The translations under genes and the position numbers were made by a program. DNA of 64,000 nucleotides from Clostridium sp. (lineage in GTDB: Bacteria; Bacillota; Clostridia; Clostridiales; Clostridiaceae), in NCBI GenBank assembly GCA_031292145.1, contig JARLHR010000028.1:1-64000 (forward strand), read 5' to 3'. Within the stretch, counting starts at the first letter, position 1. Each line of letters begins with the position of its first letter. Shown here in pieces: positions 1 to 64,000 of this stretch. Under the pieces are notes generated by a model, which was not told where the DNA came from, did no database searches, and saw only the letters and a program-made list of their open reading frames with translations.

Positions 1-73
1 ATTTTTCCGGTATTAGATCTTTTACTTCTTCCCAAAACTCATCAGTTATTTCCCATGATTGCTTTTGTATCAT
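1..73 (-). CDS. IS5-like transposase, N-terminal fragment (runs off the window)
   Basis: An open frame of 24 codons starts at an ATG at 73 and is still open at the window edge. The visible residues (KQSWEITDEFWEEVKDLIPE) match the start of the small helix-turn-helix domain (DUF4096) that opens many IS5-family transposases, whose hallmark is W-E-(I/L)-(T/S)-D followed by W...LIP. The catalytic DDE domain would lie outside the window, so I cannot tell whether the element is intact. No terminal inverted repeat was recognised between the start codon and the next gene. Confidence 0.55.
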   Translation of the reverse strand, partial: MIQKQSWEITDEFWEEVKDLIPEK

Positions 74-240
74 TTGTATCACCCTTTATGTCTTTTTCTT
101 AATTATCGGATGATACGTAAAACTATTTAGGGATAAGCTCTTAGTATTTATGAAATTTTTCTTATGACTCAAATAAATTTATAAACAAAAACACTACTCT
201 ATTGTAACCAATTACTGAATCATGTTTATAATTTCCCCAT

Positions 241-290
241 AAAAATAAGAGAGGAAATCAGGCAATATTCCTGATTTCCTCTCTATTTTT
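241..290. terminator. Bidirectional intrinsic terminator
   Basis: A 15-bp stem (248-262 with 270-284, loop CAATATT) is flanked by an A-tract on the left and a T-tract on the right. It can therefore terminate transcripts from both directions. It separates the transposase fragment from the gene-poor spacer and the hxlR gene. Confidence 0.8.
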
Positions 291-794
291 AATAACTTTG
301 TAGGTTTTGAATAAAGTTTAATCAAAACACCCTTGAAAAATGGCTTAAAATCATAATAACAATTTTATATTTTTTAAACAAAGTTTAATCAAAAGTATTT
401 AAATATAAATCCTTATTTGTTTGTATGTATATATATTTACATGAATAACAATTATATAGAGTTATTAAAATCTTTATAGCTTACCATTCCTTCCATTAAT
501 GTTAAATAACCTGAAGTAATTATTTATTTTCTAATGTTATTTTAAATACTAATTTATAGCTGATTTTGATATTGACATTTACAGAAGCACATAGGGCTTA
601 CCAAGTTCCACTAACAATAGATGCAAATGAGTTAAGTATCCTTCTATATTCCGGTGGATATATTGGTCATTCCACGGTTGGACTAAAAATAGAAACACTA
701 TTATTTAGCGACTTCTTGTTGCACTTTAGTATTGTGTAGCGAAAATTAACTATCATAACCACACATAATTACTGATTTTTCACCTACAATTTTA
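291..794. other. Gene-poor spacer with a possible decayed coding fragment
   Basis: About 500 bases hold no convincing gene. One plus-strand stretch (572-739) reads as 55 codons ending in a stop and has protein-like composition (for example QVPLTIDANELS and YSGGYIGHSTVGLK). It has no ribosome-binding site and I do not recognise the family. It looks like the tail of a degraded gene rather than a functional one. Confidence 0.4.
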
Positions 795-1133
795 TTATAG
801 TATCTTATTAAGAGATCCAATATATTTATCTCCCCAAATTCTAAACTGTTCCAATACTGGCTCGAATTCCTTTCCTAAATCAGTTAGCGAATACTCGACC
901 TTTGGTGGAATTTCAGAGTAAATATATCTACTAATCAGTCCAAAATCTTCTAGCATTCTTAGTTGCTTCGTTAATGTCGCCTGTGTAATATCTCCCATTC
1001 TTCTTTGTAGCTCTCCATAGCGTAGTGCGCTATCATTTAAATGATACATAATTAAAATTGACCATTTTCCCGAAAATACTTTTTGTGCTGTAAAATATGG
1101 ACATTTTCCAAATAAGTTTTTACTTTCTTCCAT
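795..1133 (-). CDS. HxlR-family transcriptional regulator
   Basis: This 112-residue protein has the size and layout of HxlR regulators, which are small MarR-like winged-helix proteins often tied to redox or aldehyde stress. It has an N-terminal Cys in GKCPY, then GKWSILIMYHL, a recognition region (ITQATLTKQLRMLEDFGLISR) and the conserved wing IPPKVEYSLTDLG. The single Cys near residue 11 is typical of redox-sensing members, but its role here is inferred. A GGAGG site sits just before the ATG. The gene is transcribed divergently from the flavin/iron-sulfur gene at 1290, its probable target. A close paralogue, frameshifted, lies at 8940-9276 and is also divergent from a split-barrel flavoprotein gene. 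Confidence 0.9.
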   Translation of the reverse strand: MEESKNLFGKCPYFTAQKVFSGKWSILIMYHLNDSALRYGELQRRMGDITQATLTKQLRMLEDFGLISRYIYSEIPPKVEYSLTDLGKEFEPVLEQFRIWGDKYIGSLNKIL

Positions 1134-1289
1134 GGTATATATCCTCCTTTAGTATATTATTTATACTACCATCTTATTTGATCGTACTTGTTTTTTATTT
1201 TATACATGTTATTATTAATGCATGATTGAATTTTAACATATCTATATGAAATGAACAATAACTATAGGTTAATTAGAAAGGCTGATTTT

Positions 1290-1910
1290 ATGGAATACTA
1301 TGATTATTTAAAAATACTTGAAAAGGATATTCACTCTGTTGTTCTTGCAATTAACGACGAACATGGACACCCTGCAACTGCATTCATGGATGTAATGCTT
1401 ACCGATAAAAATGGTATATATTTTATGACATCTCGTGGCAAAGACATTTATGCAAGAATGAATAATAACGAATATGTTGCTCTCAGTGGAATGGTTGGTA
1501 CTGACTTTTTCAACTCTAAGATGATTTCAGTAAGGGGAAAAATAAGAAACATAGGAAACGCACGTGTAATAGAATTATTTGAAGCAAATCCATACATGTA
1601 TAAAATATATCCAACTGAAAATGGACGAGAAGTTATAGACGTATTTCAAATTTACGAAGGAGAAGGTGAATATATTGATTTTTCAACTACTCCTCCTGTT
1701 AGAACTTCTTTTTCCTTTGGTGGAAAAGAGGTAAGTAAACATGGCTATTTTATTACTGGCGAGTGTACTTCCTGTGGTACTTGCGCATCAAAATGTCCAA
1801 TGAAATGCATTGAACCATCTACTCCATATAAAATTCATGAAGAAAATTGCCTACACTGCGGGAATTGTTACTACTCTTGTCCTATAAAGGCCGTTAAAAA
1901 ATACAATTAA
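1290..1910 (+). CDS. PNPOx-like flavin split-barrel protein fused to a 2[4Fe-4S] ferredoxin domain
   Basis: The N-terminal ~130 residues form a pyridoxamine-5'-phosphate-oxidase-like split barrel (VVLAINDEHGHPATAFMDV, then YFMTSRGK), a fold that usually binds FMN or F420. The C-terminus is a bacterial ferredoxin domain with two CxxCxxCxxxCP clusters (Cys159/162/165/169 and Cys187/190/193/197). The fusion suggests an electron-transfer flavoprotein, probably a cytoplasmic reductase of unknown substrate. I chose the ATG at 1290 because AAAGG lies 8 bases upstream; an in-frame ATG at 1251 has no ribosome-binding site. The gene is divergent from hxlR (795-1133), which probably regulates it, and convergent with the sirtuin gene. 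Confidence 0.85.
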   Translation: MEYYDYLKILEKDIHSVVLAINDEHGHPATAFMDVMLTDKNGIYFMTSRGKDIYARMNNNEYVALSGMVGTDFFNSKMISVRGKIRNIGNARVIELFEANPYMYKIYPTENGREVIDVFQIYEGEGEYIDFSTTPPVRTSFSFGGKEVSKHGYFITGECTSCGTCASKCPMKCIEPSTPYKIHEENCLHCGNCYYSCPIKAVKKYN

Positions 1911-1923
1911 CAATAAAATATAA

Positions 1924-2769
1924 TTATTTCATTATTTCTGAAATAACTTTTTGTATATCCTCATCAAAAGGAATAGTTTTATCTTCATTTTCCTTAATTG
2001 CTTGAGGATATCCTTTATTAAGCCTAATTAACGTTGCATTCTGATTATTATAAGTCATTCTTTCAAATGGATATCGAATAATGCCAGGTGTATTATAGCC
2101 AACCCCAAGTTCCATATATACTATTTTCTTTCCTTCAGATTCTTTCAAGAAATCATTGTATGAATTGTTTGATTTATACCAATCTTCATCCTGTACAAAA
2201 TATTCATCACATCTTAAATTTACATCCATCTCACCACCACATACAGGACATTTTGGAACAAGTCTAGCTGGTATTTTACAATCTACTATTTTTTCAGCCA
2301 TTTCCTTTATAAGTGATTCATTATAATATACTTTGTCATGACAGCTTTTTGCACATTGTATATAACAGAGATCTCCTTGCACTTCAAATACTCTATCTCC
2401 AGGAAAACCTGATATTTCAAATTGGCTTTCTACATTTGTTGATATAACAAAATATTTCTTATCCTTGACTAATTGAAATAAATCCATGTATAGCCTAGTA
2501 GCACCAATACCATATCGCATCATACTAATATGTTTTGCCCAATATGCCCATCTTTCTTCCTGTGTTTCATATTCATAAAATCCTGCGGAGTATAAATCAG
2601 TGAATCCATACTTTTCAATAAAAGGTGCAAAATCTTCCTCAAAACTTTTTCCGCTATACTCTAGACCTGCTGCATCTGATAATCCTGCTCCACCGCCCAA
2701 TAAAATATATTCTGCATCTTCAATTGCCTTCTTCGCCTTTTCTATATGTATATTAAACTCCATATTCAT
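1924..2769 (-). CDS. SirTM-type (class M) sirtuin, probable protein ADP-ribosyltransferase
   Basis: This 281-residue protein has the sirtuin Rossmann fold: NAD-binding GGGAGLSDAAGL at 25-36, STNVE at 110-114, and a zinc module with Cys139/Cys143/Cys174/Cys177. The catalytic histidine of deacetylase sirtuins is absent: the usual HG motif reads VQGD, with Gln131. That replacement defines class M sirtuins, which ADP-ribosylate proteins rather than deacetylate them. In characterised streptococcal and staphylococcal operons the target is a lipoylated GcvH-like protein. The gene follows the macrodomain gene by 44 bases on the same strand, so the two are probably co-transcribed as an ADP-ribose writer and eraser. 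No gcvH-like or lipoate-ligase gene lies nearby. An AGAGG site precedes the first ATG. Confidence 0.87.
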   Translation of the reverse strand: MNMEFNIHIEKAKKAIEDAEYILLGGGAGLSDAAGLEYSGKSFEEDFAPFIEKYGFTDLYSAGFYEYETQEERWAYWAKHISMMRYGIGATRLYMDLFQLVKDKKYFVISTNVESQFEISGFPGDRVFEVQGDLCYIQCAKSCHDKVYYNESLIKEMAEKIVDCKIPARLVPKCPVCGGEMDVNLRCDEYFVQDEDWYKSNNSYNDFLKESEGKKIVYMELGVGYNTPGIIRYPFERMTYNNQNATLIRLNKGYPQAIKENEDKTIPFDEDIQKVISEIMK

Positions 2770-2813
2770 AACTTATACCTCTTTTCTATATAAAATATAC
2801 TTTTGCACTATAC

Positions 2814-3602
2814 TTATTTAAACAAACTACAATATATTTCCAAATCCATATCTTTAAATACATTAAAAATCACTCTATCAAGTTTTTCGTAATTCTTTTC
2901 CATAAATGTCTGTACAGTTCTTACAGCAATTTTCGCTGCCTCATCACTCGGAAAATGGAATTCTCCAGTAGAAATACAACAAAATGCAATAGATCTAATT
3001 CCATTTTCAACAGCTTGTTCTAGGCATGAATTGTAGCAATTCTCTAAATCTTTCTTAAGTTCATCATTCAATTTCCATTTTACAATTGGACCAACGGTGT
3101 GAATCACATATTTACAAGGTAAATTATAGCCTTTTGTAATTTTGGCACTGCCTGTCTGCTCCTCATGCTCCTGTTTTTTCATAAGTTCATTGCATTCTTC
3201 TCTTAACTGAACGCCTGCTGCAGAATGAATAGCATTATCTATACATTTGTGACATGGTACAAAACATCCAAGCATTTGTGAATTCGCTGCATTTACTATA
3301 GCATCTACCTTTAATCTTGTAATATCTCCTTGGTAGATGGAAATTTTTTCAGCAAAAGGCACGTTACTTTCAAACTGCTCTTTAATTGTTAGTATTTCTT
3401 CTAATGTTATAATTCCTTTATTCTTTGTTTCTTCCAATAAAAATTCATCCTGAATGTCAATGAATTCTTTTGAAATTGTCCTTGGCATCCTAATATTCAT
3501 GAAAGAGCGTATTAAAATTCTTTTTTCTTTATTGTTATTAGGTATTTCTATATCATTATATTGCTCACTATCCGACCTTAAATATTTTACAATATAATCC
3601 AA
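2814..3602 (-). CDS. Zinc-containing macrodomain protein, probable ADP-ribosyl hydrolase
   Basis: Residues ~85-262 form a macrodomain: IYQGDITRLKVDAIVNAANSQ, then GCFVPCHKCIDNAIHSAAG and GYNLPCKYVIHTVGP. The C-x4-H-x-C arrangement (Cys113, His118, Cys120) matches the metal site of the Zn-macro family, which removes ADP-ribose added by SirTM sirtuins. The N-terminal ~85 residues are a helical extension usual in this family. It is the first gene of a pair with the class M sirtuin. The start is a TTG at 3602: the frame closes 18 bases upstream and no ATG gives a full-length protein. The nearest GGGAGG is about 22 bases from this TTG, further than normal, which may mean weak translation. Confidence 0.86.
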   Translation of the reverse strand: MDYIVKYLRSDSEQYNDIEIPNNNKEKRILIRSFMNIRMPRTISKEFIDIQDEFLLEETKNKGIITLEEILTIKEQFESNVPFAEKISIYQGDITRLKVDAIVNAANSQMLGCFVPCHKCIDNAIHSAAGVQLREECNELMKKQEHEEQTGSAKITKGYNLPCKYVIHTVGPIVKWKLNDELKKDLENCYNSCLEQAVENGIRSIAFCCISTGEFHFPSDEAAKIAVRTVQTFMEKNYEKLDRVIFNVFKDMDLEIYCSLFK

Positions 3603-3669
3603 TCGTTCTGCTGATTTATTTTATCCTCCCTATATCTATTATTTCTTTACCTAAATTTGTGTACTTATT

Positions 3670-3715
3670 AAAGAAAGGGATACAAAACAACTTTAATTTT
3701 GCACCCCTTTCTTTC
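3670..3715 (-). terminator. Intrinsic terminator after the NmrA-like gene
   Basis: An imperfect stem pairs AAAGAAAGGG (3670-3679) with CCCTTTCTTT, with inner CAAAA/TTTTG pairing. It lies between the 3' end of the gene at 3756 and the macrodomain gene, so the latter needs its own promoter. Confidence 0.6.
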
Positions 3716-3755
3716 TTAGTTTTTAAACTATTTATTTCTAGACTACATTTCACAA

Positions 3756-4631
3756 TTAGTTTAATTGGCTTTTTAAGGCATCTTCAATAGAAGTACATTT
3801 TCTTCCAATTAGACTTTCTAATTCATTAGCTACTTTAGAGAATTGTCCCTCAGCAATTGGGACATAAATTCCATAAACATTAAATCCAGCAATCGCTTCA
3901 TTTTCTCCCATAGAGACTAACCTTTTAATAGCTTCATTAGGTGCTAAGTTAATATGTTTAACTTCCTTTGAATAAATATTTGATATAATATTTGCATATT
4001 CATCAAATGACACTGCAGAAGAATTAACAAGGTTATATGCTTTATTTTCGTGACCGCTCTCTGCAAGAACTGTCGCTGCTGCAAGTGCTAAATCATCTCT
4101 CAATACAAAATTAAATTTTCCGTCAGCTGCAGCTGTAACTAATTCTCCAGTTGAAGCAGCTTTCTTAATCAAATCACCCATAATATTTTCTAAATAGAAT
4201 CCATTCCTAAGGAAAGTATATGAAATCCCAGTAGTCTTTATCATGTATTCAGTTGCAATATGAACATTTTCAAGCCCTACAACTTTAATTTCTTCAGCAT
4301 AAGCCAAACTTGTATATATAATTTGTGATATCTTTGCATTTCTTGCAGCTTCAACTACGCTTGCATGTTGTCTAATACGTAAAGTATTATCAAAATCTGG
4401 TGATGAAACAAACATTAGTTTATCCATTCCTTCAAAAGCATTTTTCAATGAATCTGGATTATTATAATCTCCTATTTTAATTGTAACACCTAATTTTTCA
4501 AGATTTTCTCTACCTTCCTGTTCTCTCACCAATGCAGCAATATCTTTTGCTGCCACCCCTTTTTCTAATAAGTGGCGTATTATACCTCCACCTAAGTTTC
4601 CTGTTGCTCCTGTAACTATAATTTTAGCCAT
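3756..4631 (-). CDS. NmrA/SDR-family NAD(P)-binding oxidoreductase (QorB-like)
   Basis: This 291-residue protein starts with a Rossmann nucleotide-binding motif (IIVTGATGNLGGGIIRHLL) and has the compact NmrA-like layout. It reads on through FVSSPDFDN, TSLAYAE and YTFLRNGFYLEN, which is typical of QorB-type quinone or NAD(P)H reductases and redox sensors. No classical YxxxK catalytic pair is obvious, so the activity could be reductase or sensor. The ATG is preceded by GGAGG at good spacing. It stands beside a split-barrel flavoprotein (4776) and a MarR regulator (5395) on the same strand, consistent with a small redox-stress set. The exact substrate is unknown. Confidence 0.8.
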   Translation of the reverse strand: MAKIIVTGATGNLGGGIIRHLLEKGVAAKDIAALVREQEGRENLEKLGVTIKIGDYNNPDSLKNAFEGMDKLMFVSSPDFDNTLRIRQHASVVEAARNAKISQIIYTSLAYAEEIKVVGLENVHIATEYMIKTTGISYTFLRNGFYLENIMGDLIKKAASTGELVTAAADGKFNFVLRDDLALAAATVLAESGHENKAYNLVNSSAVSFDEYANIISNIYSKEVKHINLAPNEAIKRLVSMGENEAIAGFNVYGIYVPIAEGQFSKVANELESLIGRKCTSIEDALKSQLN

Positions 4632-4775
4632 AATTTTCCTCCAATATTATTTATTTGTTTATTTATAATTGTTGTAATTCTTTGATTACAACGCAATTAT
4701 ATGTAATGTCATAATTCGTATAAGTACTCATAATTATATGAACTAATCACAAAAATGTGAGCTATACCTATTTAA

Positions 4776-5189
4776 TTAACCTTTAATTACCTGAGGAATC
4801 CCAAATCCTTTTGTAAATTTTATTTCACAGTCTGAGATATAGAAAATTTCTAGTAATGGATTACTCCAAGATCTATATAATGATGAAACTATTTCATCCG
4901 CTTTAGAATAAGCTTCTTCTTTTTCAGATGGTTTAGTAACTACTGTTGCTGTGCCAATAATTCTTATAATATACTTACCAGTTGCTTCAGCTGTTGTAAA
5001 TGCTACCTTAGGGTTATTAACTACTTCTTTAAATACCTCCTTTGTATTGTTAGTGGCAAAATAAAATTTTCCATCTTCTTCAAATTGAAATTGCCAAAAT
5101 CTTGTTTGTGGAAATCCATCTGCATTAACTGTTGAGAAATATCCCATTGTTCCATTTGGTAATAATTCTAATACATCTTCTTTTTTCAT
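4776..5189 (-). CDS. PNPOx-family flavin-binding split-barrel protein
   Basis: This 137-residue protein has the classic small split-barrel pattern: TMGYFSTVNADGFPQTRFWQF, then KFYFATNNTKEVFKEVVNNPKVAF, then GKYIIRIIGTATV. The family binds FMN or related cofactors and often acts as a reductase or oxidase of small substrates; the substrate here cannot be read from sequence. It lacks the C-terminal segment of true PdxH, so vitamin B6 biosynthesis is unlikely. It is one of three split-barrel genes in the first 9 kb. A GGAG site precedes the ATG. The gene upstream at 5395 encodes a MarR regulator on the same strand. Confidence 0.85.
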   Translation of the reverse strand: MKKEDVLELLPNGTMGYFSTVNADGFPQTRFWQFQFEEDGKFYFATNNTKEVFKEVVNNPKVAFTTAEATGKYIIRIIGTATVVTKPSEKEEAYSKADEIVSSLYRSWSNPLLEIFYISDCEIKFTKGFGIPQVIKG

Positions 5190-5352
5190 TTGACTTTTCT
5201 CCTCTATTTATATTATTTATGGTATATATATTGCAATTAGTTTTATACATTTAATATTCAGTTATTTGCTTAAAATATCAGTTTTCTAAATGTAATTTTA
5301 TTATTGCATCATATATATTGTAATTTAGATACAACAGCTTTAAGATTATAAC

Positions 5353-5382
5353 CAGCATAATTTGCACATGCAAATGATGCTG
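5353..5382. promoter_or_regulatory. 30-bp dyad between MarR and the split-barrel gene
   Basis: A near-perfect palindrome (arms CAGCAT and ATTTGCA with TGCAAAT and ATGCTG) lies just after the MarR gene. It has no T-tract on the downstream side in the minus direction. It may be a MarR operator for the gene at 4776 or a simple hairpin; which of the two is not shown. Confidence 0.35.
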
Positions 5383-5394
5383 TAAAAAAAGAGA

Positions 5395-5832
5395 TTAATA
5401 TCCCTTTTTCGCTAAAGTTTCACTAACTTCCCACATCTCTTTAGCTAAATTATTACTTACCTCTTCACCTAAAATATTAGCATAACATTTATATAAGTTT
5501 TCAAAACAATCATCAATTTGTTCACATACATCTTTTCCTTTGTCTGTAAGATAGATATGAGCGGTTTTCCAATCGTACTCTTTTCTCAAAATTCCTTGTG
5601 ATACTAATTTATCAACAAATCTTGTAGAAGTAGATGCTGCAATATCTAGCTTTTGGCTAAGTTCTGATTGAGTAATTCCATTATATTGATTGACTATTAC
5701 CACTAAATATACATGCGATGATGCAATTTCTAAATTACTAAAGGCTTCATCAGCAACTTTTCTCATTATATTAGAAAGACGATTTGATGTGAAAAATAAA
5801 CACTTAGCTAAAACTGATTCATCATTTTTCAT
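5395..5832 (-). CDS. MarR-family transcriptional regulator
   Basis: This 145-residue winged-helix protein has the MarR core at about residues 30-110: ITQSELSQKLDIAASTSTRFVDKLVSQGILRK, followed by a wing with AHIYLTDKGKDV. It has flanking helices for dimerisation and a Cys near residue 11. MarR proteins usually repress neighbouring efflux or redox genes and respond to phenolics or oxidants. The likely target is the split-barrel gene downstream (4776) or its own promoter. The spacing to that gene (205 bases, containing a dyad) argues against simple translational coupling. A GGAGGG site lies before the start. Confidence 0.85.
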   Translation of the reverse strand: MKNDESVLAKCLFFTSNRLSNIMRKVADEAFSNLEIASSHVYLVVIVNQYNGITQSELSQKLDIAASTSTRFVDKLVSQGILRKEYDWKTAHIYLTDKGKDVCEQIDDCFENLYKCYANILGEEVSNNLAKEMWEVSETLAKKGY

Positions 5833-6059
5833 AATAACATCCCTCCCTTCATCACTTGCATATACAAATGATAACCGATTTTTATTATAAAGTCAAGTAG
5901 TGATTTATAATAATAGTTATAGGATTTTCTTAATAACCAATCCATCATTTACAAGAATATATATTAAATTTATTAATTATGTTTTCTATTCATTCATCAG
6001 ATCATAAAATTTAAAGTCGTATATTTAAATCTGCCTACAACCCAATATAATTTCGGAAC

Positions 6060-6230
6060 TTATCTTTTTACATATAAGCTACAATGGCATATTTCTTTTT
6101 CCCTCATGTCTTTACAAGGACATACAGTATCTTCATTTTTCTCAGGAAGACATGGACAATAGCCTTCATTAATGAAAATTCTATCTATTATTTTTGTTAC
6201 AATATCTTTATTGGGATTAAGTTTCAACAT
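6060..6230 (-). CDS. Small ferredoxin-thioredoxin reductase catalytic-subunit-like protein
   Basis: This 56-residue gene is supported by a TAGGAG site 7 bases before its ATG. The protein contains CPC (25-27), CPC (37-39) and CHC (48-50), in the order and with the local sequence (CPCKDMREKEICHCSLYV) of the ferredoxin-thioredoxin reductase catalytic chain, whose pattern is CPC-X16-CPC-X8-CHC. Here the first spacer is only 9 residues, so it is a minimal variant. It should bind a [4Fe-4S] cluster next to a redox disulfide and reduce thioredoxin-like partners with ferredoxin. The gene begins 18 bases after the stop of the metallo-beta-lactamase-fold gene, so the two are likely co-transcribed. The physiological partner is unknown. 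Confidence 0.82.
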   Translation of the reverse strand: MLKLNPNKDIVTKIIDRIFINEGYCPCLPEKNEDTVCPCKDMREKEICHCSLYVKR

Positions 6231-6248
6231 AATAACACTCCTAATATT

Positions 6249-7218
6249 TTATACGAATAAGAACATTGTAGTTAAATCTATTAGATCTTTACCCACATAA
6301 TTTGGATACTTTTCTAGAATATCTTTTTTATATTCTTGCGCTTTTTCCTTATTATCTTTATTTTCACTACTTATCTTCTTAATAATTTCATTTCCATCTT
6401 TAATGTACTGTATCATATCTGCAAAAACTTTATTTGATGTTGGAACGCCATGTCCACCTAATACTAATGAATAGTTATTTCCTTTTAATTCTTCTAATTT
6501 TTTAATCCAATTCGTTCTGTCAGTCTCATTTTGAGCTAGAAATATATGAGAATCATTATAAACTATGTCTTGAGCTAGTAAAACTTTGTCTTGTGGTATT
6601 TCTATCATAGCAACTTCATCTGCTTCTGTTCCAGTTACTTTTTTAACTATCATATTTAGTCCATCAATAGTTAGATTCCCTTCTTCTAGAATGTCAGTTG
6701 GGGCAGTTAACTTAGTTGGAACAAGTGGTCCTGCTTGATTAATTGCTTGTTTACTTTTAACTTTAGCTTCTCCTGTTTTTTCTATTTCATCTTTTACTTC
6801 CTTTAATGCATAAATTTTTGTATCTGAAAATAATTCGCTTCCAAACCAATGGTCAGGATGGCTATGAGATATAATTAAACGGTCAATTGGTTTCTTTAAA
6901 CTGTTTATATACTCTCTTGCTTCCTTAGCATATGGTAGTAAAAATTGAGCATCAATTACAATAAGTTTATTTCTCGTCTCAATAATTTGAGTGTTTACCA
7001 ATGCACCGTCTTCAGGAGATGCATAAGTATGTATTGTATAATCCTTAAATTTATTTATCACAACTGTTCCAGCCTGTAATTTTTTATTCTCTGTTTCAAA
7101 CTTGCTTGCTTCTTGTTTTACTTCAGTTTTTGAAGTATCATCCTTTTTATTACTACATGCTACCAAAATAGAACCCCCCCATAATAAAAACTACTAGTAT
7201 TGAAATCATCTTTTTCAT
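6249..7218 (-). pseudogene. MBL-fold metallo-hydrolase lipoprotein, frameshifted in a G-tract inside the signal peptide
   Basis: A good ribosome-binding site and ATG at 7218 begin a lipoprotein signal peptide (MKKMISILVVFIMGG). A run of seven G (7174-7180 on the complement) then shifts the frame to a quick stop. With six G the frame would continue into SILVACSN, a proper lipobox with Cys, and then ~300 residues of a metallo-beta-lactamase-fold hydrolase containing SHSHPDHW and GGHGVPTS. The body is intact from 7166 to 6249. The intended product would be a membrane-anchored zinc hydrolase. The frameshift may be a homopolymer sequencing error, a real null allele, or slipped-strand phase variation. 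The FTR-like gene lies immediately downstream. Confidence 0.75.
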
Positions 7219-7388
7219 ATTAATTACTCCTTTGTATTATAAATTTAGCGGTCAGTTTAAAACTTATTTCCAGTAATTGAAATGACCACTTGAGAAAAGA
7301 TATTGCTGGATTTTATTTCTAATGAGAACCTCCTATTCTTAAATTTTTTCGATATTGATTTTTTCTAGATCAATAAACTAATATTAAA

Positions 7389-8261
7389 TTAGTATTTTCC
7401 GTTTTCATTCTTCCACTCTGATTTTGGAATAATTGTTTCCACAACATCCCAATGCTCTGCTATTTTGCCGTTTTCAACTCTGAATAAATCATAGTAGGAG
7501 GTATGTTTTCCAGCAAAGCTTCCTTCGCCTACAACAAGAACCATGTTTCCTTCACCAAGTGTCATATGAATGGTATCATATTTCACGTTTATCCCACTCT
7601 TTGCCATTGACTCTAAAGCTTTTCCAAGACCTGATAATCCATCTGCAATTGAAGGATTGTGCTGAATATAATTATCACCGTCAAAATATTCTTTAAGCTT
7701 GTTTGGATTTTTACCAATAAGTACGTCCTGAACAAAGTTCTTAACAAGTTCCTTATTGGCTTCAGTTTTATCTAAATCCTTTAACTCTGTTGTACCATCA
7801 AACATTGTGTGTCCACTAGGGTTTGGACCAGCAATTTCTTGAAGGTTATCCCAATGTTCTACAATCTTTCCATCTTCGAATCTGTAGATATCAAAACCAG
7901 CTTTAGGACCAAAGATGTTATACTCAGTTTGAGCTACTACATAATTACCATCTTCAAAAGCTCTTACAGTATTTACTTTTACTGAACCCTTTGGAAGTGC
8001 TGCTAATAACTTTCTAAACCCAGCAAGTCCGTCTTCAGCAGTTAAATTATGCTGAATATATTTATTTGGATTTATATACTCTACAGGCTCAGAAGCGCCT
8101 AACTCAATACTTTTTAATAATTCTACGACTTTTTCTTTATTCGTAAGCTGATTAACAGCAGTTTCTTTCGTAGTGTCTTGTTTAACTTCCTTTTTGGAAC
8201 ATCCTACTGCTGTTAATCCAACTGCAAGTACAGCTGCTAATGCTATTAATTTTAAATTCAT
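7389..8261 (-). CDS. Lipoprotein with two SnoaL/NTF2-like domains
   Basis: The 290-residue product begins with a lipoprotein signal peptide ending in VGCSKK (lipobox Cys about residue 21). It contains two tandem NTF2-like (SnoaL) repeats at about 42-150 and 165-280. Each repeat has the pattern NKEKVVELL, then YIQHNxxxxDGLxG, then DIYRFEDGKIVEHWD or DLFRVENGKIAEHWD. The duplication is visible by eye and probably arose by internal gene doubling. SnoaL-like folds form cone-shaped cavities that bind or isomerise small molecules; an actual catalytic role cannot be assigned. It precedes the MBL-fold lipoprotein gene by 170 bases on the same strand, so a shared surface function is possible. Confidence 0.83.
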   Translation of the reverse strand: MNLKLIALAAVLAVGLTAVGCSKKEVKQDTTKETAVNQLTNKEKVVELLKSIELGASEPVEYINPNKYIQHNLTAEDGLAGFRKLLAALPKGSVKVNTVRAFEDGNYVVAQTEYNIFGPKAGFDIYRFEDGKIVEHWDNLQEIAGPNPSGHTMFDGTTELKDLDKTEANKELVKNFVQDVLIGKNPNKLKEYFDGDNYIQHNPSIADGLSGLGKALESMAKSGINVKYDTIHMTLGEGNMVLVVGEGSFAGKHTSYYDLFRVENGKIAEHWDVVETIIPKSEWKNENGKY

Positions 8262-8300
8262 GATTCATATCTCCTATAAATTAAATTGATTTCTGCCGGC

Positions 8301-8341
8301 TATAAGGGGTGGAGATAGAATTCGTGCAACCAGGGGCAAAG
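8301..8341 (+). repeat. 40-bp dispersed repeat, copy 1 (inverted relative to copy 2)
   Basis: This stretch aligns with the reverse complement of 9521-9560: both have TATA, GGGGT, CGTG and then ACCAGGGGCAAAG. The two copies face each other across the split-barrel gene at 8415 and the broken hxlR at 8940, like the ends of a small mobile or rearranged segment. Confidence 0.6.
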
Positions 8342-8348
8342 TAGAGAA

Positions 8349-8386
8349 CTACTCTAAATAAATTATAGAAATTAGAGTAGTTTTTT
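8349..8386 (+). terminator. Intrinsic terminator on the plus strand
   Basis: The stem CTACTCTAA (8349-8357) pairs with TTAGAGTAG (8372-8380) and is followed by TTTTTT. It acts on plus-strand transcription although both neighbouring genes are on the minus strand, so it may be displaced or may block antisense reading. Confidence 0.65.
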
Positions 8387-8414
8387 ATAAACATTTGGTA
8401 GTAATTTATTTATA

Positions 8415-8810
8415 TTATAGTTGGAAAGTTTCAGGTTCAGCAGTGAAAGAAGAAATAGTAGCTGTTCCTTTTGTAAAGTAAAGAACTGCGAAAATTCCAT
8501 CATCAATGTTGTACATACTCTTTAAAGATGGTACAGCCTCAAATGCAAATTCCTTTGCTTCACGTCTATCATCATTTGCAACTTCTCCAGAGACACGAAT
8601 CCATTGTCCTTTTTTATTCATACCAGAAATTTCAACCTTAGGATTTTCTAGCATTTGCTTAAAACATTTTTTTGTATTATTTGTGGCAGTGTATAGTTTC
8701 CCTTCATATTCAAAGACAGCGCCAAATGGTCTGACTCTTGGTTGATCTCCTTCAGTAGTTGCTAAGTAAAAAGTACCACTTTCTTGTAAGAATTCTAAAG
8801 CTTTTTTCAT
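8415..8810 (-). CDS. PNPOx-family flavin-binding split-barrel protein
   Basis: This 131-residue member of the PNPOx-like split-barrel family reads ESGTFYLATTEGDQPRVRPFG, then KLYTATNNTKKCFKQMLENPKVEISG, then GQWIRVSGEV. This is the compact form found in many clostridia as a flavoprotein of unknown substrate. It is related to the product of 4776-5189 and shares its TATNNTK segment. A GGGAGG site precedes the ATG. The gene is divergent from the hxlR-like pseudogene at 8940, repeating the hxlR/split-barrel pairing seen at 795-1910. If that regulator is truly dead, expression of this gene may be constitutive. Confidence 0.86.
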   Translation of the reverse strand: MKKALEFLQESGTFYLATTEGDQPRVRPFGAVFEYEGKLYTATNNTKKCFKQMLENPKVEISGMNKKGQWIRVSGEVANDDRREAKEFAFEAVPSLKSMYNIDDGIFAVLYFTKGTATISSFTAEPETFQL

Positions 8811-8939
8811 AATTATTGTTCCTCCCTTAAATGTATATTATAATTGATTACACAATAATAATATCATGTATAACTAAAATAACAAGTACGATTTTTATGC
8901 AATGTAAGTATCTAATAGGATACTATGAAAGGAGATATA

Positions 8940-9276
8940 ATGGAGAATACTAATAGTCTTTTTGGAAAGTGTCCATATTCTAACAGCACAAAAAGTGTTT
9001 TCGGGAAAATGGTCAATTTTAATTATGTATAATTTGGATGATGGGGCACATCGTTTTGGAGAATTGCAAAGAAAAATAGGTGATATTACACAGGGTACAT
9101 TAACAAAGCAATTGAGAATGTTAGAAGATTTTGGATTGGTTAATCGACATGTTTATTCAGAAATTCCGCCAAAGGTGGAGTATTCACTAACTGGTTTAGG
9201 ACAAGAATTCAAACCAGTATTAGAACAGTTTAGAATTTGGGGAGATAAGTATATAGAATCTCTTAAAAATGAATAG
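8940..9276 (+). pseudogene. HxlR-family regulator with a single-base frameshift
   Basis: An ATG at 8940 with AAAGGAG upstream starts MENTNSLFGKCPY, matching the intact paralogue at 795-1133. After CCATATTCT one extra base shifts the frame; the rest of the protein (TAQKVFSGKWSILIMYNL... to LKNE) continues in another frame from about 8986. DNA identity to the paralogue is high through the junction, which places a one-base insertion at about 8982-8988. The open frame from 8962 is therefore an artefact start without a ribosome-binding site. Either the gene is inactive or this is a sequencing error. It is divergent from the split-barrel gene at 8415. Confidence 0.8.
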
Positions 9277-9299
9277 GTAATGAAAAAATTTCGAAAATT

Positions 9300-9339
9300 A
9301 GTACTGGAATATACGAGAAATATACCAGTACTGATTTTC
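9300..9339 (+). terminator. Terminator after the hxlR pseudogene
   Basis: AGTACTGG (9300-9307) pairs with CCAGTACT (9325-9332), followed by GATTTTC. Confidence 0.6.
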
Positions 9340-9456
9340 AGATGAAATTGATCACATAAATTTAAATTTACACAAAGCTATGCACGTTCTCAAACAATGC
9401 TATCTATATCAAACCCGAAGCGAAGTTAGTTCGGAATCTTCTTATTTTGTGTCTTG

Positions 9457-9490
9457 AAAGCTATAAGGTATCACTGCCTCATAGCTTTTT
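9457..9490 (+). terminator. Intrinsic terminator
   Basis: AAAGCTAT (9457-9464) pairs with ATAGCTTT (9481-9488) with a T-rich tail. No gene of its own is visible just upstream. Confidence 0.5.
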
Positions 9491-9520
9491 ATATCAGTTT
9501 AATACCGTAAATTCCATTCA

Positions 9521-9560
9521 CTTTGCCCCTGGTTACACGGATGCTGGTACTACCCCTATA
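9521..9560 (-). repeat. 40-bp dispersed repeat, copy 2
   Basis: This is an inverted copy of 8301-8341; about 30 of 40 bases are the same, including the CTTTGCCCCTGGTT block. A weaker direct copy follows at 9615-9646 (TTACACG, ATG, ACCCCTAT shared). Confidence 0.6.
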
Positions 9561-9572
9561 TTGTTTAAAAAC

Positions 9573-9617
9573 TAAAGCCACATGTTGGAATTAACATCCA
9601 GCATGTGGCCTATTTTT
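9573..9617 (+). terminator. Hairpin with T-tract
   Basis: GCCACATG (9577-9584) pairs with CATGTGGC (9602-9609), with further TTGGA/TCCAG pairing inside, followed by CTATTTTT. It lies between two copies of the dispersed repeat. Confidence 0.5.
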
Positions 9618-9646
9618 ACACGTATGTCGGCTGTACCCCTATTTGC
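9615..9646 (-). repeat. Weak third copy of the dispersed repeat
   Basis: Shares TTACACG, ATG and ACCCCTAT with 9521-9560 in direct orientation, 90 bases further on. Confidence 0.35.
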
Positions 9647-9941
9647 TTTGTATTGCCTTATACATAACATATAGAACTCTTTATATACGGTTATGAATAA
9701 TATATTAATATTCTTATATGCCTTGTTTGATATACTGTAGCAACTTTCAATTATAAACAATTAATTATTATTTGTTACTTATTAGATAAGAAACATATTT
9801 TACTTACTGGAAGGATCTAAACTCTTATATTTGTCAGGACTTTCAAGTGTTAATTTACTATCAATTTTTAACTCCTGTCGTTGTTTGTCAAAATCGTTTT
9901 GGCTTATGTATTGTTTATATATCTTATTGTATATTTATAAT

Positions 9942-10022
9942 AAAGTCGTATCATTTACACCTTCCAGTTAGGCGGCCATTTTTTCATATTAAAGTCGTGT
10001 TATTTTCATAAAAAAGTCGTGT
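9942..10022 (+). repeat. Left-end transposase-site repeats
   Basis: Three copies of AAAGTCGTRT at 9942, 9991 and 10013; the last two are 22 bp apart. They are inverted relative to the copies near 10.4 and 10.65 kb. Confidence 0.6.
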
Positions 10023-10302
10023 CAGAATAGGATCAATATTAAAGGGAAAAGGAGTAAGGATTCCATTTTCTAATGTCCTTACTTCAGTTCCTTTTCCAAC
10101 ATCCTATGCTTATTCTTCTTTCTATTTTTAATTCACACTATTCCCTTTTCTAATCACTTGCGAAGCCTTACTTTGTAAGGGACGACAGGTATTATTCTAA
10201 TTAAAATTCTATATGAAAGTCTATTTAAAAATCTATTTTTCAAGGGCTGATGACAGCCTTTTCTCTTGCTCTATTTTCTTTAATCCTGCTTTTTTGATAC
10301 GC

Positions 10303-10361
10303 AAAAAAAGTCAGGACTTCTAATCATTTTCTGATTAAAAATTCCTGACTTTAATATCTTT
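10303..10361. terminator. Strong hairpin inside the Tn7-like element
   Basis: AGTCAGGA pairs with TCCTGACT (10344-10351), extended inside by TAATCA/TGATTA. A-rich sequence lies on the left and TTTAATATCTTTTT on the right, so it could stop transcription in either direction. Confidence 0.6.
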
Positions 10362-10364
10362 TTA

Positions 10365-10414
10365 ACATGACTTTTTTATGAGTAACACGAGTTTTTTATT
10401 ACTGATACGAGTTT
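10365..10414 (-). repeat. Inner right-end transposase-site repeats
   Basis: Three copies of ACATGACTTT, ACACGAGTTT and ATACGAGTTT, at 10365, 10385 and 10405, with a perfect 20-bp period. Confidence 0.6.
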
Positions 10415-10428
10415 TTTATGAGTGTACA

Positions 10429-10472
10429 TTAATCATTTTCTCAATATCTTTTGATCTTTCCCTTTTTGCCAC
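10429..10472 (-). pseudogene. Stub of a tnsA-like transposase gene (first 14 codons)
   Basis: A GGAGG site 8 bases before a GTG at 10472 starts VAKRERSKDIEKMI, which resembles the start of firmicute TnsA endonucleases. The frame then runs into the Tn7-like end at 10428 and stops after four more codons. In Tn7 the tnsA gene is likewise the first gene inside the end that abuts glmS. The match is short, so the name rests mainly on context. Confidence 0.4.
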
Positions 10473-10694
10473 TAATTTTACCTCCAAATAACAAAAGGCT
10501 AGACATTAAAATTACTTAAAATGTCTAGCCTTCTATGAATTCCCTTATATAATTAATTTAAATGGTAATACTAAACATCAATTTTAGTATTACCACTTTA
10601 ATTATTTTTGATACAACTTTATTATAAACGATACAACTTTGTTCAAAACGATACGACTTTGTTATAAATGATATAACTTTATTACAAACCTACA
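10429..10694. mobile_element. Right-end remnant of a Tn7-like transposon at a glmS attachment site
   Basis: Read from the glmS fragment, the element begins TGTAGG at 10694, 24 bases after the glmS stop codon, close to the distance used by Tn7. It carries four 20-bp-period repeats, then a hairpin (10496-10533, GGCTAGACATT with AATGTCTAGCC), then the tnsA-like start. Its first repeat begins 14 bases inside, as in the other two ends. The rest of the element is lost at 10428, where another Tn7-like end starts. Confidence 0.65.
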
Positions 10695-10699
10695 ACTTT
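10611..10699 (-). repeat. Outer right-end transposase-site repeats
   Basis: ATACAACTTT, ATACAACTTT, ATACGACTTT and ATATAACTTT begin at 10611, 10631, 10651 and 10671, an exact 20-bp period. A fifth, offset TACAACTTT at 10691 straddles the inferred element boundary. Confidence 0.65.
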
Positions 10700-10718
10700 C
10701 TAAAACTTCATTTTAAAA

Positions 10719-10862
10719 TTATTCGACAGTAACAGACTTCGCTAAGTTACGTGGCTTATCAATATCGCATCCCTTAGCCTTAGCAACATAATATGAGAAT
10801 AATTGAAGCACTGCAACTCCAAGTACTGGTGCAAAGATGTCTATAGTTCTTGAAATATATAT
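10719..10862 (-). pseudogene. 3' fragment of a second, divergent glmS
   Basis: Forty-seven codons ending in a stop encode the C-terminal tail of glucosamine-6-phosphate synthase ([15 protein letters not shown], then [17 protein letters not shown]). The tail is clearly homologous to, but different from, the resident GlmS ([32 protein letters not shown]), so it is not a recent copy. Nothing upstream of 10862 continues the gene. The conserved last codons include the recognition region used by Tn7-like elements, and the element boundary lies 24 bases after the stop. The fragment probably marks a former glmS locus or was imported with the element. Confidence 0.85.
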
Positions 10863-10937
10863 CTTCATTTATGAACACTTTAATAATATCTCTTTAAAAG
10901 TGTAGGAGATTCTAATTTTAATATTGTATGCTAAGAA

Positions 10938-10972
10938 GTAAAATCACCATAGTAATTGTGCTTTTACTATGG
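10938..10972 (-). terminator. Terminator after the gene at 10997
   Basis: CCATAGTAA (10947-10955) pairs with TTACTATGG (10964-10972); on the minus strand it is followed by TGATTTTACTT. Confidence 0.6.
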
Positions 10973-10996
10973 TTAGAGCTAAATTTAATCGAAGTT

Positions 10997-11620
10997 CTAT
11001 AATTGATCTTCATATATGAATAAAAAGTTTTCTATATGATGCGGTAAAAGTCTGTTTAATGGAGAAGGAAAATCCTTCAGTTCAAGGTAAGGAAATTCTT
11101 TTTTATTATCCCAAGAATGATATCTAGGTATATACGATATACTTAAACTTTGAAATAAATTTTTTGCTCCATTTTGAGATTCATTATGAATATAGATATA
11201 ATCAGGTAAGATTATATCTCTCTTAGCTCCACTATCTGGATTTAAAGTTACATCTGTATTAACACCAAAACGTAGGCAGCTATCATATACGTATATAGGA
11301 TCAAATCCTGTAATTAAGTTAATTTGTCGTGGATAATACATTACTTTTAATAACTCTTCAAATTTTATGCATTTCAATAAATCAATTCTAGCATTACTTA
11401 TTTTACAATAGTTATTCATGTCAGAAAGCGAAGTACTATCGATATAATATTCATTTGATTTACCTAAACTAAGTTTAGACCTATAATCGCTATATATTGA
11501 CTTTTTTATGAGTTCATCAAGAGTATTTATAACATTATAATTATACAGTTCATTATCAAATGCGGTAATATAGTAATTTTCATAATCTGAAACAAGCTGA
11601 GACAATGGTTGTGTTAACAT
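10997..11620 (-). CDS. Unrecognised 207-residue protein
   Basis: I do not recognise this family. The gene is well formed: GGAGG lies 10 bases before the ATG and a terminator follows the stop. The protein is acidic to neutral, rich in Tyr, Asn, Asp and Leu, and has no signal peptide or membrane segment. Its middle (YYPRQINLITGFDPIYVYDSCLRFGVNTDV, split here only for length) and end (FPSPLNRLLPHHIENFLFIYED) look structured. It sits alone between the glmS fragment with its Tn7-like scar and adhE, so it may be leftover cargo of the element or an ordinary clostridial gene. Nothing in the sequence decides between these. Confidence 0.65.
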   Translation of the reverse strand: MLTQPLSQLVSDYENYYITAFDNELYNYNVINTLDELIKKSIYSDYRSKLSLGKSNEYYIDSTSLSDMNNYCKISNARIDLLKCIKFEELLKVMYYPRQINLITGFDPIYVYDSCLRFGVNTDVTLNPDSGAKRDIILPDYIYIHNESQNGAKNLFQSLSISYIPRYHSWDNKKEFPYLELKDFPSPLNRLLPHHIENFLFIYEDQL

Positions 11621-11881
11621 AAAAAAGCATCCTCCTATTCTAAATTAATATAGTCAAAATATATTGTTAATAAAATGAATAAACTGTTTTTAATTCTTCA
11701 TCAATTGTATTTATTCCTTAATTTAAGTGTTCATTATAACACCTCTTATACCCGATTGCATTAACTTAAAGGTAGTTTATACTAATATATTATACTATAT
11801 GGAAAGTTGAAATGGTATTAATAAAAAAATTTTAGTGAACTATATAAAAGCTAAAGTTATTTTATTGTTGCAGTTGATAGA

Positions 11882-11920
11882 ATAAAAAACAAGGTGCTTT
11901 CCATTACTCTAAGCACCTTG
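11882..11920 (-). terminator. Terminator of adhE
   Basis: CAAGGTGCTT (11890-11899) pairs with AAGCACCTTG (11911-11920) and is followed on the minus strand by TTTTTTATT. Confidence 0.85.
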
Positions 11921-11935
11921 TGTATAATTATAATG

Positions 11936-14554
11936 TTACTTTTCTACTACTGCTACTTCTTTCTCAATTTCTGTTTTATCAAAAACAGAAATAAACATTT
12001 GTTTTATTTCGCTTATTAATGGATATCTTGGGTTAGCTCCTGTACATAAATCATCAAAAGATAATTCAGACATCTTATCTAAAGTAGCATAGAATTTCTT
12101 TTCTGGTACTCCTGCTTCCTTAATTGTCATTGGAAGATTTAACTTCAGCTTTAATTCATCTATAGCATTAATTAATGCTTCAACCTTTTCATCCTCTGTT
12201 TCTCCACCTAACTGTAAATAATCAGCCATTTTAGCATATCTAGACTTAGCATTTGGATATTTATATTGTGGGAAAGCAGTTTGTTTTCTTGGATCTTCTG
12301 CTGAATTAAATCTTATCACTTCATTAATTAGTAATGCATTTGCAGTTCCGTGCGGTACATGGTGTTCTGCTCCTAATTTATGTGCCATTGAGTGACATAC
12401 CCCTAAAAATGCATTAGCGAACGCCATACCTGCTATTGTTGATGCATGAGCCATTTTTTCCCTAGCTTTTATATTAGTAGTTCCTTCAGTGTATGCCAGT
12501 GGTAAATACTTAAAGATTAATCTTGCAGCTTCTAATGCCAAACCATTAGTATAGTCTGATGCAAGTACAGATACATAAGCCTCAATTGCATGAACTAAAG
12601 CATCTATACCTGATGATGCAGTTAATCCTCTTGGCATATTCATCATTAATTCAGCATCAATTATAGCCATACCAGGAGTTAGTTGATAATCTGCTAATGG
12701 ATATTTCACCCCAGTCTTTTCATCGGTGATAACTGCAAATGGAGTTACTTCTGAACCAGTACCTGCTGATGTAGGAACAGCAACAAAGGTAGCTTTTTTA
12801 CCAATCTTAGGCATATTATAGATTCTCTTTCTGATATCCATAAAGATCATTGCTAAATCTTCGAATGCAACATCTGGTTGTTCGTAAAGAACCCACATAA
12901 TTTTGGCAGCATCCATTGGTGAACCTCCACCAACCGCAATTATAGTGTCAGGTTCAAAATTAAGCATTTCCTTAGCACCTTTTCTAGCACTTTCAAGGGT
13001 TGGATCTGGTTGTACATCGTAGAATATTCTATAATCTACGCCAATTTGTTCTAGAACCTTTGTAACATTATCTAAAACTCCTAGATCATATAAAACCTTA
13101 TCAGTTACAATATAGGCTTTTTTTCGGTGCATATCTTTTAGTTCTTCAAGAGCCATTCCTAAACAACCATATTTAAAATAAATCTTTTCTGGAACCCTAA
13201 ACCAAAGCATATTCTCTCTCCTTCTTGCTACACTCTTAACATTTAATAAGTGTTTAACTCCAACATTTTCTGATACTGAGTTTCCACCCCAAGAACCGCA
13301 GCCTAATGTAAATGAAGGAGCTACTTTAAAGTTATAAGTATCACCTGCAGCACCATGTGAAGCTGGCATGTTAACAAATGTTCTTGATGTCTTCATTGCC
13401 GCACCAAAGCTTTCGATTCTATCTTTGCATAATAATTCATCAGTATATAAAACAGAAGTATGTCCCATTCCACCGTAAGCCAGAAGTTTACCTGCCTTAT
13501 CAAGGGCTTCATCAAAGGTTCTTACCTTGTACATAGCTAAAACTGGAGATAATTTTTCATGCGATAACGGCTCTTCTGGTCCGATTAATTCAACCTCTCC
13601 AATTAGAACCTTAATTGCTTCTGGAATTTCAATTCCTGCTAATTGAGCTATTTTATAAGCACTTTGTCCAACGATATCTGGGTTTACAGAACCATTAATC
13701 ATTATTGTTTTTCTAACTTTATCTACTTCATCACCTTTTAAGAAATATGCTCCTCTATCTATAAACTCATTTTTAACTTCATCATAAATCTTATCTATTG
13801 CAACAATAGCTTGTTCTGAAGCACAGATAACACCATTGTCAAAAGTTTTTGATAGAAGTATTGAGTTAACAGCCATTTTAATATGAGCAGTTTCATCAAT
13901 TATAACGGGTGTGTTACCAGCACCAACGCCAAGAGCTGGTTTACCTGATGAGTAAGCTGCCTTAACTAAGGCAGGACCACCTGTTGCTAAAATAATGTCA
14001 GCCTCTTTCATAACGATTTGTGAAAGTTCAATTGACGGCTCATCTATCCAGCCAATTATACCTTCTGGTGCACCAGCCTTAACAGCTGCATCAAGAACTA
14101 TTTTAGCAGCAGCTATTGTTGATTTTTTTGCTCTTGGATGTGGTGAGAAAATCACACCATTTCTAGTTTTTAATGCTATTAAAGATTTAAATATAGCTGT
14201 TGAAGTTGGATTTGTTGTTGGAACTATAGCTGCAACAACACCGATTGGTTCAGCTACTTTTGTTATACCAAAAGCATCATCTGTTTCTAAAATTCCACAA
14301 GTTTTTTCATCTTTATATTTATTATAAACATACTCAGAAGCTAGATGATTTTTAATAACCTTATCCTCAAATATCCCCATACGAGTTTCTTCAACTGCCA
14401 TTTTAGCAAGAGGTATTCTTTCATTAAGCGCTGCCATAGCTGCTTCCCTAAAAATTTTATCAACTTGTTCTTGCGAAAACTTTGAAAATATCTTTTGAGC
14501 TTCCCTTATTTGCTCAATTTTTTTCTTTAATTGATCTGAATTAACAACTTTCAT
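11936..14554 (-). CDS. adhE: Bifunctional acetaldehyde-CoA/alcohol dehydrogenase
   Basis: The 872-residue protein has an N-terminal aldehyde dehydrogenase domain (about 1-440), with the catalytic Cys in FDNGVICASEQ. Its C-terminal iron-dependent alcohol dehydrogenase domain (about 455-865) has metal ligands in MAHKLGAEHHVPHG and NAD-binding GGGSPMDAAK. It reduces acetyl-CoA (or butyryl-CoA) to the alcohol in the cytoplasm, reoxidising two NADH, and usually assembles into long spirosomes. Length and domain order are normal. Upstream are a TTGACA promoter whose spacer is a Rex-type operator and, further up, an MtlR-like promoter. A strong terminator follows. The gene is monocistronic by these signals. 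Confidence 0.97.
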   Translation of the reverse strand: MKVVNSDQLKKKIEQIREAQKIFSKFSQEQVDKIFREAAMAALNERIPLAKMAVEETRMGIFEDKVIKNHLASEYVYNKYKDEKTCGILETDDAFGITKVAEPIGVVAAIVPTTNPTSTAIFKSLIALKTRNGVIFSPHPRAKKSTIAAAKIVLDAAVKAGAPEGIIGWIDEPSIELSQIVMKEADIILATGGPALVKAAYSSGKPALGVGAGNTPVIIDETAHIKMAVNSILLSKTFDNGVICASEQAIVAIDKIYDEVKNEFIDRGAYFLKGDEVDKVRKTIMINGSVNPDIVGQSAYKIAQLAGIEIPEAIKVLIGEVELIGPEEPLSHEKLSPVLAMYKVRTFDEALDKAGKLLAYGGMGHTSVLYTDELLCKDRIESFGAAMKTSRTFVNMPASHGAAGDTYNFKVAPSFTLGCGSWGGNSVSENVGVKHLLNVKSVARRRENMLWFRVPEKIYFKYGCLGMALEELKDMHRKKAYIVTDKVLYDLGVLDNVTKVLEQIGVDYRIFYDVQPDPTLESARKGAKEMLNFEPDTIIAVGGGSPMDAAKIMWVLYEQPDVAFEDLAMIFMDIRKRIYNMPKIGKKATFVAVPTSAGTGSEVTPFAVITDEKTGVKYPLADYQLTPGMAIIDAELMMNMPRGLTASSGIDALVHAIEAYVSVLASDYTNGLALEAARLIFKYLPLAYTEGTTNIKAREKMAHASTIAGMAFANAFLGVCHSMAHKLGAEHHVPHGTANALLINEVIRFNSAEDPRKQTAFPQYKYPNAKSRYAKMADYLQLGGETEDEKVEALINAIDELKLKLNLPMTIKEAGVPEKKFYATLDKMSELSFDDLCTGANPRYPLISEIKQMFISVFDKTEIEKEVAVVEK

Positions 14555-14718
14555 AAAATTACCTCACTTTCATCTTTTAAAAATATATAGTTGCATTTAT
14601 TTAAATAGCCAAAACTAGTAGTATCTAGTATTTAGCTTGTTTAAAACATCTTGAAAACATTTCATAATCATGATTATATTAAAAATTAATACTTGTACTA
14701 AATTTACTACACTATTTA

Positions 14719-14747
14719 ATTTATTGTTATTTGTTTAACAATGTCAA
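14719..14747 (-). promoter_or_regulatory. adhE promoter with Rex operator in the spacer
   Basis: On the minus strand TTGACA (14742-14747) and ATAAAT (14719-14724) are 17 bp apart. The spacer is filled by TTGTTATTTGTTTAACAA (14724-14741 on the plus strand), which differs by one base from the Rex consensus TTGTTAA-N4-TTAACAA. Rex would block RNA polymerase at low NADH/NAD+ and release when NADH builds up. Confidence 0.75.
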
Positions 14748-14910
14748 GTACACTTAATCCATTCTGATAAATAGAAATAAAGATAACTTCTACATTTTTA
14801 ACTAATAACATCACTAGTAAACTTATAAAAACTATATTTTTATAAAATAATTGATATCTACACAAAACTGTAAATGTTATTTTTTTAACATTTGATTTTA
14901 TAGATATAGA

Positions 14911-14965
14911 TTGTTGAGTAAATAAACTTTGCTTGATAATTTTTGTAAAATTACTTATTCAACAA
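14911..14965 (-). promoter_or_regulatory. Hairpin in the adhE leader
   Basis: TTGTTGAGTAAATAA (14911-14925) pairs with TTACTTATTCAACAA (14951-14965) with two mismatches. It lies between the upstream MtlR-like promoter and the Rex-type promoter. It may attenuate read-through or stabilise the mRNA; no clear T-tract follows. Confidence 0.4.
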
Positions 14966-15002
14966 CCTAAAATGGTTATGAAATTATGGACTCTATATTA
15001 TC

Positions 15003-15084
15003 ATAATAGTTTAAATTATCTGTTAATTCAATTTATATAAGTTCAAAATAGTGCTACGTTTTTTCTGACAACTTTAAAATAAAA
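15003..15084 (-). promoter_or_regulatory. MtlR-like promoter element, copy C (upstream of adhE)
   Basis: The minus-strand -35 is TTGAAT (15026-15031) and the -10 TATTAT (15003-15008), with a 17-bp spacer. Directly upstream is the same ~60-bp block found before mtlA and mtlR: AATTCAATTT, then AAGTTCAA, then TACGTTTT, then GACAA. The block overlaps the glmS terminator. It points toward adhE, about 440 bases away, with no gene between. Confidence 0.7.
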
Positions 15085-15128
15085 AAAATCATGAATGGTT
15101 TTGGATTTCTCCTACTTCCATTCATGAC
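15079..15128 (-). terminator. Terminator of glmS
   Basis: TCATGAATGG (15089-15098) pairs with CCATTCATGA (15118-15127), followed on the minus strand by eight T. Confidence 0.85.
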
Positions 15129-15193
15129 CTAAATTCACTTTATTTTCTTCAAACAAAATTTATATTGATATCTTCATTTAAAGATTAACCTTA

Positions 15194-17023
15194 TTATTCA
15201 ACAGTTACAGACTTAGCAAGGTTCCTTGGCTTATCTACATCACAACCTCTTTGAACTGCAATATAATATGCTAGTAATTGTAATGGAATTACTGAAATAA
15301 CAGGTAATAGTATATCTTTGATTTTTGGAATATACATTGCTGACTCAACAGTCTTTTCAATTGCTGTATTTCCTTCAACTGCAAATCCAAGAACTTTTGC
15401 ACCTCTAGTTGTTACTTCTTTTATATTACTAACCATTTTTTCATATAAATCACTTTGAGTAGCTAGTGCAATAACAACTGTACCTTCTTCGATTAATGCT
15501 ATTGTTCCGTGTTTTAATTCTCCACCTGCATAAGCTTCTGAGTGAATATATGAGATTTCTTTTACTTTTAAAGAACCTTCCATAGCTACAGCATAATCTA
15601 ATCCTCTTCCTAAGAAGAACATATCCTTATGAGAGTAAGTTTTAGTTGCAAACTTTTGGATAACTTCTTTATGCTTTAACATTTCTTCTGCTAATTCTGG
15701 TAATTTAAGCATATCAGTTTTGATTGCTTCGATTTCTTCTGCTGCAACTGTATTTAAGTTTTCAGCAAAGAATAATCCTATCATATACATTGTTAATAAT
15801 TGAGTTGTATAAGCTTTAGTTGATGCAACTGCAACTTCTGGTCCAGCCCAAGTATAGATAACATCATCAGCTTCTCTTGAAACTGAGCTACCAACAACAT
15901 TTGTAATTGCAATAACTCTAGCCCCTTGTGCTTTAGCCTCTCTTAGTGCTGCTAAAGTATCTGCTGTTTCTCCAGATTGGCTCATAACTATCATTAAAGT
16001 TTTATCATTTATTATAGGATTTCTATATCTAAATTCAGATGCAATATCTACTTCTACAGGTATTCTTGCAAGTTGTTCTATTGCATACTTTCCTACAACC
16101 CCTGCATGATATGCAGTACCACATGCTACTATATAAATTCTATTAATATTTTCAATTTGTTCTTTTGTAATATTTATTTTGTCTAAAGTAATTGGGCTAC
16201 CTGGAACAACTCTAGCTGATAAAGTATCTTTAAATGCCTTAGGTTGTTCATGAATTTCCTTAATCATAAAGTGTTCATATCCACCTTTTTCTGCTGCATC
16301 AGCATTCCAAGTTACATGGTGGACATCTTTATTAACTTTTTCTTTTTCAGCATCGTATACTTCGATACCATCTTTTGAAATTACTAAGAATTCTTTATCA
16401 TTAAGATAGTATACATCTCTTGTGTAATTTAATATTGCTGGAACGTCTGAAGCAATAAAAAATTCTCCATCTCCTAAACCTGCAATTAATGGACTATCTT
16501 TTCTTACAGCGATGATTTTATCTGGCTCATCAGTAGAAACAACTCCTAATGCATAGCTTCCTTCAAGTTTTGTAGTAGCCATCATTACTGCATCTAATAA
16601 ATCACCTTTGTAGAAATAATCAATAAGATTTGGAATTACTTCTGTATCTGTTTCTGATACAAATGTATATCCTTTTGTCATCAACCATTCTCTTAAGTGT
16701 AAATAATTCTCAATAATACCATTGTGAACTATACTTATTGTATTTTTGTTATTGTTATGAGGATGTGAATTTACATCTGATGGCTCACCGTGAGTTGCCC
16801 ATCTAGTATGCCCTATTCCAATTTCCCCACTTAATGGAGCCTTTTCTAATTTTTCTTCTAAATTAGCAAGTCTTCCTTTACACTTACTTACATTCATTTT
16901 TCCAGCTTCATCTAACACTGCAATACCAGCTGAGTCATAACCTCTATACTCTAGTTTGCTTAATCCGTTGATTAAAACTGAAGACGCTTGTTTTTTTCCG
17001 ATATAACCTACTATACCACACAT
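15194..17023 (-). CDS. glmS: Glutamine-fructose-6-phosphate aminotransferase
   Basis: This 609-residue enzyme makes glucosamine-6-phosphate from fructose-6-phosphate and glutamine, the first committed step to UDP-GlcNAc and peptidoglycan. The N-terminal glutaminase starts with the nucleophile Cys2 (CGIVGYIG), with GHTRWATHG following. Two SIS isomerase domains follow (IVACGTAYHAG, MSQSGETADT, ending [13 protein letters not shown]). Length is standard. A glmS ribozyme fills the 5' leader, so product glucosamine-6-phosphate should trigger self-cleavage of the mRNA. No insertion is seen at its own downstream attachment region, in contrast to the glmS fragment at 10.7 kb. Confidence 0.98.
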   Translation of the reverse strand: MCGIVGYIGKKQASSVLINGLSKLEYRGYDSAGIAVLDEAGKMNVSKCKGRLANLEEKLEKAPLSGEIGIGHTRWATHGEPSDVNSHPHNNNKNTISIVHNGIIENYLHLREWLMTKGYTFVSETDTEVIPNLIDYFYKGDLLDAVMMATTKLEGSYALGVVSTDEPDKIIAVRKDSPLIAGLGDGEFFIASDVPAILNYTRDVYYLNDKEFLVISKDGIEVYDAEKEKVNKDVHHVTWNADAAEKGGYEHFMIKEIHEQPKAFKDTLSARVVPGSPITLDKINITKEQIENINRIYIVACGTAYHAGVVGKYAIEQLARIPVEVDIASEFRYRNPIINDKTLMIVMSQSGETADTLAALREAKAQGARVIAITNVVGSSVSREADDVIYTWAGPEVAVASTKAYTTQLLTMYMIGLFFAENLNTVAAEEIEAIKTDMLKLPELAEEMLKHKEVIQKFATKTYSHKDMFFLGRGLDYAVAMEGSLKVKEISYIHSEAYAGGELKHGTIALIEEGTVVIALATQSDLYEKMVSNIKEVTTRGAKVLGFAVEGNTAIEKTVESAMYIPKIKDILLPVISVIPLQLLAYYIAVQRGCDVDKPRNLAKSVTVE

Positions 17024-17061
17024 ATTTTATTACCTGCCTTTCAACATTTTTGTTTCAGGCT

Positions 17062-17225
17062 TTTAGGTACCTCCTAGAGTTTGTCCCTAAAATTACTTCC
17101 TGGTTTTCTCTAGGTTTTCGGTAGTACCATACCGCAGGGCATCCGCCGAATCTTCGATACTCCCTGTCCTCGTCAACTTAAGCTGGCATGTCTTACAATC
17201 AGTTTAAGTTCTGGCGCTTCACTAT
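17062..17225 (-). ncRNA. glmS ribozyme riboswitch
   Basis: Reading the minus strand, the leader contains the conserved AGCGCCAGAACT (cleavage expected between 17218 and 17217), then GACGAGG, GGGAGTATCGAA, TTCGGCGGATGCCC and later GGGACAAACTCTAGGAGG. These are the signature core elements of the glucosamine-6-phosphate-activated self-cleaving RNA. It ends about 40 bases before the glmS ATG. Confidence 0.93.
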
Positions 17226-17345
17226 ATATTTTAAAAGCCTACAATACATTATATTATGGAATAGGAATTTTGACAAACAATTTTTAAATTAATCTAAAAT
17301 TAAATATCTAAATTATTTATTATAAATTCTTCATTCTATTAGGGT

Positions 17346-17378
17346 TATTATACGCCCCACAATCGTGAGGCGTATAGT
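17346..17378 (-). terminator. Probable terminator of mtlA
   Basis: TACGCCCCAC (17351-17360) pairs with GTGAGGCGTA (17365-17374) just after the mtlA stop; the T-tract is weak. Confidence 0.5.
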
Positions 17379-17379
17379 G

Positions 17380-18792
17380 TTATTTTAATCCATTAATAAA
17401 GTCATCATATTTTGAACGATCTAAGAAATTTTTAACAGTAATTATAGTCACATCACTTGATGCCGATTTTCTTGCTCTTTCAACTAAACTTTCTTGTGTA
17501 AACACTACATTTGCTGACTTTGGAACATCATCAACTGGTGAGTGTTGTACATCAATATTAGTGATTCCTGCATCTTTTAACGCTTTCTTAAGAATAGATT
17601 CTCCCATCGCTGATGAACCCATACCAGCGTCACAAGCAAATACTATTAAGCTTATATCTGATTTTGAAATTTCAGCTTTTGGTGCAGCTTGTCCTTTACT
17701 TTCAGCCTTCATTTCTTTAACTTTTGATTGTGCTTCTTCTAAATCTTCTTCAGATTCTGGATTTCTCTTAATTATTACTGCTGCTACTAGGAAAGAAGCA
17801 ATTGCTGATGCTGCTACCCCTGCAAGCACCGGTAAAAGACCACCTTTTGGTGCCATTGCAATTAATGCAAATATACTTCCTGGAGAAGGTGTTGCAACTA
17901 ATCCAGCATGAGTTACTACAAATGTAAAGTCCCCTGCTAATCCCCCTGCAATAACTGCTAATATTAATGCTGGTTTCATTAATACATATGGGAAGTATAT
18001 TTCATGTATACCACCTAAGAAATGGATGATTATTGCTCCAGGAGCTGATTGTTTTGCTGTACCTTTGCTGTATAACATGAATGCTAATAATATTCCAAGT
18101 CCTGGACCTGGGTTTGGTTCAAGTAAGAAGAAAATTGATTTACCTGCTTCTTGTACTTGTTGTATTGCAAGTGGTGAGAATACACCATGATTCATTGCAT
18201 TGTTTAAGAATAAAATTTTAGCTGGTTCTACTATAAAAGCTATTAAAGGTAATACTCCCATGTTAGTAATTGCCTGTGCTGCACTTCCAAGTCCAGTTGA
18301 TATACCTGAAACCACTGGTTCAATAACTGAATAAGCTAATATTGATACTCCACCACCTAATATACCTGCTGAAAAGTTGTTAACTAACATTTCAAAACCT
18401 GTTGGAACTTTTCCATCTATTAACTTGTCAAACTTTTTGATTACATATCCGCCAAGTGGCCCCATAATCATTGCACCAAGGAACATTGGAATTGAAGCGC
18501 CTACTATAACACCTGCTGTTGCTATTGCACCAACTACTCCCCCTCTCTTACCGTATACAATATTTCCTCCTCGATAACCGATAAGAAGTGGTAATAAATA
18601 AGTTATCATTGGACCAACTAACTTTGCGAAATATTCATTTGGAATCCATCCTGTAGGAATAAATAATGCCGTAATTAATCCCCAAGCTATAAATGCTCCA
18701 ATATTAGGGATTACCATACTACTTAAAAAATTACCAAACTTTTGAATCTTTTCTTTGCTAGTTGATTGATTTCTTGTCGCTATGTTTTGCAT
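17380..18792 (-). CDS. mtlA: Mannitol PTS permease, EIICB
   Basis: The 470-residue protein has an N-terminal membrane EIIC domain (about 20-345; [42 protein letters not shown]). A charged linker leads to a C-terminal EIIB domain with the phospho-cysteine in [13 protein letters not shown]. It imports mannitol as mannitol-1-phosphate. The EIIA domain is encoded separately by mtlF, as is usual in clostridia. It has its own promoter of the same type as mtlR, and is separated from mtlD by a deleted sugar-binding gene and a terminator. AGGAGG precedes the ATG. Confidence 0.95.
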
Positions 18793-18836
18793 ATATGATT
18801 CCTCCTATTAATTTATTAATATTCTCTACATTTATA

Positions 18837-18918
18837 ATGATAAGGTATACAATGCACGAATTCAATTTATACAAGTTCAATCTTAGGATACGTTTTCAAG
18901 GACAATTTTGAAGTAAAA
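18837..18918 (-). promoter_or_regulatory. MtlR-like promoter element, copy B (mtlA)
   Basis: -35 TTGAAT (18860-18865) and -10 TATCAT (18837-18842) with a 17-bp spacer, preceded by the conserved AATTCAATTT, AAGTTCAA, GATACGTTTTC and GACAA block. The positions of all parts match copies A and C. Confidence 0.8.
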
Positions 18919-19033
18919 GTCTATGCGAGTTGTAAAAGAGATCTTAATCTCTTATTAAGATTTAGCACTAAAAAAGCAGCATTAATTACCTACTCTAAGG
19001 TTTAGCTATTAAAAACATGCCAGACATTAATTT

Positions 19034-19613
19034 TTATTGAAACATTGATCCAATATATGCTTCATACGGAATAAGAACCGCTACTCCTGTTTCATCTAAT
19101 TTATATGGTATAGATATACCCTCAACAGGATTTTTATCATAAACCAAGTTCATCCCTACTATATAAATTGCATTAGCCATATCAGCAGTATCTTGTGAAG
19201 CAGTACCTAACATAAAGCCTTTTGAAACTAGTTCTTTAGCTTCAGATACTCCATCTAGTCCAACAACTACTATTGTTTTTTCCCTATCTCCTAAATTATA
19301 GCCATATTTTTGAAGCGCTTGAACAGCACCAATTGCCATGGAATCATCATTCGAAATTATCGCCTCTATTTTGTTACCATCTCTAAAAAACAATGAGCCA
19401 ACGGTGTTTTTAGCTGATTCTTCATCCCACTCCAAAATAGGTGATGCAAGTTCTTCTGTTTTTATACCAGCTTCTTGAATAGTTGAAATTGAATATGCTG
19501 ATCTATCAATAGATTTTTTATTGAGCTTTTCACCAACTAGCAATACGTCATCTTGGTTTTTATCAATCAATCGTAAGTAAAGCTATATTTAAGATTCTAT
19601 TGAATATTTTCAT
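19034..19613 (-). pseudogene. Galactose/glucose-type sugar-binding protein with large internal deletion
   Basis: An ATG at 19613 with AGGAGGA upstream begins a signal peptide (MKIFNRILNIALLTI), then stops. From 19570 another frame gives ~178 residues of the C-terminal half of a periplasmic-type galactose/methylgalactoside-binding protein (AIISNDDSMAIGAVQALQKYG, VVVGLDGVSEAKELV, LGTASQDTADMANA). About half the gene is missing, and the junction falls at a short ATTGATTGAT repeat, suggesting deletion between direct repeats. The surviving part cannot be exported or bind sugar properly. It lies between mtlD and mtlA, where a full gene may once have served sugar sensing or uptake. Confidence 0.8.
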
Positions 19614-19820
19614 TTAAATCCTCCTAGTCATTTGTTCAATGATTTTATTATGCGTTCTAAGAAAAAGTTTATACTAAATCAATACTTTATTTATGAAACT
19701 AGGTAGTCATCAGATAATATCAAAAATGGAATTAATCATCACGAATGTGCAACACGTTACAATATGAAAAATATTGCCTAAACAGATGAACCTGTTAATT
19801 ATGACTACAAATAATATTTA

Positions 19821-19890
19821 AAAATAAAAAGAAGGCCACTACCAAGTAACGTTATTAATGTACGTTTACTTAGTAATAGCCTTATTTTTC
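19821..19890 (-). terminator. Terminator of the mtlR-mtlF-mtlD operon
   Basis: AAGGC...ACGTT pairs with AACGT...GCCTT-type arms across 19832-19882 and is followed on the minus strand by CTTTTTATTTTT. It ends the operon just after mtlD. Confidence 0.75.
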
Positions 19891-19897
19891 TCATAAA

Positions 19898-21061
19898 TTA
19901 TTTTTTATATTCAACTTTTAACTTTTCATATTTCTTTATAATCTCTGCTACTATAGCATCATCTTCTGATATCCCAGTTATAGTGCTTACAGTTTTTGCA
20001 ATGCCATTGTTTTTAACATTATTTTGGATTCCCTGTGCTTTTTCGTCATCTTCAGAGTCAAATAAGAATCCTGCTGCGATACCTGTTAAAATATTATCAG
20101 CTTCTATATTTAATTCATAACAAAGCTTTAAAGGTGTAACTAATCTATCATTACCTGATAATTTTCTTACTGGATCACGACCTACACGACTTAATTCATC
20201 CTGAAGGTACGAATTCTCAAACCTGCCTATTATCTTTTTAGAATAATTATTTAGTTCCTCAATATTTATACCATGTTTAATGCTCAAAGCTTTCATTCCT
20301 TCATTATGGAAGCCTATAGCTGTATTTCTTATAAATTCATCTTTTGTTATTGCTTCATGGATAAATTTATAACCTTTAAGATATCCGATATACGCAATTG
20401 TTGCATGAGCACCATTTAATAAAAATAATTTTCTTTCAAGGTATGGTCCTAGCTTGTCTACATATTCTGCACCCTTAATTTCTGAGTTAATCTTTATCTT
20501 ATCTTTTTCTATATCCCATTCATAAAAATCTTCTACTGCAACATCAATTGGTAACTCTTTTTCAATATTTACATTTGGTACAATCCTATCAACTGCGCTA
20601 TTTGGAAAACCAACTTTTTCTTGTAGATATTTAGTTAATTCTGCACTAGCTCCATCAAAAATAGCCTTTTTAAGAATATCAGTAGCAAATAATGCATTTT
20701 CACAGGCAATTATATCAAGCTCTTTTGTATTAACTTGCACTCTCTTTTCTAAAAGATCTCTTAAAACGTTGCCAGTGCTAGTCAAGTTGTTAGCACCTAT
20801 AGATGTTGTTATTAGATCTGCTTCCGATACTGCTTTCTCAAGTGCTTCAATATCTTTCAAATGTATTGCACTAACATTTCTTACTTCTTCTTTGTTTTCT
20901 GAAGTACTTAAAGTTATAACTGTATAATTCTTATACTTATTAATAGCATCTACTAGAAAATCTGAAATATCAACAAAAGTGACATCATATCCTGATTTAT
21001 ATTGTAGATATCCAATAAACCCCCTACCTATATTACCTGCACCAAAATGAACTGCTTTCAT
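19898..21061 (-). CDS. mtlD: Mannitol-1-phosphate 5-dehydrogenase
   Basis: The 387-residue protein starts MKAVHFGAGNIGRGFIG, the family's NAD-binding motif. It continues with VDRIVPN, the catalytic-region FLLNGAHATIAYIGYLKG, and GRFENSYLQDELSRVGRDPVRKL. It oxidises imported mannitol-1-phosphate to fructose-6-phosphate with NADH production. I set the start at 21061, one base after the mtlF stop, because homology begins there and GAGGGGG lies just upstream. A longer frame adds 27 unrelated residues overlapping mtlF. It is the last gene of the operon and is followed by a terminator. Confidence 0.95.
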   Translation of the reverse strand: MKAVHFGAGNIGRGFIGYLQYKSGYDVTFVDISDFLVDAINKYKNYTVITLSTSENKEEVRNVSAIHLKDIEALEKAVSEADLITTSIGANNLTSTGNVLRDLLEKRVQVNTKELDIIACENALFATDILKKAIFDGASAELTKYLQEKVGFPNSAVDRIVPNVNIEKELPIDVAVEDFYEWDIEKDKIKINSEIKGAEYVDKLGPYLERKLFLLNGAHATIAYIGYLKGYKFIHEAITKDEFIRNTAIGFHNEGMKALSIKHGINIEELNNYSKKIIGRFENSYLQDELSRVGRDPVRKLSGNDRLVTPLKLCYELNIEADNILTGIAAGFLFDSEDDEKAQGIQNNVKNNGIAKTVSTITGISEDDAIVAEIIKKYEKLKVEYKK

Positions 21062-21062
21062 A

Positions 21063-21497
21063 TTACATTTCCCCCTCTTCAATAATTGCCATAATTTCTT
21101 CCTCAGATGTTGCATTTCTAAGTCTTTCAACATTTTCTTCATATTGAACAGTTAATGCAATTTTAGATAATATCTCCATGTGGTCATCTCCAAGTCCTGC
21201 TATTCCAATAACTATATAAGCGGTATTACCTTCACCAAAATCTACACCACTCGGATATTGAAATATAACTATTCCAGATTGCTTTATCTGTTTTTTGTAG
21301 TCATTCATTCCATGAGGAATAGCCACCCCATTTCCCATGAACGTACTTACTTCATTTTCTCTTTCTTTCATACCCTCTATATAATTCTCATTAACATAGC
21401 CATTTTTCACTAATAATTTTCCTGCATTTTCAATAGCCTCAAATTTAGATATTGAAGGTGCATTAAGCACTATATTTTGTTTTGTTAAGATTTCCAT
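21063..21497 (-). CDS. mtlF: Mannitol PTS EIIA component
   Basis: This 144-residue EIIA of the mannitol/fructose type has the phosphorylated histidine in NGVAIPHGMND, preceded by ERENEVSTFMG. It receives phosphate from HPr and passes it to the EIIB domain of MtlA; it can also phosphorylate MtlR. It begins immediately at the mtlR stop (no gap) and is followed after one base by mtlD, so the three are translationally coupled. Length is normal for the family. Confidence 0.95.
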   Translation of the reverse strand: MEILTKQNIVLNAPSISKFEAIENAGKLLVKNGYVNENYIEGMKERENEVSTFMGNGVAIPHGMNDYKKQIKQSGIVIFQYPSGVDFGEGNTAYIVIGIAGLGDDHMEILSKIALTVQYEENVERLRNATSEEEIMAIIEEGEM

Positions 21498-23543
21498 TTA
21501 AACGTCCTCCTCAATATTTACAATATTTATCAAATAATTTCTAATATCTTTTATATTTCCTAATTTTAAAATATCGATAAACTCTTTACTTTCTATCAAA
21601 GCTACACTAACTTTACCTAGCAACTGCAGAATGTAATTACTCTCTGAATTTCTTGCAAGCATTACTAAAAATGTATCTACATCTTCAGTTGAAAATCCTA
21701 CACTTGCCATATTAAGTGGTTTTTGTAATCTATATACTCCTACTAAAGGAGTTGTTAATTCATCACTTCTCGTGTGTATTAATGCCACATTTGTACCTGG
21801 CACAACTACGTTTCCTTTTTCTTCTCTTTGAAATATAAGATCTCTTACTGCTTTTTTATCATTGGCAAATCCTTTTTCTGAAATATCATCACAAATATAA
21901 TTAATTAGCTCTACAAAAGTATTAACATTTGCCCTTTCTAACTGAAAATTCTTAATGATAGAATCTGCTATTTCATACTCAGCACTTGAAATTTTATTTT
22001 TATTATCTACAATTGGCATATCCATAAATTTCTTTTGATTACTAACCTTTAAATTAAAAATAAAATTGCTAACTTTTTCTATATTTTCTTGTGTCATAAA
22101 TGGGGAAACTTCAATAATACTATTGCTTTCCTTTGATGCTATAGGAACAGTAGATAATATTAAGTCATATTTGTTTTCAGAAATTGAGTCATTGGTATCA
22201 TGTAGAGATCTAATACTTATACTCTCTATATCAGGAAAAAGAGATTTTATCTTATTACTTAAAATTTTTGATGTACCTATTCCCCCTGAACATATAATAA
22301 GTACTTTCATTTTTCTTAAAATTGATTGTTGCCTTTGAATTGCAACATCAATATGCATAGTTATATACCCTACTTCTTCTCGTGGGATTTTAAGGTTATA
22401 TCTTGAAAAAATTAATTTACACCTATTATTAATTATTTTAAATAATTCTGAATAGTGTTCTTCTATCTCATTTATTAACGGATTTATAACTCTTAATCCC
22501 AAGTTCAACATATAGAAACTTTGTTTGAAGTGTCTAGCCAAATCTCTTATTAATTGATCATCAATTGATAATTCTAAGTTGATTTTTTTTGAAACTTCAG
22601 TTACAAGTTCCATAACTACATCTTCATAGCTGATACCTGATTCCCCACCCTTTGTATATAAATATTTATAGTCACTTAAATACAAGTATAGGTAAACCAA
22701 TTCATCTTCTGGTAATACAATATTATTTTTTTTCAAGCTTTCATCTAATGATTTTATTCTTTGGTAATCTTCTAAAACTGTAATATCGTCTTTTACTTTT
22801 TGAGGCAATATAATATTTTCAGAATTTTCCTTCTTTTTTATCGATAATAATACCTGAATAAATAAACTTAGGTACTTCACATCATTTACTTTTAAATACT
22901 TAAAATCAACTTCATTTAATACTTCTTTTGCTATTTCAATAATTCTTTTACCAAAAGTAATTTCAAAGAACGTTTTCACTGCAGCATCAAATTTTCTGTT
23001 ATAAAAATAAGCTAATAGATCATCAAACGGTTTAAATTCAAATAAAAGGTCAACAAAAGCATTTCTTTTATTCCATTCAGAACCTTCGATAGATATACCA
23101 TAACTTCTTTTTCTAATTAAACATAAATTTTTAGTAATAAGAACTTTTTCAATACTATCTAAATCTAAACTAATACTACCCATTACTACATTAAATTTAT
23201 GACTTAAATAAGAAGCTTTCATTGGTTCTTTACTTACCAACAGTTCGCAAGCAATAATTATTTGCCTTTGCTCTTTTGTAAACAACCATTGTATTGGAAC
23301 TGAATTTAATGATGTTTTTATTTCTTGAATATTTTCTTTGTTTCCTGAAATACTTAAATTCATTTCTTCATCATTAAATATTTTCATACTATATTTTTTT
23401 AAATCTGTATTAAGAGAAGAAATTTCTCTTAGTATTGTTCTAGCACTTACGTTTAATTGTTTTTGAAGATTTTTTATGTTTATAGAATCCTCATCCAATA
23501 CCTTATTTAGCACAAACTGCTGTCTAGGAGTTAAGTCTTTCAT
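21498..23543 (-). CDS. mtlR: Mannitol operon transcriptional activator with PRD, EIIB and EIIA domains
   Basis: The 681-residue regulator has an N-terminal helix-turn-helix (LTPRQQFVLNKVLDEDS, NVSARTILREIS). Two PTS-regulation domains follow (about 180-400; HIDVAIQRQ near the end), then an EIIB-like domain with the Cys in LIICSGGIGTSKI (about 410), and a C-terminal EIIA-like domain (about 540-680) with VALIHTRSDELTTP. Activity is expected to depend on PTS phosphorylation, rising when mannitol is transported. It is the first gene of mtlR-mtlF-mtlD and probably acts on the three conserved promoters described here. Confidence 0.93.
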   Translation of the reverse strand: MKDLTPRQQFVLNKVLDEDSINIKNLQKQLNVSARTILREISSLNTDLKKYSMKIFNDEEMNLSISGNKENIQEIKTSLNSVPIQWLFTKEQRQIIIACELLVSKEPMKASYLSHKFNVVMGSISLDLDSIEKVLITKNLCLIRKRSYGISIEGSEWNKRNAFVDLLFEFKPFDDLLAYFYNRKFDAAVKTFFEITFGKRIIEIAKEVLNEVDFKYLKVNDVKYLSLFIQVLLSIKKKENSENIILPQKVKDDITVLEDYQRIKSLDESLKKNNIVLPEDELVYLYLYLSDYKYLYTKGGESGISYEDVVMELVTEVSKKINLELSIDDQLIRDLARHFKQSFYMLNLGLRVINPLINEIEEHYSELFKIINNRCKLIFSRYNLKIPREEVGYITMHIDVAIQRQQSILRKMKVLIICSGGIGTSKILSNKIKSLFPDIESISIRSLHDTNDSISENKYDLILSTVPIASKESNSIIEVSPFMTQENIEKVSNFIFNLKVSNQKKFMDMPIVDNKNKISSAEYEIADSIIKNFQLERANVNTFVELINYICDDISEKGFANDKKAVRDLIFQREEKGNVVVPGTNVALIHTRSDELTTPLVGVYRLQKPLNMASVGFSTEDVDTFLVMLARNSESNYILQLLGKVSVALIESKEFIDILKLGNIKDIRNYLINIVNIEEDV

Positions 23544-23592
23544 ATTAAATCACCTAACTAACTACTTAATTTTTAGTAATTACTATAATATA

Positions 23593-23673
23593 ATGATAGT
23601 TCATATTATGCATCAATTCAATTTGAACAAGTTCAAAACAGAGATACGTTTTCACTGTCAAATTTAAAATAAG
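23593..23673 (-). promoter_or_regulatory. MtlR-like promoter element, copy A (mtlR)
   Basis: -35 TTGAAT (23616-23621) and -10 TATCAT (23593-23598), 17-bp spacer. The upstream block contains the perfect palindrome TTGAACAAGTTCAA (23623-23636 region), then GATACGTTTTC and GTCAAATTT. This is the clearest operator of the three. Confidence 0.8.
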
Positions 23674-23725
23674 AAAACAACTATTAATATAACTTAACTA
23701 GTTATATTAATAGTTGTTTTCTTTT
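23674..23725 (-). terminator. Strong terminator between the TolC-like gene and the mtl operon
   Basis: A 20-bp perfect stem (23674-23693 with 23701-23720, loop TTAACTA) has T-tracts on both strands. Confidence 0.85.
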
Positions 23726-23812
23726 TAAACTTCTTTTATTCAGATATTTCAATCATTTTAAAAGCCACATAAGCCTTTAAATTTAATTTTAACTAATTAT
23801 GTTTCTATACTG

Positions 23813-24592
23813 TTATGAAAATGCAATCCAAGGTTTTTGAATTTCTTGCTTTAATGTATTATAGCTATCAATTGCACTTCTTAATTGAAGATTTAAATCT
23901 TCACTGCTCACAAATAACGCATCATAATCTGATTTAGTCATTAATCCTAAATCATATTTAAGCTTTGCATCACTAAGTTGTTTGTTATTTAATTCTATAT
24001 TTTGCTTCAATAAATTAATGTTATCTTGTGTAGTAAGAAGATTTGTATAAAATGTTCTTAACTGCTCTTTAAATTTTTTCTTAGTTTCATTTAAATTAGT
24101 TTCATTTTGATAAACGCCTAATTTAGAATTTAAATAAGTTAATCTTGCTGATAAAATTCCTGCATAGCTATTTAAAGTATTATTATAGGTATCAAGGTCA
24201 TTCTGATATTTTTCATATGCAGCAAGATTAGTAGTGTCTGTTGGCGCTGAAGGTTTAGTAGCAGATTCTGCTGCTGTTTCTGCCTTGTTCACATTATCTG
24301 CAGATATTTCATTATCCTTATCAGTCATATAATCCTTATTAAGTTTAATTAGTTGTGCATTATATTTTAAATAACTATCTATAGCATTATCTAAATACTC
24401 ATCTACTGAACCATCTATTTTAAATATCTCATATTTAATATCTTGTTCTAAGCTATACTGTGTTACATCTTTACCAGTTAATGCTTTAAAACTATATTCT
24501 GCATCATTTAATGCATTCTGACTTGATTTTTGAGCATTTTGTAGAGTTTGAATTTGAAGTTCATTTCTTAAATTAAATTTTATCTTAGGCAC
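23813..24592 (-). pseudogene. TolC-like coiled-coil protein, 5'-truncated by a short inverted-repeat element
   Basis: About 259 residues form a long coiled-coil with two similar halves (AQKSSQNALNDAEYSFKAL, then NKQLSDAKLKYDLGLMTKSDYD), the pattern of clostridial TolC-family exported proteins that accompany MacAB-type pumps. The N-terminal half with its signal peptide is missing. The apparent GTG start lies inside the end of the inverted-repeat element at 24587-24647, so that element interrupts the gene. A Pro/Thr-rich insertion (PSAPTDTTN) lies in the middle. The fragment is unlikely to be exported. A MarR gene lies upstream on the other strand. Confidence 0.65.
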
Positions 24593-24647
24593 ATGAGAGA
24601 AAATAATAGATCAAAGATGTGATGCATATTATTTTTTGACTGTGCCT
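24587..24647. repeat. 61-bp inverted-repeat element (AGGCACA family)
   Basis: Its ends are AGGCACATGAGAGAAAATAATA and the complement of TATTATTTTTTGACTGTGCCT, so the termini match over about 20 bases. It sits at the broken start of the TolC-like gene. Related copies are at 25596-25756, 28591-28652 and 53298-53323. Confidence 0.65.
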
Positions 24648-24940
24648 TATTATTAAATACATTTGATTATATGATTAAGGGGCCTATTCCTAATTAATTC
24701 AATTTTATCCCATTCACTTAATTTGTGGAATAGGTCTATTAAAAATATTATTATTTTTAATATCTTACCTTTTCCTTAATTCAAGATTATATTCTTCCAT
24801 TCCTTATAAATAAACATTTTTATAATATATTTTAATTATATTTTCATAACTATTATGAGTCAATAATCTTTTCTATTGTTTTCAAATTATTAATAGTTTA
24901 TAATTTATTAATATACTATCTTAGGAAGGATTGTTTAAAT

Positions 24941-25426
24941 ATGGATAGACATGATTTATTTAAAGTCGCAGATTCATTAATAGACTTTTTATGGATTATT
25001 CAAAATAGTATGCTTAAAATACAAGATATAAGCAAGATTCTTCAATCGACGCATGATGGCAAAAAGAACTGCTGCTCAGATTTTTCAATTCCCCCTTCAC
25101 ATGCTAGAGTTATTTTTTATCTTGTACATTATAATTCATCTCCTATTTCTCAAATAGCAGATAACTTAGGAATATCAAAACCTAATATGACACCTATAAT
25201 AGATAATTTAATTAATTATGGATTAGTTAATAGGTATCCTGATCCCAATGATAGAAGAATTCTCAGGGTTGAATTAACTCAAAAAGCTCGTGATTTATTA
25301 CATGCTTTTCGTAGTGCCATTTGTAATTCATTTACAGAGAAAATGTCCTCTCTTTCTGATGAAGATATCATTATGTTAGATGAATCTATATCAAATCTTA
25401 TAACTCTGTTTAACAAAGTAAAGTAA
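24941..25426 (+). CDS. MarR-family transcriptional regulator
   Basis: This 161-residue winged-helix regulator has IPPSHARVIFYLVHYNSSPISQIADNLGISKPNMTPI (given here only to mark about residues 50-85), then a wing with DPNDRRILRVELTQKARDL, the conserved MarR DxR motif. Two Cys (CC) stand near residue 46. It is divergent from the truncated TolC-like gene, a layout typical of a MarR repressor of an efflux system. The intact efflux genes at 31.3-34.7 kb could be part of the same regulon, but this is inference. AGGAAGGA lies before the ATG. Confidence 0.87.
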   Translation: MDRHDLFKVADSLIDFLWIIQNSMLKIQDISKILQSTHDGKKNCCSDFSIPPSHARVIFYLVHYNSSPISQIADNLGISKPNMTPIIDNLINYGLVNRYPDPNDRRILRVELTQKARDLLHAFRSAICNSFTEKMSSLSDEDIIMLDESISNLITLFNKVK

Positions 25427-25525
25427 TACATATTCATTATATATTTTACTAGTTTAAAAAGATTTTATAATCAACAAAAAGTATGATTTAGAATGATAAT
25501 ACTCCAAACTTAAATCTATCAGTAG

Positions 25526-25574
25526 AAAAGGTCACGGAATGATTAATATTTATCACCTTTCCATGACCTTTTTC
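25526..25574 (+). terminator. Terminator of the MarR gene
   Basis: AAAAGGTCA (25526-25534) pairs with TGACCTTTTT (25564-25573), extended by GGAA/TTCC. Confidence 0.75.
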
Positions 25575-25595
25575 ATTTATCTAAATTTAGTTCTA

Positions 25596-25756
25596 AGGCA
25601 CATGAAAGAAATTAACAAGTCCAAAATGCCATGATTATTTTTCATCAGGCAAGGAAACAGATTGGTCTCATAGTGGGCCTATTAGGGCAATCTGCTGACG
25701 CAGCTTGATGAAAAATAGGCTTGGCAGATGGACTTGTTATTTTTTTGATTGTGCCT
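25596..25756. repeat. 161-bp inverted-repeat element (AGGCACA family)
   Basis: The ends match for about 28 bases: AGGCACATGA...TAACAAGTCCA at the left, and the complement of TGGACTTGTTA...TGTGCCT at the right. The core has further inverted blocks (ATTTTTCATCA/TGATGAAAAAT, CAATCTGCTGACGCAG). There is no open frame. This is the fullest copy in the window and could fold into one long hairpin. Confidence 0.7.
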
Positions 25757-25772
25757 AATAAGTATACATATA

Positions 25773-26909
25773 TTATTTTTCCATTGCTTCTTTAAATGAT
25801 TCTATTAAATCATCTATATCCTCAAGACCTACAGATACCCTTATTAATGTATCTGTAATTCCAAGTTCTTCTCTTTCTTCCTTTGGAATTGAAGCATGAC
25901 TCATTTTTGCTGGATATGACACTATAGTTTCAACACTCCCCAAACTTACTGCTACAGCTACATTCTTTACATTATTTAAGAAAACTTTAGTCCTTTCAAA
26001 AGTTTTAAATTTAAATGACAATACTGCACCTGCGCCATCAGCTTGTTCCAAGTGCAACTCCCTTCCTTCCATGGAAGATAAACCAAGATAATATACTTTC
26101 TCAACTTCTTCTCTTGATTCAAGCCATTCCGCTAATTTTTGAGCACTTTTTTGAAGGGCGTCTAACCTAACTTTTAAAGTTTTAATCCCTCTAACCAAAA
26201 GCCATGAATCTTGTGGTCCAAGGACAGCTCCAAAAGTATTTTGTATTTGATAAACTCTATCTCCAAGTTCTCTTGTCTTTGTTACAACAAGGCCTGCAAT
26301 TACATCACTATGTCCACCTAAGAATTTAGTTGCGCTGTGTACAACTATATCTGCACCTAATTCTAATGGCCTTTGAAGATATGGTGACATAAATGTATTG
26401 TCAACTATTGTGATTGCATTATTTTCTTTAGCTAATTTACTAGCTGCTCTTAAATCTGTTACCTTTAGTAACGGATTTGAAGGTGTTTCTAAATAAAGTC
26501 CCCTTGTATTTTCTTTAAAAGCTTTTTCTATTTCTTCAATATTTGATGCATCTACAAAAGTAAAGTCAATATTAAATCTAGAGAATAATTTTGTTGTAGC
26601 TCTATAAGTTCCACCGTAAACATCTCCGCAAATTATAATGTGATCTCCTGCCGAAAATATTGATAGCACTGAACAAATAGCTGCCATTCCTGAAGCAAAT
26701 GCAAAACCACATTCCCCTCCTTCAAGTTCTGCTATTAATTTTTCAACCACATCTCTAGTAGGATTTCCTGATCTTGCATAATCATATTTACCAAAGTTCT
26801 CTATATCAAATTGATGAAAAGTCGATGTTTGGTATATTGGAGTACTTACTGATCCTGTTGTAGGATCTATATCCCCACTTGCATGTATTAACTTAGTTCC
26901 AAAATTCAT
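25773..26909 (-). CDS. Trans-sulfuration PLP enzyme (cystathionine beta- or gamma-lyase type)
   Basis: This 378-residue member of the Cys/Met metabolism PLP family has the PLP lysine in SATKFLGGHSD, the YARSGNPTRD substrate-binding motif and VSVGLEDIDDLI at the end. It follows a second family member (27058-28203) on the same strand, with a repeat-filled 148-bp gap. The pair resembles metI-metC, where the second enzyme cleaves cystathionine. Cystathionine beta-lyase (methionine synthesis), gamma-lyase (cysteine synthesis) and methionine gamma-lyase cannot be separated by eye. It probably shares the SAM-I riboswitch upstream of the first gene, which favours methionine synthesis. Confidence 0.88.
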   Translation of the reverse strand: MNFGTKLIHASGDIDPTTGSVSTPIYQTSTFHQFDIENFGKYDYARSGNPTRDVVEKLIAELEGGECGFAFASGMAAICSVLSIFSAGDHIIICGDVYGGTYRATTKLFSRFNIDFTFVDASNIEEIEKAFKENTRGLYLETPSNPLLKVTDLRAASKLAKENNAITIVDNTFMSPYLQRPLELGADIVVHSATKFLGGHSDVIAGLVVTKTRELGDRVYQIQNTFGAVLGPQDSWLLVRGIKTLKVRLDALQKSAQKLAEWLESREEVEKVYYLGLSSMEGRELHLEQADGAGAVLSFKFKTFERTKVFLNNVKNVAVAVSLGSVETIVSYPAKMSHASIPKEEREELGITDTLIRVSVGLEDIDDLIESFKEAMEK

Positions 26910-26914
26910 AATTT

Positions 26915-27057
26915 ACACCCCAATCTTTCAATTTACAGTTAACAATTCACAGCTAACTGTGAATAATGAATTTACTTCGTAAATTCTTAAATTATACTTT
27001 TGAAAAGCCGCAGGCTTTTCTTCCTTACCTCTTACCTTTTAACTCTTACTTCTTAAC
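26915..27057. repeat. Intercistronic repeat block between the trans-sulfuration genes
   Basis: Several small palindromes in a row (CACAGTTAGCTGTG-like, GAATTTACTTCGTAAATTC, GAAAAGCCGCAGGCTTTTC), flanked by AGTTAAC- and CTTAACTT-type ends. Similar blocks lie at 46733-46889 and 48565-48658. It has no gene and may have inserted into the operon. Confidence 0.5.
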
Positions 27058-28203
27058 TTAATTAATCGCATTACTTAAATCATTAATTAAATCATCTATA
27101 TTTTCTATTCCAACTGATAATCTAAGCAAATATTCATCTACACCTAATCTTTGTTTAATTTCTTCGGGAATCTCTGAATGAGTTTGAGTAAAAGGATATG
27201 TTATTAATGTTTCCACTCCACCTAAACTTTCTGCAAATCTTATTACTTTAACTCTTTCAAGAATTTTAGGTACTAACTCTTTATCCTTAACTCTAAAGGA
27301 CAATGTTGCTCCAAACCCTGTTGCTTGTTTTTTATTTAGTTCATACCCCTCAAAATTTTCTAAACCCACATAATAGACTTTTTCTACATTAGCATTCTCT
27401 TCTAAGAAATTTGCTATTTTTATTGAATTTTCTTGTGATCTTTCTAACCTTATGTGTAATGTCTTCATTCCTCTTAATATTAACCATGAATCAAATGGAG
27501 ATAAAGTTGCCCCTGTTGACATATGAATTCTTCTTAATTTTTGTAATATTGCCTCATCATTTCCTACTATAAATCCTGCTAACAAGTCATGATGTCCACC
27601 TAAAAACTTTGTTCCACTATGTACTACTAAATCAGCCCCCAACTCTAATGGCTTTTGGTAGTAAGGTGTTAAAAAGGTATTATCTACAATTAATAATAAA
27701 TTATTTGCCTTAGTTATTTCTGCAACTGCTCTTATATCTGTTACCTTCATCATCGGATTAGAAGGAGTTTCTACAAGAATTCCTTTTGTATTTTCTTGTA
27801 TAGAATCTAATATATTTTTATCATCTGTCGTATCAACAAAAGTAGCTTCTAATCCAAAATCTCTAAAAATATCATCAAATAACCTATACGTACCTCCATA
27901 TAAATCATCAGATAAAATTATATGATCCCCAGTTTTAAATAAGTGTATACAGGCAGTAATTGCTGCAACTCCTGATGAAAAGCCTATTGCCTCTTTTCCA
28001 CCTTCTAAAACAGCTAATGTTTTTTCTGCCTCTTCTCGTGTTGGATTTTGAGCTCTTGCATAATCATATCCTGTGCTATTATTAAGCCCATGATGTTTAA
28101 ATGTAGCCGCTTGGTATATCGGATAACTTATTGCTCCTGTAGTCTTATCTCCACCAGATGCTCCACTAACTGCAATTGTCTCAAAAGATTTTTTCAAAGT
28201 CAT
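27058..28203 (-). CDS. Trans-sulfuration PLP enzyme (cystathionine gamma-synthase/O-acetylhomoserine type)
   Basis: This 381-residue family member has YDYARAQNPTREEAEKTL, the PLP lysine in SGTKFLGGHHDLLAGF, ETPSNPMMKVTDI and LLRLSVGIENIDDLI. The sequence is about as close to MetI/MetB as to lyases. Being first behind a SAM-I riboswitch, it most likely joins cysteine to an activated homoserine to make cystathionine. The downstream gene would then cleave it to homocysteine. Length is standard and a GGAGG site precedes the ATG. Expression should fall when S-adenosylmethionine is abundant. Confidence 0.88.
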   Translation of the reverse strand: MTLKKSFETIAVSGASGGDKTTGAISYPIYQAATFKHHGLNNSTGYDYARAQNPTREEAEKTLAVLEGGKEAIGFSSGVAAITACIHLFKTGDHIILSDDLYGGTYRLFDDIFRDFGLEATFVDTTDDKNILDSIQENTKGILVETPSNPMMKVTDIRAVAEITKANNLLLIVDNTFLTPYYQKPLELGADLVVHSGTKFLGGHHDLLAGFIVGNDEAILQKLRRIHMSTGATLSPFDSWLILRGMKTLHIRLERSQENSIKIANFLEENANVEKVYYVGLENFEGYELNKKQATGFGATLSFRVKDKELVPKILERVKVIRFAESLGGVETLITYPFTQTHSEIPEEIKQRLGVDEYLLRLSVGIENIDDLINDLSNAIN

Positions 28204-28304
28204 TTTTTTGCCTCCTTCAATTTATGTATTGCTTATGCTTTATTAGTTATTTTTTAACATTTCACATTTTAACTCAACAAATAAATTGTTTTTTAAAGAA
28301 GAAT

Positions 28305-28340
28305 AATAAAAAAGCCACTTCAAAAATAAGAAGTGACTGT
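28305..28340 (-). terminator. Regulated terminator of the SAM-I riboswitch
   Basis: AGTCACTTC pairs with GAAGTGGCT (28313-28338) and is followed on the minus strand by TTTTTTATT, between the aptamer and the first gene. Confidence 0.85.
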
Positions 28341-28369
28341 ATCGTCTATAAGTTCTAGTACGACTTAAT

Positions 28370-28497
28370 TCTTCTCATTTTTCAAGATATCATCTTGCAG
28401 GATTTAGCACCAACGAAAAAATTCATATAAAAACTTTTTCAGGTTGCCGGGTTTCAAAGGGCCAGTCCCTCCGCCACTCTTAATAAGATTAACTTAT
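28370..28497 (-). ncRNA. SAM-I (S-box) riboswitch
   Basis: On the minus strand the S-box core is clear: AAGAG, GGCGGAGGGACTGGCCC, GAAACCCGGCAACC, then GGTGCTAAATCCTGC and GAGAAGAATTAAG. A terminator hairpin follows at 28305-28340. S-adenosylmethionine binding should favour the terminator and shut off the two trans-sulfuration genes. Confidence 0.95.
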
Positions 28498-28590
28498 CTA
28501 AATATTTATTTGTTAATATTAATTATACATAGTTAAAAACTCTTGTCAATAAATATTAGTAATTTTATCGACTTTATGTAATTAAAGCAG

Positions 28591-28652
28591 ATTCAAAAAA
28601 ATAACAAATCCATCGGTCAAGCCTATTTTCCATAATTCTGCGTCAGCAGATT
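28591..28652. repeat. Partial copy of the AGGCACA-family element
   Basis: Matches one half of 25596-25756 in reverse orientation (ATAACAARTCCATC, TCAAGCCTATTTT, CTGCGTCAGCAGATT). The terminal AGGCACA is lost. Confidence 0.6.
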
Positions 28653-28664
28653 ACTATAAATAAG

Positions 28665-28735
28665 TTGCGTTAATGAGTTTACATTGCATATTGGATTGTT
28701 ATATTAATGCAATGTAATTTCATTATCGTAACTCA
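28665..28735. repeat. Imperfect hairpin downstream of the PAP2 gene
   Basis: TTACATTGCAT (28679-28689) pairs with ATGCAATGTAA (28707-28717), with outer AATGAG/CTCAT-like pairing. It may end the PAP2 transcript, though no T-tract is seen. Confidence 0.45.
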
Positions 28736-28754
28736 TAGAGCAATAATAAATTTA

Positions 28755-30974
28755 TTATTTTACCCAAGTTCCATTAGAATCAAGATAATATCCATCAATG
28801 TATTTATCATGTTCCATTGCTCCAGATTCATTTAAATAATACCATCGTCCATCGGCATCTTTAAACCATCCTGTTTTCATTGCTCCAGATTCATCCAAAT
28901 AATACCATTGTCCATTTTCATCTTGAATCCATCCAATCTGCATAGCTCCTGATTGATCTAAATAATACCATGCACCATTTCTATCTTCAAGCCATCCAGT
29001 ATTTACTGTACCATCTGTTGATACATTGTACCAAACTCCATTCTTTTTCTGCCAGCCACTCTTTGCTTCATCAGCTATTTTATTATTAGATGCATTATTA
29101 GCTGTAGTGCTATTAGATGCATTTGTACTTGTATCTGTATTTGAGCTTGTACTGTCGCTAGTTGAACTTGATGAACTATGATGCGATGAAGAACTTGAAG
29201 ATGAATTACCGGTTCCAATTGATAATTTAACATCATTGTTCTCATAAACAATATTTACTGTATAATTACTTGGTAAACCTGTTGTTTCAACTGATGAAAA
29301 TCTGCTATTTTGACTGTTGCTCTTGAAAGTTATAATAGTAGCATTAGTATTTGGTATATAACCATTACTAAAATCTAATTTTAATTTACCAGAAAATATT
29401 GCATTACCATCAATTTCGAATGCATCATTTTTACCTCCAATAGAAAGTTCAAGAGTACCACTTGCTGATTGAGTATAGTCACTCTTTATATCTACTATTC
29501 CATCTACATTCTCTGTCAGTGTACCCCCATTATTTATGACACTTCCAGTTCCAAAAGCTGTAGCTGAATCTGCCTCAATAGTACCTTGTTGAATTTGTGT
29601 ACCACCACTATAGGTATTATCTCCACCTAATTTTAGAGTTCCAGTTCCTTGTTTTGTTAAAGAACCACTTCCTGAAATATCATTACGCCAGCTGTCTGAA
29701 GCATTAAAACCACCTTTAGACGCATCCATATTTACTGTAATAGCACTATTAAAAGCATCATAGCCATTTGCTGCTGAAAAAAGATTTAGACGTCCCCACC
29801 CTTCTGCATCATCTAACAGTGGATAGCCCGATGGAAGACCCGTAGTGTATAAAACATCACGTCTTTGATTAGCGTCAAGATATGGAAGACGTGTTTCTAA
29901 AAGTACTTCTGCGCCTTTAGGCACTACCATTGGCTTAGTTGTATCTCCAATCTGAGAAAAACCATAAGTTAATCTCTTAATATAGTCTTCCTTGTTTTCC
30001 TCATAATCACTAAACCTATCATTTGCTGTACCTTCTTGTGTGAAAAGTTTAGTTTGTGCATCATTATATGCCGCAGCCTTTATAGACGCATTAGCTGGAT
30101 CATTAAGTGCTGCGGCTGCAAGTGCAGTTCCTGTCATACGTCCTCCCATTACATCTAATGGAGAATGCATACCTGCAATAATTCTGTTATTTCCAAGCTC
30201 AGAAGCACGTGTAAGCATTTCCTGGAAACGTTCTGGAAATGCATATGCTAATCCTATTGCTGATATATATGCAGCATTTGTATGTCCACTTGGGAAACCT
30301 CCATCTGTACTTTGTTCGGGAAGTAATGTTGGTAGAAATTTCACATCTGGACTCCATTTATACGGACGTTTATAATTATAATAATTTTTGGCTTGTGATG
30401 TACTGGCACAAGTAGCACGCAAAGCATCTACTAATTTAACCATGTTTCCAAGCTGAGAATTCTCATCTGCCCAAGTACATCCCGCATCATCATCATTCTT
30501 TACTACTGTTGTTAACGCTTCTTCTCCTATAGTTGTAACTGAAGTTTGAGCATTAGATAGTCTTCTAAATACATCTGTATAATTACCAAGGCCATCTGTA
30601 ACACTATAATTCTGGTTTCTACGGTCATCAAAGAAAACCTGTGCTAATGAGCCAGTAGTTGAAACTGCTGCTGCCGTGGTGTTAGCACTTGTAAGTTCAA
30701 TATCGGTGTCAATATTATGCTGTTGAACATCAGCATTTAAAATATCACCAGTTTTAGGATTATATAAATTAAGAAATTGAGACAATACTCCAATGGATGG
30801 ATTACTTTCTGGTGTCATATTACTTCTAATATTATTGGTATAACTGTCCACATAATATCCATATGTTCCCGGATTAGGCGTTAGATTATCATCTGCAAAG
30901 GCTATAGTGGACATAATACTTTGAGATACTGTAGCAGCTAAAACTAATGGTATTATTTTTTTATTAAAATTCAT
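28755..30974 (-). CDS. Secreted PAP2-family acid phosphatase with beta-strand repeat and cell-wall-binding repeats
   Basis: A signal peptide (MNFNKKIIPLVLAATVSQ to AFADD) is followed by a PAP2 domain with KRPYKW, PSGHTNAA and NNRIIAGMHSPLDVMGG, the three phosphatase motifs. Then comes an autotransporter-associated beta-strand repeat (LTKQGTGTLKLGGDNTYSGG). A Ser/Thr/Asn-rich linker follows, then four choline-binding-type repeats (GWxxxxGxWYYLxxSGAM). It is therefore an exported enzyme tethered to wall polymers, removing phosphate from organic substrates. The middle strand repeat is best known from Gram-negative autotransporters and is unusual here. I chose the ATG at 30974 because GGGGTAAG precedes it; another ATG at 31022 would add 16 residues before the signal peptide. 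Confidence 0.9.
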   Translation of the reverse strand: MNFNKKIIPLVLAATVSQSIMSTIAFADDNLTPNPGTYGYYVDSYTNNIRSNMTPESNPSIGVLSQFLNLYNPKTGDILNADVQQHNIDTDIELTSANTTAAAVSTTGSLAQVFFDDRRNQNYSVTDGLGNYTDVFRRLSNAQTSVTTIGEEALTTVVKNDDDAGCTWADENSQLGNMVKLVDALRATCASTSQAKNYYNYKRPYKWSPDVKFLPTLLPEQSTDGGFPSGHTNAAYISAIGLAYAFPERFQEMLTRASELGNNRIIAGMHSPLDVMGGRMTGTALAAAALNDPANASIKAAAYNDAQTKLFTQEGTANDRFSDYEENKEDYIKRLTYGFSQIGDTTKPMVVPKGAEVLLETRLPYLDANQRRDVLYTTGLPSGYPLLDDAEGWGRLNLFSAANGYDAFNSAITVNMDASKGGFNASDSWRNDISGSGSLTKQGTGTLKLGGDNTYSGGTQIQQGTIEADSATAFGTGSVINNGGTLTENVDGIVDIKSDYTQSASGTLELSIGGKNDAFEIDGNAIFSGKLKLDFSNGYIPNTNATIITFKSNSQNSRFSSVETTGLPSNYTVNIVYENNDVKLSIGTGNSSSSSSSHHSSSSSTSDSTSSNTDTSTNASNSTTANNASNNKIADEAKSGWQKKNGVWYNVSTDGTVNTGWLEDRNGAWYYLDQSGAMQIGWIQDENGQWYYLDESGAMKTGWFKDADGRWYYLNESGAMEHDKYIDGYYLDSNGTWVK

Positions 30975-31156
30975 ATTGTTCTTACCCCGCTTAATAAATT
31001 TTATATTATGAAATAAATTCATCTTCTAGTATTTTATAGCAACTTTATTTAATCCAAATTATATATTGGTTAACTTAGTGTTAAATGGAAATATACTCTT
31101 CTAAGATATAGATTTTCTATTAAGAATTATTTTTCTTTAATTTAATAAACTTTAAA

Positions 31157-31204
31157 ATAAATAAAAGGGGCTGTCGCATTATTTAGTGCGGCAGCCCCTT
31201 TAAA
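31157..31204 (-). terminator. Terminator of the efflux operon
   Basis: AAAGGGGCTG (31164-31173) pairs with CAGCCCCTTT, with inner CGCA/TGCG; the minus-strand tail is TTTTATTT. Confidence 0.85.
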
Positions 31205-31265
31205 GTCATCATATTTAATTTTGTAAAGTCAATCACAATGAAAAAAATATAAATCTAGATATCCT

Positions 31266-32534
31266 CTATTCATATCTTAACGCCTCAATTGGATCGAGAC
31301 TTGCAGCTTTTTTAGCTGGATAGTATCCAAAAAACACACCTATTGCCATTGAAAAAGTAAAACTTATTAGAATTGTTGGAATAGATATTGATATAGGTGA
31401 TTTTAACACTAAACATGCAATCACGCCCATTCCAATTCCAAGCATTATTCCTATTATTCCACCGATTGAGCATATTATTACTGACTCAGTTATAAATTGC
31501 ATTTTTATATGAATGCTTTTAGCCCCAAGAGCTTTTCTTGTTCCTATTTCCCTAGTTCTTTCCGTAACCGATACAAGCATTATATTCATTACTCCTATTC
31601 CGCCTACAAGTAATGCTATAGCCGCGATTACAGATATCCCCATTGATATAGCACTAATCACCGATGTAAATGATTCTGCTTGGTTTTTAAGATTCATAAC
31701 TTGTAATTCCCAATATTTATTATTCTTATATAACTTCTCTGTATATTTTTTCATATCTTTAACAAGTTTTTCTGAATCAATATTAGCATCTGGCTTAATC
31801 ATAAAGCCAGAATAATTTTTATTTTTTTGTTCTGCTTTTGCTGTTGTTATAGGAATATATAAATTAGTTTGTATATCTTTTTCTTTTGCCGCAGTACCAC
31901 CACCTTCAAGAAAGGAAGGTGGTTCATAACTATATACACCTACAATAACATATGTTTCTATATTATCTTGTACATAAACTTTAATTTCTTTACCCAAAGC
32001 ATCAGTCTTACCTTTAAACATATTATTTACAAGTTTATCTGAAACTACGGCAGTTTTTTTCATTCCTTTAATATCTTTATCCGAAATAAACCTTCCACTA
32101 GTCATCTTAATACTATTAACATCTTTATATTCATCATTTACTCCCGTAATTGCTATATTAGAATATAAATATCCATCCTTTACTTTCCCGTTCCCTGTAC
32201 TTGTATCTATACTTATACTATTAATTCTATCAGAAAATGCTTCCTTAATTAAATTTATTTGCTCCAAACTAAGAAGATCACTATCTTCCGGCTCTTTAGC
32301 TGAATATCTTTCCTGAGCTCCATCCTCACTCTTTTCTCTTACTTGAATGTACATATTATTTGCACCTAGCTTATCTAATTCACCTGATACTTTAGATGTA
32401 ATTGCTCCTCCAATGGAAACAATTCCTATAACAGATGATATTCCTATTATAATCCCAAGCATAGTTAGTAGTGAACGCATTTTACTTGCCCTTATGCCTG
32501 CTATCGCAAGCAATATATTTTCTTTTACAAACAT
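31266..32534 (-). CDS. MacB-type ABC transporter permease
   Basis: This 422-residue permease has one N-terminal membrane segment (LLTMLGIIIGISSVIGIVSIGG), a ~230-residue extracytoplasmic MacB core domain, and three C-terminal membrane segments (FtsX-like: AIALLVGGIGVMNIMLVSVTERTREIGTRKALG). This four-segment mechanotransmission fold moves no substrate through itself but drives export of peptides, toxins or lipids. Its start overlaps the ATPase gene by 10 bases. With the adaptor at 33268 it forms a tripartite-like pump; the outer TolC-like partner gene in this window is truncated. Confidence 0.92.
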   Translation of the reverse strand: MFVKENILLAIAGIRASKMRSLLTMLGIIIGISSVIGIVSIGGAITSKVSGELDKLGANNMYIQVREKSEDGAQERYSAKEPEDSDLLSLEQINLIKEAFSDRINSISIDTSTGNGKVKDGYLYSNIAITGVNDEYKDVNSIKMTSGRFISDKDIKGMKKTAVVSDKLVNNMFKGKTDALGKEIKVYVQDNIETYVIVGVYSYEPPSFLEGGGTAAKEKDIQTNLYIPITTAKAEQKNKNYSGFMIKPDANIDSEKLVKDMKKYTEKLYKNNKYWELQVMNLKNQAESFTSVISAISMGISVIAAIALLVGGIGVMNIMLVSVTERTREIGTRKALGAKSIHIKMQFITESVIICSIGGIIGIMLGIGMGVIACLVLKSPISISIPTILISFTFSMAIGVFFGYYPAKKAASLDPIEALRYE

Positions 32535-33271
32535 ATCTTTTCACCATTTGGAAATCTCTTAATGTACCTGTTATTATATTCTTCAGATACTATCTTTCCA
32601 TCCTTTAGGGTTATAATTCTCTCTGTTTCTTCTGCAAGCTCATGGTTATGCGTTATAAACACTATAGTCTTACCTTCTACTTCATGTACTTTATGAAATA
32701 AATCCATAACAAGCCTTCCGGTTGCTGAGTCAAGAGCACCTGTTGGTTCATCCGCAAGTATTATACTTGGATTATTGGCAAGAGCCCTAGCAATAGCTAC
32801 TCTCTGCTTTTGCCCTCCTGATAATTCATTAGGTTGGTGCTTCATTCTATCTTTCATTCCAACAAGTTCTAAAAGTTCCTCTGCCTGTTCCCTTCTCTCA
32901 TGTCTATTCATTCCATAATAAAGCATTGGCAATTCAACATTCTTTAATGCCGAACTCCTTGGTATTAAATTATATGTTTGAAACACAAAACCTATCTTCT
33001 TATTTCTTACTTCTGATAAACCATTATCAGTTTTTTCATTAACATCTGTACCATCTAAAATATATGTTCCAGAGGTTGGTCTATCAAGTGCTCCTATAAT
33101 ATTCATTAATGTACTTTTACCAGAACCAGATGTTCCTACAATGGATATAAATTCACCTTTATTTACTGTTATATTTATGTTTTTAAGAATATCTAATTGG
33201 TTAGGAGTCCCAACATAAAAACTTTTAACAATGTTTTTCATTTCTATTATACTTTCATTCAAATAAATCAT
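32525..33271 (-). CDS. MacB/LolD-type ABC transporter ATPase
   Basis: This 248-residue ATPase has Walker A GTSGSGKST (about 46-54), Q-loop FVFQTYNLIP, signature LSGGQKQRVAIARAL, Walker B IILADEPTGALD and a switch His in FITHNHE. It belongs to the family that works with FtsX/MacB permeases. It overlaps the adaptor gene by 4 bases at its 5' end and the permease gene by 10 bases at its 3' end, so translation is coupled through the operon. Exported substrate is unknown. Confidence 0.95.
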   Translation of the reverse strand: MIYLNESIIEMKNIVKSFYVGTPNQLDILKNINITVNKGEFISIVGTSGSGKSTLMNIIGALDRPTSGTYILDGTDVNEKTDNGLSEVRNKKIGFVFQTYNLIPRSSALKNVELPMLYYGMNRHERREQAEELLELVGMKDRMKHQPNELSGGQKQRVAIARALANNPSIILADEPTGALDSATGRLVMDLFHKVHEVEGKTIVFITHNHELAEETERIITLKDGKIVSEEYNNRYIKRFPNGEKICL

Positions 33272-34689
33272 GCCCCCTTTATTTGAATTTTTTCTCCAAC
33301 CTTATGTGTTGAAGGATCATCAATTACAAACATTCCATCTGAAATTCCTTCTCCTGAAATTTCTACATTAAAATCAGATTCAAGTCCTGTACTTATTGCA
33401 ACTTCCTTAATTATATATTTATTTGGTTTTTCATCGCTCTTTTCTGCTACATATATGCTTTTACTATTATCGTTTTGAACTATACTTTCTGATGAGACTG
33501 TATAAATATCTGATTTTTCATTAGTAATAATATTTACCCTTGCGCTCATTCCAGATTTTATATTATCATTCATATCATCAATCTTAATTTCTGCTTCAAA
33601 ACTTGCATCTTGGCTTGTCCCTTGAGATTGTGATGTAGATTTATCTTGAGATGCATCACCCTTTTTAGCAGTTGGATTAACACTTACTACTTCACCTTGG
33701 ATAACAGTATCTCCTGTTCCATCTGTTTTTATCTCTACCCTTTGTCCTACTTTAACATTTGCTATGTCAACTTCTTTAATCTCTGTAATTATCTCCATAT
33801 CCTCTAGATTTTCAACTTGAAATAAAACTCCACTTCCTGGATTTCCTACAGTAGCACTCACACTTGTAATTGTACCATCAGTAGTTGCTTTGATTATACA
33901 GTCTTCTAACTGTTGTTTCTGTTTTTCAATTGCAATTCGTTGGCTATTATTATTAATATTTGTCAGTGCCGTATCATAGCTCTTCTTTTCTGTATTTAAC
34001 GCTTGGTCAGCTTTAACTTTTGTATTTTCCAATGCTACTTTAGCCTTCTCGTAATCTGAATTTGCGGTGTCAAAATCCATTTTAATTTTATCTAACTCAC
34101 TCTCTGAAATTGCTTGGGCATCAAATAATGCTTTATTTTTTTCATATATTTTCTTTTTATTATCAAGATTAATCTTTGTTAGATTTAAAACTTCTTGAGC
34201 ATTTTTAATATCTGAGTTTAAATTATTATTATATAGATATAATTCATCATCATATGCTTTTTTTGCAGCATTAAGTTCTATATTATTATTAGCTTCTGAC
34301 GCTTCAGCCGTAGCTATCGCTTGCTCAATATCTTTTTCTAACCCAGCTGAATCTAATATTGCTAGAACATCTCCTTCCTTAACCTTATCTCCAGCCTTTA
34401 CCTTTACTTCTTTTACGGGATTATTTATTGTGCTATATATATTTGTAGAGTTCTTACTTTTTACTTCCCCCAAAACATTGATGCCATTTACAATTTTTCC
34501 CTTCGAAAGAACTGTATATTTAACATTTAGTGCTGGTTTTGGCATAATTATTTTACATACTATCAACGCTACAACTATTATAAACACGGCTCCAAATAAT
34601 ATTACTTTCTTAGTTGGTTTTTTTTTAAGTTTTAAACCTTTAAGACTTATCCCTTTAGGTTTTAATTTTTTAATATCTAACTTTGGCAT
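33268..34689 (-). CDS. HlyD/MacA-type efflux adaptor protein
   Basis: The 473-residue protein has a very basic N-terminus (about 10 Lys in 30 residues) and one membrane segment (VILFGAVFIIVVALIVC, about 29-47). A split lipoyl/barrel-sandwich domain (VKVKAGDKVKEGDVLAILDS) follows, then a long coiled-coil hairpin (about 125-255) and beta-barrel domains ending in GEKIQIKG. In a Gram-positive it should stand on the outer face and join to the MacB-like permease. It is the first gene of adaptor-ATPase-permease. A Ser/Gln-rich stretch (SQDKSTSQSQGTSQD) interrupts the barrel region. Confidence 0.92.
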   Translation of the reverse strand: MPKLDIKKLKPKGISLKGLKLKKKPTKKVILFGAVFIIVVALIVCKIIMPKPALNVKYTVLSKGKIVNGINVLGEVKSKNSTNIYSTINNPVKEVKVKAGDKVKEGDVLAILDSAGLEKDIEQAIATAEASEANNNIELNAAKKAYDDELYLYNNNLNSDIKNAQEVLNLTKINLDNKKKIYEKNKALFDAQAISESELDKIKMDFDTANSDYEKAKVALENTKVKADQALNTEKKSYDTALTNINNNSQRIAIEKQKQQLEDCIIKATTDGTITSVSATVGNPGSGVLFQVENLEDMEIITEIKEVDIANVKVGQRVEIKTDGTGDTVIQGEVVSVNPTAKKGDASQDKSTSQSQGTSQDASFEAEIKIDDMNDNIKSGMSARVNIITNEKSDIYTVSSESIVQNDNSKSIYVAEKSDEKPNKYIIKEVAISTGLESDFNVEISGEGISDGMFVIDDPSTHKVGEKIQIKGA

Positions 34690-35127
34690 ATAAAATTTAC
34701 CCCCATTATAAATAACCTTCTTTGTTTTTCAAATACTACATGCAATTGGCATAAGCATTATTTCGGCTATGTAATCAAAATTCCCTCATTCATTTTAATT
34801 ACATAACAGTATTTATATACATAACCAATTTTGAATGTTTTTAGTATATCATCTTAAATATAATATAAGCCTTAATAAAACATTAACTTTTTCTTAATAT
34901 CTATTGTATTTATTTTTCTTACATTTACCTTTCAATATTGTAAGATTTATTACTAATTTCTGTATTAATAAAAAAGTTGTTTTAAAATAGCAGTTCCTAT
35001 TTTAAAACAACTTTAAATTAATCTTACAAATCATTTGTAATTGTCTGTTAACTTTTACTTTATAGTAAAAATTTCATCTTTGATTTTACTATTTAAGCTT
35101 GATGATAACTAATATAATTATACAACA
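34690..35127. other. Spacer between efflux operon and chemoreceptor gene
   Basis: Contains the chemoreceptor's terminator and the presumed efflux promoter region. No gene or clear operator was recognised in the rest. Confidence 0.5.
34970..35015 (-). terminator. Terminator of the chemoreceptor gene
   Basis: AAAGTTGTTTTAAAATAG (34973-34990) pairs with CTATTTTAAAACAACTTT (34997-35014), loop CAGTTC. Confidence 0.85.
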
Positions 35128-36522
35128 TTAAATATTATACACATTAATAACTTCTTTAAGTTCTTCTGCCAATACGGTTTGTTCATTAATTGCCTTAACA
35201 ATAGTTCCTACTTGATCAGTAACCTCATCTACATTTTTTTGTATATACATTGTTTTGTCTGCTGTATCTACTGCATTTAGACTTACTCTATTAATTCCCT
35301 CTGTTATTCCCATAATAATTTCTTCAATTGCCGAACTTGTATATTGAATTTCCTCTGCCATATTAGTAATTAATTTTGAATCTTTCTCATAACTTGTTGC
35401 TGTTTCAATTAATAATTCATAATCTCTATGAACATCCTGCTCTAAAAAAATCAATAAATCTTTACTGTGCCCGCTTAAGTTATTGAATGCATTTTGTACC
35501 TCATTAATAACTTTTTTTATTTTATTGACAGCCTCTTTACTTTGCTCTGCTAATTTTCTCACCTCATCAGCAACTACTGCAAATCCCTTTCCCTGTTCAC
35601 CTGCTCTAGCCGCTTCTATTGCTGCATTAAGTGCTAATAAATTAGTTTGTTCTGATACATCTGCTATTACATCTGCCATCATTTTAATATCCCGCACCAC
35701 TTTGCCTTGTTCAATTGCACTTGTAATATTTCCAACTTTTTCTATGCATATTCCTCTTGCATTCTTTGCTGCTGCTTGTCCTTTTTCTTTGACTTTCGTT
35801 GCCTTATCTCTAATGTTTTCCGCCGATTTATTGTCTGTTACAGCCGCTTCATTTAAACCTGATACTACAGTTTTTATTTCAAATGTTGAAGAGTTAACTT
35901 CCTGTGAAACTGCACTTAATTGTTGAACTTCATTGCATATTAATTCAGTTGAGGAATTTACTTCTATAATTCTATTGTTAATTGTTTGCACAATCCCATT
36001 TAAATTTTCACTTGACTTTATTAATAGGTTTGAGTAATCATATATATTTCCAACCATTGCTCTATTTGCATTTATTGCATCATTTAAACTATCTACAACA
36101 TCCTTAATTTCTCTATCATATTTTCCATCAAGCCTGGCAGTCAAATCTCCTTTTCTTAATGAATTTGATAATTCGCTTAAATCTTTTAATGGTTTTAGTA
36201 TTCCCCTTATTATTATTATTGCAAGAATCAATGTAACTATAAATGCAATAATTGAGACTACAACAGATATGTTTGTAAATTTATTTATTGAATCCTCAAG
36301 TTGATTAATTGATGCTCTCATATTTTGTTTTGTTACTGTTTGAACTGCTGCATTATTTATTATATCTTGCGTTGTCCCAAGTTCTAATATGACATTTTTC
36401 ATCTGCCTTATGCAAACACCTGCAACAATGAGCATAAAACTTAAAATTATGATATAGCTTACTATTATTTTGTTTTTAAGACTACTTCCATTACCCTCCA
36501 CCTTGCCTATTTTTATCTTCAT
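35128..36522 (-). CDS. Methyl-accepting chemotaxis protein with a very short sensor domain
   Basis: This 464-residue receptor has membrane segments at about 17-41 and 83-107, so the extracytoplasmic loop is only ~40 residues. A HAMP domain follows ([20 protein letters not shown]), then a signalling domain with the hairpin tip [40 protein letters not shown]. Such a small loop is unlikely to bind a sugar directly; a binding-protein complex or the membrane may be what it senses. Two LacI-type operators (36597, 36758) lie between it and the regulator gene upstream, which suggests it belongs to the maltodextrin regulon. The tip region is complete. Confidence 0.93.
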
Positions 36523-36596
36523 AGTATTCTCCTTTGCTAAATTCTTATATTTATTATCTTTCCGTTAAACGTTAACACAATTGTGGATATTCCCAG

Positions 36597-36610
36597 TGCA
36601 TGCGCTTGCA
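36597..36610. promoter_or_regulatory. LacI/MalR-type operator O1 (chemoreceptor)
   Basis: TGCATGCGCTTGCA, one mismatch from the perfect palindrome TGCAAGCGCTTGCA; about 75 bases before the chemoreceptor ATG. Confidence 0.7.
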
Positions 36611-36756
36611 TTATTAATTGAAAATAGCATATGCACAAAAGAAGCTCTTCAAAATAAAAATTGTTTTTTAATTTAAGCAATAGTAATCTCCTAATATCTT
36701 TTAAGTGTGCCTAAATATTTCTATAACTTTTACACTGTGTTAGCAAAATTATATAT

Positions 36757-36771
36757 TTGCAAGCGCTTGCT
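36757..36771. promoter_or_regulatory. LacI/MalR-type operator O2
   Basis: TTGCAAGCGCTTGCT lies between the regulator gene's stop and the chemoreceptor, 147 bases from O1. Two sites so close could support a repression loop. Confidence 0.75.
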
Positions 36772-36809
36772 ATTTTATAATAAAAATACTTCTTTAGTTT
36801 GCATAAGGG

Positions 36810-37811
36810 CTATTTAAATGATTCTCGTTTTACAAGCTTTGACTCAATAATATGATGATTCATGGATGTCTCGCTATTCTCTAAATGGTCAATTAAAATT
36901 TTTACAGCATAATATCCAAGTTCATCAGCATTAATATCAACAGATGATAATGGTGGATTCTGAAATTCTGCTAATGGATTGTTATTAAATCCCACTACTT
37001 CTATATTCTTAATATTTCTTTCATTAAGAACTTTAAGTGCGCCAAAAGCTAATACATCATCTTCTGCTATTATTGCTGTCGCCGTAACATTCTCCAATAA
37101 TCTAATTGTTCCAATTCTTCCCTCTTCCTCATTAAAGTCCTTCATCATTATAATATCTTTGTCTTGTATTGAAATACCATTGATTTGGCATGCAACTTTA
37201 AATCCGTTAAATCTATCCTTTGTAACGTTCCATTCTTTCTTTGCTCCTAAAAAAGCTATAGACTTATGCCCTTTTTTTATTAGTTCATTTACTAGATTAT
37301 AAGTAGCTTGAAAATTATCATTATCCACCCACAACAAACCATCTGCCTCTTCTGGTCTTCCTATTACTACAAATGGAAACTCTGCTTCTTTAAGATATTT
37401 TATGCTCTTATCATCTGTCCTCGCACGTAATAAGCATATACCATCAACTAAATTACTTGTAATAAAATTATTTATATACTCTAGTTCAGTTTTTTCATCT
37501 TCACTAAATGCATAAGTAATATAATATTTTTTATTTTGAGCATATCTGCTCATCCCCTTCATAGCTTGAATGAAAAATGCATTGGTAATTAAATCTTGTG
37601 CTTCATTAGGCAAGACTACCCCTAGAATTCTACTTTTCTTATTAGCTAAACTCCTAGCTATTGCATTTGGTTTATATTTCAGTCTATTTATGGCCTCCCT
37701 AACTCTTTCTTTAGTTTCTTCACTTATTTGTGAACTATTAGATATAACTCTAGATACAGTTGATGGAGATACATTTGCTTCTTTTGCTACTTCTTTAATT
37801 GTAACCTTCAT
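36810..37811 (-). CDS. LacI-family regulator, probable maltodextrin repressor
   Basis: This 333-residue regulator has an N-terminal LacI helix-turn-helix (TIKEVAKEANVSPSTVSRVISNS), a hinge helix (NAIARSLANKKS), and a periplasmic-binding-protein-like sensor domain (GVVLPNEAQDLI, GRPEEADGLLWVDNDN). It stands beside malQ and the sugar ABC transporter, and palindromes of the type bound by MalR-like repressors precede malQ, malE and the chemoreceptor. Direct binding is inferred. The ATG has GGAGAAGGACATG just upstream. Its own promoter region (37812-38266) lacks an obvious operator copy. Confidence 0.9.
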   Translation of the reverse strand: MKVTIKEVAKEANVSPSTVSRVISNSSQISEETKERVREAINRLKYKPNAIARSLANKKSRILGVVLPNEAQDLITNAFFIQAMKGMSRYAQNKKYYITYAFSEDEKTELEYINNFITSNLVDGICLLRARTDDKSIKYLKEAEFPFVVIGRPEEADGLLWVDNDNFQATYNLVNELIKKGHKSIAFLGAKKEWNVTKDRFNGFKVACQINGISIQDKDIIMMKDFNEEEGRIGTIRLLENVTATAIIAEDDVLAFGALKVLNERNIKNIEVVGFNNNPLAEFQNPPLSSVDINADELGYYAVKILIDHLENSETSMNHHIIESKLVKRESFK

Positions 37812-38266
37812 GTCCTTCTCCTATCCATATTAACAAACTCATCTAACATTTATTAATATTCATTTCTTTAATTTTAAATTAAGTATTTATATTTTAGTAT
37901 ACTGTAATAAAAATATTATCTATAACACAATATAGACATAATATTTAAATTACCATGTAATTATTTTATTAATATTATAAATTCTTTTGTTTAACTTATT
38001 GCTAACTCCCTATTTAATTGCAAAAAAATTATATAATACTTAATATCTTAATAATTTTAATATTATCACATTTGGAATAATCTATAAACATTATATACGT
38101 TAATTTAATGGAAAATAAACATTTTGTATATTGCTACAATTTATAATATAACTAATTAGTGTTCTATAAGCTTTTCATTTCTGGATATTCTATATATAAT
38201 CTCTTAATAATTAAATAAACTCTACAATATTTAGATTAATATTATAGAGATTACTTTTATAACTTA
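37812..38266. other. Spacer between malQ and the LacI-type regulator gene
   Basis: Very AT-rich. A hairpin (CTCTACAATATT with AATATTATAGAG, 38220-38249) probably ends malQ transcription. No gene and no operator copy was seen in the rest, which should hold the regulator's promoter. Confidence 0.5.
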
Positions 38267-39796
38267 TTATACTTTAGCGTTTTCATCATTAGAAATTTGA
38301 TTATTCCTTGATTTGCATCTTCCATAAGTTTTAGTTATTGTATAAATTTTTTCAGCTAATTCATCACTAAGTGAATCTTCATTAACTCTCCAACTCCAAT
38401 TTTGCCCAAGAGTTGATGGCAAATTCATCCTTGCTTCATTTCCCAAGTTTAAAAAATCCTGAATTTGAGCTATAGAAATATCTGAAATGCTACTCCATGC
38501 ACCTCTAATAAAGCCCCAATTATAACCTTCTTCTTTATTCAAGCTTAAATATTGCATTGCTTTTTGAACTTCTTCTTTAGGTGCGGTTATTTCCATCCAG
38601 CCCCTAACAGTATCATTATCATGAGTACCAGTGTAAACTATAAAATTTTTCTCATAATTATGAGGTAAAAAAGGATTTGATCCATCTGTATCAAATGCAA
38701 ATGTTAATATCTTCATACCTGGGAAACCAGTGTCATTTCTAAGTTTTATAGTTTCTTCTGTTAATGTTCCTAAATCTTCTGCAATTATATTTACATCTCC
38801 AAGCTCATCTTTAATTGCATTAAATACTTTTATTCCAGGCCCTTTAACCCATTCCCCATTTGCAGCAGTTAAATCACCATAAGGAATTGACCAATATGAT
38901 TCAAAGCCCTTAAAATGATCTATTCTTAGTACATCATATAAATTTAAACTTTGTCTTATTCGATTAACCCACCATTTATAATTAGTCTTATCCATGTAAT
39001 TCCAATCATAAATTGGATTTCCCCATAACTGGCCCGTCGCTGAAAATATATCTGGCGGACATCCAGCAACCTTTAATGGTTTTAATGTTGTTTTATGAAG
39101 TAAAAATGCTTCAGGATTACTCCATACATCAGCACTATCTTCTGCAACATATATAGGCATATCGCCTATTATTTCAATACCTAATATATTTACATATGTT
39201 TTTAATGCTTCCCATTGTTTAAAAAACTCATATTGAAGGAACTTCCAGTAATTTATCTCATCATGTAATAAATTCTTATACTTAATTATAGCTTCTGGTT
39301 CTCTTAATCTAATATCTTCATCCCAAGTTTGCCAGCTCTTTAAATCAAAATGACTTTTCAATGCCATATATAGTGCATAATCATCCAACCAAAATTCCTG
39401 TTTGTCCTCAAATTCTTTTATATGCTGATTTTTACTTAATTTAAAATTTTCATATGCTTTTCTCAATACATTAAACTTCTCAGAAAACATTATACTATAA
39501 TCTATAGTTTCTACATTCTCGCAAAATTTTATCGAGTCATAATCTTGTTTATTTAATAATCCATCCCTTTCCAACATATCAAAATCTATAAAATATGGAT
39601 TTCCAGCAAATGCCGAAAAAGATTGATATGGTGAATCTCCAAAACTTGTAGGTCCAAGGGGTAATATCTGCCAATACTTTTGACCAGCTTTTCTTAAAAA
39701 ATCCCCAAATTTATATGCTTCTTTACCAAATGTCCCTATTCCATATTTACCTGGTAGAGAAGAAATATGCATAATAATACCACTACTTCTATTCAT
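38267..39796 (-). CDS. malQ: 4-alpha-glucanotransferase (GH77)
   Basis: This 509-residue amylomaltase has SSGIIMHISSLPGKYGIGTFGKEAYKF at the start (marker for residues 3-29), the nucleophile region VLRIDHFKGFESYW, the acid/base region IIAEDLGTLT and TGTHDNDTVRGW. It shuffles maltodextrin units in the cytoplasm to give glucose and longer chains for phosphorylase. It lies downstream of the malE-malF-malG genes on the same strand, with its own LacI-type operator at 39868, so it can be transcribed separately. Length and motifs are normal. Confidence 0.96.
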   Translation of the reverse strand: MNRSSGIIMHISSLPGKYGIGTFGKEAYKFGDFLRKAGQKYWQILPLGPTSFGDSPYQSFSAFAGNPYFIDFDMLERDGLLNKQDYDSIKFCENVETIDYSIMFSEKFNVLRKAYENFKLSKNQHIKEFEDKQEFWLDDYALYMALKSHFDLKSWQTWDEDIRLREPEAIIKYKNLLHDEINYWKFLQYEFFKQWEALKTYVNILGIEIIGDMPIYVAEDSADVWSNPEAFLLHKTTLKPLKVAGCPPDIFSATGQLWGNPIYDWNYMDKTNYKWWVNRIRQSLNLYDVLRIDHFKGFESYWSIPYGDLTAANGEWVKGPGIKVFNAIKDELGDVNIIAEDLGTLTEETIKLRNDTGFPGMKILTFAFDTDGSNPFLPHNYEKNFIVYTGTHDNDTVRGWMEITAPKEEVQKAMQYLSLNKEEGYNWGFIRGAWSSISDISIAQIQDFLNLGNEARMNLPSTLGQNWSWRVNEDSLSDELAEKIYTITKTYGRCKSRNNQISNDENAKV

Positions 39797-39867
39797 GCCT
39801 TCCTCCTATTTCCTTACCTTATATCGAAGATTTATTTTATCCAATAATTTTATTGCTTTATTTTTAA

Positions 39868-39880
39868 GCAAGCGCTTGCA
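39868..39880. promoter_or_regulatory. LacI/MalR-type operator O3 (malQ)
   Basis: GCAAGCGCTTGCA, 72 bases before the malQ ATG and 111 bases after malG. Confidence 0.75.
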
Positions 39881-39990
39881 CGGCAAACTACACTTTAACT
39901 GTTAATAAGCTATGATATATATTAGCCCTAAATGCATCATAGCTAAATATTAACAGATTACTTAAATGCAATACGTATCCCTACTGTTAA

Positions 39991-40893
39991 TTATTTTATA
40001 GAGCCTTGAACTATACCCGCAATAATTTGTTTTTGAACAAAGAAATAGAATATAATTATTGGGATTATAGATAAAACTAAAGCTGCCATAGCAAGTTCCC
40101 ATTGTTTTGAGAATGCTCCAAAGAAATTATTCATAGCTAATGGTATAGTATTTATCTTTCCATTTACTGTTAAGAAAGGCAGTAGGAAATCATTCCATAT
40201 CCATATACTATTTAATACAGCTACTGTAACGGTAGTAGGCTTTAATAATGGTAAAATTACCTTTACATATGTTTGCCACTTACTACATCCATCTATAGTT
40301 GCAGCTTCTTCAACTTCTTTAGGGATGCCTTTAATAAAACCATGATATAAAAATATACTCATACTTACACCAAATCCTATATACATAAATATAAGACCAT
40401 AATGTGTTCCTATCATTTTAAATGGACCAAATTCAAGTTTAGCCATCCACTTTACAAGCGGTAACATTACTGCTTGGAATGGTACAATCATTCCTGAAGT
40501 GAATACATAAAATATTATCTTACTCTTTTTTGTTTGATCACGCACTAATACCCACGCAGCCATTGAAGAAAATAGAAGTATTAGTATTACACTTCCAACA
40601 GTTATTATCATAGAATTAGCAAACGAACTTAACATATCCATTCTGTTTATAGCATCTAAATAATTTGTGTAATTCCATACAGCTGGTAACCCTGTGGTAT
40701 TGGAAAAAATTTCTCTTCTTGTTTTAAATGAATTGATAAACATTAAATAAAATGGTGCCATATATATTATTAACAATAGCCATGCAAACACTTCTAACAT
40801 TCCTAATTTACCTGTATAACTGTCTAATGTCTTTAATTTTTTGTTTGATTGGCTTTGTCCTACATTATTTGCAACTTTAGTTACTCCCATCAT
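39991..40893 (-). CDS. malG: Maltodextrin-type ABC permease, MalG-like
   Basis: This 300-residue inner-membrane permease has six membrane segments and the EAA loop VEEAATIDGCSKWQTYVKVILPLLKP for coupling to an ATPase (residue run split in reading, about 195-220). It ends in the MalG-like FFVQKQIIAGIVQGSIK. It pairs with MalF (overlap of one base) and the binding protein. A sugar-type ATPase (MalK/MsmX) gene is not in the cluster, so a shared ATPase elsewhere is likely. The substrate is called maltodextrin because of the adjacent malQ and regulator. Confidence 0.9.
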   Translation of the reverse strand: MMGVTKVANNVGQSQSNKKLKTLDSYTGKLGMLEVFAWLLLIIYMAPFYLMFINSFKTRREIFSNTTGLPAVWNYTNYLDAINRMDMLSSFANSMIITVGSVILILLFSSMAAWVLVRDQTKKSKIIFYVFTSGMIVPFQAVMLPLVKWMAKLEFGPFKMIGTHYGLIFMYIGFGVSMSIFLYHGFIKGIPKEVEEAATIDGCSKWQTYVKVILPLLKPTTVTVAVLNSIWIWNDFLLPFLTVNGKINTIPLAMNNFFGAFSKQWELAMAALVLSIIPIIIFYFFVQKQIIAGIVQGSIK

Positions 40894-41759
40894 TATGCCT
40901 CAACCTCCTTTTTCTTATTAAAGTAAACTTGAGTTAAAGAAATAGTAGTTACAAGTATAAAGAATATAATGGCTTTAGCTTGTCCTATTCCCAAGTTATT
41001 TAATACAAATGCTTCTTTGTATATATTTAAAGCTAACATTTCTGTTGTTTTCAATGGTGTTAGAGAAAAATTCAAATCAAATAACTTAAATGAATTTGCT
41101 AGTGTTAAAAACAAACAAATTGTCATTCCTTGTCTTACCATAGGTATTGTTATATTTTTAAATGTATGCCATCCATTAGCTCCATCAATATGAGCTGCTT
41201 CAATTAAATCAGTAGGAACATTTTCAAGTGCTGCTACATAAATAACCATTATATAACCCGCATATTGCCAAGTTGAAACAATTAACATAGCAAGCATTGC
41301 TGTGGTTGGTTCTTGTAATAGCGATGTCGAAAGTGCCTTACTTCCTAAAACTTGACCTATTCCTGTAAACACTGAATTAAACATAAATTGCCATATAAAT
41401 CCTAGGATTAATCCTCCAATTAGATTTGGCATAAAGAATCCAGTTCTTAAGAAATTATTAGTTTTCAATTTTCTTGTTACCGCATATGCTAATCCAAAGC
41501 CAACTAAATTAATAGTTATTACACTTGCAATTGTATATAAAACAGTTATTTTTAAAGAATATATAAATTGTACATCGTTAACAAGACTCGTATAATTACT
41601 TATTCCTACAAAATCATATTGGGGATTGGCACCATTCCAATTAGTAAATGTGTAATATATACCAATTATGAATGGTATTATTACCACCATTGTCATGGCA
41701 AATAAAGCAGGGCCTACAAATATCCAAAAATCTTTATTGTCTTTTAATTTTTTACTCAT
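40893..41759 (-). CDS. malF: Maltodextrin-type ABC permease, MalF-like
   Basis: This 288-residue permease has six predicted membrane segments and the EAA loop VPTDLIEAAHIDGANGWHTF. It is shorter than enteric MalF, lacking its large periplasmic loop, as is usual in Gram-positive sugar transporters. It begins after malE and a strong intercistronic hairpin and overlaps malG by one base. Together they form the transmembrane channel for imported oligosaccharide. Confidence 0.9.
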   Translation of the reverse strand: MSKKLKDNKDFWIFVGPALFAMTMVVIIPFIIGIYYTFTNWNGANPQYDFVGISNYTSLVNDVQFIYSLKITVLYTIASVITINLVGFGLAYAVTRKLKTNNFLRTGFFMPNLIGGLILGFIWQFMFNSVFTGIGQVLGSKALSTSLLQEPTTAMLAMLIVSTWQYAGYIMVIYVAALENVPTDLIEAAHIDGANGWHTFKNITIPMVRQGMTICLFLTLANSFKLFDLNFSLTPLKTTEMLALNIYKEAFVLNNLGIGQAKAIIFFILVTTISLTQVYFNKKKEVEA

Positions 41760-41830
41760 GCATTTGCTCCTTTCATAATAATAATTACTATTATGTTCTA
41801 ATCTTAAATCTTATGTTATTTACTTTTTAA

Positions 41831-41867
41831 AATATTCATGAGGAATTTATAATTCCTCATGAATATT
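41831..41867 (-). terminator. Intercistronic hairpin between malE and malF
   Basis: AATATTCATGAGGAATT (41831-41847) pairs with AATTCCTCATGAATATT (41851-41867), loop TAT. It probably reduces read-through or protects the malE mRNA, so the binding protein is made in excess. Confidence 0.75.
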
Positions 41868-41882
41868 AATCTTTATTTACTA

Positions 41883-43193
41883 CTATTTGCTCTTTTTAGC
41901 ATCTTGAATTGCTTGTAACATGTCTTTCTTAGCTTGTGCTCCCATGTCAGTAGTAAGGAATTTAGAGAATATAGGTCCTATGTTGTTAGTTGAGAATCCA
42001 TCTGGTAAGTTAGTGAATGCCCATGGAAGAGTCTTTCCTGCTTTATTATATTCAGCTATTGATTTATTTAATGGGTTATCGCTTTCAACTGTAAAGTTTG
42101 TGAATGCAGGAATCATGTTCATATCCTTAACTAATGCTTCTTGACCAGTTTGACTAGTAACCATCCAATCTAAGAAGTCTTTTGCTTCTTTATTAACTTT
42201 AGAATCTTTGTTAACTACCCAGTACATTGGAACTCCTACTGGAATAGATGTATTTACTTTTGCATTTGTATCATTGTTAATACACATTGGAATGAATCCC
42301 ATATCAAATTTAGCATCTAAGTTCTTTAAATCTCCAGCACACCAATTACCTTGTTGAATAAATGCTGTTTTACCAAGTGCAAAGTTACCAACTTGATTAC
42401 TATAGTCTATAGTATCTAAAGCTTTTCCACCACCATATTTGCACATTAATTCAACCAAATTCATCCAATCATTGAATTGCTTATTATTAACTATATCTGC
42501 TTTACCAGCGATATAGTCTTCTGTAAATTGCTTAGGATTATCTTGTGCAGCTAATGGTATATTAAATGTGTGATTACCAGTAACCCAAGTTTCCTTTGTT
42601 GTATATGATATAACATTATCAATTCCTAATTGAGCCTTTTGGCTGTCTAACTTTTCAAATGCAGCCTTTAATTTATCAAATGAATCTATAGATTTAGGAT
42701 CAATTCCAGCCTTATCTAAAATGTCTTTGTTATATAATAATCCATATCCTTCTGTTGCTGCTGGCATACCATATACTTTACCATCAAATGTTATTGTGTC
42801 AAGCGTACCCTTAACTGCATTCTTAACCCATTCCTGATCACTTAAATCATCAATTTTCTGTTTCCAAACTCCATAATCCCCAGCACCTTGAACCATAAAT
42901 ATGTCTGGTTCAGTTCCTTTTTGGAATTCAGCTTTTAAAGATGCACCATAATCAGCACCACCACCTACTGAAGTTATTTCAACCTTAACACCTTTTTCTT
43001 GTTCATACTTTTTAGCAAGTTGTTGTAATGCATCATTGATTTCAACTTTTAGTTGAAATACTTTAACTGTTTTTCCACTTTCATTTGTTGCTGAACTTTG
43101 TGAGCCAGCGCCCGAACTTGTCCCACATCCCACCATAGTTCCAACTAATAATGTAGAAGCTAGAATTGTTGATAATAATTTTTTTGTTTTCAT
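41883..43193 (-). CDS. malE: Maltodextrin-type ABC substrate-binding lipoprotein, MalE-like
   Basis: The 436-residue lipoprotein starts with a signal peptide ending in LVGTMVGCGTSS (lipobox Cys about 23) and has the family-1 solute-binding fold (EPDIFMVQGAGDYGVW, NKDILDKAGID, AFIQQGNWCAGDL). It captures maltodextrins (or a related glucan) outside the cell for MalFG. It is the first gene of the transporter operon and has a perfect LacI-type operator about 125 bases upstream. GGAGGGG lies before the ATG. Confidence 0.92.
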   Translation of the reverse strand: MKTKKLLSTILASTLLVGTMVGCGTSSGAGSQSSATNESGKTVKVFQLKVEINDALQQLAKKYEQEKGVKVEITSVGGGADYGASLKAEFQKGTEPDIFMVQGAGDYGVWKQKIDDLSDQEWVKNAVKGTLDTITFDGKVYGMPAATEGYGLLYNKDILDKAGIDPKSIDSFDKLKAAFEKLDSQKAQLGIDNVISYTTKETWVTGNHTFNIPLAAQDNPKQFTEDYIAGKADIVNNKQFNDWMNLVELMCKYGGGKALDTIDYSNQVGNFALGKTAFIQQGNWCAGDLKNLDAKFDMGFIPMCINNDTNAKVNTSIPVGVPMYWVVNKDSKVNKEAKDFLDWMVTSQTGQEALVKDMNMIPAFTNFTVESDNPLNKSIAEYNKAGKTLPWAFTNLPDGFSTNNIGPIFSKFLTTDMGAQAKKDMLQAIQDAKKSK

Positions 43194-43199
43194 GTAAAT

Positions 43200-43656
43200 A
43201 CCCCTCCATTAAAATTCATTTTTGATAATTGTTAAAATATTAAATAATATATTTTTATAACATATGTCTAAAATATATATTTTAGATATAGTATTAACTT
43301 TTTTAACAGCTTCTCATGCAAGCGCTTGCAAAAATTTTAAAATTGCAACTTAATATATTTTCACTTTTACTTAAACTGTTTATTGCTTATTTCTTTAATT
43401 AACTTATTTCATAAATTTAGTATATCAATTTAAGAAAACTTTTACAAGCAATGTTTTTCTTGATTTTGAGGCAATTTTACCGATTTTTATCTGATTTATT
43501 ATGATTTGCTTCAAAATAGATGGTTTTTAGCAAAAAACGTTTGCATGATTTAATCTATACCTTTATTTGAATTATCTTACTTAAATCTTTTTCTTACTTC
43601 ACAAGAGGTTTAATTTCAGAATTTATAAATCTAATAAAACTCATGCCGATTCTACT
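43200..43656. other. malE regulatory region and spacer
   Basis: Holds operator O4 and a dyad TATCTAAAATATATATTTTAGA-like (43264-43291). It also holds a second weaker half-site pair, GCAAAAAACGTTTGCA (43530-43545), that resembles LacI or CcpA sites. No gene is seen. Confidence 0.5.
43317..43330. promoter_or_regulatory. LacI/MalR-type operator O4 (malE)
   Basis: TGCAAGCGCTTGCA, a perfect 14-bp palindrome and the best copy of the four. Confidence 0.85.
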
Positions 43657-43899
43657 TTAATAATTATTTATTAATGATAACTTCGCCTTCCTTGCCATTT
43701 TTTTTATCTCACATTCTCTTCTCATTGCATCTCGCTTATCTTCAAATATTTCATTATATACTAATTTAACTGGACCTCGCCCTCTTGTATATTTTGCTCC
43801 ACTGCCTTTTGAATGCATGTCTATTCTTCTTTCTAAGTTATTTGTCCATCCTGTGTATAATGTTCCATCAGAACATTCTATAATATATACATAGTTCAT
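43657..43899 (-). CDS. GIY-YIG nuclease-superfamily protein (UPF0213/YhbQ-like)
   Basis: This 80-residue protein is a single GIY-YIG domain: YVYIIECSDGTLYTGWTNNLERRIDMHSKG (marker for residues 3-32), then GAKYTRGRGPVKLVYNEIF and a Glu in MRRECEIKK. The family is small, cytoplasmic and linked to DNA repair or RNA processing in other bacteria; activity here is not shown. It stands alone between the maltodextrin and branched-chain amino acid genes. Confidence 0.92.
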   Translation of the reverse strand: MNYVYIIECSDGTLYTGWTNNLERRIDMHSKGSGAKYTRGRGPVKLVYNEIFEDKRDAMRRECEIKKMARKAKLSLINNY

Positions 43900-43953
43900 T
43901 TATTATTACCTCTGACTTAATAAAAAAGTATTTCTCAAATTAAATTATACCAT

Positions 43954-43995
43954 AAAAAAGAAGACGTGCCTCGCCTAGAGATCCGTCTTCTTTAA
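43954..43995 (-). terminator. Terminator of the ilv-leu operon
   Basis: AAAGAAGACG (43957-43966) pairs with CGTCTTCTTT (43984-43993); the minus-strand tail is TTTTTTAT. Confidence 0.85.
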
Positions 43996-44018
43996 AGATT
44001 TATATGTTACTATAAATA

Positions 44019-46719
<2,701 letters not shown>

Positions 46720-46732
46720 TCCCTCCTTATTC

Positions 46733-46889
46733 AGTTAAGAATTAATAGTTAATAGTTAATAGTTAAGGATGCAATTTCTTCGAAATTTCTAAAATGTATT
46801 TTTTATTGTGTTTCGCACTTTTTATATTTACTTCAAATTGCTATAGCAATTTGTTCTCTAACTCTTAGCTATTAACTCATAACTCTTAA
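46733..46889. repeat. Intercistronic repeat block between ilvD and ilvB
   Basis: AGTTAA-type direct repeats at one end (ATAGTTAATAGTTAATAG) and TTAACT-type at the other give terminal inverted repeats. Inside are AATTTCTTCGAAATT and CAAATTGCTATAGCAATTTG palindromes. Similar blocks are at 26915-27057 and 48565-48658. Confidence 0.55.
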
Positions 46890-48548
46890 CTATTTAAGTA
46901 TTGCTCCTTCTGCCGCAGAACTTACAAGCTTAGCATATCTAGCTAAATACCCTTCTTTAATCTTTGGCTCTAAAGGCTTAAAGTTCTTCCTTCTTTCTTC
47001 CAATACTTCATCTGAAACTTTAAGTTCAAGTTTTGCATTATTTATATCAATTGAAATAATATCCCCATTTTCAACTAATCCAATAACTCCGCCATCTGCC
47101 GCTTCTGGTGAAACATGCCCTATAGATGCTCCTCTTGTAGCACCACTAAATCTTCCATCAGTTATTAAGGCTACTGAAGAATCAAGTCCCATACCCGCAA
47201 CAGCTGCTGTTGCTTGAAGCATTTCTCTCATTCCTGGTCCACCTTTTGGTCCCTCATATCTTATAACAACAACATCCCCTGCTACTATCTTCCTTCCAAA
47301 TATAGCTTCTAATGCTTCTTCTTCAGAATTAAATACTTTTGCAGGTCCTTCATGTACTAACATTTCTGGTAAAACTGCTGCTCTTTTTACAACCGCGCCA
47401 TCCTTAGCTAAATTGCCTCTAAGGATTGCTATACCACCAGTTTGACTATATGGATTATCTATTGGTCTAATTACTTCATAGTCCCTAACAGTTACATTAG
47501 CTATATTTTCTCCAACAGTCTTTCCTGTAACAGTTATGCAATCTAAATCTAAAATATCTTTCTTAGAAAGCTCATTAAGAACTGCTGAAATTCCACCTGC
47601 TTCATATAAGTGCTCAATATGAACATCAGACGCTGGTGCTAATTTACAAAGATCTGGAGTCTTAGCTGATAAATCGTTAATAATATCTAAGTTCATATCA
47701 ACTTTTGCTTCATTTGCTATTGCTGTTATATGAAGTACACTATTAGTTGAACATCCAAGTGCCATATCAGCCTTTAATGCATTTTGAATACTTCTTTCAT
47801 TTATTATATCTCTTGGCTTAATATCTTTTTCAAGCATTTCCATAACAGCCATACCAGCTTTTTTAGCAAGTCTTATTCTTTCAGAGAATACTGCTGGAAT
47901 CGTTCCATTACCTGGTAAAGCTATGCCTAATACTTCACATAAACAATTCATTGAATTTGCTGTAAACATTCCTGAACATGAACCACAAGTAGGACATGCA
48001 GAGTTTTCTAAATCACATAATTCTTTTGCATCCATTGTTCCAAGCTCATATGATCCAACAGCTTCAAACATAGTTGTAAGTGAAATACCTTTATTCTTGT
48101 GTTTTCCTGCAAGCATTGGCCCACCACTTACTATAACTGATGGAACATTAACCCTTAGCGCTGACATTACCATTCCTGGAACTATTTTGTCGCAGTTTGG
48201 AATAAATACTAATGCATCAAAAGCATGTGCCTTAGCCATACATTCAATTGAATCCGCAATAAGTTCCCTTGTAACTAAAGAATATTTCATTCCTTCATGT
48301 CCCATTGCTATCCCGTCACACACCCCGATTGCTGGAAAAACAAGTGGAGTTCCACCAGACATTAGTACACCCTTTTTAACTGCTTCAACAATCTTATCTA
48401 AGTTAGTATGGCCTGGAATTATATCATTTTGTGCAGAAACAATACCAATTAATGGCCTTTCTATTTCTTCATCAGTTAAACCTGATGCTTTTAACAATGA
48501 TCTTTGAGGTGCCTTAGTAGGACCTAATTTTATAACATCACTCTTCAT
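46890..48548 (-). CDS. ilvD: Dihydroxy-acid dehydratase
   Basis: The 552-residue enzyme has the iron-sulfur Cys motifs [12 protein letters not shown] and [21 protein letters not shown], and GCSTNSVLH. It dehydrates dihydroxy-isovalerate and its isoleucine-pathway analogue. It lies between leuB and ilvB, each separated by a repeat-filled or AT-rich gap of 110-170 bases. Length is normal and a GGGAGG site precedes the ATG. Confidence 0.97.
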
Positions 48549-48564
48549 TTTGCGTTCCTCCCTT

Positions 48565-48658
48565 TTAATTCAGTTTACAGTTATAAGTTAACAAGGAACA
48601 GTTGTGATGAAGAAATTCCTTCTGAATTTCTTCATTAGACTAACAATTGTTAATTAGT
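48565..48658. repeat. Intercistronic repeat block between leuB and ilvD
   Basis: TTTACAGTTATAAGTTAAC at one end and AACAATTGTTAATTAG at the other, with a GAAGAAATTC/GAATTTCTTC palindrome inside. Same style as the other two intercistronic blocks, but shorter. Confidence 0.45.
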
Positions 48659-48661
48659 TTA

Positions 48662-49729
48662 TTACTTTAGTTTTTCACAAACTAAAGTTCCCATTTCAAC
48701 TGTTCCAACTTTCTTCTTTCCTTCTGTCATTATATCTCCAGTTCTATATCCATCTTCAAGAACTGCTAATACTGCATTTTCAATTGTCTTTGCTTCTTCC
48801 TCTAAAGAAAAACTATATCTAAGCATCATTGCTGCTGAAAGTATAGTTGCTAATGGATTTGCAATTCCTTGCCCTGCTATATCAGGAGCACTTCCATGAA
48901 TTGGTTCATACATACCAAGTGTTCCGTCTCCAAGAGATGCTGAAGGCAGCAATCCTATTGATCCTGTAACCATACTAGCTTCATCTGATAGGATATCTCC
49001 AAATAAATTTGAAGTTACTATTACATCAAATTGGTTTGGATCTCTCACTATTTGCATTGCTGCATTATCAACATATAAATGATTTACTTCTACTTCTGGA
49101 TAATCCTTAGCTATTTCATTAACTACACTTCTCCATAGTTTTGAACTATCTAAAACATTAGCTTTATCAACACTTGTAAGCTTCTTGTTTCTCTTCATAG
49201 CTATTTCAAATCCACTTTTAGCAATTCTAGTTATTTCTTTTACATTATATCTTTCAGTATCATAAGCACTTTTTACACCTTCAACTTCTTCTGTTCCTCT
49301 TTCACCAAAGTAAATACCACCAGTTAATTCTCTTACTATACAGATATCTATTCCATCTTTAACAATACTATCTTTAAGTGGTGATTCATTTTTTAATGGC
49401 GCATATAAAACTGCTGGTCTTAAATTACAATAAAGATTCATTCCACTTCTTAACTTAAATAGTCCTTGTTCTGGTCTTACTTTCCCAGTATCCCATTTTG
49501 GTCCTCCCACAGCTCCTAGTAAGACTGCATCGCTTTTCTTACATATCTCTAATGATGCGTCTGAAAGTGGTGTTCCCTCTTTATCTATAGCACATCCCCC
49601 TGCTAATACATATTCATAATCAAATCTATGTCCAAACTTATCACCAATAACTTTTAAAACTTTTACGGTCTCCTCTATTACTTCTGGACCAATTCCGTCC
49701 CCTGGTATTACAGCTATATTATATTTCAT
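48662..49729 (-). CDS. leuB: 3-isopropylmalate dehydrogenase
   Basis: The 355-residue enzyme has the NAD-dependent decarboxylating dehydrogenase motifs: [30 protein letters not shown], and the metal-binding [27 protein letters not shown]. It oxidises 3-isopropylmalate in leucine synthesis and, in organisms with CimA, also 3-methylmalate for isoleucine. It follows leuD after a 149-bp AT-rich gap. Confidence 0.96.
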
Positions 49730-49878
49730 TATAAAATCCCCCTCTTATGATTTATATCTTTTTATTGCTTATTTCTTATATAAATTTAATTTGTTACTTA
49801 TTTATTAGTATCTCTTATATTAATAGATTATATCAATATAAACTAAATGTAATTTTGCCTACTAATTGCATTTTATTC

Positions 49879-50364
49879 TTATTTACTTCTTATATATCCA
49901 ATTAGTCCGTCATTATCAATGATTTTTTGCATAAATCCCGGAAATGCTTCCCCTTGATATGTTTGATTTTTAGTCAAGTTTTTTATTAAACCTGTTGAAA
50001 AATCAACTTCTAATTCATCTCCAGCCTCAATTTTTTTTACCGCTTCATCGCATTCTAAAATTGGCAACCCAATGTTAATTGCATTTCTATAGAAGATTCT
50101 CGCAAAAGTTGATGCTATAACACAGCTAACTCCGGCAGTTTTAATTGCGAGTGGTGCATGTTCCCTTGAGGAACCGCAGCCAAAGTTTTTATTTGCAACA
50201 ATTATATCTCCATCTTTTACATTCTTCACAAAATCTACATCTATATCTTCCATGCAATGTGCAGCAAGCTCTTTGGCATCTGATGTGTTTAAATATCTTG
50301 CTGGAATTATCACATCTGTATCTACATTATCACCGTATTTAAATACTTTTCCTTTTACACTCAT
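49879..50364 (-). CDS. leuD: Isopropylmalate isomerase small subunit
   Basis: The 161-residue swivel-domain subunit has [25 protein letters not shown] and [11 protein letters not shown]. It forms the (methyl)isopropylmalate isomerase with LeuC, 12 bases upstream. It is the short type (about 160 residues), shared by leucine and citramalate pathways. A GGAGG site lies before the ATG. Confidence 0.96.
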
Positions 50365-50376
50365 TACCAGTACCTC

Positions 50377-51645
50377 CTAGACTAACTCTGGGTCAGTTAT
50401 TTTTCCAGTTAATGCAGAAGCTGCGGCTACTGCTGGACTTACAAGATACACTTCTGATTCAACATGTCCCATTCTTCCTACGAAATTTCTGTTCGTTGTT
50501 GACACACATCTTTCACCTTTTGCTAAAATTCCCATATGACCACCTAAACATGGTCCACAAGTTGGTGTTGAGAATACTGCTCCAGCTTCAACTAAATCTT
50601 TGATTATTCCTTCTTCTAGTGCCTGTAAGTAGATTTTTTGAGTTCCTGGAATAACTATGCATCTGATACCCTTTCTAACTTTCTTTCCTTTTAAGATATC
50701 TCTAGCTATTCTTAAATCTGAAATTCTGCCATTGGTACATGATCCAATTACTACTTGATCAATAACTACCTCTCCCGCATTATCAATTGTTTTTGTGTTA
50801 TCTGGCAAATGTGGGAATGAAACCGTTGGTCTTAAGGTACTTAAGTCAATTTCAAATACTTCATCATATTGTGCATCTTCATCAGCTTCATAAATAACCC
50901 ATTCTCTAGTTGAGTGATCTTTTAAATATTCAACGGTTTTATCATCAACTGGGAATATTCCATTCTTTCCGCCAGCTTCAATTGCCATGTTTGCCATTGT
51001 AAATCTATCATCCATTGAAAGATATTGTAATCCATCACCTACAAATTCCATTGATTTGTATAATGCTCCATCAACACCAATCATCCCAATTATGTGTAAT
51101 ATTATATCTTTTCCACTTACCCATTTTGCTGGCTTGTTTTTAAGAACAAATTTTAGAGCCGATGGTACTTTAAACCAACACTTTCCTGTAGCCATACCAG
51201 CTGCCATATCTGTTGATCCAATACCTGTTGAGAAAGCTCCAAGTGCTCCATATGTACAGGTATGTGAATCAGCCCCTATAACTACATCACCAGCAACAAC
51301 TAACCCCTTTTCAGGAAGTAAGCAGTGTTCAATTCCCATTTCTCCAACTTCAAAAAAGTTTTCTATTTCCATATCTTGAGCAAACTCTCTAATATATTTA
51401 ACTTGTTCTGCTGCTTTTATATCCTTATTAGGAGTAAAATGATCTGGAACTATTGCAATTTGACTTTTACTAAATACTTTATCTGTTCCAAATTTCTTAA
51501 ACTCATTTACAGCTACTGGAGTTGTAATATCATTTCCCAAAACTAAATCAAGATTAGCTTCAATTAATTGTCCTGCTTTTACAGTTTCTAATCCCGCATG
51601 TGCTGCTAGGATCTTTTGTGTCATTGTCATTCCCATTTTACTCAT
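50377..51645 (-). CDS. leuC: Isopropylmalate isomerase large subunit
   Basis: The 422-residue aconitase-fold subunit has the cluster-binding cysteines in [13 protein letters not shown] and [13 protein letters not shown], with [13 protein letters not shown]. It is the shorter HacA/LeuC2-type form, which pairs with a short LeuD. With LeuD it interconverts isopropylmalate isomers and, for isoleucine, citramalate to methylmalate. It starts 4 bases after the cimA stop. Confidence 0.96.
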
Positions 51646-51649
51646 CTCC

Positions 51650-53245
51650 TCAAAAATATGTCTTTACTTTCCTTTCAATATCTTTTAATAATTTATATTC
51701 TATTGAATCTACTAAAGCTATCCAGCTAGCTTGAATTACATCTCGAGATACCCCCACAGTACTCCAAGTTTCAATCCCATCTGTTGATTCAATTAAAACT
51801 CTTACCTTAGCTTGTGTTGCACTTTCTGAATCCAAAACTCTAACCTTATAATCTACAAGTCTCGCTTGCTTAATTTCAGGATAAAATACTTCAAGCGCCT
51901 TTCTAATTGCCTTATCTAATGCATTTACTGGACCTTCTCCTTCTGCTGCTGTGATTTCTTCCTTTCCATCAACAGTAATGTTTATTACTGCTGTCGAAGT
52001 GAATTCTTCAGTACCATAAGGCTGCTCCCCAATAATCTTGAAGTGATTTAATTTAAAGAAGGGTTTATATTTGCCAATAATCTTCCTTATAACTAATTCT
52101 ATTGTTCCTTCTGCTCCTTCAAATTGATATCCTTCATATTCTAATTCTTTTAATCTATCTGTAATTTTTTGAACAGAACCATCATCCTTTGATGCATTAG
52201 GGAATATTTTCTTAATTTCTTGTAATATTGTGCTTTTGCCACTTACTTCAGAAACTAAAAACCTTCTTTTATTTCCAACTAATTCTGGTTCTATATGCTC
52301 ATATGATTTTGGTGCTTTGGTTACTGCATCTATATGCATTCCACCTTTATGAGCAAACGCCGAATTTCCTACAAAAGGATTCTGATCAGATAATGTAACA
52401 TTACATATTTCTGATATATATCTAGCTGTCTTGGTTAGCTTCTCTAATCCATTATCATTTAATACTTCATAACCAAGCTTTAATTTCAAAGCTGGTATTA
52501 TTGCACTTAAATTAGCATTTCCACATCTTTCACCTATTCCAATGAAAGTCCCTTGAACTTGTGTTGCTCCAGCTTCTACTGCCATTACTGAATTTGCAAC
52601 TGCCATCCCCATATCATCATGGCTATGAATTCCTACTTCTGTTGAAATTTGCTCTTTCACATCTTTAGTTATGTCATATATATCCTGTGGTAACGCCCCT
52701 CCATTAGTATCACATAACACAACTACTTTTGCTCCAGCTTCTTCAGCTGCCTTTACTGTTGCCATTGCATAATCTTTTTTAGCTTTATAACCATCATAAA
52801 AATGTTCTGCATCAAAGATTACTTGTTTCTCTTTTTTACACAAATATTCAATTGTATCTTTTATCATATTAATGTTTTCATCCAACGATGTTTTTATTAT
52901 ATCTGTCACTTGAAAGTCCCACGACTTTCCAAATACAACAATTGTATCTGCGCCTGATGATAATAAATCTTGCAAATTCTTATCATCTTCTACATTAATA
53001 TTAGGCCTTCTAGTTGATCCAAATGCTACCACTTGAGAATTATTAAGGTGCACATCCTTAAGTCTTTTAAAAAATTCCATATCCTTAGGATTTGATCCAG
53101 GATTGCCAGCTTCTATATAATCAACCTGCATCTCATCTAAAGCTCTCACTATCTTAATTTTATCTTCCAATGAAAATGAAATTCCTTGGCCTTGAGCGCC
53201 GTCTCTCAAGGTAGAATCAAATATCTTGACCTGATTCTCATGCAT
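51650..53245 (-). CDS. cimA: (R)-citramalate synthase
   Basis: The 531-residue enzyme is a TIM-barrel acyltransferase of the LeuA family ([22 protein letters not shown], then [30 protein letters not shown]). It has the C-terminal allosteric domain of CimA ([17 protein letters not shown]). The TLRDGAQG-type start and 530-residue length fit citramalate synthase better than isopropylmalate synthase. It condenses pyruvate and acetyl-CoA, giving a threonine-independent route to 2-ketobutyrate and isoleucine. No leuA is in this operon, so leucine synthesis needs a leuA elsewhere. Confidence 0.92.
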
Positions 53246-53297
53246 ATATTCTTATCCCCCTTTTCATCTTTATTGCCCTATTGCCATTGCTTGTAAT

Positions 53298-53323
53298 TAA
53301 TTATTTTCTTGATTGTGCCTTAA
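53298..53323. repeat. End fragment of the AGGCACA-family element
   Basis: AAGGCACAATCAAGAAAATAA (complement) overlaps the stop of the small-subunit gene; it matches the right terminal repeat of 25596-25756. Confidence 0.5.
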
Positions 53324-53829
53324 TAACTTTCTATAGAATTCTTAATAGTCTTTTCGCCTCTTTGAAGTGCTGTAACTCCTGTTCTAACTAATTCTTCTAT
53401 GCCATACTCTTCCATTAAGTTTATTAATGCTGATATCTTATTTTCATCCCCAGTTAATTCTATTGTTAGTGTGTCAGTAGATAAATCAATTATCTTACTT
53501 CTAAAAATCTTTACAGTCTCGTTTATGGTTGCTCTATTTTCTGCATTCGCCTTTACTTTTATAAGCACTAATTCTCTATAAACAGATTCATCAGCTTTAA
53601 AATTCACAATTCTTATTACATCTTCTAATTTATTTAATTGCTTTTTTACTTGCTCTAGTGTGTTGTCGTCAGCCATTAAGGTAATAGTCATTCTTGAAAT
53701 CGAAGGATCTTCAGTTCTACCAACAGTTAGACTGTCAATGTTATATCCTCGTCTTGAAAATAATCCACTAACTCTGCTTAAAACACCAGATGAGTTTTTA
53801 ACTAATGCAGATAATACATGCTTATCCAT
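53320..53829 (-). CDS. ilvN: Acetolactate synthase small (regulatory) subunit
   Basis: The 169-residue ACT-domain protein has HVLSALVKNSSGVLSRVSGLFSRRGYNIDSLTVGRTED (marker for residues 3-40) and a C-terminal domain starting SVYRELVLIKV. It activates the catalytic subunit and confers valine feedback sensitivity. As first gene of the operon it is directly behind the T-box leader. The matching large subunit is six genes downstream. The final codons run into a fragment of a dispersed repeat. Confidence 0.95.
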   Translation of the reverse strand: MDKHVLSALVKNSSGVLSRVSGLFSRRGYNIDSLTVGRTEDPSISRMTITLMADDNTLEQVKKQLNKLEDVIRIVNFKADESVYRELVLIKVKANAENRATINETVKIFRSKIIDLSTDTLTIELTGDENKISALINLMEEYGIEELVRTGVTALQRGEKTIKNSIESY

Positions 53830-53839
53830 TGCTTTGCCC

Positions 53840-54135
53840 CCTTAAAAATGGTTAAAAAAATCCACCCTTAATGATATGAATCATAAGAAGTGGGATAATA
53901 TTCCGCCTTATATAATATCACTAGGTTCCAACAAACCCTTGCATATAACGGATGCACACCGGATATCTTTTACTCAAGAAACTTATTTTCTCTTTCTGGA
54001 TTCTGCTCAGGAGTGATAATTATAAAACTAAAGTATCGATTCTCACCATCCATCGACTCTCTGCAACTTGTCTGTAAAATAATTGTCTCCATCTTAGCAT
54101 TTACTAACGTAAGGACCTATTCAATTTTCCTGTTA
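53840..54135 (-). ncRNA. T-box leader, probable isoleucine specifier
   Basis: On the minus strand, the Stem I apex has AGTTGCAGAGAGTCG and GGTGAGAATCGA, the specifier loop reads ATT-ATC-ACTCCTGAG (ATC at 54015-54017), and a TGGA bulge stands in GTTTGTTGGAACC. A terminator (CCCAC...GATTCATATC...GGGTGG plus seven T) precedes the first gene. Uncharged isoleucine tRNA should stabilise the antiterminator. The specifier reading is by eye; the T-box identity is firmer. Confidence 0.82.
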
Positions 54136-54141
54136 GATAGC

Positions 54142-54170
54142 ATTTTACTCTTCGTTTTTACTATTGTCAA
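54142..54170 (-). promoter_or_regulatory. Promoter of the ilv-leu-cimA operon
   Basis: TTGACA (54165-54170), 17-bp spacer, TAAAAT (54142-54147). Transcription should start near 54135, giving a ~305-base leader. Confidence 0.8.
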
Positions 54171-54352
54171 TATTTTAGTAATATATTTTCCATTCTTATT
54201 TTTTTCTCAATTTAAAGCATATACAAATTGATTATTCAATAATTATTCCATCCTTTTTTTATTACTTCATTAATCTTTTACCTTTAATTTAATTATATTA
54301 ATTAATAAATCAACATATACTTATCACTTTTATTATGAGTATTTTTTCCCAT

Positions 54353-54772
54353 TCACCCTTTAACTTCCCCATAAATTTCCATCACATTAATTTCTTGAAC
54401 ATCTGCTAAAATTTTATCTAAACTATAATCATATATATTAAAATCTATTTTTGCTTGTGATAATTTTGAAATTATCTCTTCTTTATCTTCATCAAAAACC
54501 AAATCTTCATCAAGCTTTTTAATAAAATCTTGAGTTCTATATACTTCGCATTTACCCCCTTCATAAACTCCTAATTGTGTAAATACATTTAATCTTGGAT
54601 TATTTCCTCCAATATCTGTACCATCATTATATCCATCTCTATGAATAACATCATCATACCTCCATTCATAATAGTTGTTTATATATGATTTTGCACCTTC
54701 CAGGTCATTAAATCCTTTACAATTGCCACTTGGCATTATTAATAAATATTCATTATATGGTTCATTCTCCAT
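54353..54772 (-). CDS. Unrecognised 139-residue acidic protein
   Basis: I do not recognise this family. The 139-residue product is acidic and has no signal peptide or membrane segment. It begins MENEPYNEYLLIMPSGNCKG and contains an aromatic, Asn/Gly-rich middle (YNDGTDIGGNNPRLNVF) and a helical C-terminal half. The gene has a ribosome-binding site (GGAGTGATTT) and stands alone between the T-box operon and lacZ. A small intracellular protein of the immunity or stress type is possible, but nothing shows it. Confidence 0.6.
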   Translation of the reverse strand: MENEPYNEYLLIMPSGNCKGFNDLEGAKSYINNYYEWRYDDVIHRDGYNDGTDIGGNNPRLNVFTQLGVYEGGKCEVYRTQDFIKKLDEDLVFDEDKEEIISKLSQAKIDFNIYDYSLDKILADVQEINVMEIYGEVKG

Positions 54773-55180
54773 AAATCACTCCGCCTCCCACTTCTAAAAC
54801 ATATTAAAAATATATAGCATCTTGCTATTTTATTTTGTGCCATGAGTCTTATTTTTATTTTTTCCAATGATTAAATAATAATTCCATGTAAATTCTGCCT
54901 ATTATTCTTTATGATTAACTCTAAATTTATCTAATAATTATAAAAATCATTTAAAACGCTTAATTTGTTTAGAAAAAACTAACCCATTATTTGCTTATGC
55001 ATATCAAAAAATAAATTATAGTAAAAAGTTCTTAAAAAAACTTATTAAATAATAAACAGCAAGTAATTTTGATGTTCTCAAAATTACTTGCTGAATCCAA
55101 GATTAAATAATATAGTAAATAGTTGAGGCAAAAAATAAACATTAGTTATGCGAAATATGAATATCTTGAACATAAATTTC
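54773..55180. other. Spacer with lacZ terminator
   Basis: The only clear element is the terminator hairpin at 55057-55093; the remaining AT-rich sequence holds no gene. Confidence 0.5.
55057..55093 (-). terminator. Terminator of lacZ (repeated hairpin type)
   Basis: CAGCAAGTAATTTTGA pairs with TCAAAATTACTTGCTG, loop TGTTC. Almost the same sequence follows the fucosidase gene (59363-59427). Confidence 0.8.
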
Positions 55181-58315
<3,135 letters not shown>

Positions 58316-58470
58316 TTATCACTTAAATTATATCACTATATTGTGATTATCTATATTATATGCTAAACTCTATTTAAACTAAATGTTTTATTTGGTTATA
58401 TTTTTATCCATTTTGGTATTAACAATGACAATCTGATGATCAAATATAACGCCAATAAGAAAGGTTTATT

Positions 58471-59301
58471 ATGAAATTAGAAATAAAAAAAGACGTTATT
58501 TACCGTTGTATTGGAACTGATTTTACTAATGGAATCTTGGCTTGCGGTTATATGACGAAACCCCAAAAAGAACAATCACAATATAATTTTCTAATCGATT
58601 ACTATAGTTGTTTCTTATTATTATCCGGCAGCGGTTTCTATTATGCAGAAGACAGTACAAAAATCCCTATTCATGCTGGTGATTTTATACAGCGGCTTCC
58701 TGGAATTTGCCACTCTACAGAAATAATTCCAGATGGTAACTGGCTAGAATTTTTTATTAGCTTTGGACGTACTACATACGATTATCTATGCAGCCTTAAC
58801 GTCCTTCCTACAGATACTCCTATTATGAAAGTTAACTTTGATGACAGCACTATACACAGATTTTCTAGATTCTTAGAACAATTAAAAAAAGCTACAGATG
58901 CTGAGCTTCCGTACTTACTCTTAAAAGCTCAGGAAATAGTTTTATCTATTGTTGATTGCACACAAAAGAATTATTCCGAATATTCTTTAAAAGAAGTAAT
59001 GGACGAAGCTTGTCGTCTACTTTCATCTGAAATTAATACAACCATTTCCTTAGAAGATGTAGCACTTACCCTACATATGAGTTATGAAAATTTCCGTAAG
59101 CAATTTCGTAGATTTATTGGATTATCTCCTTCCCAATACCGAATTCAACAGAAAATGAAACATGCCAAGCTTATGCTTTTATCTGGTATTTCTATCAAAG
59201 AAACTGCTTTTCTTACTGGTTATAGTGACACGTATTCTTTCACTAAACAGTTCACACATTCAGTAGGAATATCTCCTGGACGTTATAAACAAATGTCATA
59301 G
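58471..59301 (+). CDS. AraC-family regulator of the glycan genes
   Basis: The 276-residue protein has an N-terminal cupin-like sugar-sensing domain (about 15-110; LLSGSGFYYAEDSTKIPIHAGDFIQ, then PGICHSTE). A C-terminal double helix-turn-helix AraC domain follows (about 175-276; ISLEDVALTLHMSYENFRKQFRR, GFSPSQYRIQ-like LSPSQYRIQQKMK and GYSDTYSFTKQF). It is divergent from lacZ, so it probably activates that gene in response to a galactoside or fucosyl-galactoside. AAGG precedes the ATG. Confidence 0.9.
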   Translation: MKLEIKKDVIYRCIGTDFTNGILACGYMTKPQKEQSQYNFLIDYYSCFLLLSGSGFYYAEDSTKIPIHAGDFIQRLPGICHSTEIIPDGNWLEFFISFGRTTYDYLCSLNVLPTDTPIMKVNFDDSTIHRFSRFLEQLKKATDAELPYLLLKAQEIVLSIVDCTQKNYSEYSLKEVMDEACRLLSSEINTTISLEDVALTLHMSYENFRKQFRRFIGLSPSQYRIQQKMKHAKLMLLSGISIKETAFLTGYSDTYSFTKQFTHSVGISPGRYKQMS

Positions 59302-59362
59302 AAATATAAACTTCACTCTTTATTGTGTATACCTGAATGCTGCTTTCAGACACGCCCTAAAT

Positions 59363-59427
59363 AATAAACTTGAATTCGGCAAGTAATTTTGATGTTTTCA
59401 AAATTACTTGCCGAATCCAAGTTTATT
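59363..59427 (-). terminator. Very long hairpin after the fucosidase gene
   Basis: A ~30-bp stem (AATAAACTTG...GGCAAGTAATTTTGA with its complement) has a four-base loop. The core and its right flank repeat the lacZ terminator, so both genes end in the same element. Confidence 0.8.
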
Positions 59428-59451
59428 TTAATAATATAATATAATATAATA

Positions 59452-60930
59452 CTAATCAATAAGTATCTTTATCACCACTGGCTTTTCACTTTTCACCTTA
59501 TTAGTTTTTATTTGCAAACCATTTTTCGTTCTTGTCCATTGTATAACTTCTTCAAACCCCAGAACAGAAACTTCCTTCACTATACCATGAAATTTAGGTA
59601 ACGAAGAAGCATCTTGTTCTGCCAATTCAACTAAGTTTACGCATCCATCCTCTGGATAATTTAATACCGTTGCATATAGGTAAGAACCTTTTGTAGTATA
59701 ACGGATGTCTTTACTAGTAAAGACTTTATCCGTAGCATCACAAAATTGTCCTTCAACAATTTTTGTTGGTCCTTCTCCAGGCACCCTATAAATACCTGCC
59801 CCATATATTGCTTCTCCATTTACCTTGAGCCATTCCCCTATCTCAAGTAAAATATTTTTATCTTCTTCTGGGATAGATCCATCTGCCTTAGGTCCGACAT
59901 TTAATAATAAACGGCCATTTTTACTTACAATATCCACTAAATCGCAAATAATATCCTTTGCCTTCTTATAATCATTATTTTTTGTATAACACCAGGAATT
60001 CTTTGCAACCGCCGTATCTGTCTGCCAGATGAATGGCTTAATATCAGCAAATTGTCCTCTTTCAACATCTATAACGGCTGTACCAAACATAAATGCATCA
60101 TGCTTGTAATTAATGACCACGCCTTCTAATCCCCATTCTTTTGCCCTATTATAATAATATGCAGCAAATTTTTTTAAATACGGTTTTAAAGAACTGTGCT
60201 GTATCCACCAGTCAAAATACATTACTTTAGGCTTAAATTTATCTACGATTTCACAGCATCGAACTAGCCAATCCTCTAAAAATTCTTTTGTTGGGGTTGG
60301 TTCACTAAATAAATCATGATGGTCCTTTTCTTCCATGGCTGGCCAATAAAAATCTCCTTCTTTTTCCTCATTTGTGATGTCACTTTCGAATTGTCTGCCA
60401 TGACCCATAAAAAACCAATGCTCTACACGATGAGAAGAAGCACCATTCGTCATTCCACGTTCTTGAAATGCTTGAGATAATTCTCCTAGAACATCTTTCC
60501 TAGGTCCCATTTCATAAGAATTCCAGTGTGATATCTCACTCTTGTACATCTGAAAACCATCATGATGTTCTGCTACTGGTATCACATATTGAGCACCTGC
60601 ATTTTTAAACAAATCTGCCCACTCGTCTGCATTAAATTTTTCTGCCCGAAACATTGGAATAAAATCTTTATATCCAAAATCCTTATGTTCACCATAGGTT
60701 TTCCTGTGATGCTCAAATTCATTGCTTTCCTGAATATACATATTTCTTGAATACCATTCACTTCCAAACTCTGGCACACTATATACTCCCCAGTGAATAA
60801 AAATTCCAAACTTAGAATCCCCATACCACTTTGGTGCCTGATACTCACCTAGGGAATCCCAATTATCATGAAATGGTCCTGCATCAATAACCTGATCAAT
60901 TATTTTAAGATAGTTTTTTTTATTATACAT
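59452..60930 (-). CDS. Alpha-L-fucosidase, GH29
   Basis: The 492-residue enzyme has the GH29 barrel: PKWYGDSKFGIFIHWGVYSVPEFGSEWYSRNM (marker for residues 33-64), AEHHDGF at 120-126, and the nucleophile Asp240 in KVMYFDWW. NGRLLLNVGPKADGSIP closes the barrel. The C-terminal part is a beta-sandwich. There is no signal peptide, so it works on imported oligosaccharides. It stands between lacZ and a SASA-family esterase on the same strand, with GGAGG before the ATG. Fucose linkage cannot be inferred. Confidence 0.93.
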   Translation of the reverse strand: MYNKKNYLKIIDQVIDAGPFHDNWDSLGEYQAPKWYGDSKFGIFIHWGVYSVPEFGSEWYSRNMYIQESNEFEHHRKTYGEHKDFGYKDFIPMFRAEKFNADEWADLFKNAGAQYVIPVAEHHDGFQMYKSEISHWNSYEMGPRKDVLGELSQAFQERGMTNGASSHRVEHWFFMGHGRQFESDITNEEKEGDFYWPAMEEKDHHDLFSEPTPTKEFLEDWLVRCCEIVDKFKPKVMYFDWWIQHSSLKPYLKKFAAYYYNRAKEWGLEGVVINYKHDAFMFGTAVIDVERGQFADIKPFIWQTDTAVAKNSWCYTKNNDYKKAKDIICDLVDIVSKNGRLLLNVGPKADGSIPEEDKNILLEIGEWLKVNGEAIYGAGIYRVPGEGPTKIVEGQFCDATDKVFTSKDIRYTTKGSYLYATVLNYPEDGCVNLVELAEQDASSLPKFHGIVKEVSVLGFEEVIQWTRTKNGLQIKTNKVKSEKPVVIKILID

Positions 60931-61100
60931 CTTTAATCCTCCTTAACTTTCCATATGAATATAACTATTCTGTTCTTGTCTCCAATTATATGTTTTATAC
61001 TTTAAAATTTTCAGATACAGAAACGACACATTTTATAATATAAAGTTTGCTATTTACACAATACAAATAATTCCAATTCAGACGATTACATTATTATAAA

Positions 61101-62612
61101 TTAATCATCTTTTTTAGTTCTGAAGGTTCCCAAAGGCAGCCCTATTTTATTAAATATGGTTACAGGTCCATAATTCATCCATGCATATCTTACATATTTG
61201 GGTTCTGAAACTTCTTCTGATGATACAAATACTTTACCTCCACAAATCTCCACATTGGCTTGTATATAATTTTTATCTTCTCCTGCAATTTCAAACCCCT
61301 CAGCCTTTTCACCTTTTAACACAAGCCCATCTTCTGCATTTCCAAAGCTTAACTCTATGCCATTTTTGACATAGCTAATTGATTTATACATTGGACCATA
61401 CGCGCGAATATTTTTACTATATACATGATATAAGGCTTGTAAGGCTAATCTAAAACCAACTGTCTCCTTGTCTAAAGGATGGATATTATCAAATTCTCCA
61501 CAATCAGGAATTACTGCTATTCCAGTGTTTTTAATTGTCTTATGAACATACATCTGCTGTTCTCTTATAATAGGCCAATTTTTTGTATCTTCACCTTCTC
61601 GTCCAATAAACATAGGAAGCTGCACAAAAATAAATGGAAGTTCCTCATCTCCCCAATCACTTCTCCATTGCTCAATGAGCTTTATTAAAAGCTTTCCATA
61701 TATTTTAGGTTTATGATCATCACTTTCACCTTGATAATAAATAAAGCCTCTTAATGTATAAGGCATTACCCTTTTAATCATTGTTTCATAAAGTCCACCT
61801 GCTCTAAAGGGTGATTTAGGACCAAGAGGTTCTGGCCATCGACATTCACCGGCAATATCAAGCACCTGTGACCAAAGAATATCTGGCTTCTCTTCATAAC
61901 ATTTACTAACTCTTTTCTGCCATTCTTCATACCAAATATTATATTCTTTAAGCAGTTCAAGATACTCTTCAAAGCTTCTTCCCTCATTAGCCTTGTCATA
62001 TTCTTCTATATATGTATTTGTATCCTTATCTAAAGCTAAGTTTTCTTTACTTATCCAGGCTGAAGCTGATGTTCCTCCCCAATTGCATCCAATTATGCCT
62101 ACTGTTACATTTAATTCCTTAGCTAACTTATCAGCATAATAATATGCTACTGCTGACCAATTACCGGCAGTTTCTGGACTGCATTCCTTCCATTCATTAT
62201 TAGCCTCCTTTTCATAAAATTCCTCATCAATATAGCTTAACTTAGGGGTGTAATAAAACCTTATCCTGTTGTTATTTATATTTTCAACAACCTTCTTACC
62301 ATCTTTGCTATTTTGTAGCTCAAGCTCCATATTAGATTGTCCACCAGCAAGCCATACTTCCCCTATCATTACATTGTTGAATGAAATTAGTTTTTTTCCA
62401 TCAGAAATCTTTATAGTATATGGTCCACCAGCAGTCATACTCGGCAAAACTGCCATCCATTTACCATTAATGACATTTGTACTTACACTATTATTATTCA
62501 ATGTAACTGTAACTCTGTCAGTATCACAGGCTTCTCCCCATATATTTATGTTTTTTTCTCTTTGCAAAACCATATTATTACTAAAAATTGAAGCTACTTT
62601 TAATAATTTCAT
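61101..62612 (-). CDS. SASA-family (sialate-O-acetylesterase-like) carbohydrate esterase
   Basis: The 503-residue protein begins with a beta-sandwich (VASIFSNNMVLQREKNINIWG). It then has the SGNH-like esterase core: EVWLAGGQSNMELELQ with Ser93, IGIIGCNWGGTSASAW, and the catalytic His region DCGEFDNIHPLDKE. The family removes O-acetyl groups from sialic acid, xylan or other glycans; no signal peptide is present. I set the start at the ATG with GGAGG 5 bases upstream (62612); a TTG four codons earlier would overlap that site. It neighbours the fucosidase gene. Confidence 0.88.
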   Translation of the reverse strand: MKLLKVASIFSNNMVLQREKNINIWGEACDTDRVTVTLNNNSVSTNVINGKWMAVLPSMTAGGPYTIKISDGKKLISFNNVMIGEVWLAGGQSNMELELQNSKDGKKVVENINNNRIRFYYTPKLSYIDEEFYEKEANNEWKECSPETAGNWSAVAYYYADKLAKELNVTVGIIGCNWGGTSASAWISKENLALDKDTNTYIEEYDKANEGRSFEEYLELLKEYNIWYEEWQKRVSKCYEEKPDILWSQVLDIAGECRWPEPLGPKSPFRAGGLYETMIKRVMPYTLRGFIYYQGESDDHKPKIYGKLLIKLIEQWRSDWGDEELPFIFVQLPMFIGREGEDTKNWPIIREQQMYVHKTIKNTGIAVIPDCGEFDNIHPLDKETVGFRLALQALYHVYSKNIRAYGPMYKSISYVKNGIELSFGNAEDGLVLKGEKAEGFEIAGEDKNYIQANVEICGGKVFVSSEEVSEPKYVRYAWMNYGPVTIFNKIGLPLGTFRTKKDD

Positions 62613-62935
62613 TTTTACCTCCAAAAGTAAACTCTTATATTAATACTGTATTTTTACTTGTATTTCTCCATTTAAAATACTCTCACAATTAACCTTAGCC
62701 TCAAAAGTCTTATATTCATTGCTATTATTAAATACCAAGAAAATTCGCTGCGCTCATGACTTTTCAATTCACAATGCACAATTGATAACTGTTACGGCTG
62801 CTTTACCTACAATTTAAAAATCCAAATATATTATAGCCTTATAATACTTGGAGTAAAATCCGCAAAATTGCATATAAAATATCATAGTTTTTAGATATTT
62901 TAACCCTAAAATGAAAAGACCAGCTAAACAAAAAA
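62613..62935. other. Spacer before the IS256 remnant
   Basis: AT-rich with a short patch of intercistronic-repeat-like sequence (AATTCACAATGCACAATTG at 62766-62784). No gene. Confidence 0.45.
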
Positions 62936-63157
62936 ATGATATATATAACTAATATCCTTGAAGGATTTAACCCAAAAATACGTAAGTATACCAAAACAAG
63001 AACCATATTTCCAACGGATGAATCTTTAAGTAAATGTGTGTATTTAGCTACCATGGAAATCATAGAAAAATGGACTCAACCGACACTGAATTGGGGACGA
63101 ACTTTAGCTGAATTAACTATAATATTTGAGGAACAATTAACTGATGAACTAGCTTAA
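62936..63157 (+). pseudogene. IS256-family transposase, C-terminal remnant
   Basis: Seventy-three residues (FNPKIRKYTKTRTIFPTDES, then CVYLATMEIIEKWTQPTLNWG) match the end of IS256-family transposases, including the typical FP-D---L--YLA-M-I-KKW pattern. There is no ribosome-binding site, and the catalytic DDE region is missing. The ATG is arbitrary; homology may begin a little upstream. Confidence 0.75.
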
Positions 63158-63253
63158 TGGCTTGTACTTTATCCATAAATTCATTTATAGTATCTGATTT
63201 CTTATAGATACTATAAATACAAAAGATATTTTTAGCATTTACTGCTAGCAAAA

Positions 63254-63290
63254 AAATATTACTGGAAATTAAAATTTCCAGCAATATTTT
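63254..63290. terminator. Hairpin downstream of the YesN-like gene
   Basis: AAATATT-A-CTGGAAATT pairs with AATTTCCAG-C-AATATTT; A and T tracts lie on each side, so it can serve either strand. Confidence 0.6.
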
Positions 63291-63407
63291 AACGATATTG
63301 CCCATAACCGGTGGTATTCTAAATGCAATAGAATTTCCAGTTATATAGGACTATTATGATATTAAATTCACACAAAGATATTTATATTCTCCTGTGATAC
63401 ACATAGG

Positions 63408-64000
63408 TCATATTTCCTTGTCAAATTGCTTCTTATAGCTTAAGGGACTTTTACCTACATATTTTTTAAATTTGCTATGAAAATAATCTATATTTTTATA
63501 CCCTATTTTTTCACAAACTTGATACACTTTAAGTTTATCATCTATCAATAATGATTTTGCTTTTTCAATTCTTATTTTATCCAAATAAGTATTAAAACTT
63601 TCACCTTCAATGCTTTTAAAAAGCTTTCCCAAGTACGCACTGTTATAATTAAATATTTCTGCTAAACTTTCTAATTTTATATCTTTATAATAATTTCTAT
63701 TTATATAACCAGTCACTCTTTTTATAATATTTTCCGAAGAGTTTATCCCCATTTGGTTTGAAATATTAGTAAAGTTTTTAATTAAATAATCTATTGTACT
63801 TTGTAGACTTATTTTATTATATATATTTTTTATTATTTCCTCATTATTTATTATGTTGATTTGACTAGAACCATAATCATTAATTAATTTTTCCTTTAGT
63901 TCTATAAAAATTCTTGTACTATATGCTTTTATTTCATCTTCTAAATACGCCTCTTTTATTATTGACGCTTCAATATTTCTAAACTCTATTTCTAATTTCT
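63408..64000 (-). CDS. AraC-type response regulator (YesN-like), 5' end beyond the window
   Basis: The frame is open from the stop at 63408 through to the window edge, about 197 codons. The C-terminal ~100 residues form an AraC DNA-binding domain (IKLESLAEIFNYNSAYLGKLF, then VYQVCEKIGYKNIDYFHSKFKKYVGKSP). The preceding ~95 residues are a helical linker (EFRNIEASIIKEAYLEDEI) typical of YesN-type two-component regulators, whose receiver domain would lie outside. A start at 63752 is possible but has no support. It may control the nearby glycan genes or a transporter further on. Confidence 0.85.
   Translation of the reverse strand, partial: KLEIEFRNIEASIIKEAYLEDEIKAYSTRIFIELKEKLINDYGSSQINIINNEEIIKNIYNKISLQSTIDYLIKNFTNISNQMGINSSENIIKRVTGYINRNYYKDIKLESLAEIFNYNSAYLGKLFKSIEGESFNTYLDKIRIEKAKSLLIDDKLKVYQVCEKIGYKNIDYFHSKFKKYVGKSPLSYKKQFDKEI

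Follow-up and report, generated by a model that had tools for sequence, protein, structure and literature searches.

A mannitol-type promoter upstream of adhE predicts a further MtlR regulon gene in Clostridium

Our analysis of a 64,000-nucleotide stretch of Clostridium sp. DNA (the window) identifies, upstream of adhE, a third copy of the promoter element that precedes mtlA and mtlR. Comparison with related genomes makes it likely that this copy, at 15003-15078 on the minus strand, functions as a promoter responding to mannitol and makes adhE a member of the MtlR regulon, where it would additionally be subject to redox control by Rex. The MtlR regulon is a known regulon type, and what is new here is a further predicted gene for it, together with an AdhE lineage that is tied to mtl genes in two arrangements. 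Among the literature matches listed, there was no report of adhE under MtlR and there were no expression data on mannitol induction or MtlR dependence of adhE.

Results

Organization of the mtl-glmS-adhE locus

The source genome (G000) comprises 6,342,069 bases in 282 contigs and is 95.85% complete, with the window located on contig C116. The genes of interest lie on the minus strand in the order mtlR, mtlF, mtlD, an MglB-like fragment, mtlA, glmS and adhE. The regulator gene mtlR (21498-23543) encodes HTH_11, Mga HTH, PRD, EIIB-like and EIIA-like domains identified with Pfam. No NCBIfam model scored above its cut-off for this protein, so its name is based on domains and neighbourhood, and a PDB sequence search with MtlR gave no match. 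Pfam also identified mtlF, encoding a PTS EIIA (21063-21497), mtlD, encoding mannitol-1-phosphate dehydrogenase (19898-21067), and glmS (15194-17023), the last of which is preceded by a glmS ribozyme leader found with Rfam (17063-17229). The mannitol PTS IICB gene mtlA (17380-18792) exceeds the cut-offs of both NF011663 and TIGR00851, while adhE (11936-14554) encodes an 872-aa bifunctional acetaldehyde-CoA/alcohol dehydrogenase supported by Pfam and by NF010378 (1391 bits against a cut-off of 951).

Several other features of the region were recorded. The 178-aa frame at 19034-19570, between mtlD and mtlA, matches only the C-terminal part of the galactose-binding protein MglB (positions 166-314 of the 329 in profile NF011924) and has the appearance of a gene remnant; contig C276 carries a longer paralogue that is 49% identical. 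A 259-aa frame at 23813-24592 is related to outer-membrane-efflux-like proteins of 435-440 aa beside the mtl cluster in two other genomes (G027 and G099), and is possibly shortened in the window. A SAM riboswitch at 28372-28489 precedes two genes whose frames read as trans-sulfuration-type enzymes. Across the family, glmS commonly adjoins mtl genes.

Three copies of a composite promoter element

The copies before adhE (C, 15003-15078), mtlA (A, 18837-18912) and mtlR (R, 23593-23668) all lie on the minus strand and align over 76 bp without gaps and in register. Each consists of a 47-bp operator, a -35 box TTGAAT, 17 bp and a -10 box TAT(T/C)AT. In copy C the operator occupies 15032-15078, the -35 box 15026-15031 and the -10 box, TATTAT, 15003-15008, from which transcription of adhE is expected to start near 14996. 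The initial annotation had proposed three promoters in register at these positions, which the alignment bears out, and it had placed a block of about 60 bp ahead of the promoter boxes; block and promoter are both present, and their sizes are 47 bp and 29 bp. It had also named adhE as the next gene downstream. Indeed, copy C sits between glmS and adhE and points to adhE, which begins 449 bp past the -10 box.

Similarity among the copies is substantial, with 59 of 76 positions identical between C and R, 51 between C and A, and 55 between A and R. When the whole genome was scanned with a 46-bp pattern allowing up to three mismatches, only these three copies were recovered, each with no mismatch. 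Chance resemblance has to be considered given that G+C content is low and promoter-like pairs are numerous (13 between 14500 and 15200, against 7.0 in shuffled sequence), and the -35/-10 pair of copy C, scoring 9 of 12 in the promoter scan, is unremarkable by itself. It is the operator that stands out. The next best place in the window matches copy C at 41 of 76 positions, against 51 and 59 for the mtl copies, the reversed-pattern control gave no match over the genome, a second species carries the element as well, and a profile from which copy C was held out detects it at E=1.6e-9. With the held-out search, the reversed control and the next best place all against it, we consider chance resemblance ruled out for all practical purposes.

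Extending the comparison, an alignment of 18 elements from 8 genomes shows a single gap-free architecture in which the operator abuts the -35 box. Sixteen of these promoters were used here to define a clostridial mtlA/mtlR promoter element, and copy C has each of its parts, namely the operator, a -35 box TTGAA(A/T), the 17-bp spacer and the -10 box, in a gap-free arrangement. The architecture resembles that of Bacillus subtilis, in which MtlR, likewise a PRD/EIIB/EIIA regulator, activates mtlA and mtlR from an operator that is common to both genes and lies just upstream of the sigma-A -35 box (PMC3217849, PMC10992428). In B. licheniformis and B. subtilis, MtlR boxes follow the pattern TTGTCA...TGCCAA (PMC10992428). 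In all three copies in the window, a TTGTCA sequence, exact or with one base changed, is located 40 bp upstream of the -35 box, compared with 38 bp in B. subtilis as counted from primer sequences (PMC3217849). Unlike the Bacillus operators, the clostridial operator abuts the -35 box and lacks the TGCCAA half at mtlA, mtlR and adhE, and for this reason we do not class it as a Bacillus-type MtlR box. The third copy, at adhE, is a further difference; B. licheniformis has nine other potential MtlR boxes, and adhE is not mentioned among them in the available text of that report (PMC10992428).

Co-occurrence of the element with MtlR

To search related genomes, we used a profile (R1) trained only on the 16 mtlA and mtlR elements, with both known adhE elements held out. 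Under stricter filters, R1 returned 24 matches at E<1e-6 in 11 of the 68 genus genomes, of which 11 precede mtlA, 11 precede mtlR and two precede adhE. Sixteen of the 22 mtl matches are the training sequences and the other six, from G098, G099 and G104, are new. The two adhE matches are copy C (40.7 bits, at the E value given above) and an element in a second species, G032 (32.8 bits, E=4.5e-7). Both score below the mtl copies of the genus, which reach 60.3-73.9 bits. Of five weak matches (E 0.003-0.007), three fall within open frames, another lies between convergent frames and the fifth, in G057, precedes a diverged mtlA; all but the last look like chance matches.

The distribution of the element follows that of the regulator. 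An MtlR protein search (E up to 1e-100) found the protein in 14 of the 68 genus genomes, and MtlR of 61-100% identity occurs in the same 11 genomes as the strong elements, while the three genomes whose MtlR is only 45-46% identical have no R1 match. The genome of copy C carries its own cognate MtlR candidate, the product of 21498-23543. Across 206 family genomes, 29 contained R1 matches at E up to 0.001, numbering 44 altogether, and 18 of the 20 matches outside the genus precede mtlA; the other two are a match at a contig end (G223:C70) and a partial match inside an open frame (G208). An initial search of 98 relatives had given matches in 11 genomes. The matches in G002, G031 and G033, each with three mismatches, were rejected as chance, with no mtl gene or adhE within their 1.5-kb flanks.

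This pattern is most simply read as binding of C, A and R alike by the clade's MtlR. We also weighed whether the operator, though real, is bound by another or a global regulator such as CcpA, in which case the three promoters would share catabolite control and not MtlR activation. The middle of the operator reads TGAAAACG in 10 of the 16 mtl elements, which resembles half of a cre site (cre consensus as given in PMC3217849). However, the second cre half is missing, TGAAAACG is absent from both adhE copies, and strong elements are found only where MtlR is at least 61% identical and only before mtlA, mtlR and adhE, all of which makes this alternative very improbable. The lack of TGAAAACG in both adhE copies does suggest that adhE might differ from the mtl genes in catabolite control, and MtlR remains our preferred activator.

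A Rex-like box in the adhE leader

Transcription from the distal promoter would give adhE a leader of about 440 nt. Scored against the Rex consensus TTGTTAANNNNTTAACAA, this leader contains a box, TTGTTAAACAAATAACAA, at 14724-14741 (170 bp before adhE) that has one mismatch; every other site in the window has two or more. The box, which was absent from the initial annotation, is conserved at 17 of 18 positions in G032, with the same number of mismatches. A weaker second Rex-like box at 14874-14891 has three mismatches, and G032 also has one with three. At the sequence level, the near-consensus box before adhE and a Rex-type gene in the genome (PF06971, 83.7 bits against a cut-off of 27) are what would be expected of a Rex regulon member, and a second, redox control on adhE is therefore predicted. 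A closely similar arrangement is known from Thermoanaerobacterium saccharolyticum, whose adhE has a predicted Rex box, TTGTTAAATGAATAACAA, of nearly the same sequence at -150 (PMC5886521). No mannitol-type promoter is described for that gene in the available text, whereas Rex would share control of the window's adhE with a second input (PMC5886521).

The promoter scan also showed that the Rex box sits within a possible proximal promoter, TTGACA-18-TAAATT (14718-14747, minus strand). Its TTGACA is not kept in G032, unlike the Rex box. Being nearer, this promoter may dominate adhE expression. Other forms of control in the leader were considered. Sigma-54 control was rejected, as none of the 35 window matches with up to two mismatches (22.7 expected) lies between 14235 and 15325. 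No RNA element was found in the leader with Rfam (8000-30000, gathering threshold), and no reading frame there is gene-like.

Conservation of the element before adhE in a second species

In G032, which encodes an AdhE 94% identical to that of the window, the element is found about 0.42 kb upstream of the gene. The two adhE elements are identical at 67 of 76 positions, including 28 of 29 in the -35 to -10 part. Between these genomes, the mtlA elements agree at 70 of 76 positions and the mtlR elements at 64 of 76, so the adhE element has been kept about as well as its mtl counterparts. In the leader alignment, high identity is also seen in the region immediately before the element (26/31) and the last 95 columns (81/95), while the four remaining segments fall to 42-53%. 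For comparison, 247 of 339 fourfold sites in adhE are identical (73%).

These data bear on the possibility that copy C is a relic, left by rearrangement of an mtl promoter and no longer of consequence, with the Rex-controlled proximal promoter as the sole driver of adhE. Such a reading would account for the lower profile scores of the adhE copies and for the possible promoter closer to adhE, whose Rex box, 170 bp from the gene, is conserved, and in G000 only one gene, glmS, separates copy C from mtlA. Against it, the element is retained at 67 of 76 positions between two species amid surroundings as low as 42-53%, its -35 to -10 part is nearly invariant, and G032 keeps it away from the mtl cluster, with the element and adhE on contig C64 and the mtl cluster on C119. 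Even if the ends of these contigs were joined, some 16 kb would separate the element from glmS. We therefore regard the relic as unlikely and favor a functional MtlR-responsive promoter.

The conserved region immediately before copy C is a hairpin followed by a T run (15090-15126, minus strand), which the terminator scan, with its loop 3-8 rule, did not report. It is probably the glmS terminator. The same hairpin and T run precede adhE in G032, where glmS is elsewhere and has a different 3' flank. The element-adhE arrangements of G000 and G032 may represent one event.

An AdhE lineage linked to mannitol genes

Searching the 68 genus genomes with the window AdhE (E up to 1e-200) returned four full-length relatives at 90-94% identity, and the next full-length AdhE in the genus is 76% identical. 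Besides G032, these relatives come from G027, G099 and G104. Their adhE genes (5671-8292 of locus L027, 6235-8856 of L150 and 8189-10810 of L151) are flanked by mtlA and the mtlR element, share one orientation with both, and encode proteins 90-92% identical to that of the window. A remnant of adhE lies between mtlA and mtlR in G038 (L028, 6702-7472; 256 aa, 81% identical), and together with the in-cluster genes it suggests a gain followed by a later loss. The five full-length proteins form one clade with a support of 100/100, to which the second AdhE of neither G027 nor G032 belongs, in a tree of 34 of 41 rows (the seven skipped include L038 and the second AdhE of G038). With the element before adhE in G000 and G032 and adhE inside the cluster in G027, G099 and G104, the lineage is linked to mtl in all five genomes that have it, through two different arrangements. 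The in-cluster arrangement of the three genomes may also be one event; in the G027-type species, a hairpin without a T run is found downstream of mtlA. Only one full-length AdhE was found in G000, at the assembly completeness stated above, and it may therefore also serve as a general AdhE for other substrates.

The arrangement with the element appears rare, as none of 80 named adhE loci has it before adhE. The nearest named AdhE is 77% identical, in a search that may omit very near genomes. Two of the 80 loci have mtl genes in the fetched flanks. One convincing element match was found among the named loci, before the mtlA of L038, and L093 gave two weak matches (E 0.23 and 0.83). At three loci from more distant genomes, adhE adjoins mannitol-type PTS genes with no element before adhE (L201, 7647-10509; L038, 4049-8343; L042, 1275-10607), in arrangements that differ from those of the genus. 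We give little weight to the adhE-mtl adjacency in G199, L038 and L042 as support for linkage: in G199 a terminator-like hairpin lies between adhE and the mtlA element, L038 has a gap of 550 bp containing a Rex-like box of its own, and its adhE is not preceded by an element, and the PTS cluster of L042 is of a different kind, with no mtlD seen in it.

Discussion

Our comparative results support the proposal of the initial annotation that adhE belongs to the MtlR regulon. The check for conservation before adhE in relatives was positive, with G032 retaining the element and three species carrying adhE inside the mtl cluster, and the co-occurrence of element and MtlR in 11 of 68 genomes points in the same direction. 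From these patterns we infer the following course of events. Import of mannitol through the MtlA PTS would cause MtlR to shed its inactivating phosphate, after which it would bind, at mtlA, mtlR and adhE, to the operator that immediately precedes the -35 box. Bound MtlR would then activate the sigma-A polymerase as a class II activator, as has been argued for B. subtilis MtlR (PMC3217849), and AdhE would rise together with the mannitol enzymes. In doing so, AdhE would reoxidise the extra NADH from mannitol-1-phosphate dehydrogenase, yielding ethanol or butanol.

The physiology of mannitol fermentation is consistent with this predicted role. Mannitol gives three NADH per two pyruvate, and Clostridium pasteurianum grown on mannitol is reported to form 6.0 g/l butanol and little acid, a butanol-dominated profile that has been explained by NADH balance (PMC5027557). 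The additional NADH invoked by the initial annotation thus has a precedent, and AdhE is a fitting sink for it. With the Rex box in its leader, adhE would read both the substrate, as feed-forward, and the NADH/NAD+ ratio, as feedback. Dedicated activation of alcohol dehydrogenase genes is also known from another solventogenic species, Clostridium beijerinckii, in which AdhR and sigma-54 act at adhA1 and adhA2; that system uses a different promoter class and different genes from adhE here (PMC7017808).

On balance, we lean toward the broader view that large-genome Clostridium species have a separate AdhE lineage specialized for mannitol growth. Mannitol control of this lineage would have arisen in two ways, through its own MtlR promoter in G000 and G032 and through a place in the mtl cluster in G027, G099 and G104, with a remnant in G038. 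Combined with the Rex box, such control would gate adhE on both substrate and NADH, so that the sink is built before NADH rises.

If MtlR feeds adhE directly, part of the butanol shift on mannitol would be hard-wired by a substrate sensor, and not set only by NADH/NAD+. The adhE promoter would then be a natural mannitol-inducible alcohol promoter, useful for fermenting mannitol-rich feedstocks, and the three promoters of this locus would form a system in which to compare operator strength, class II activation and dual control by MtlR and Rex.
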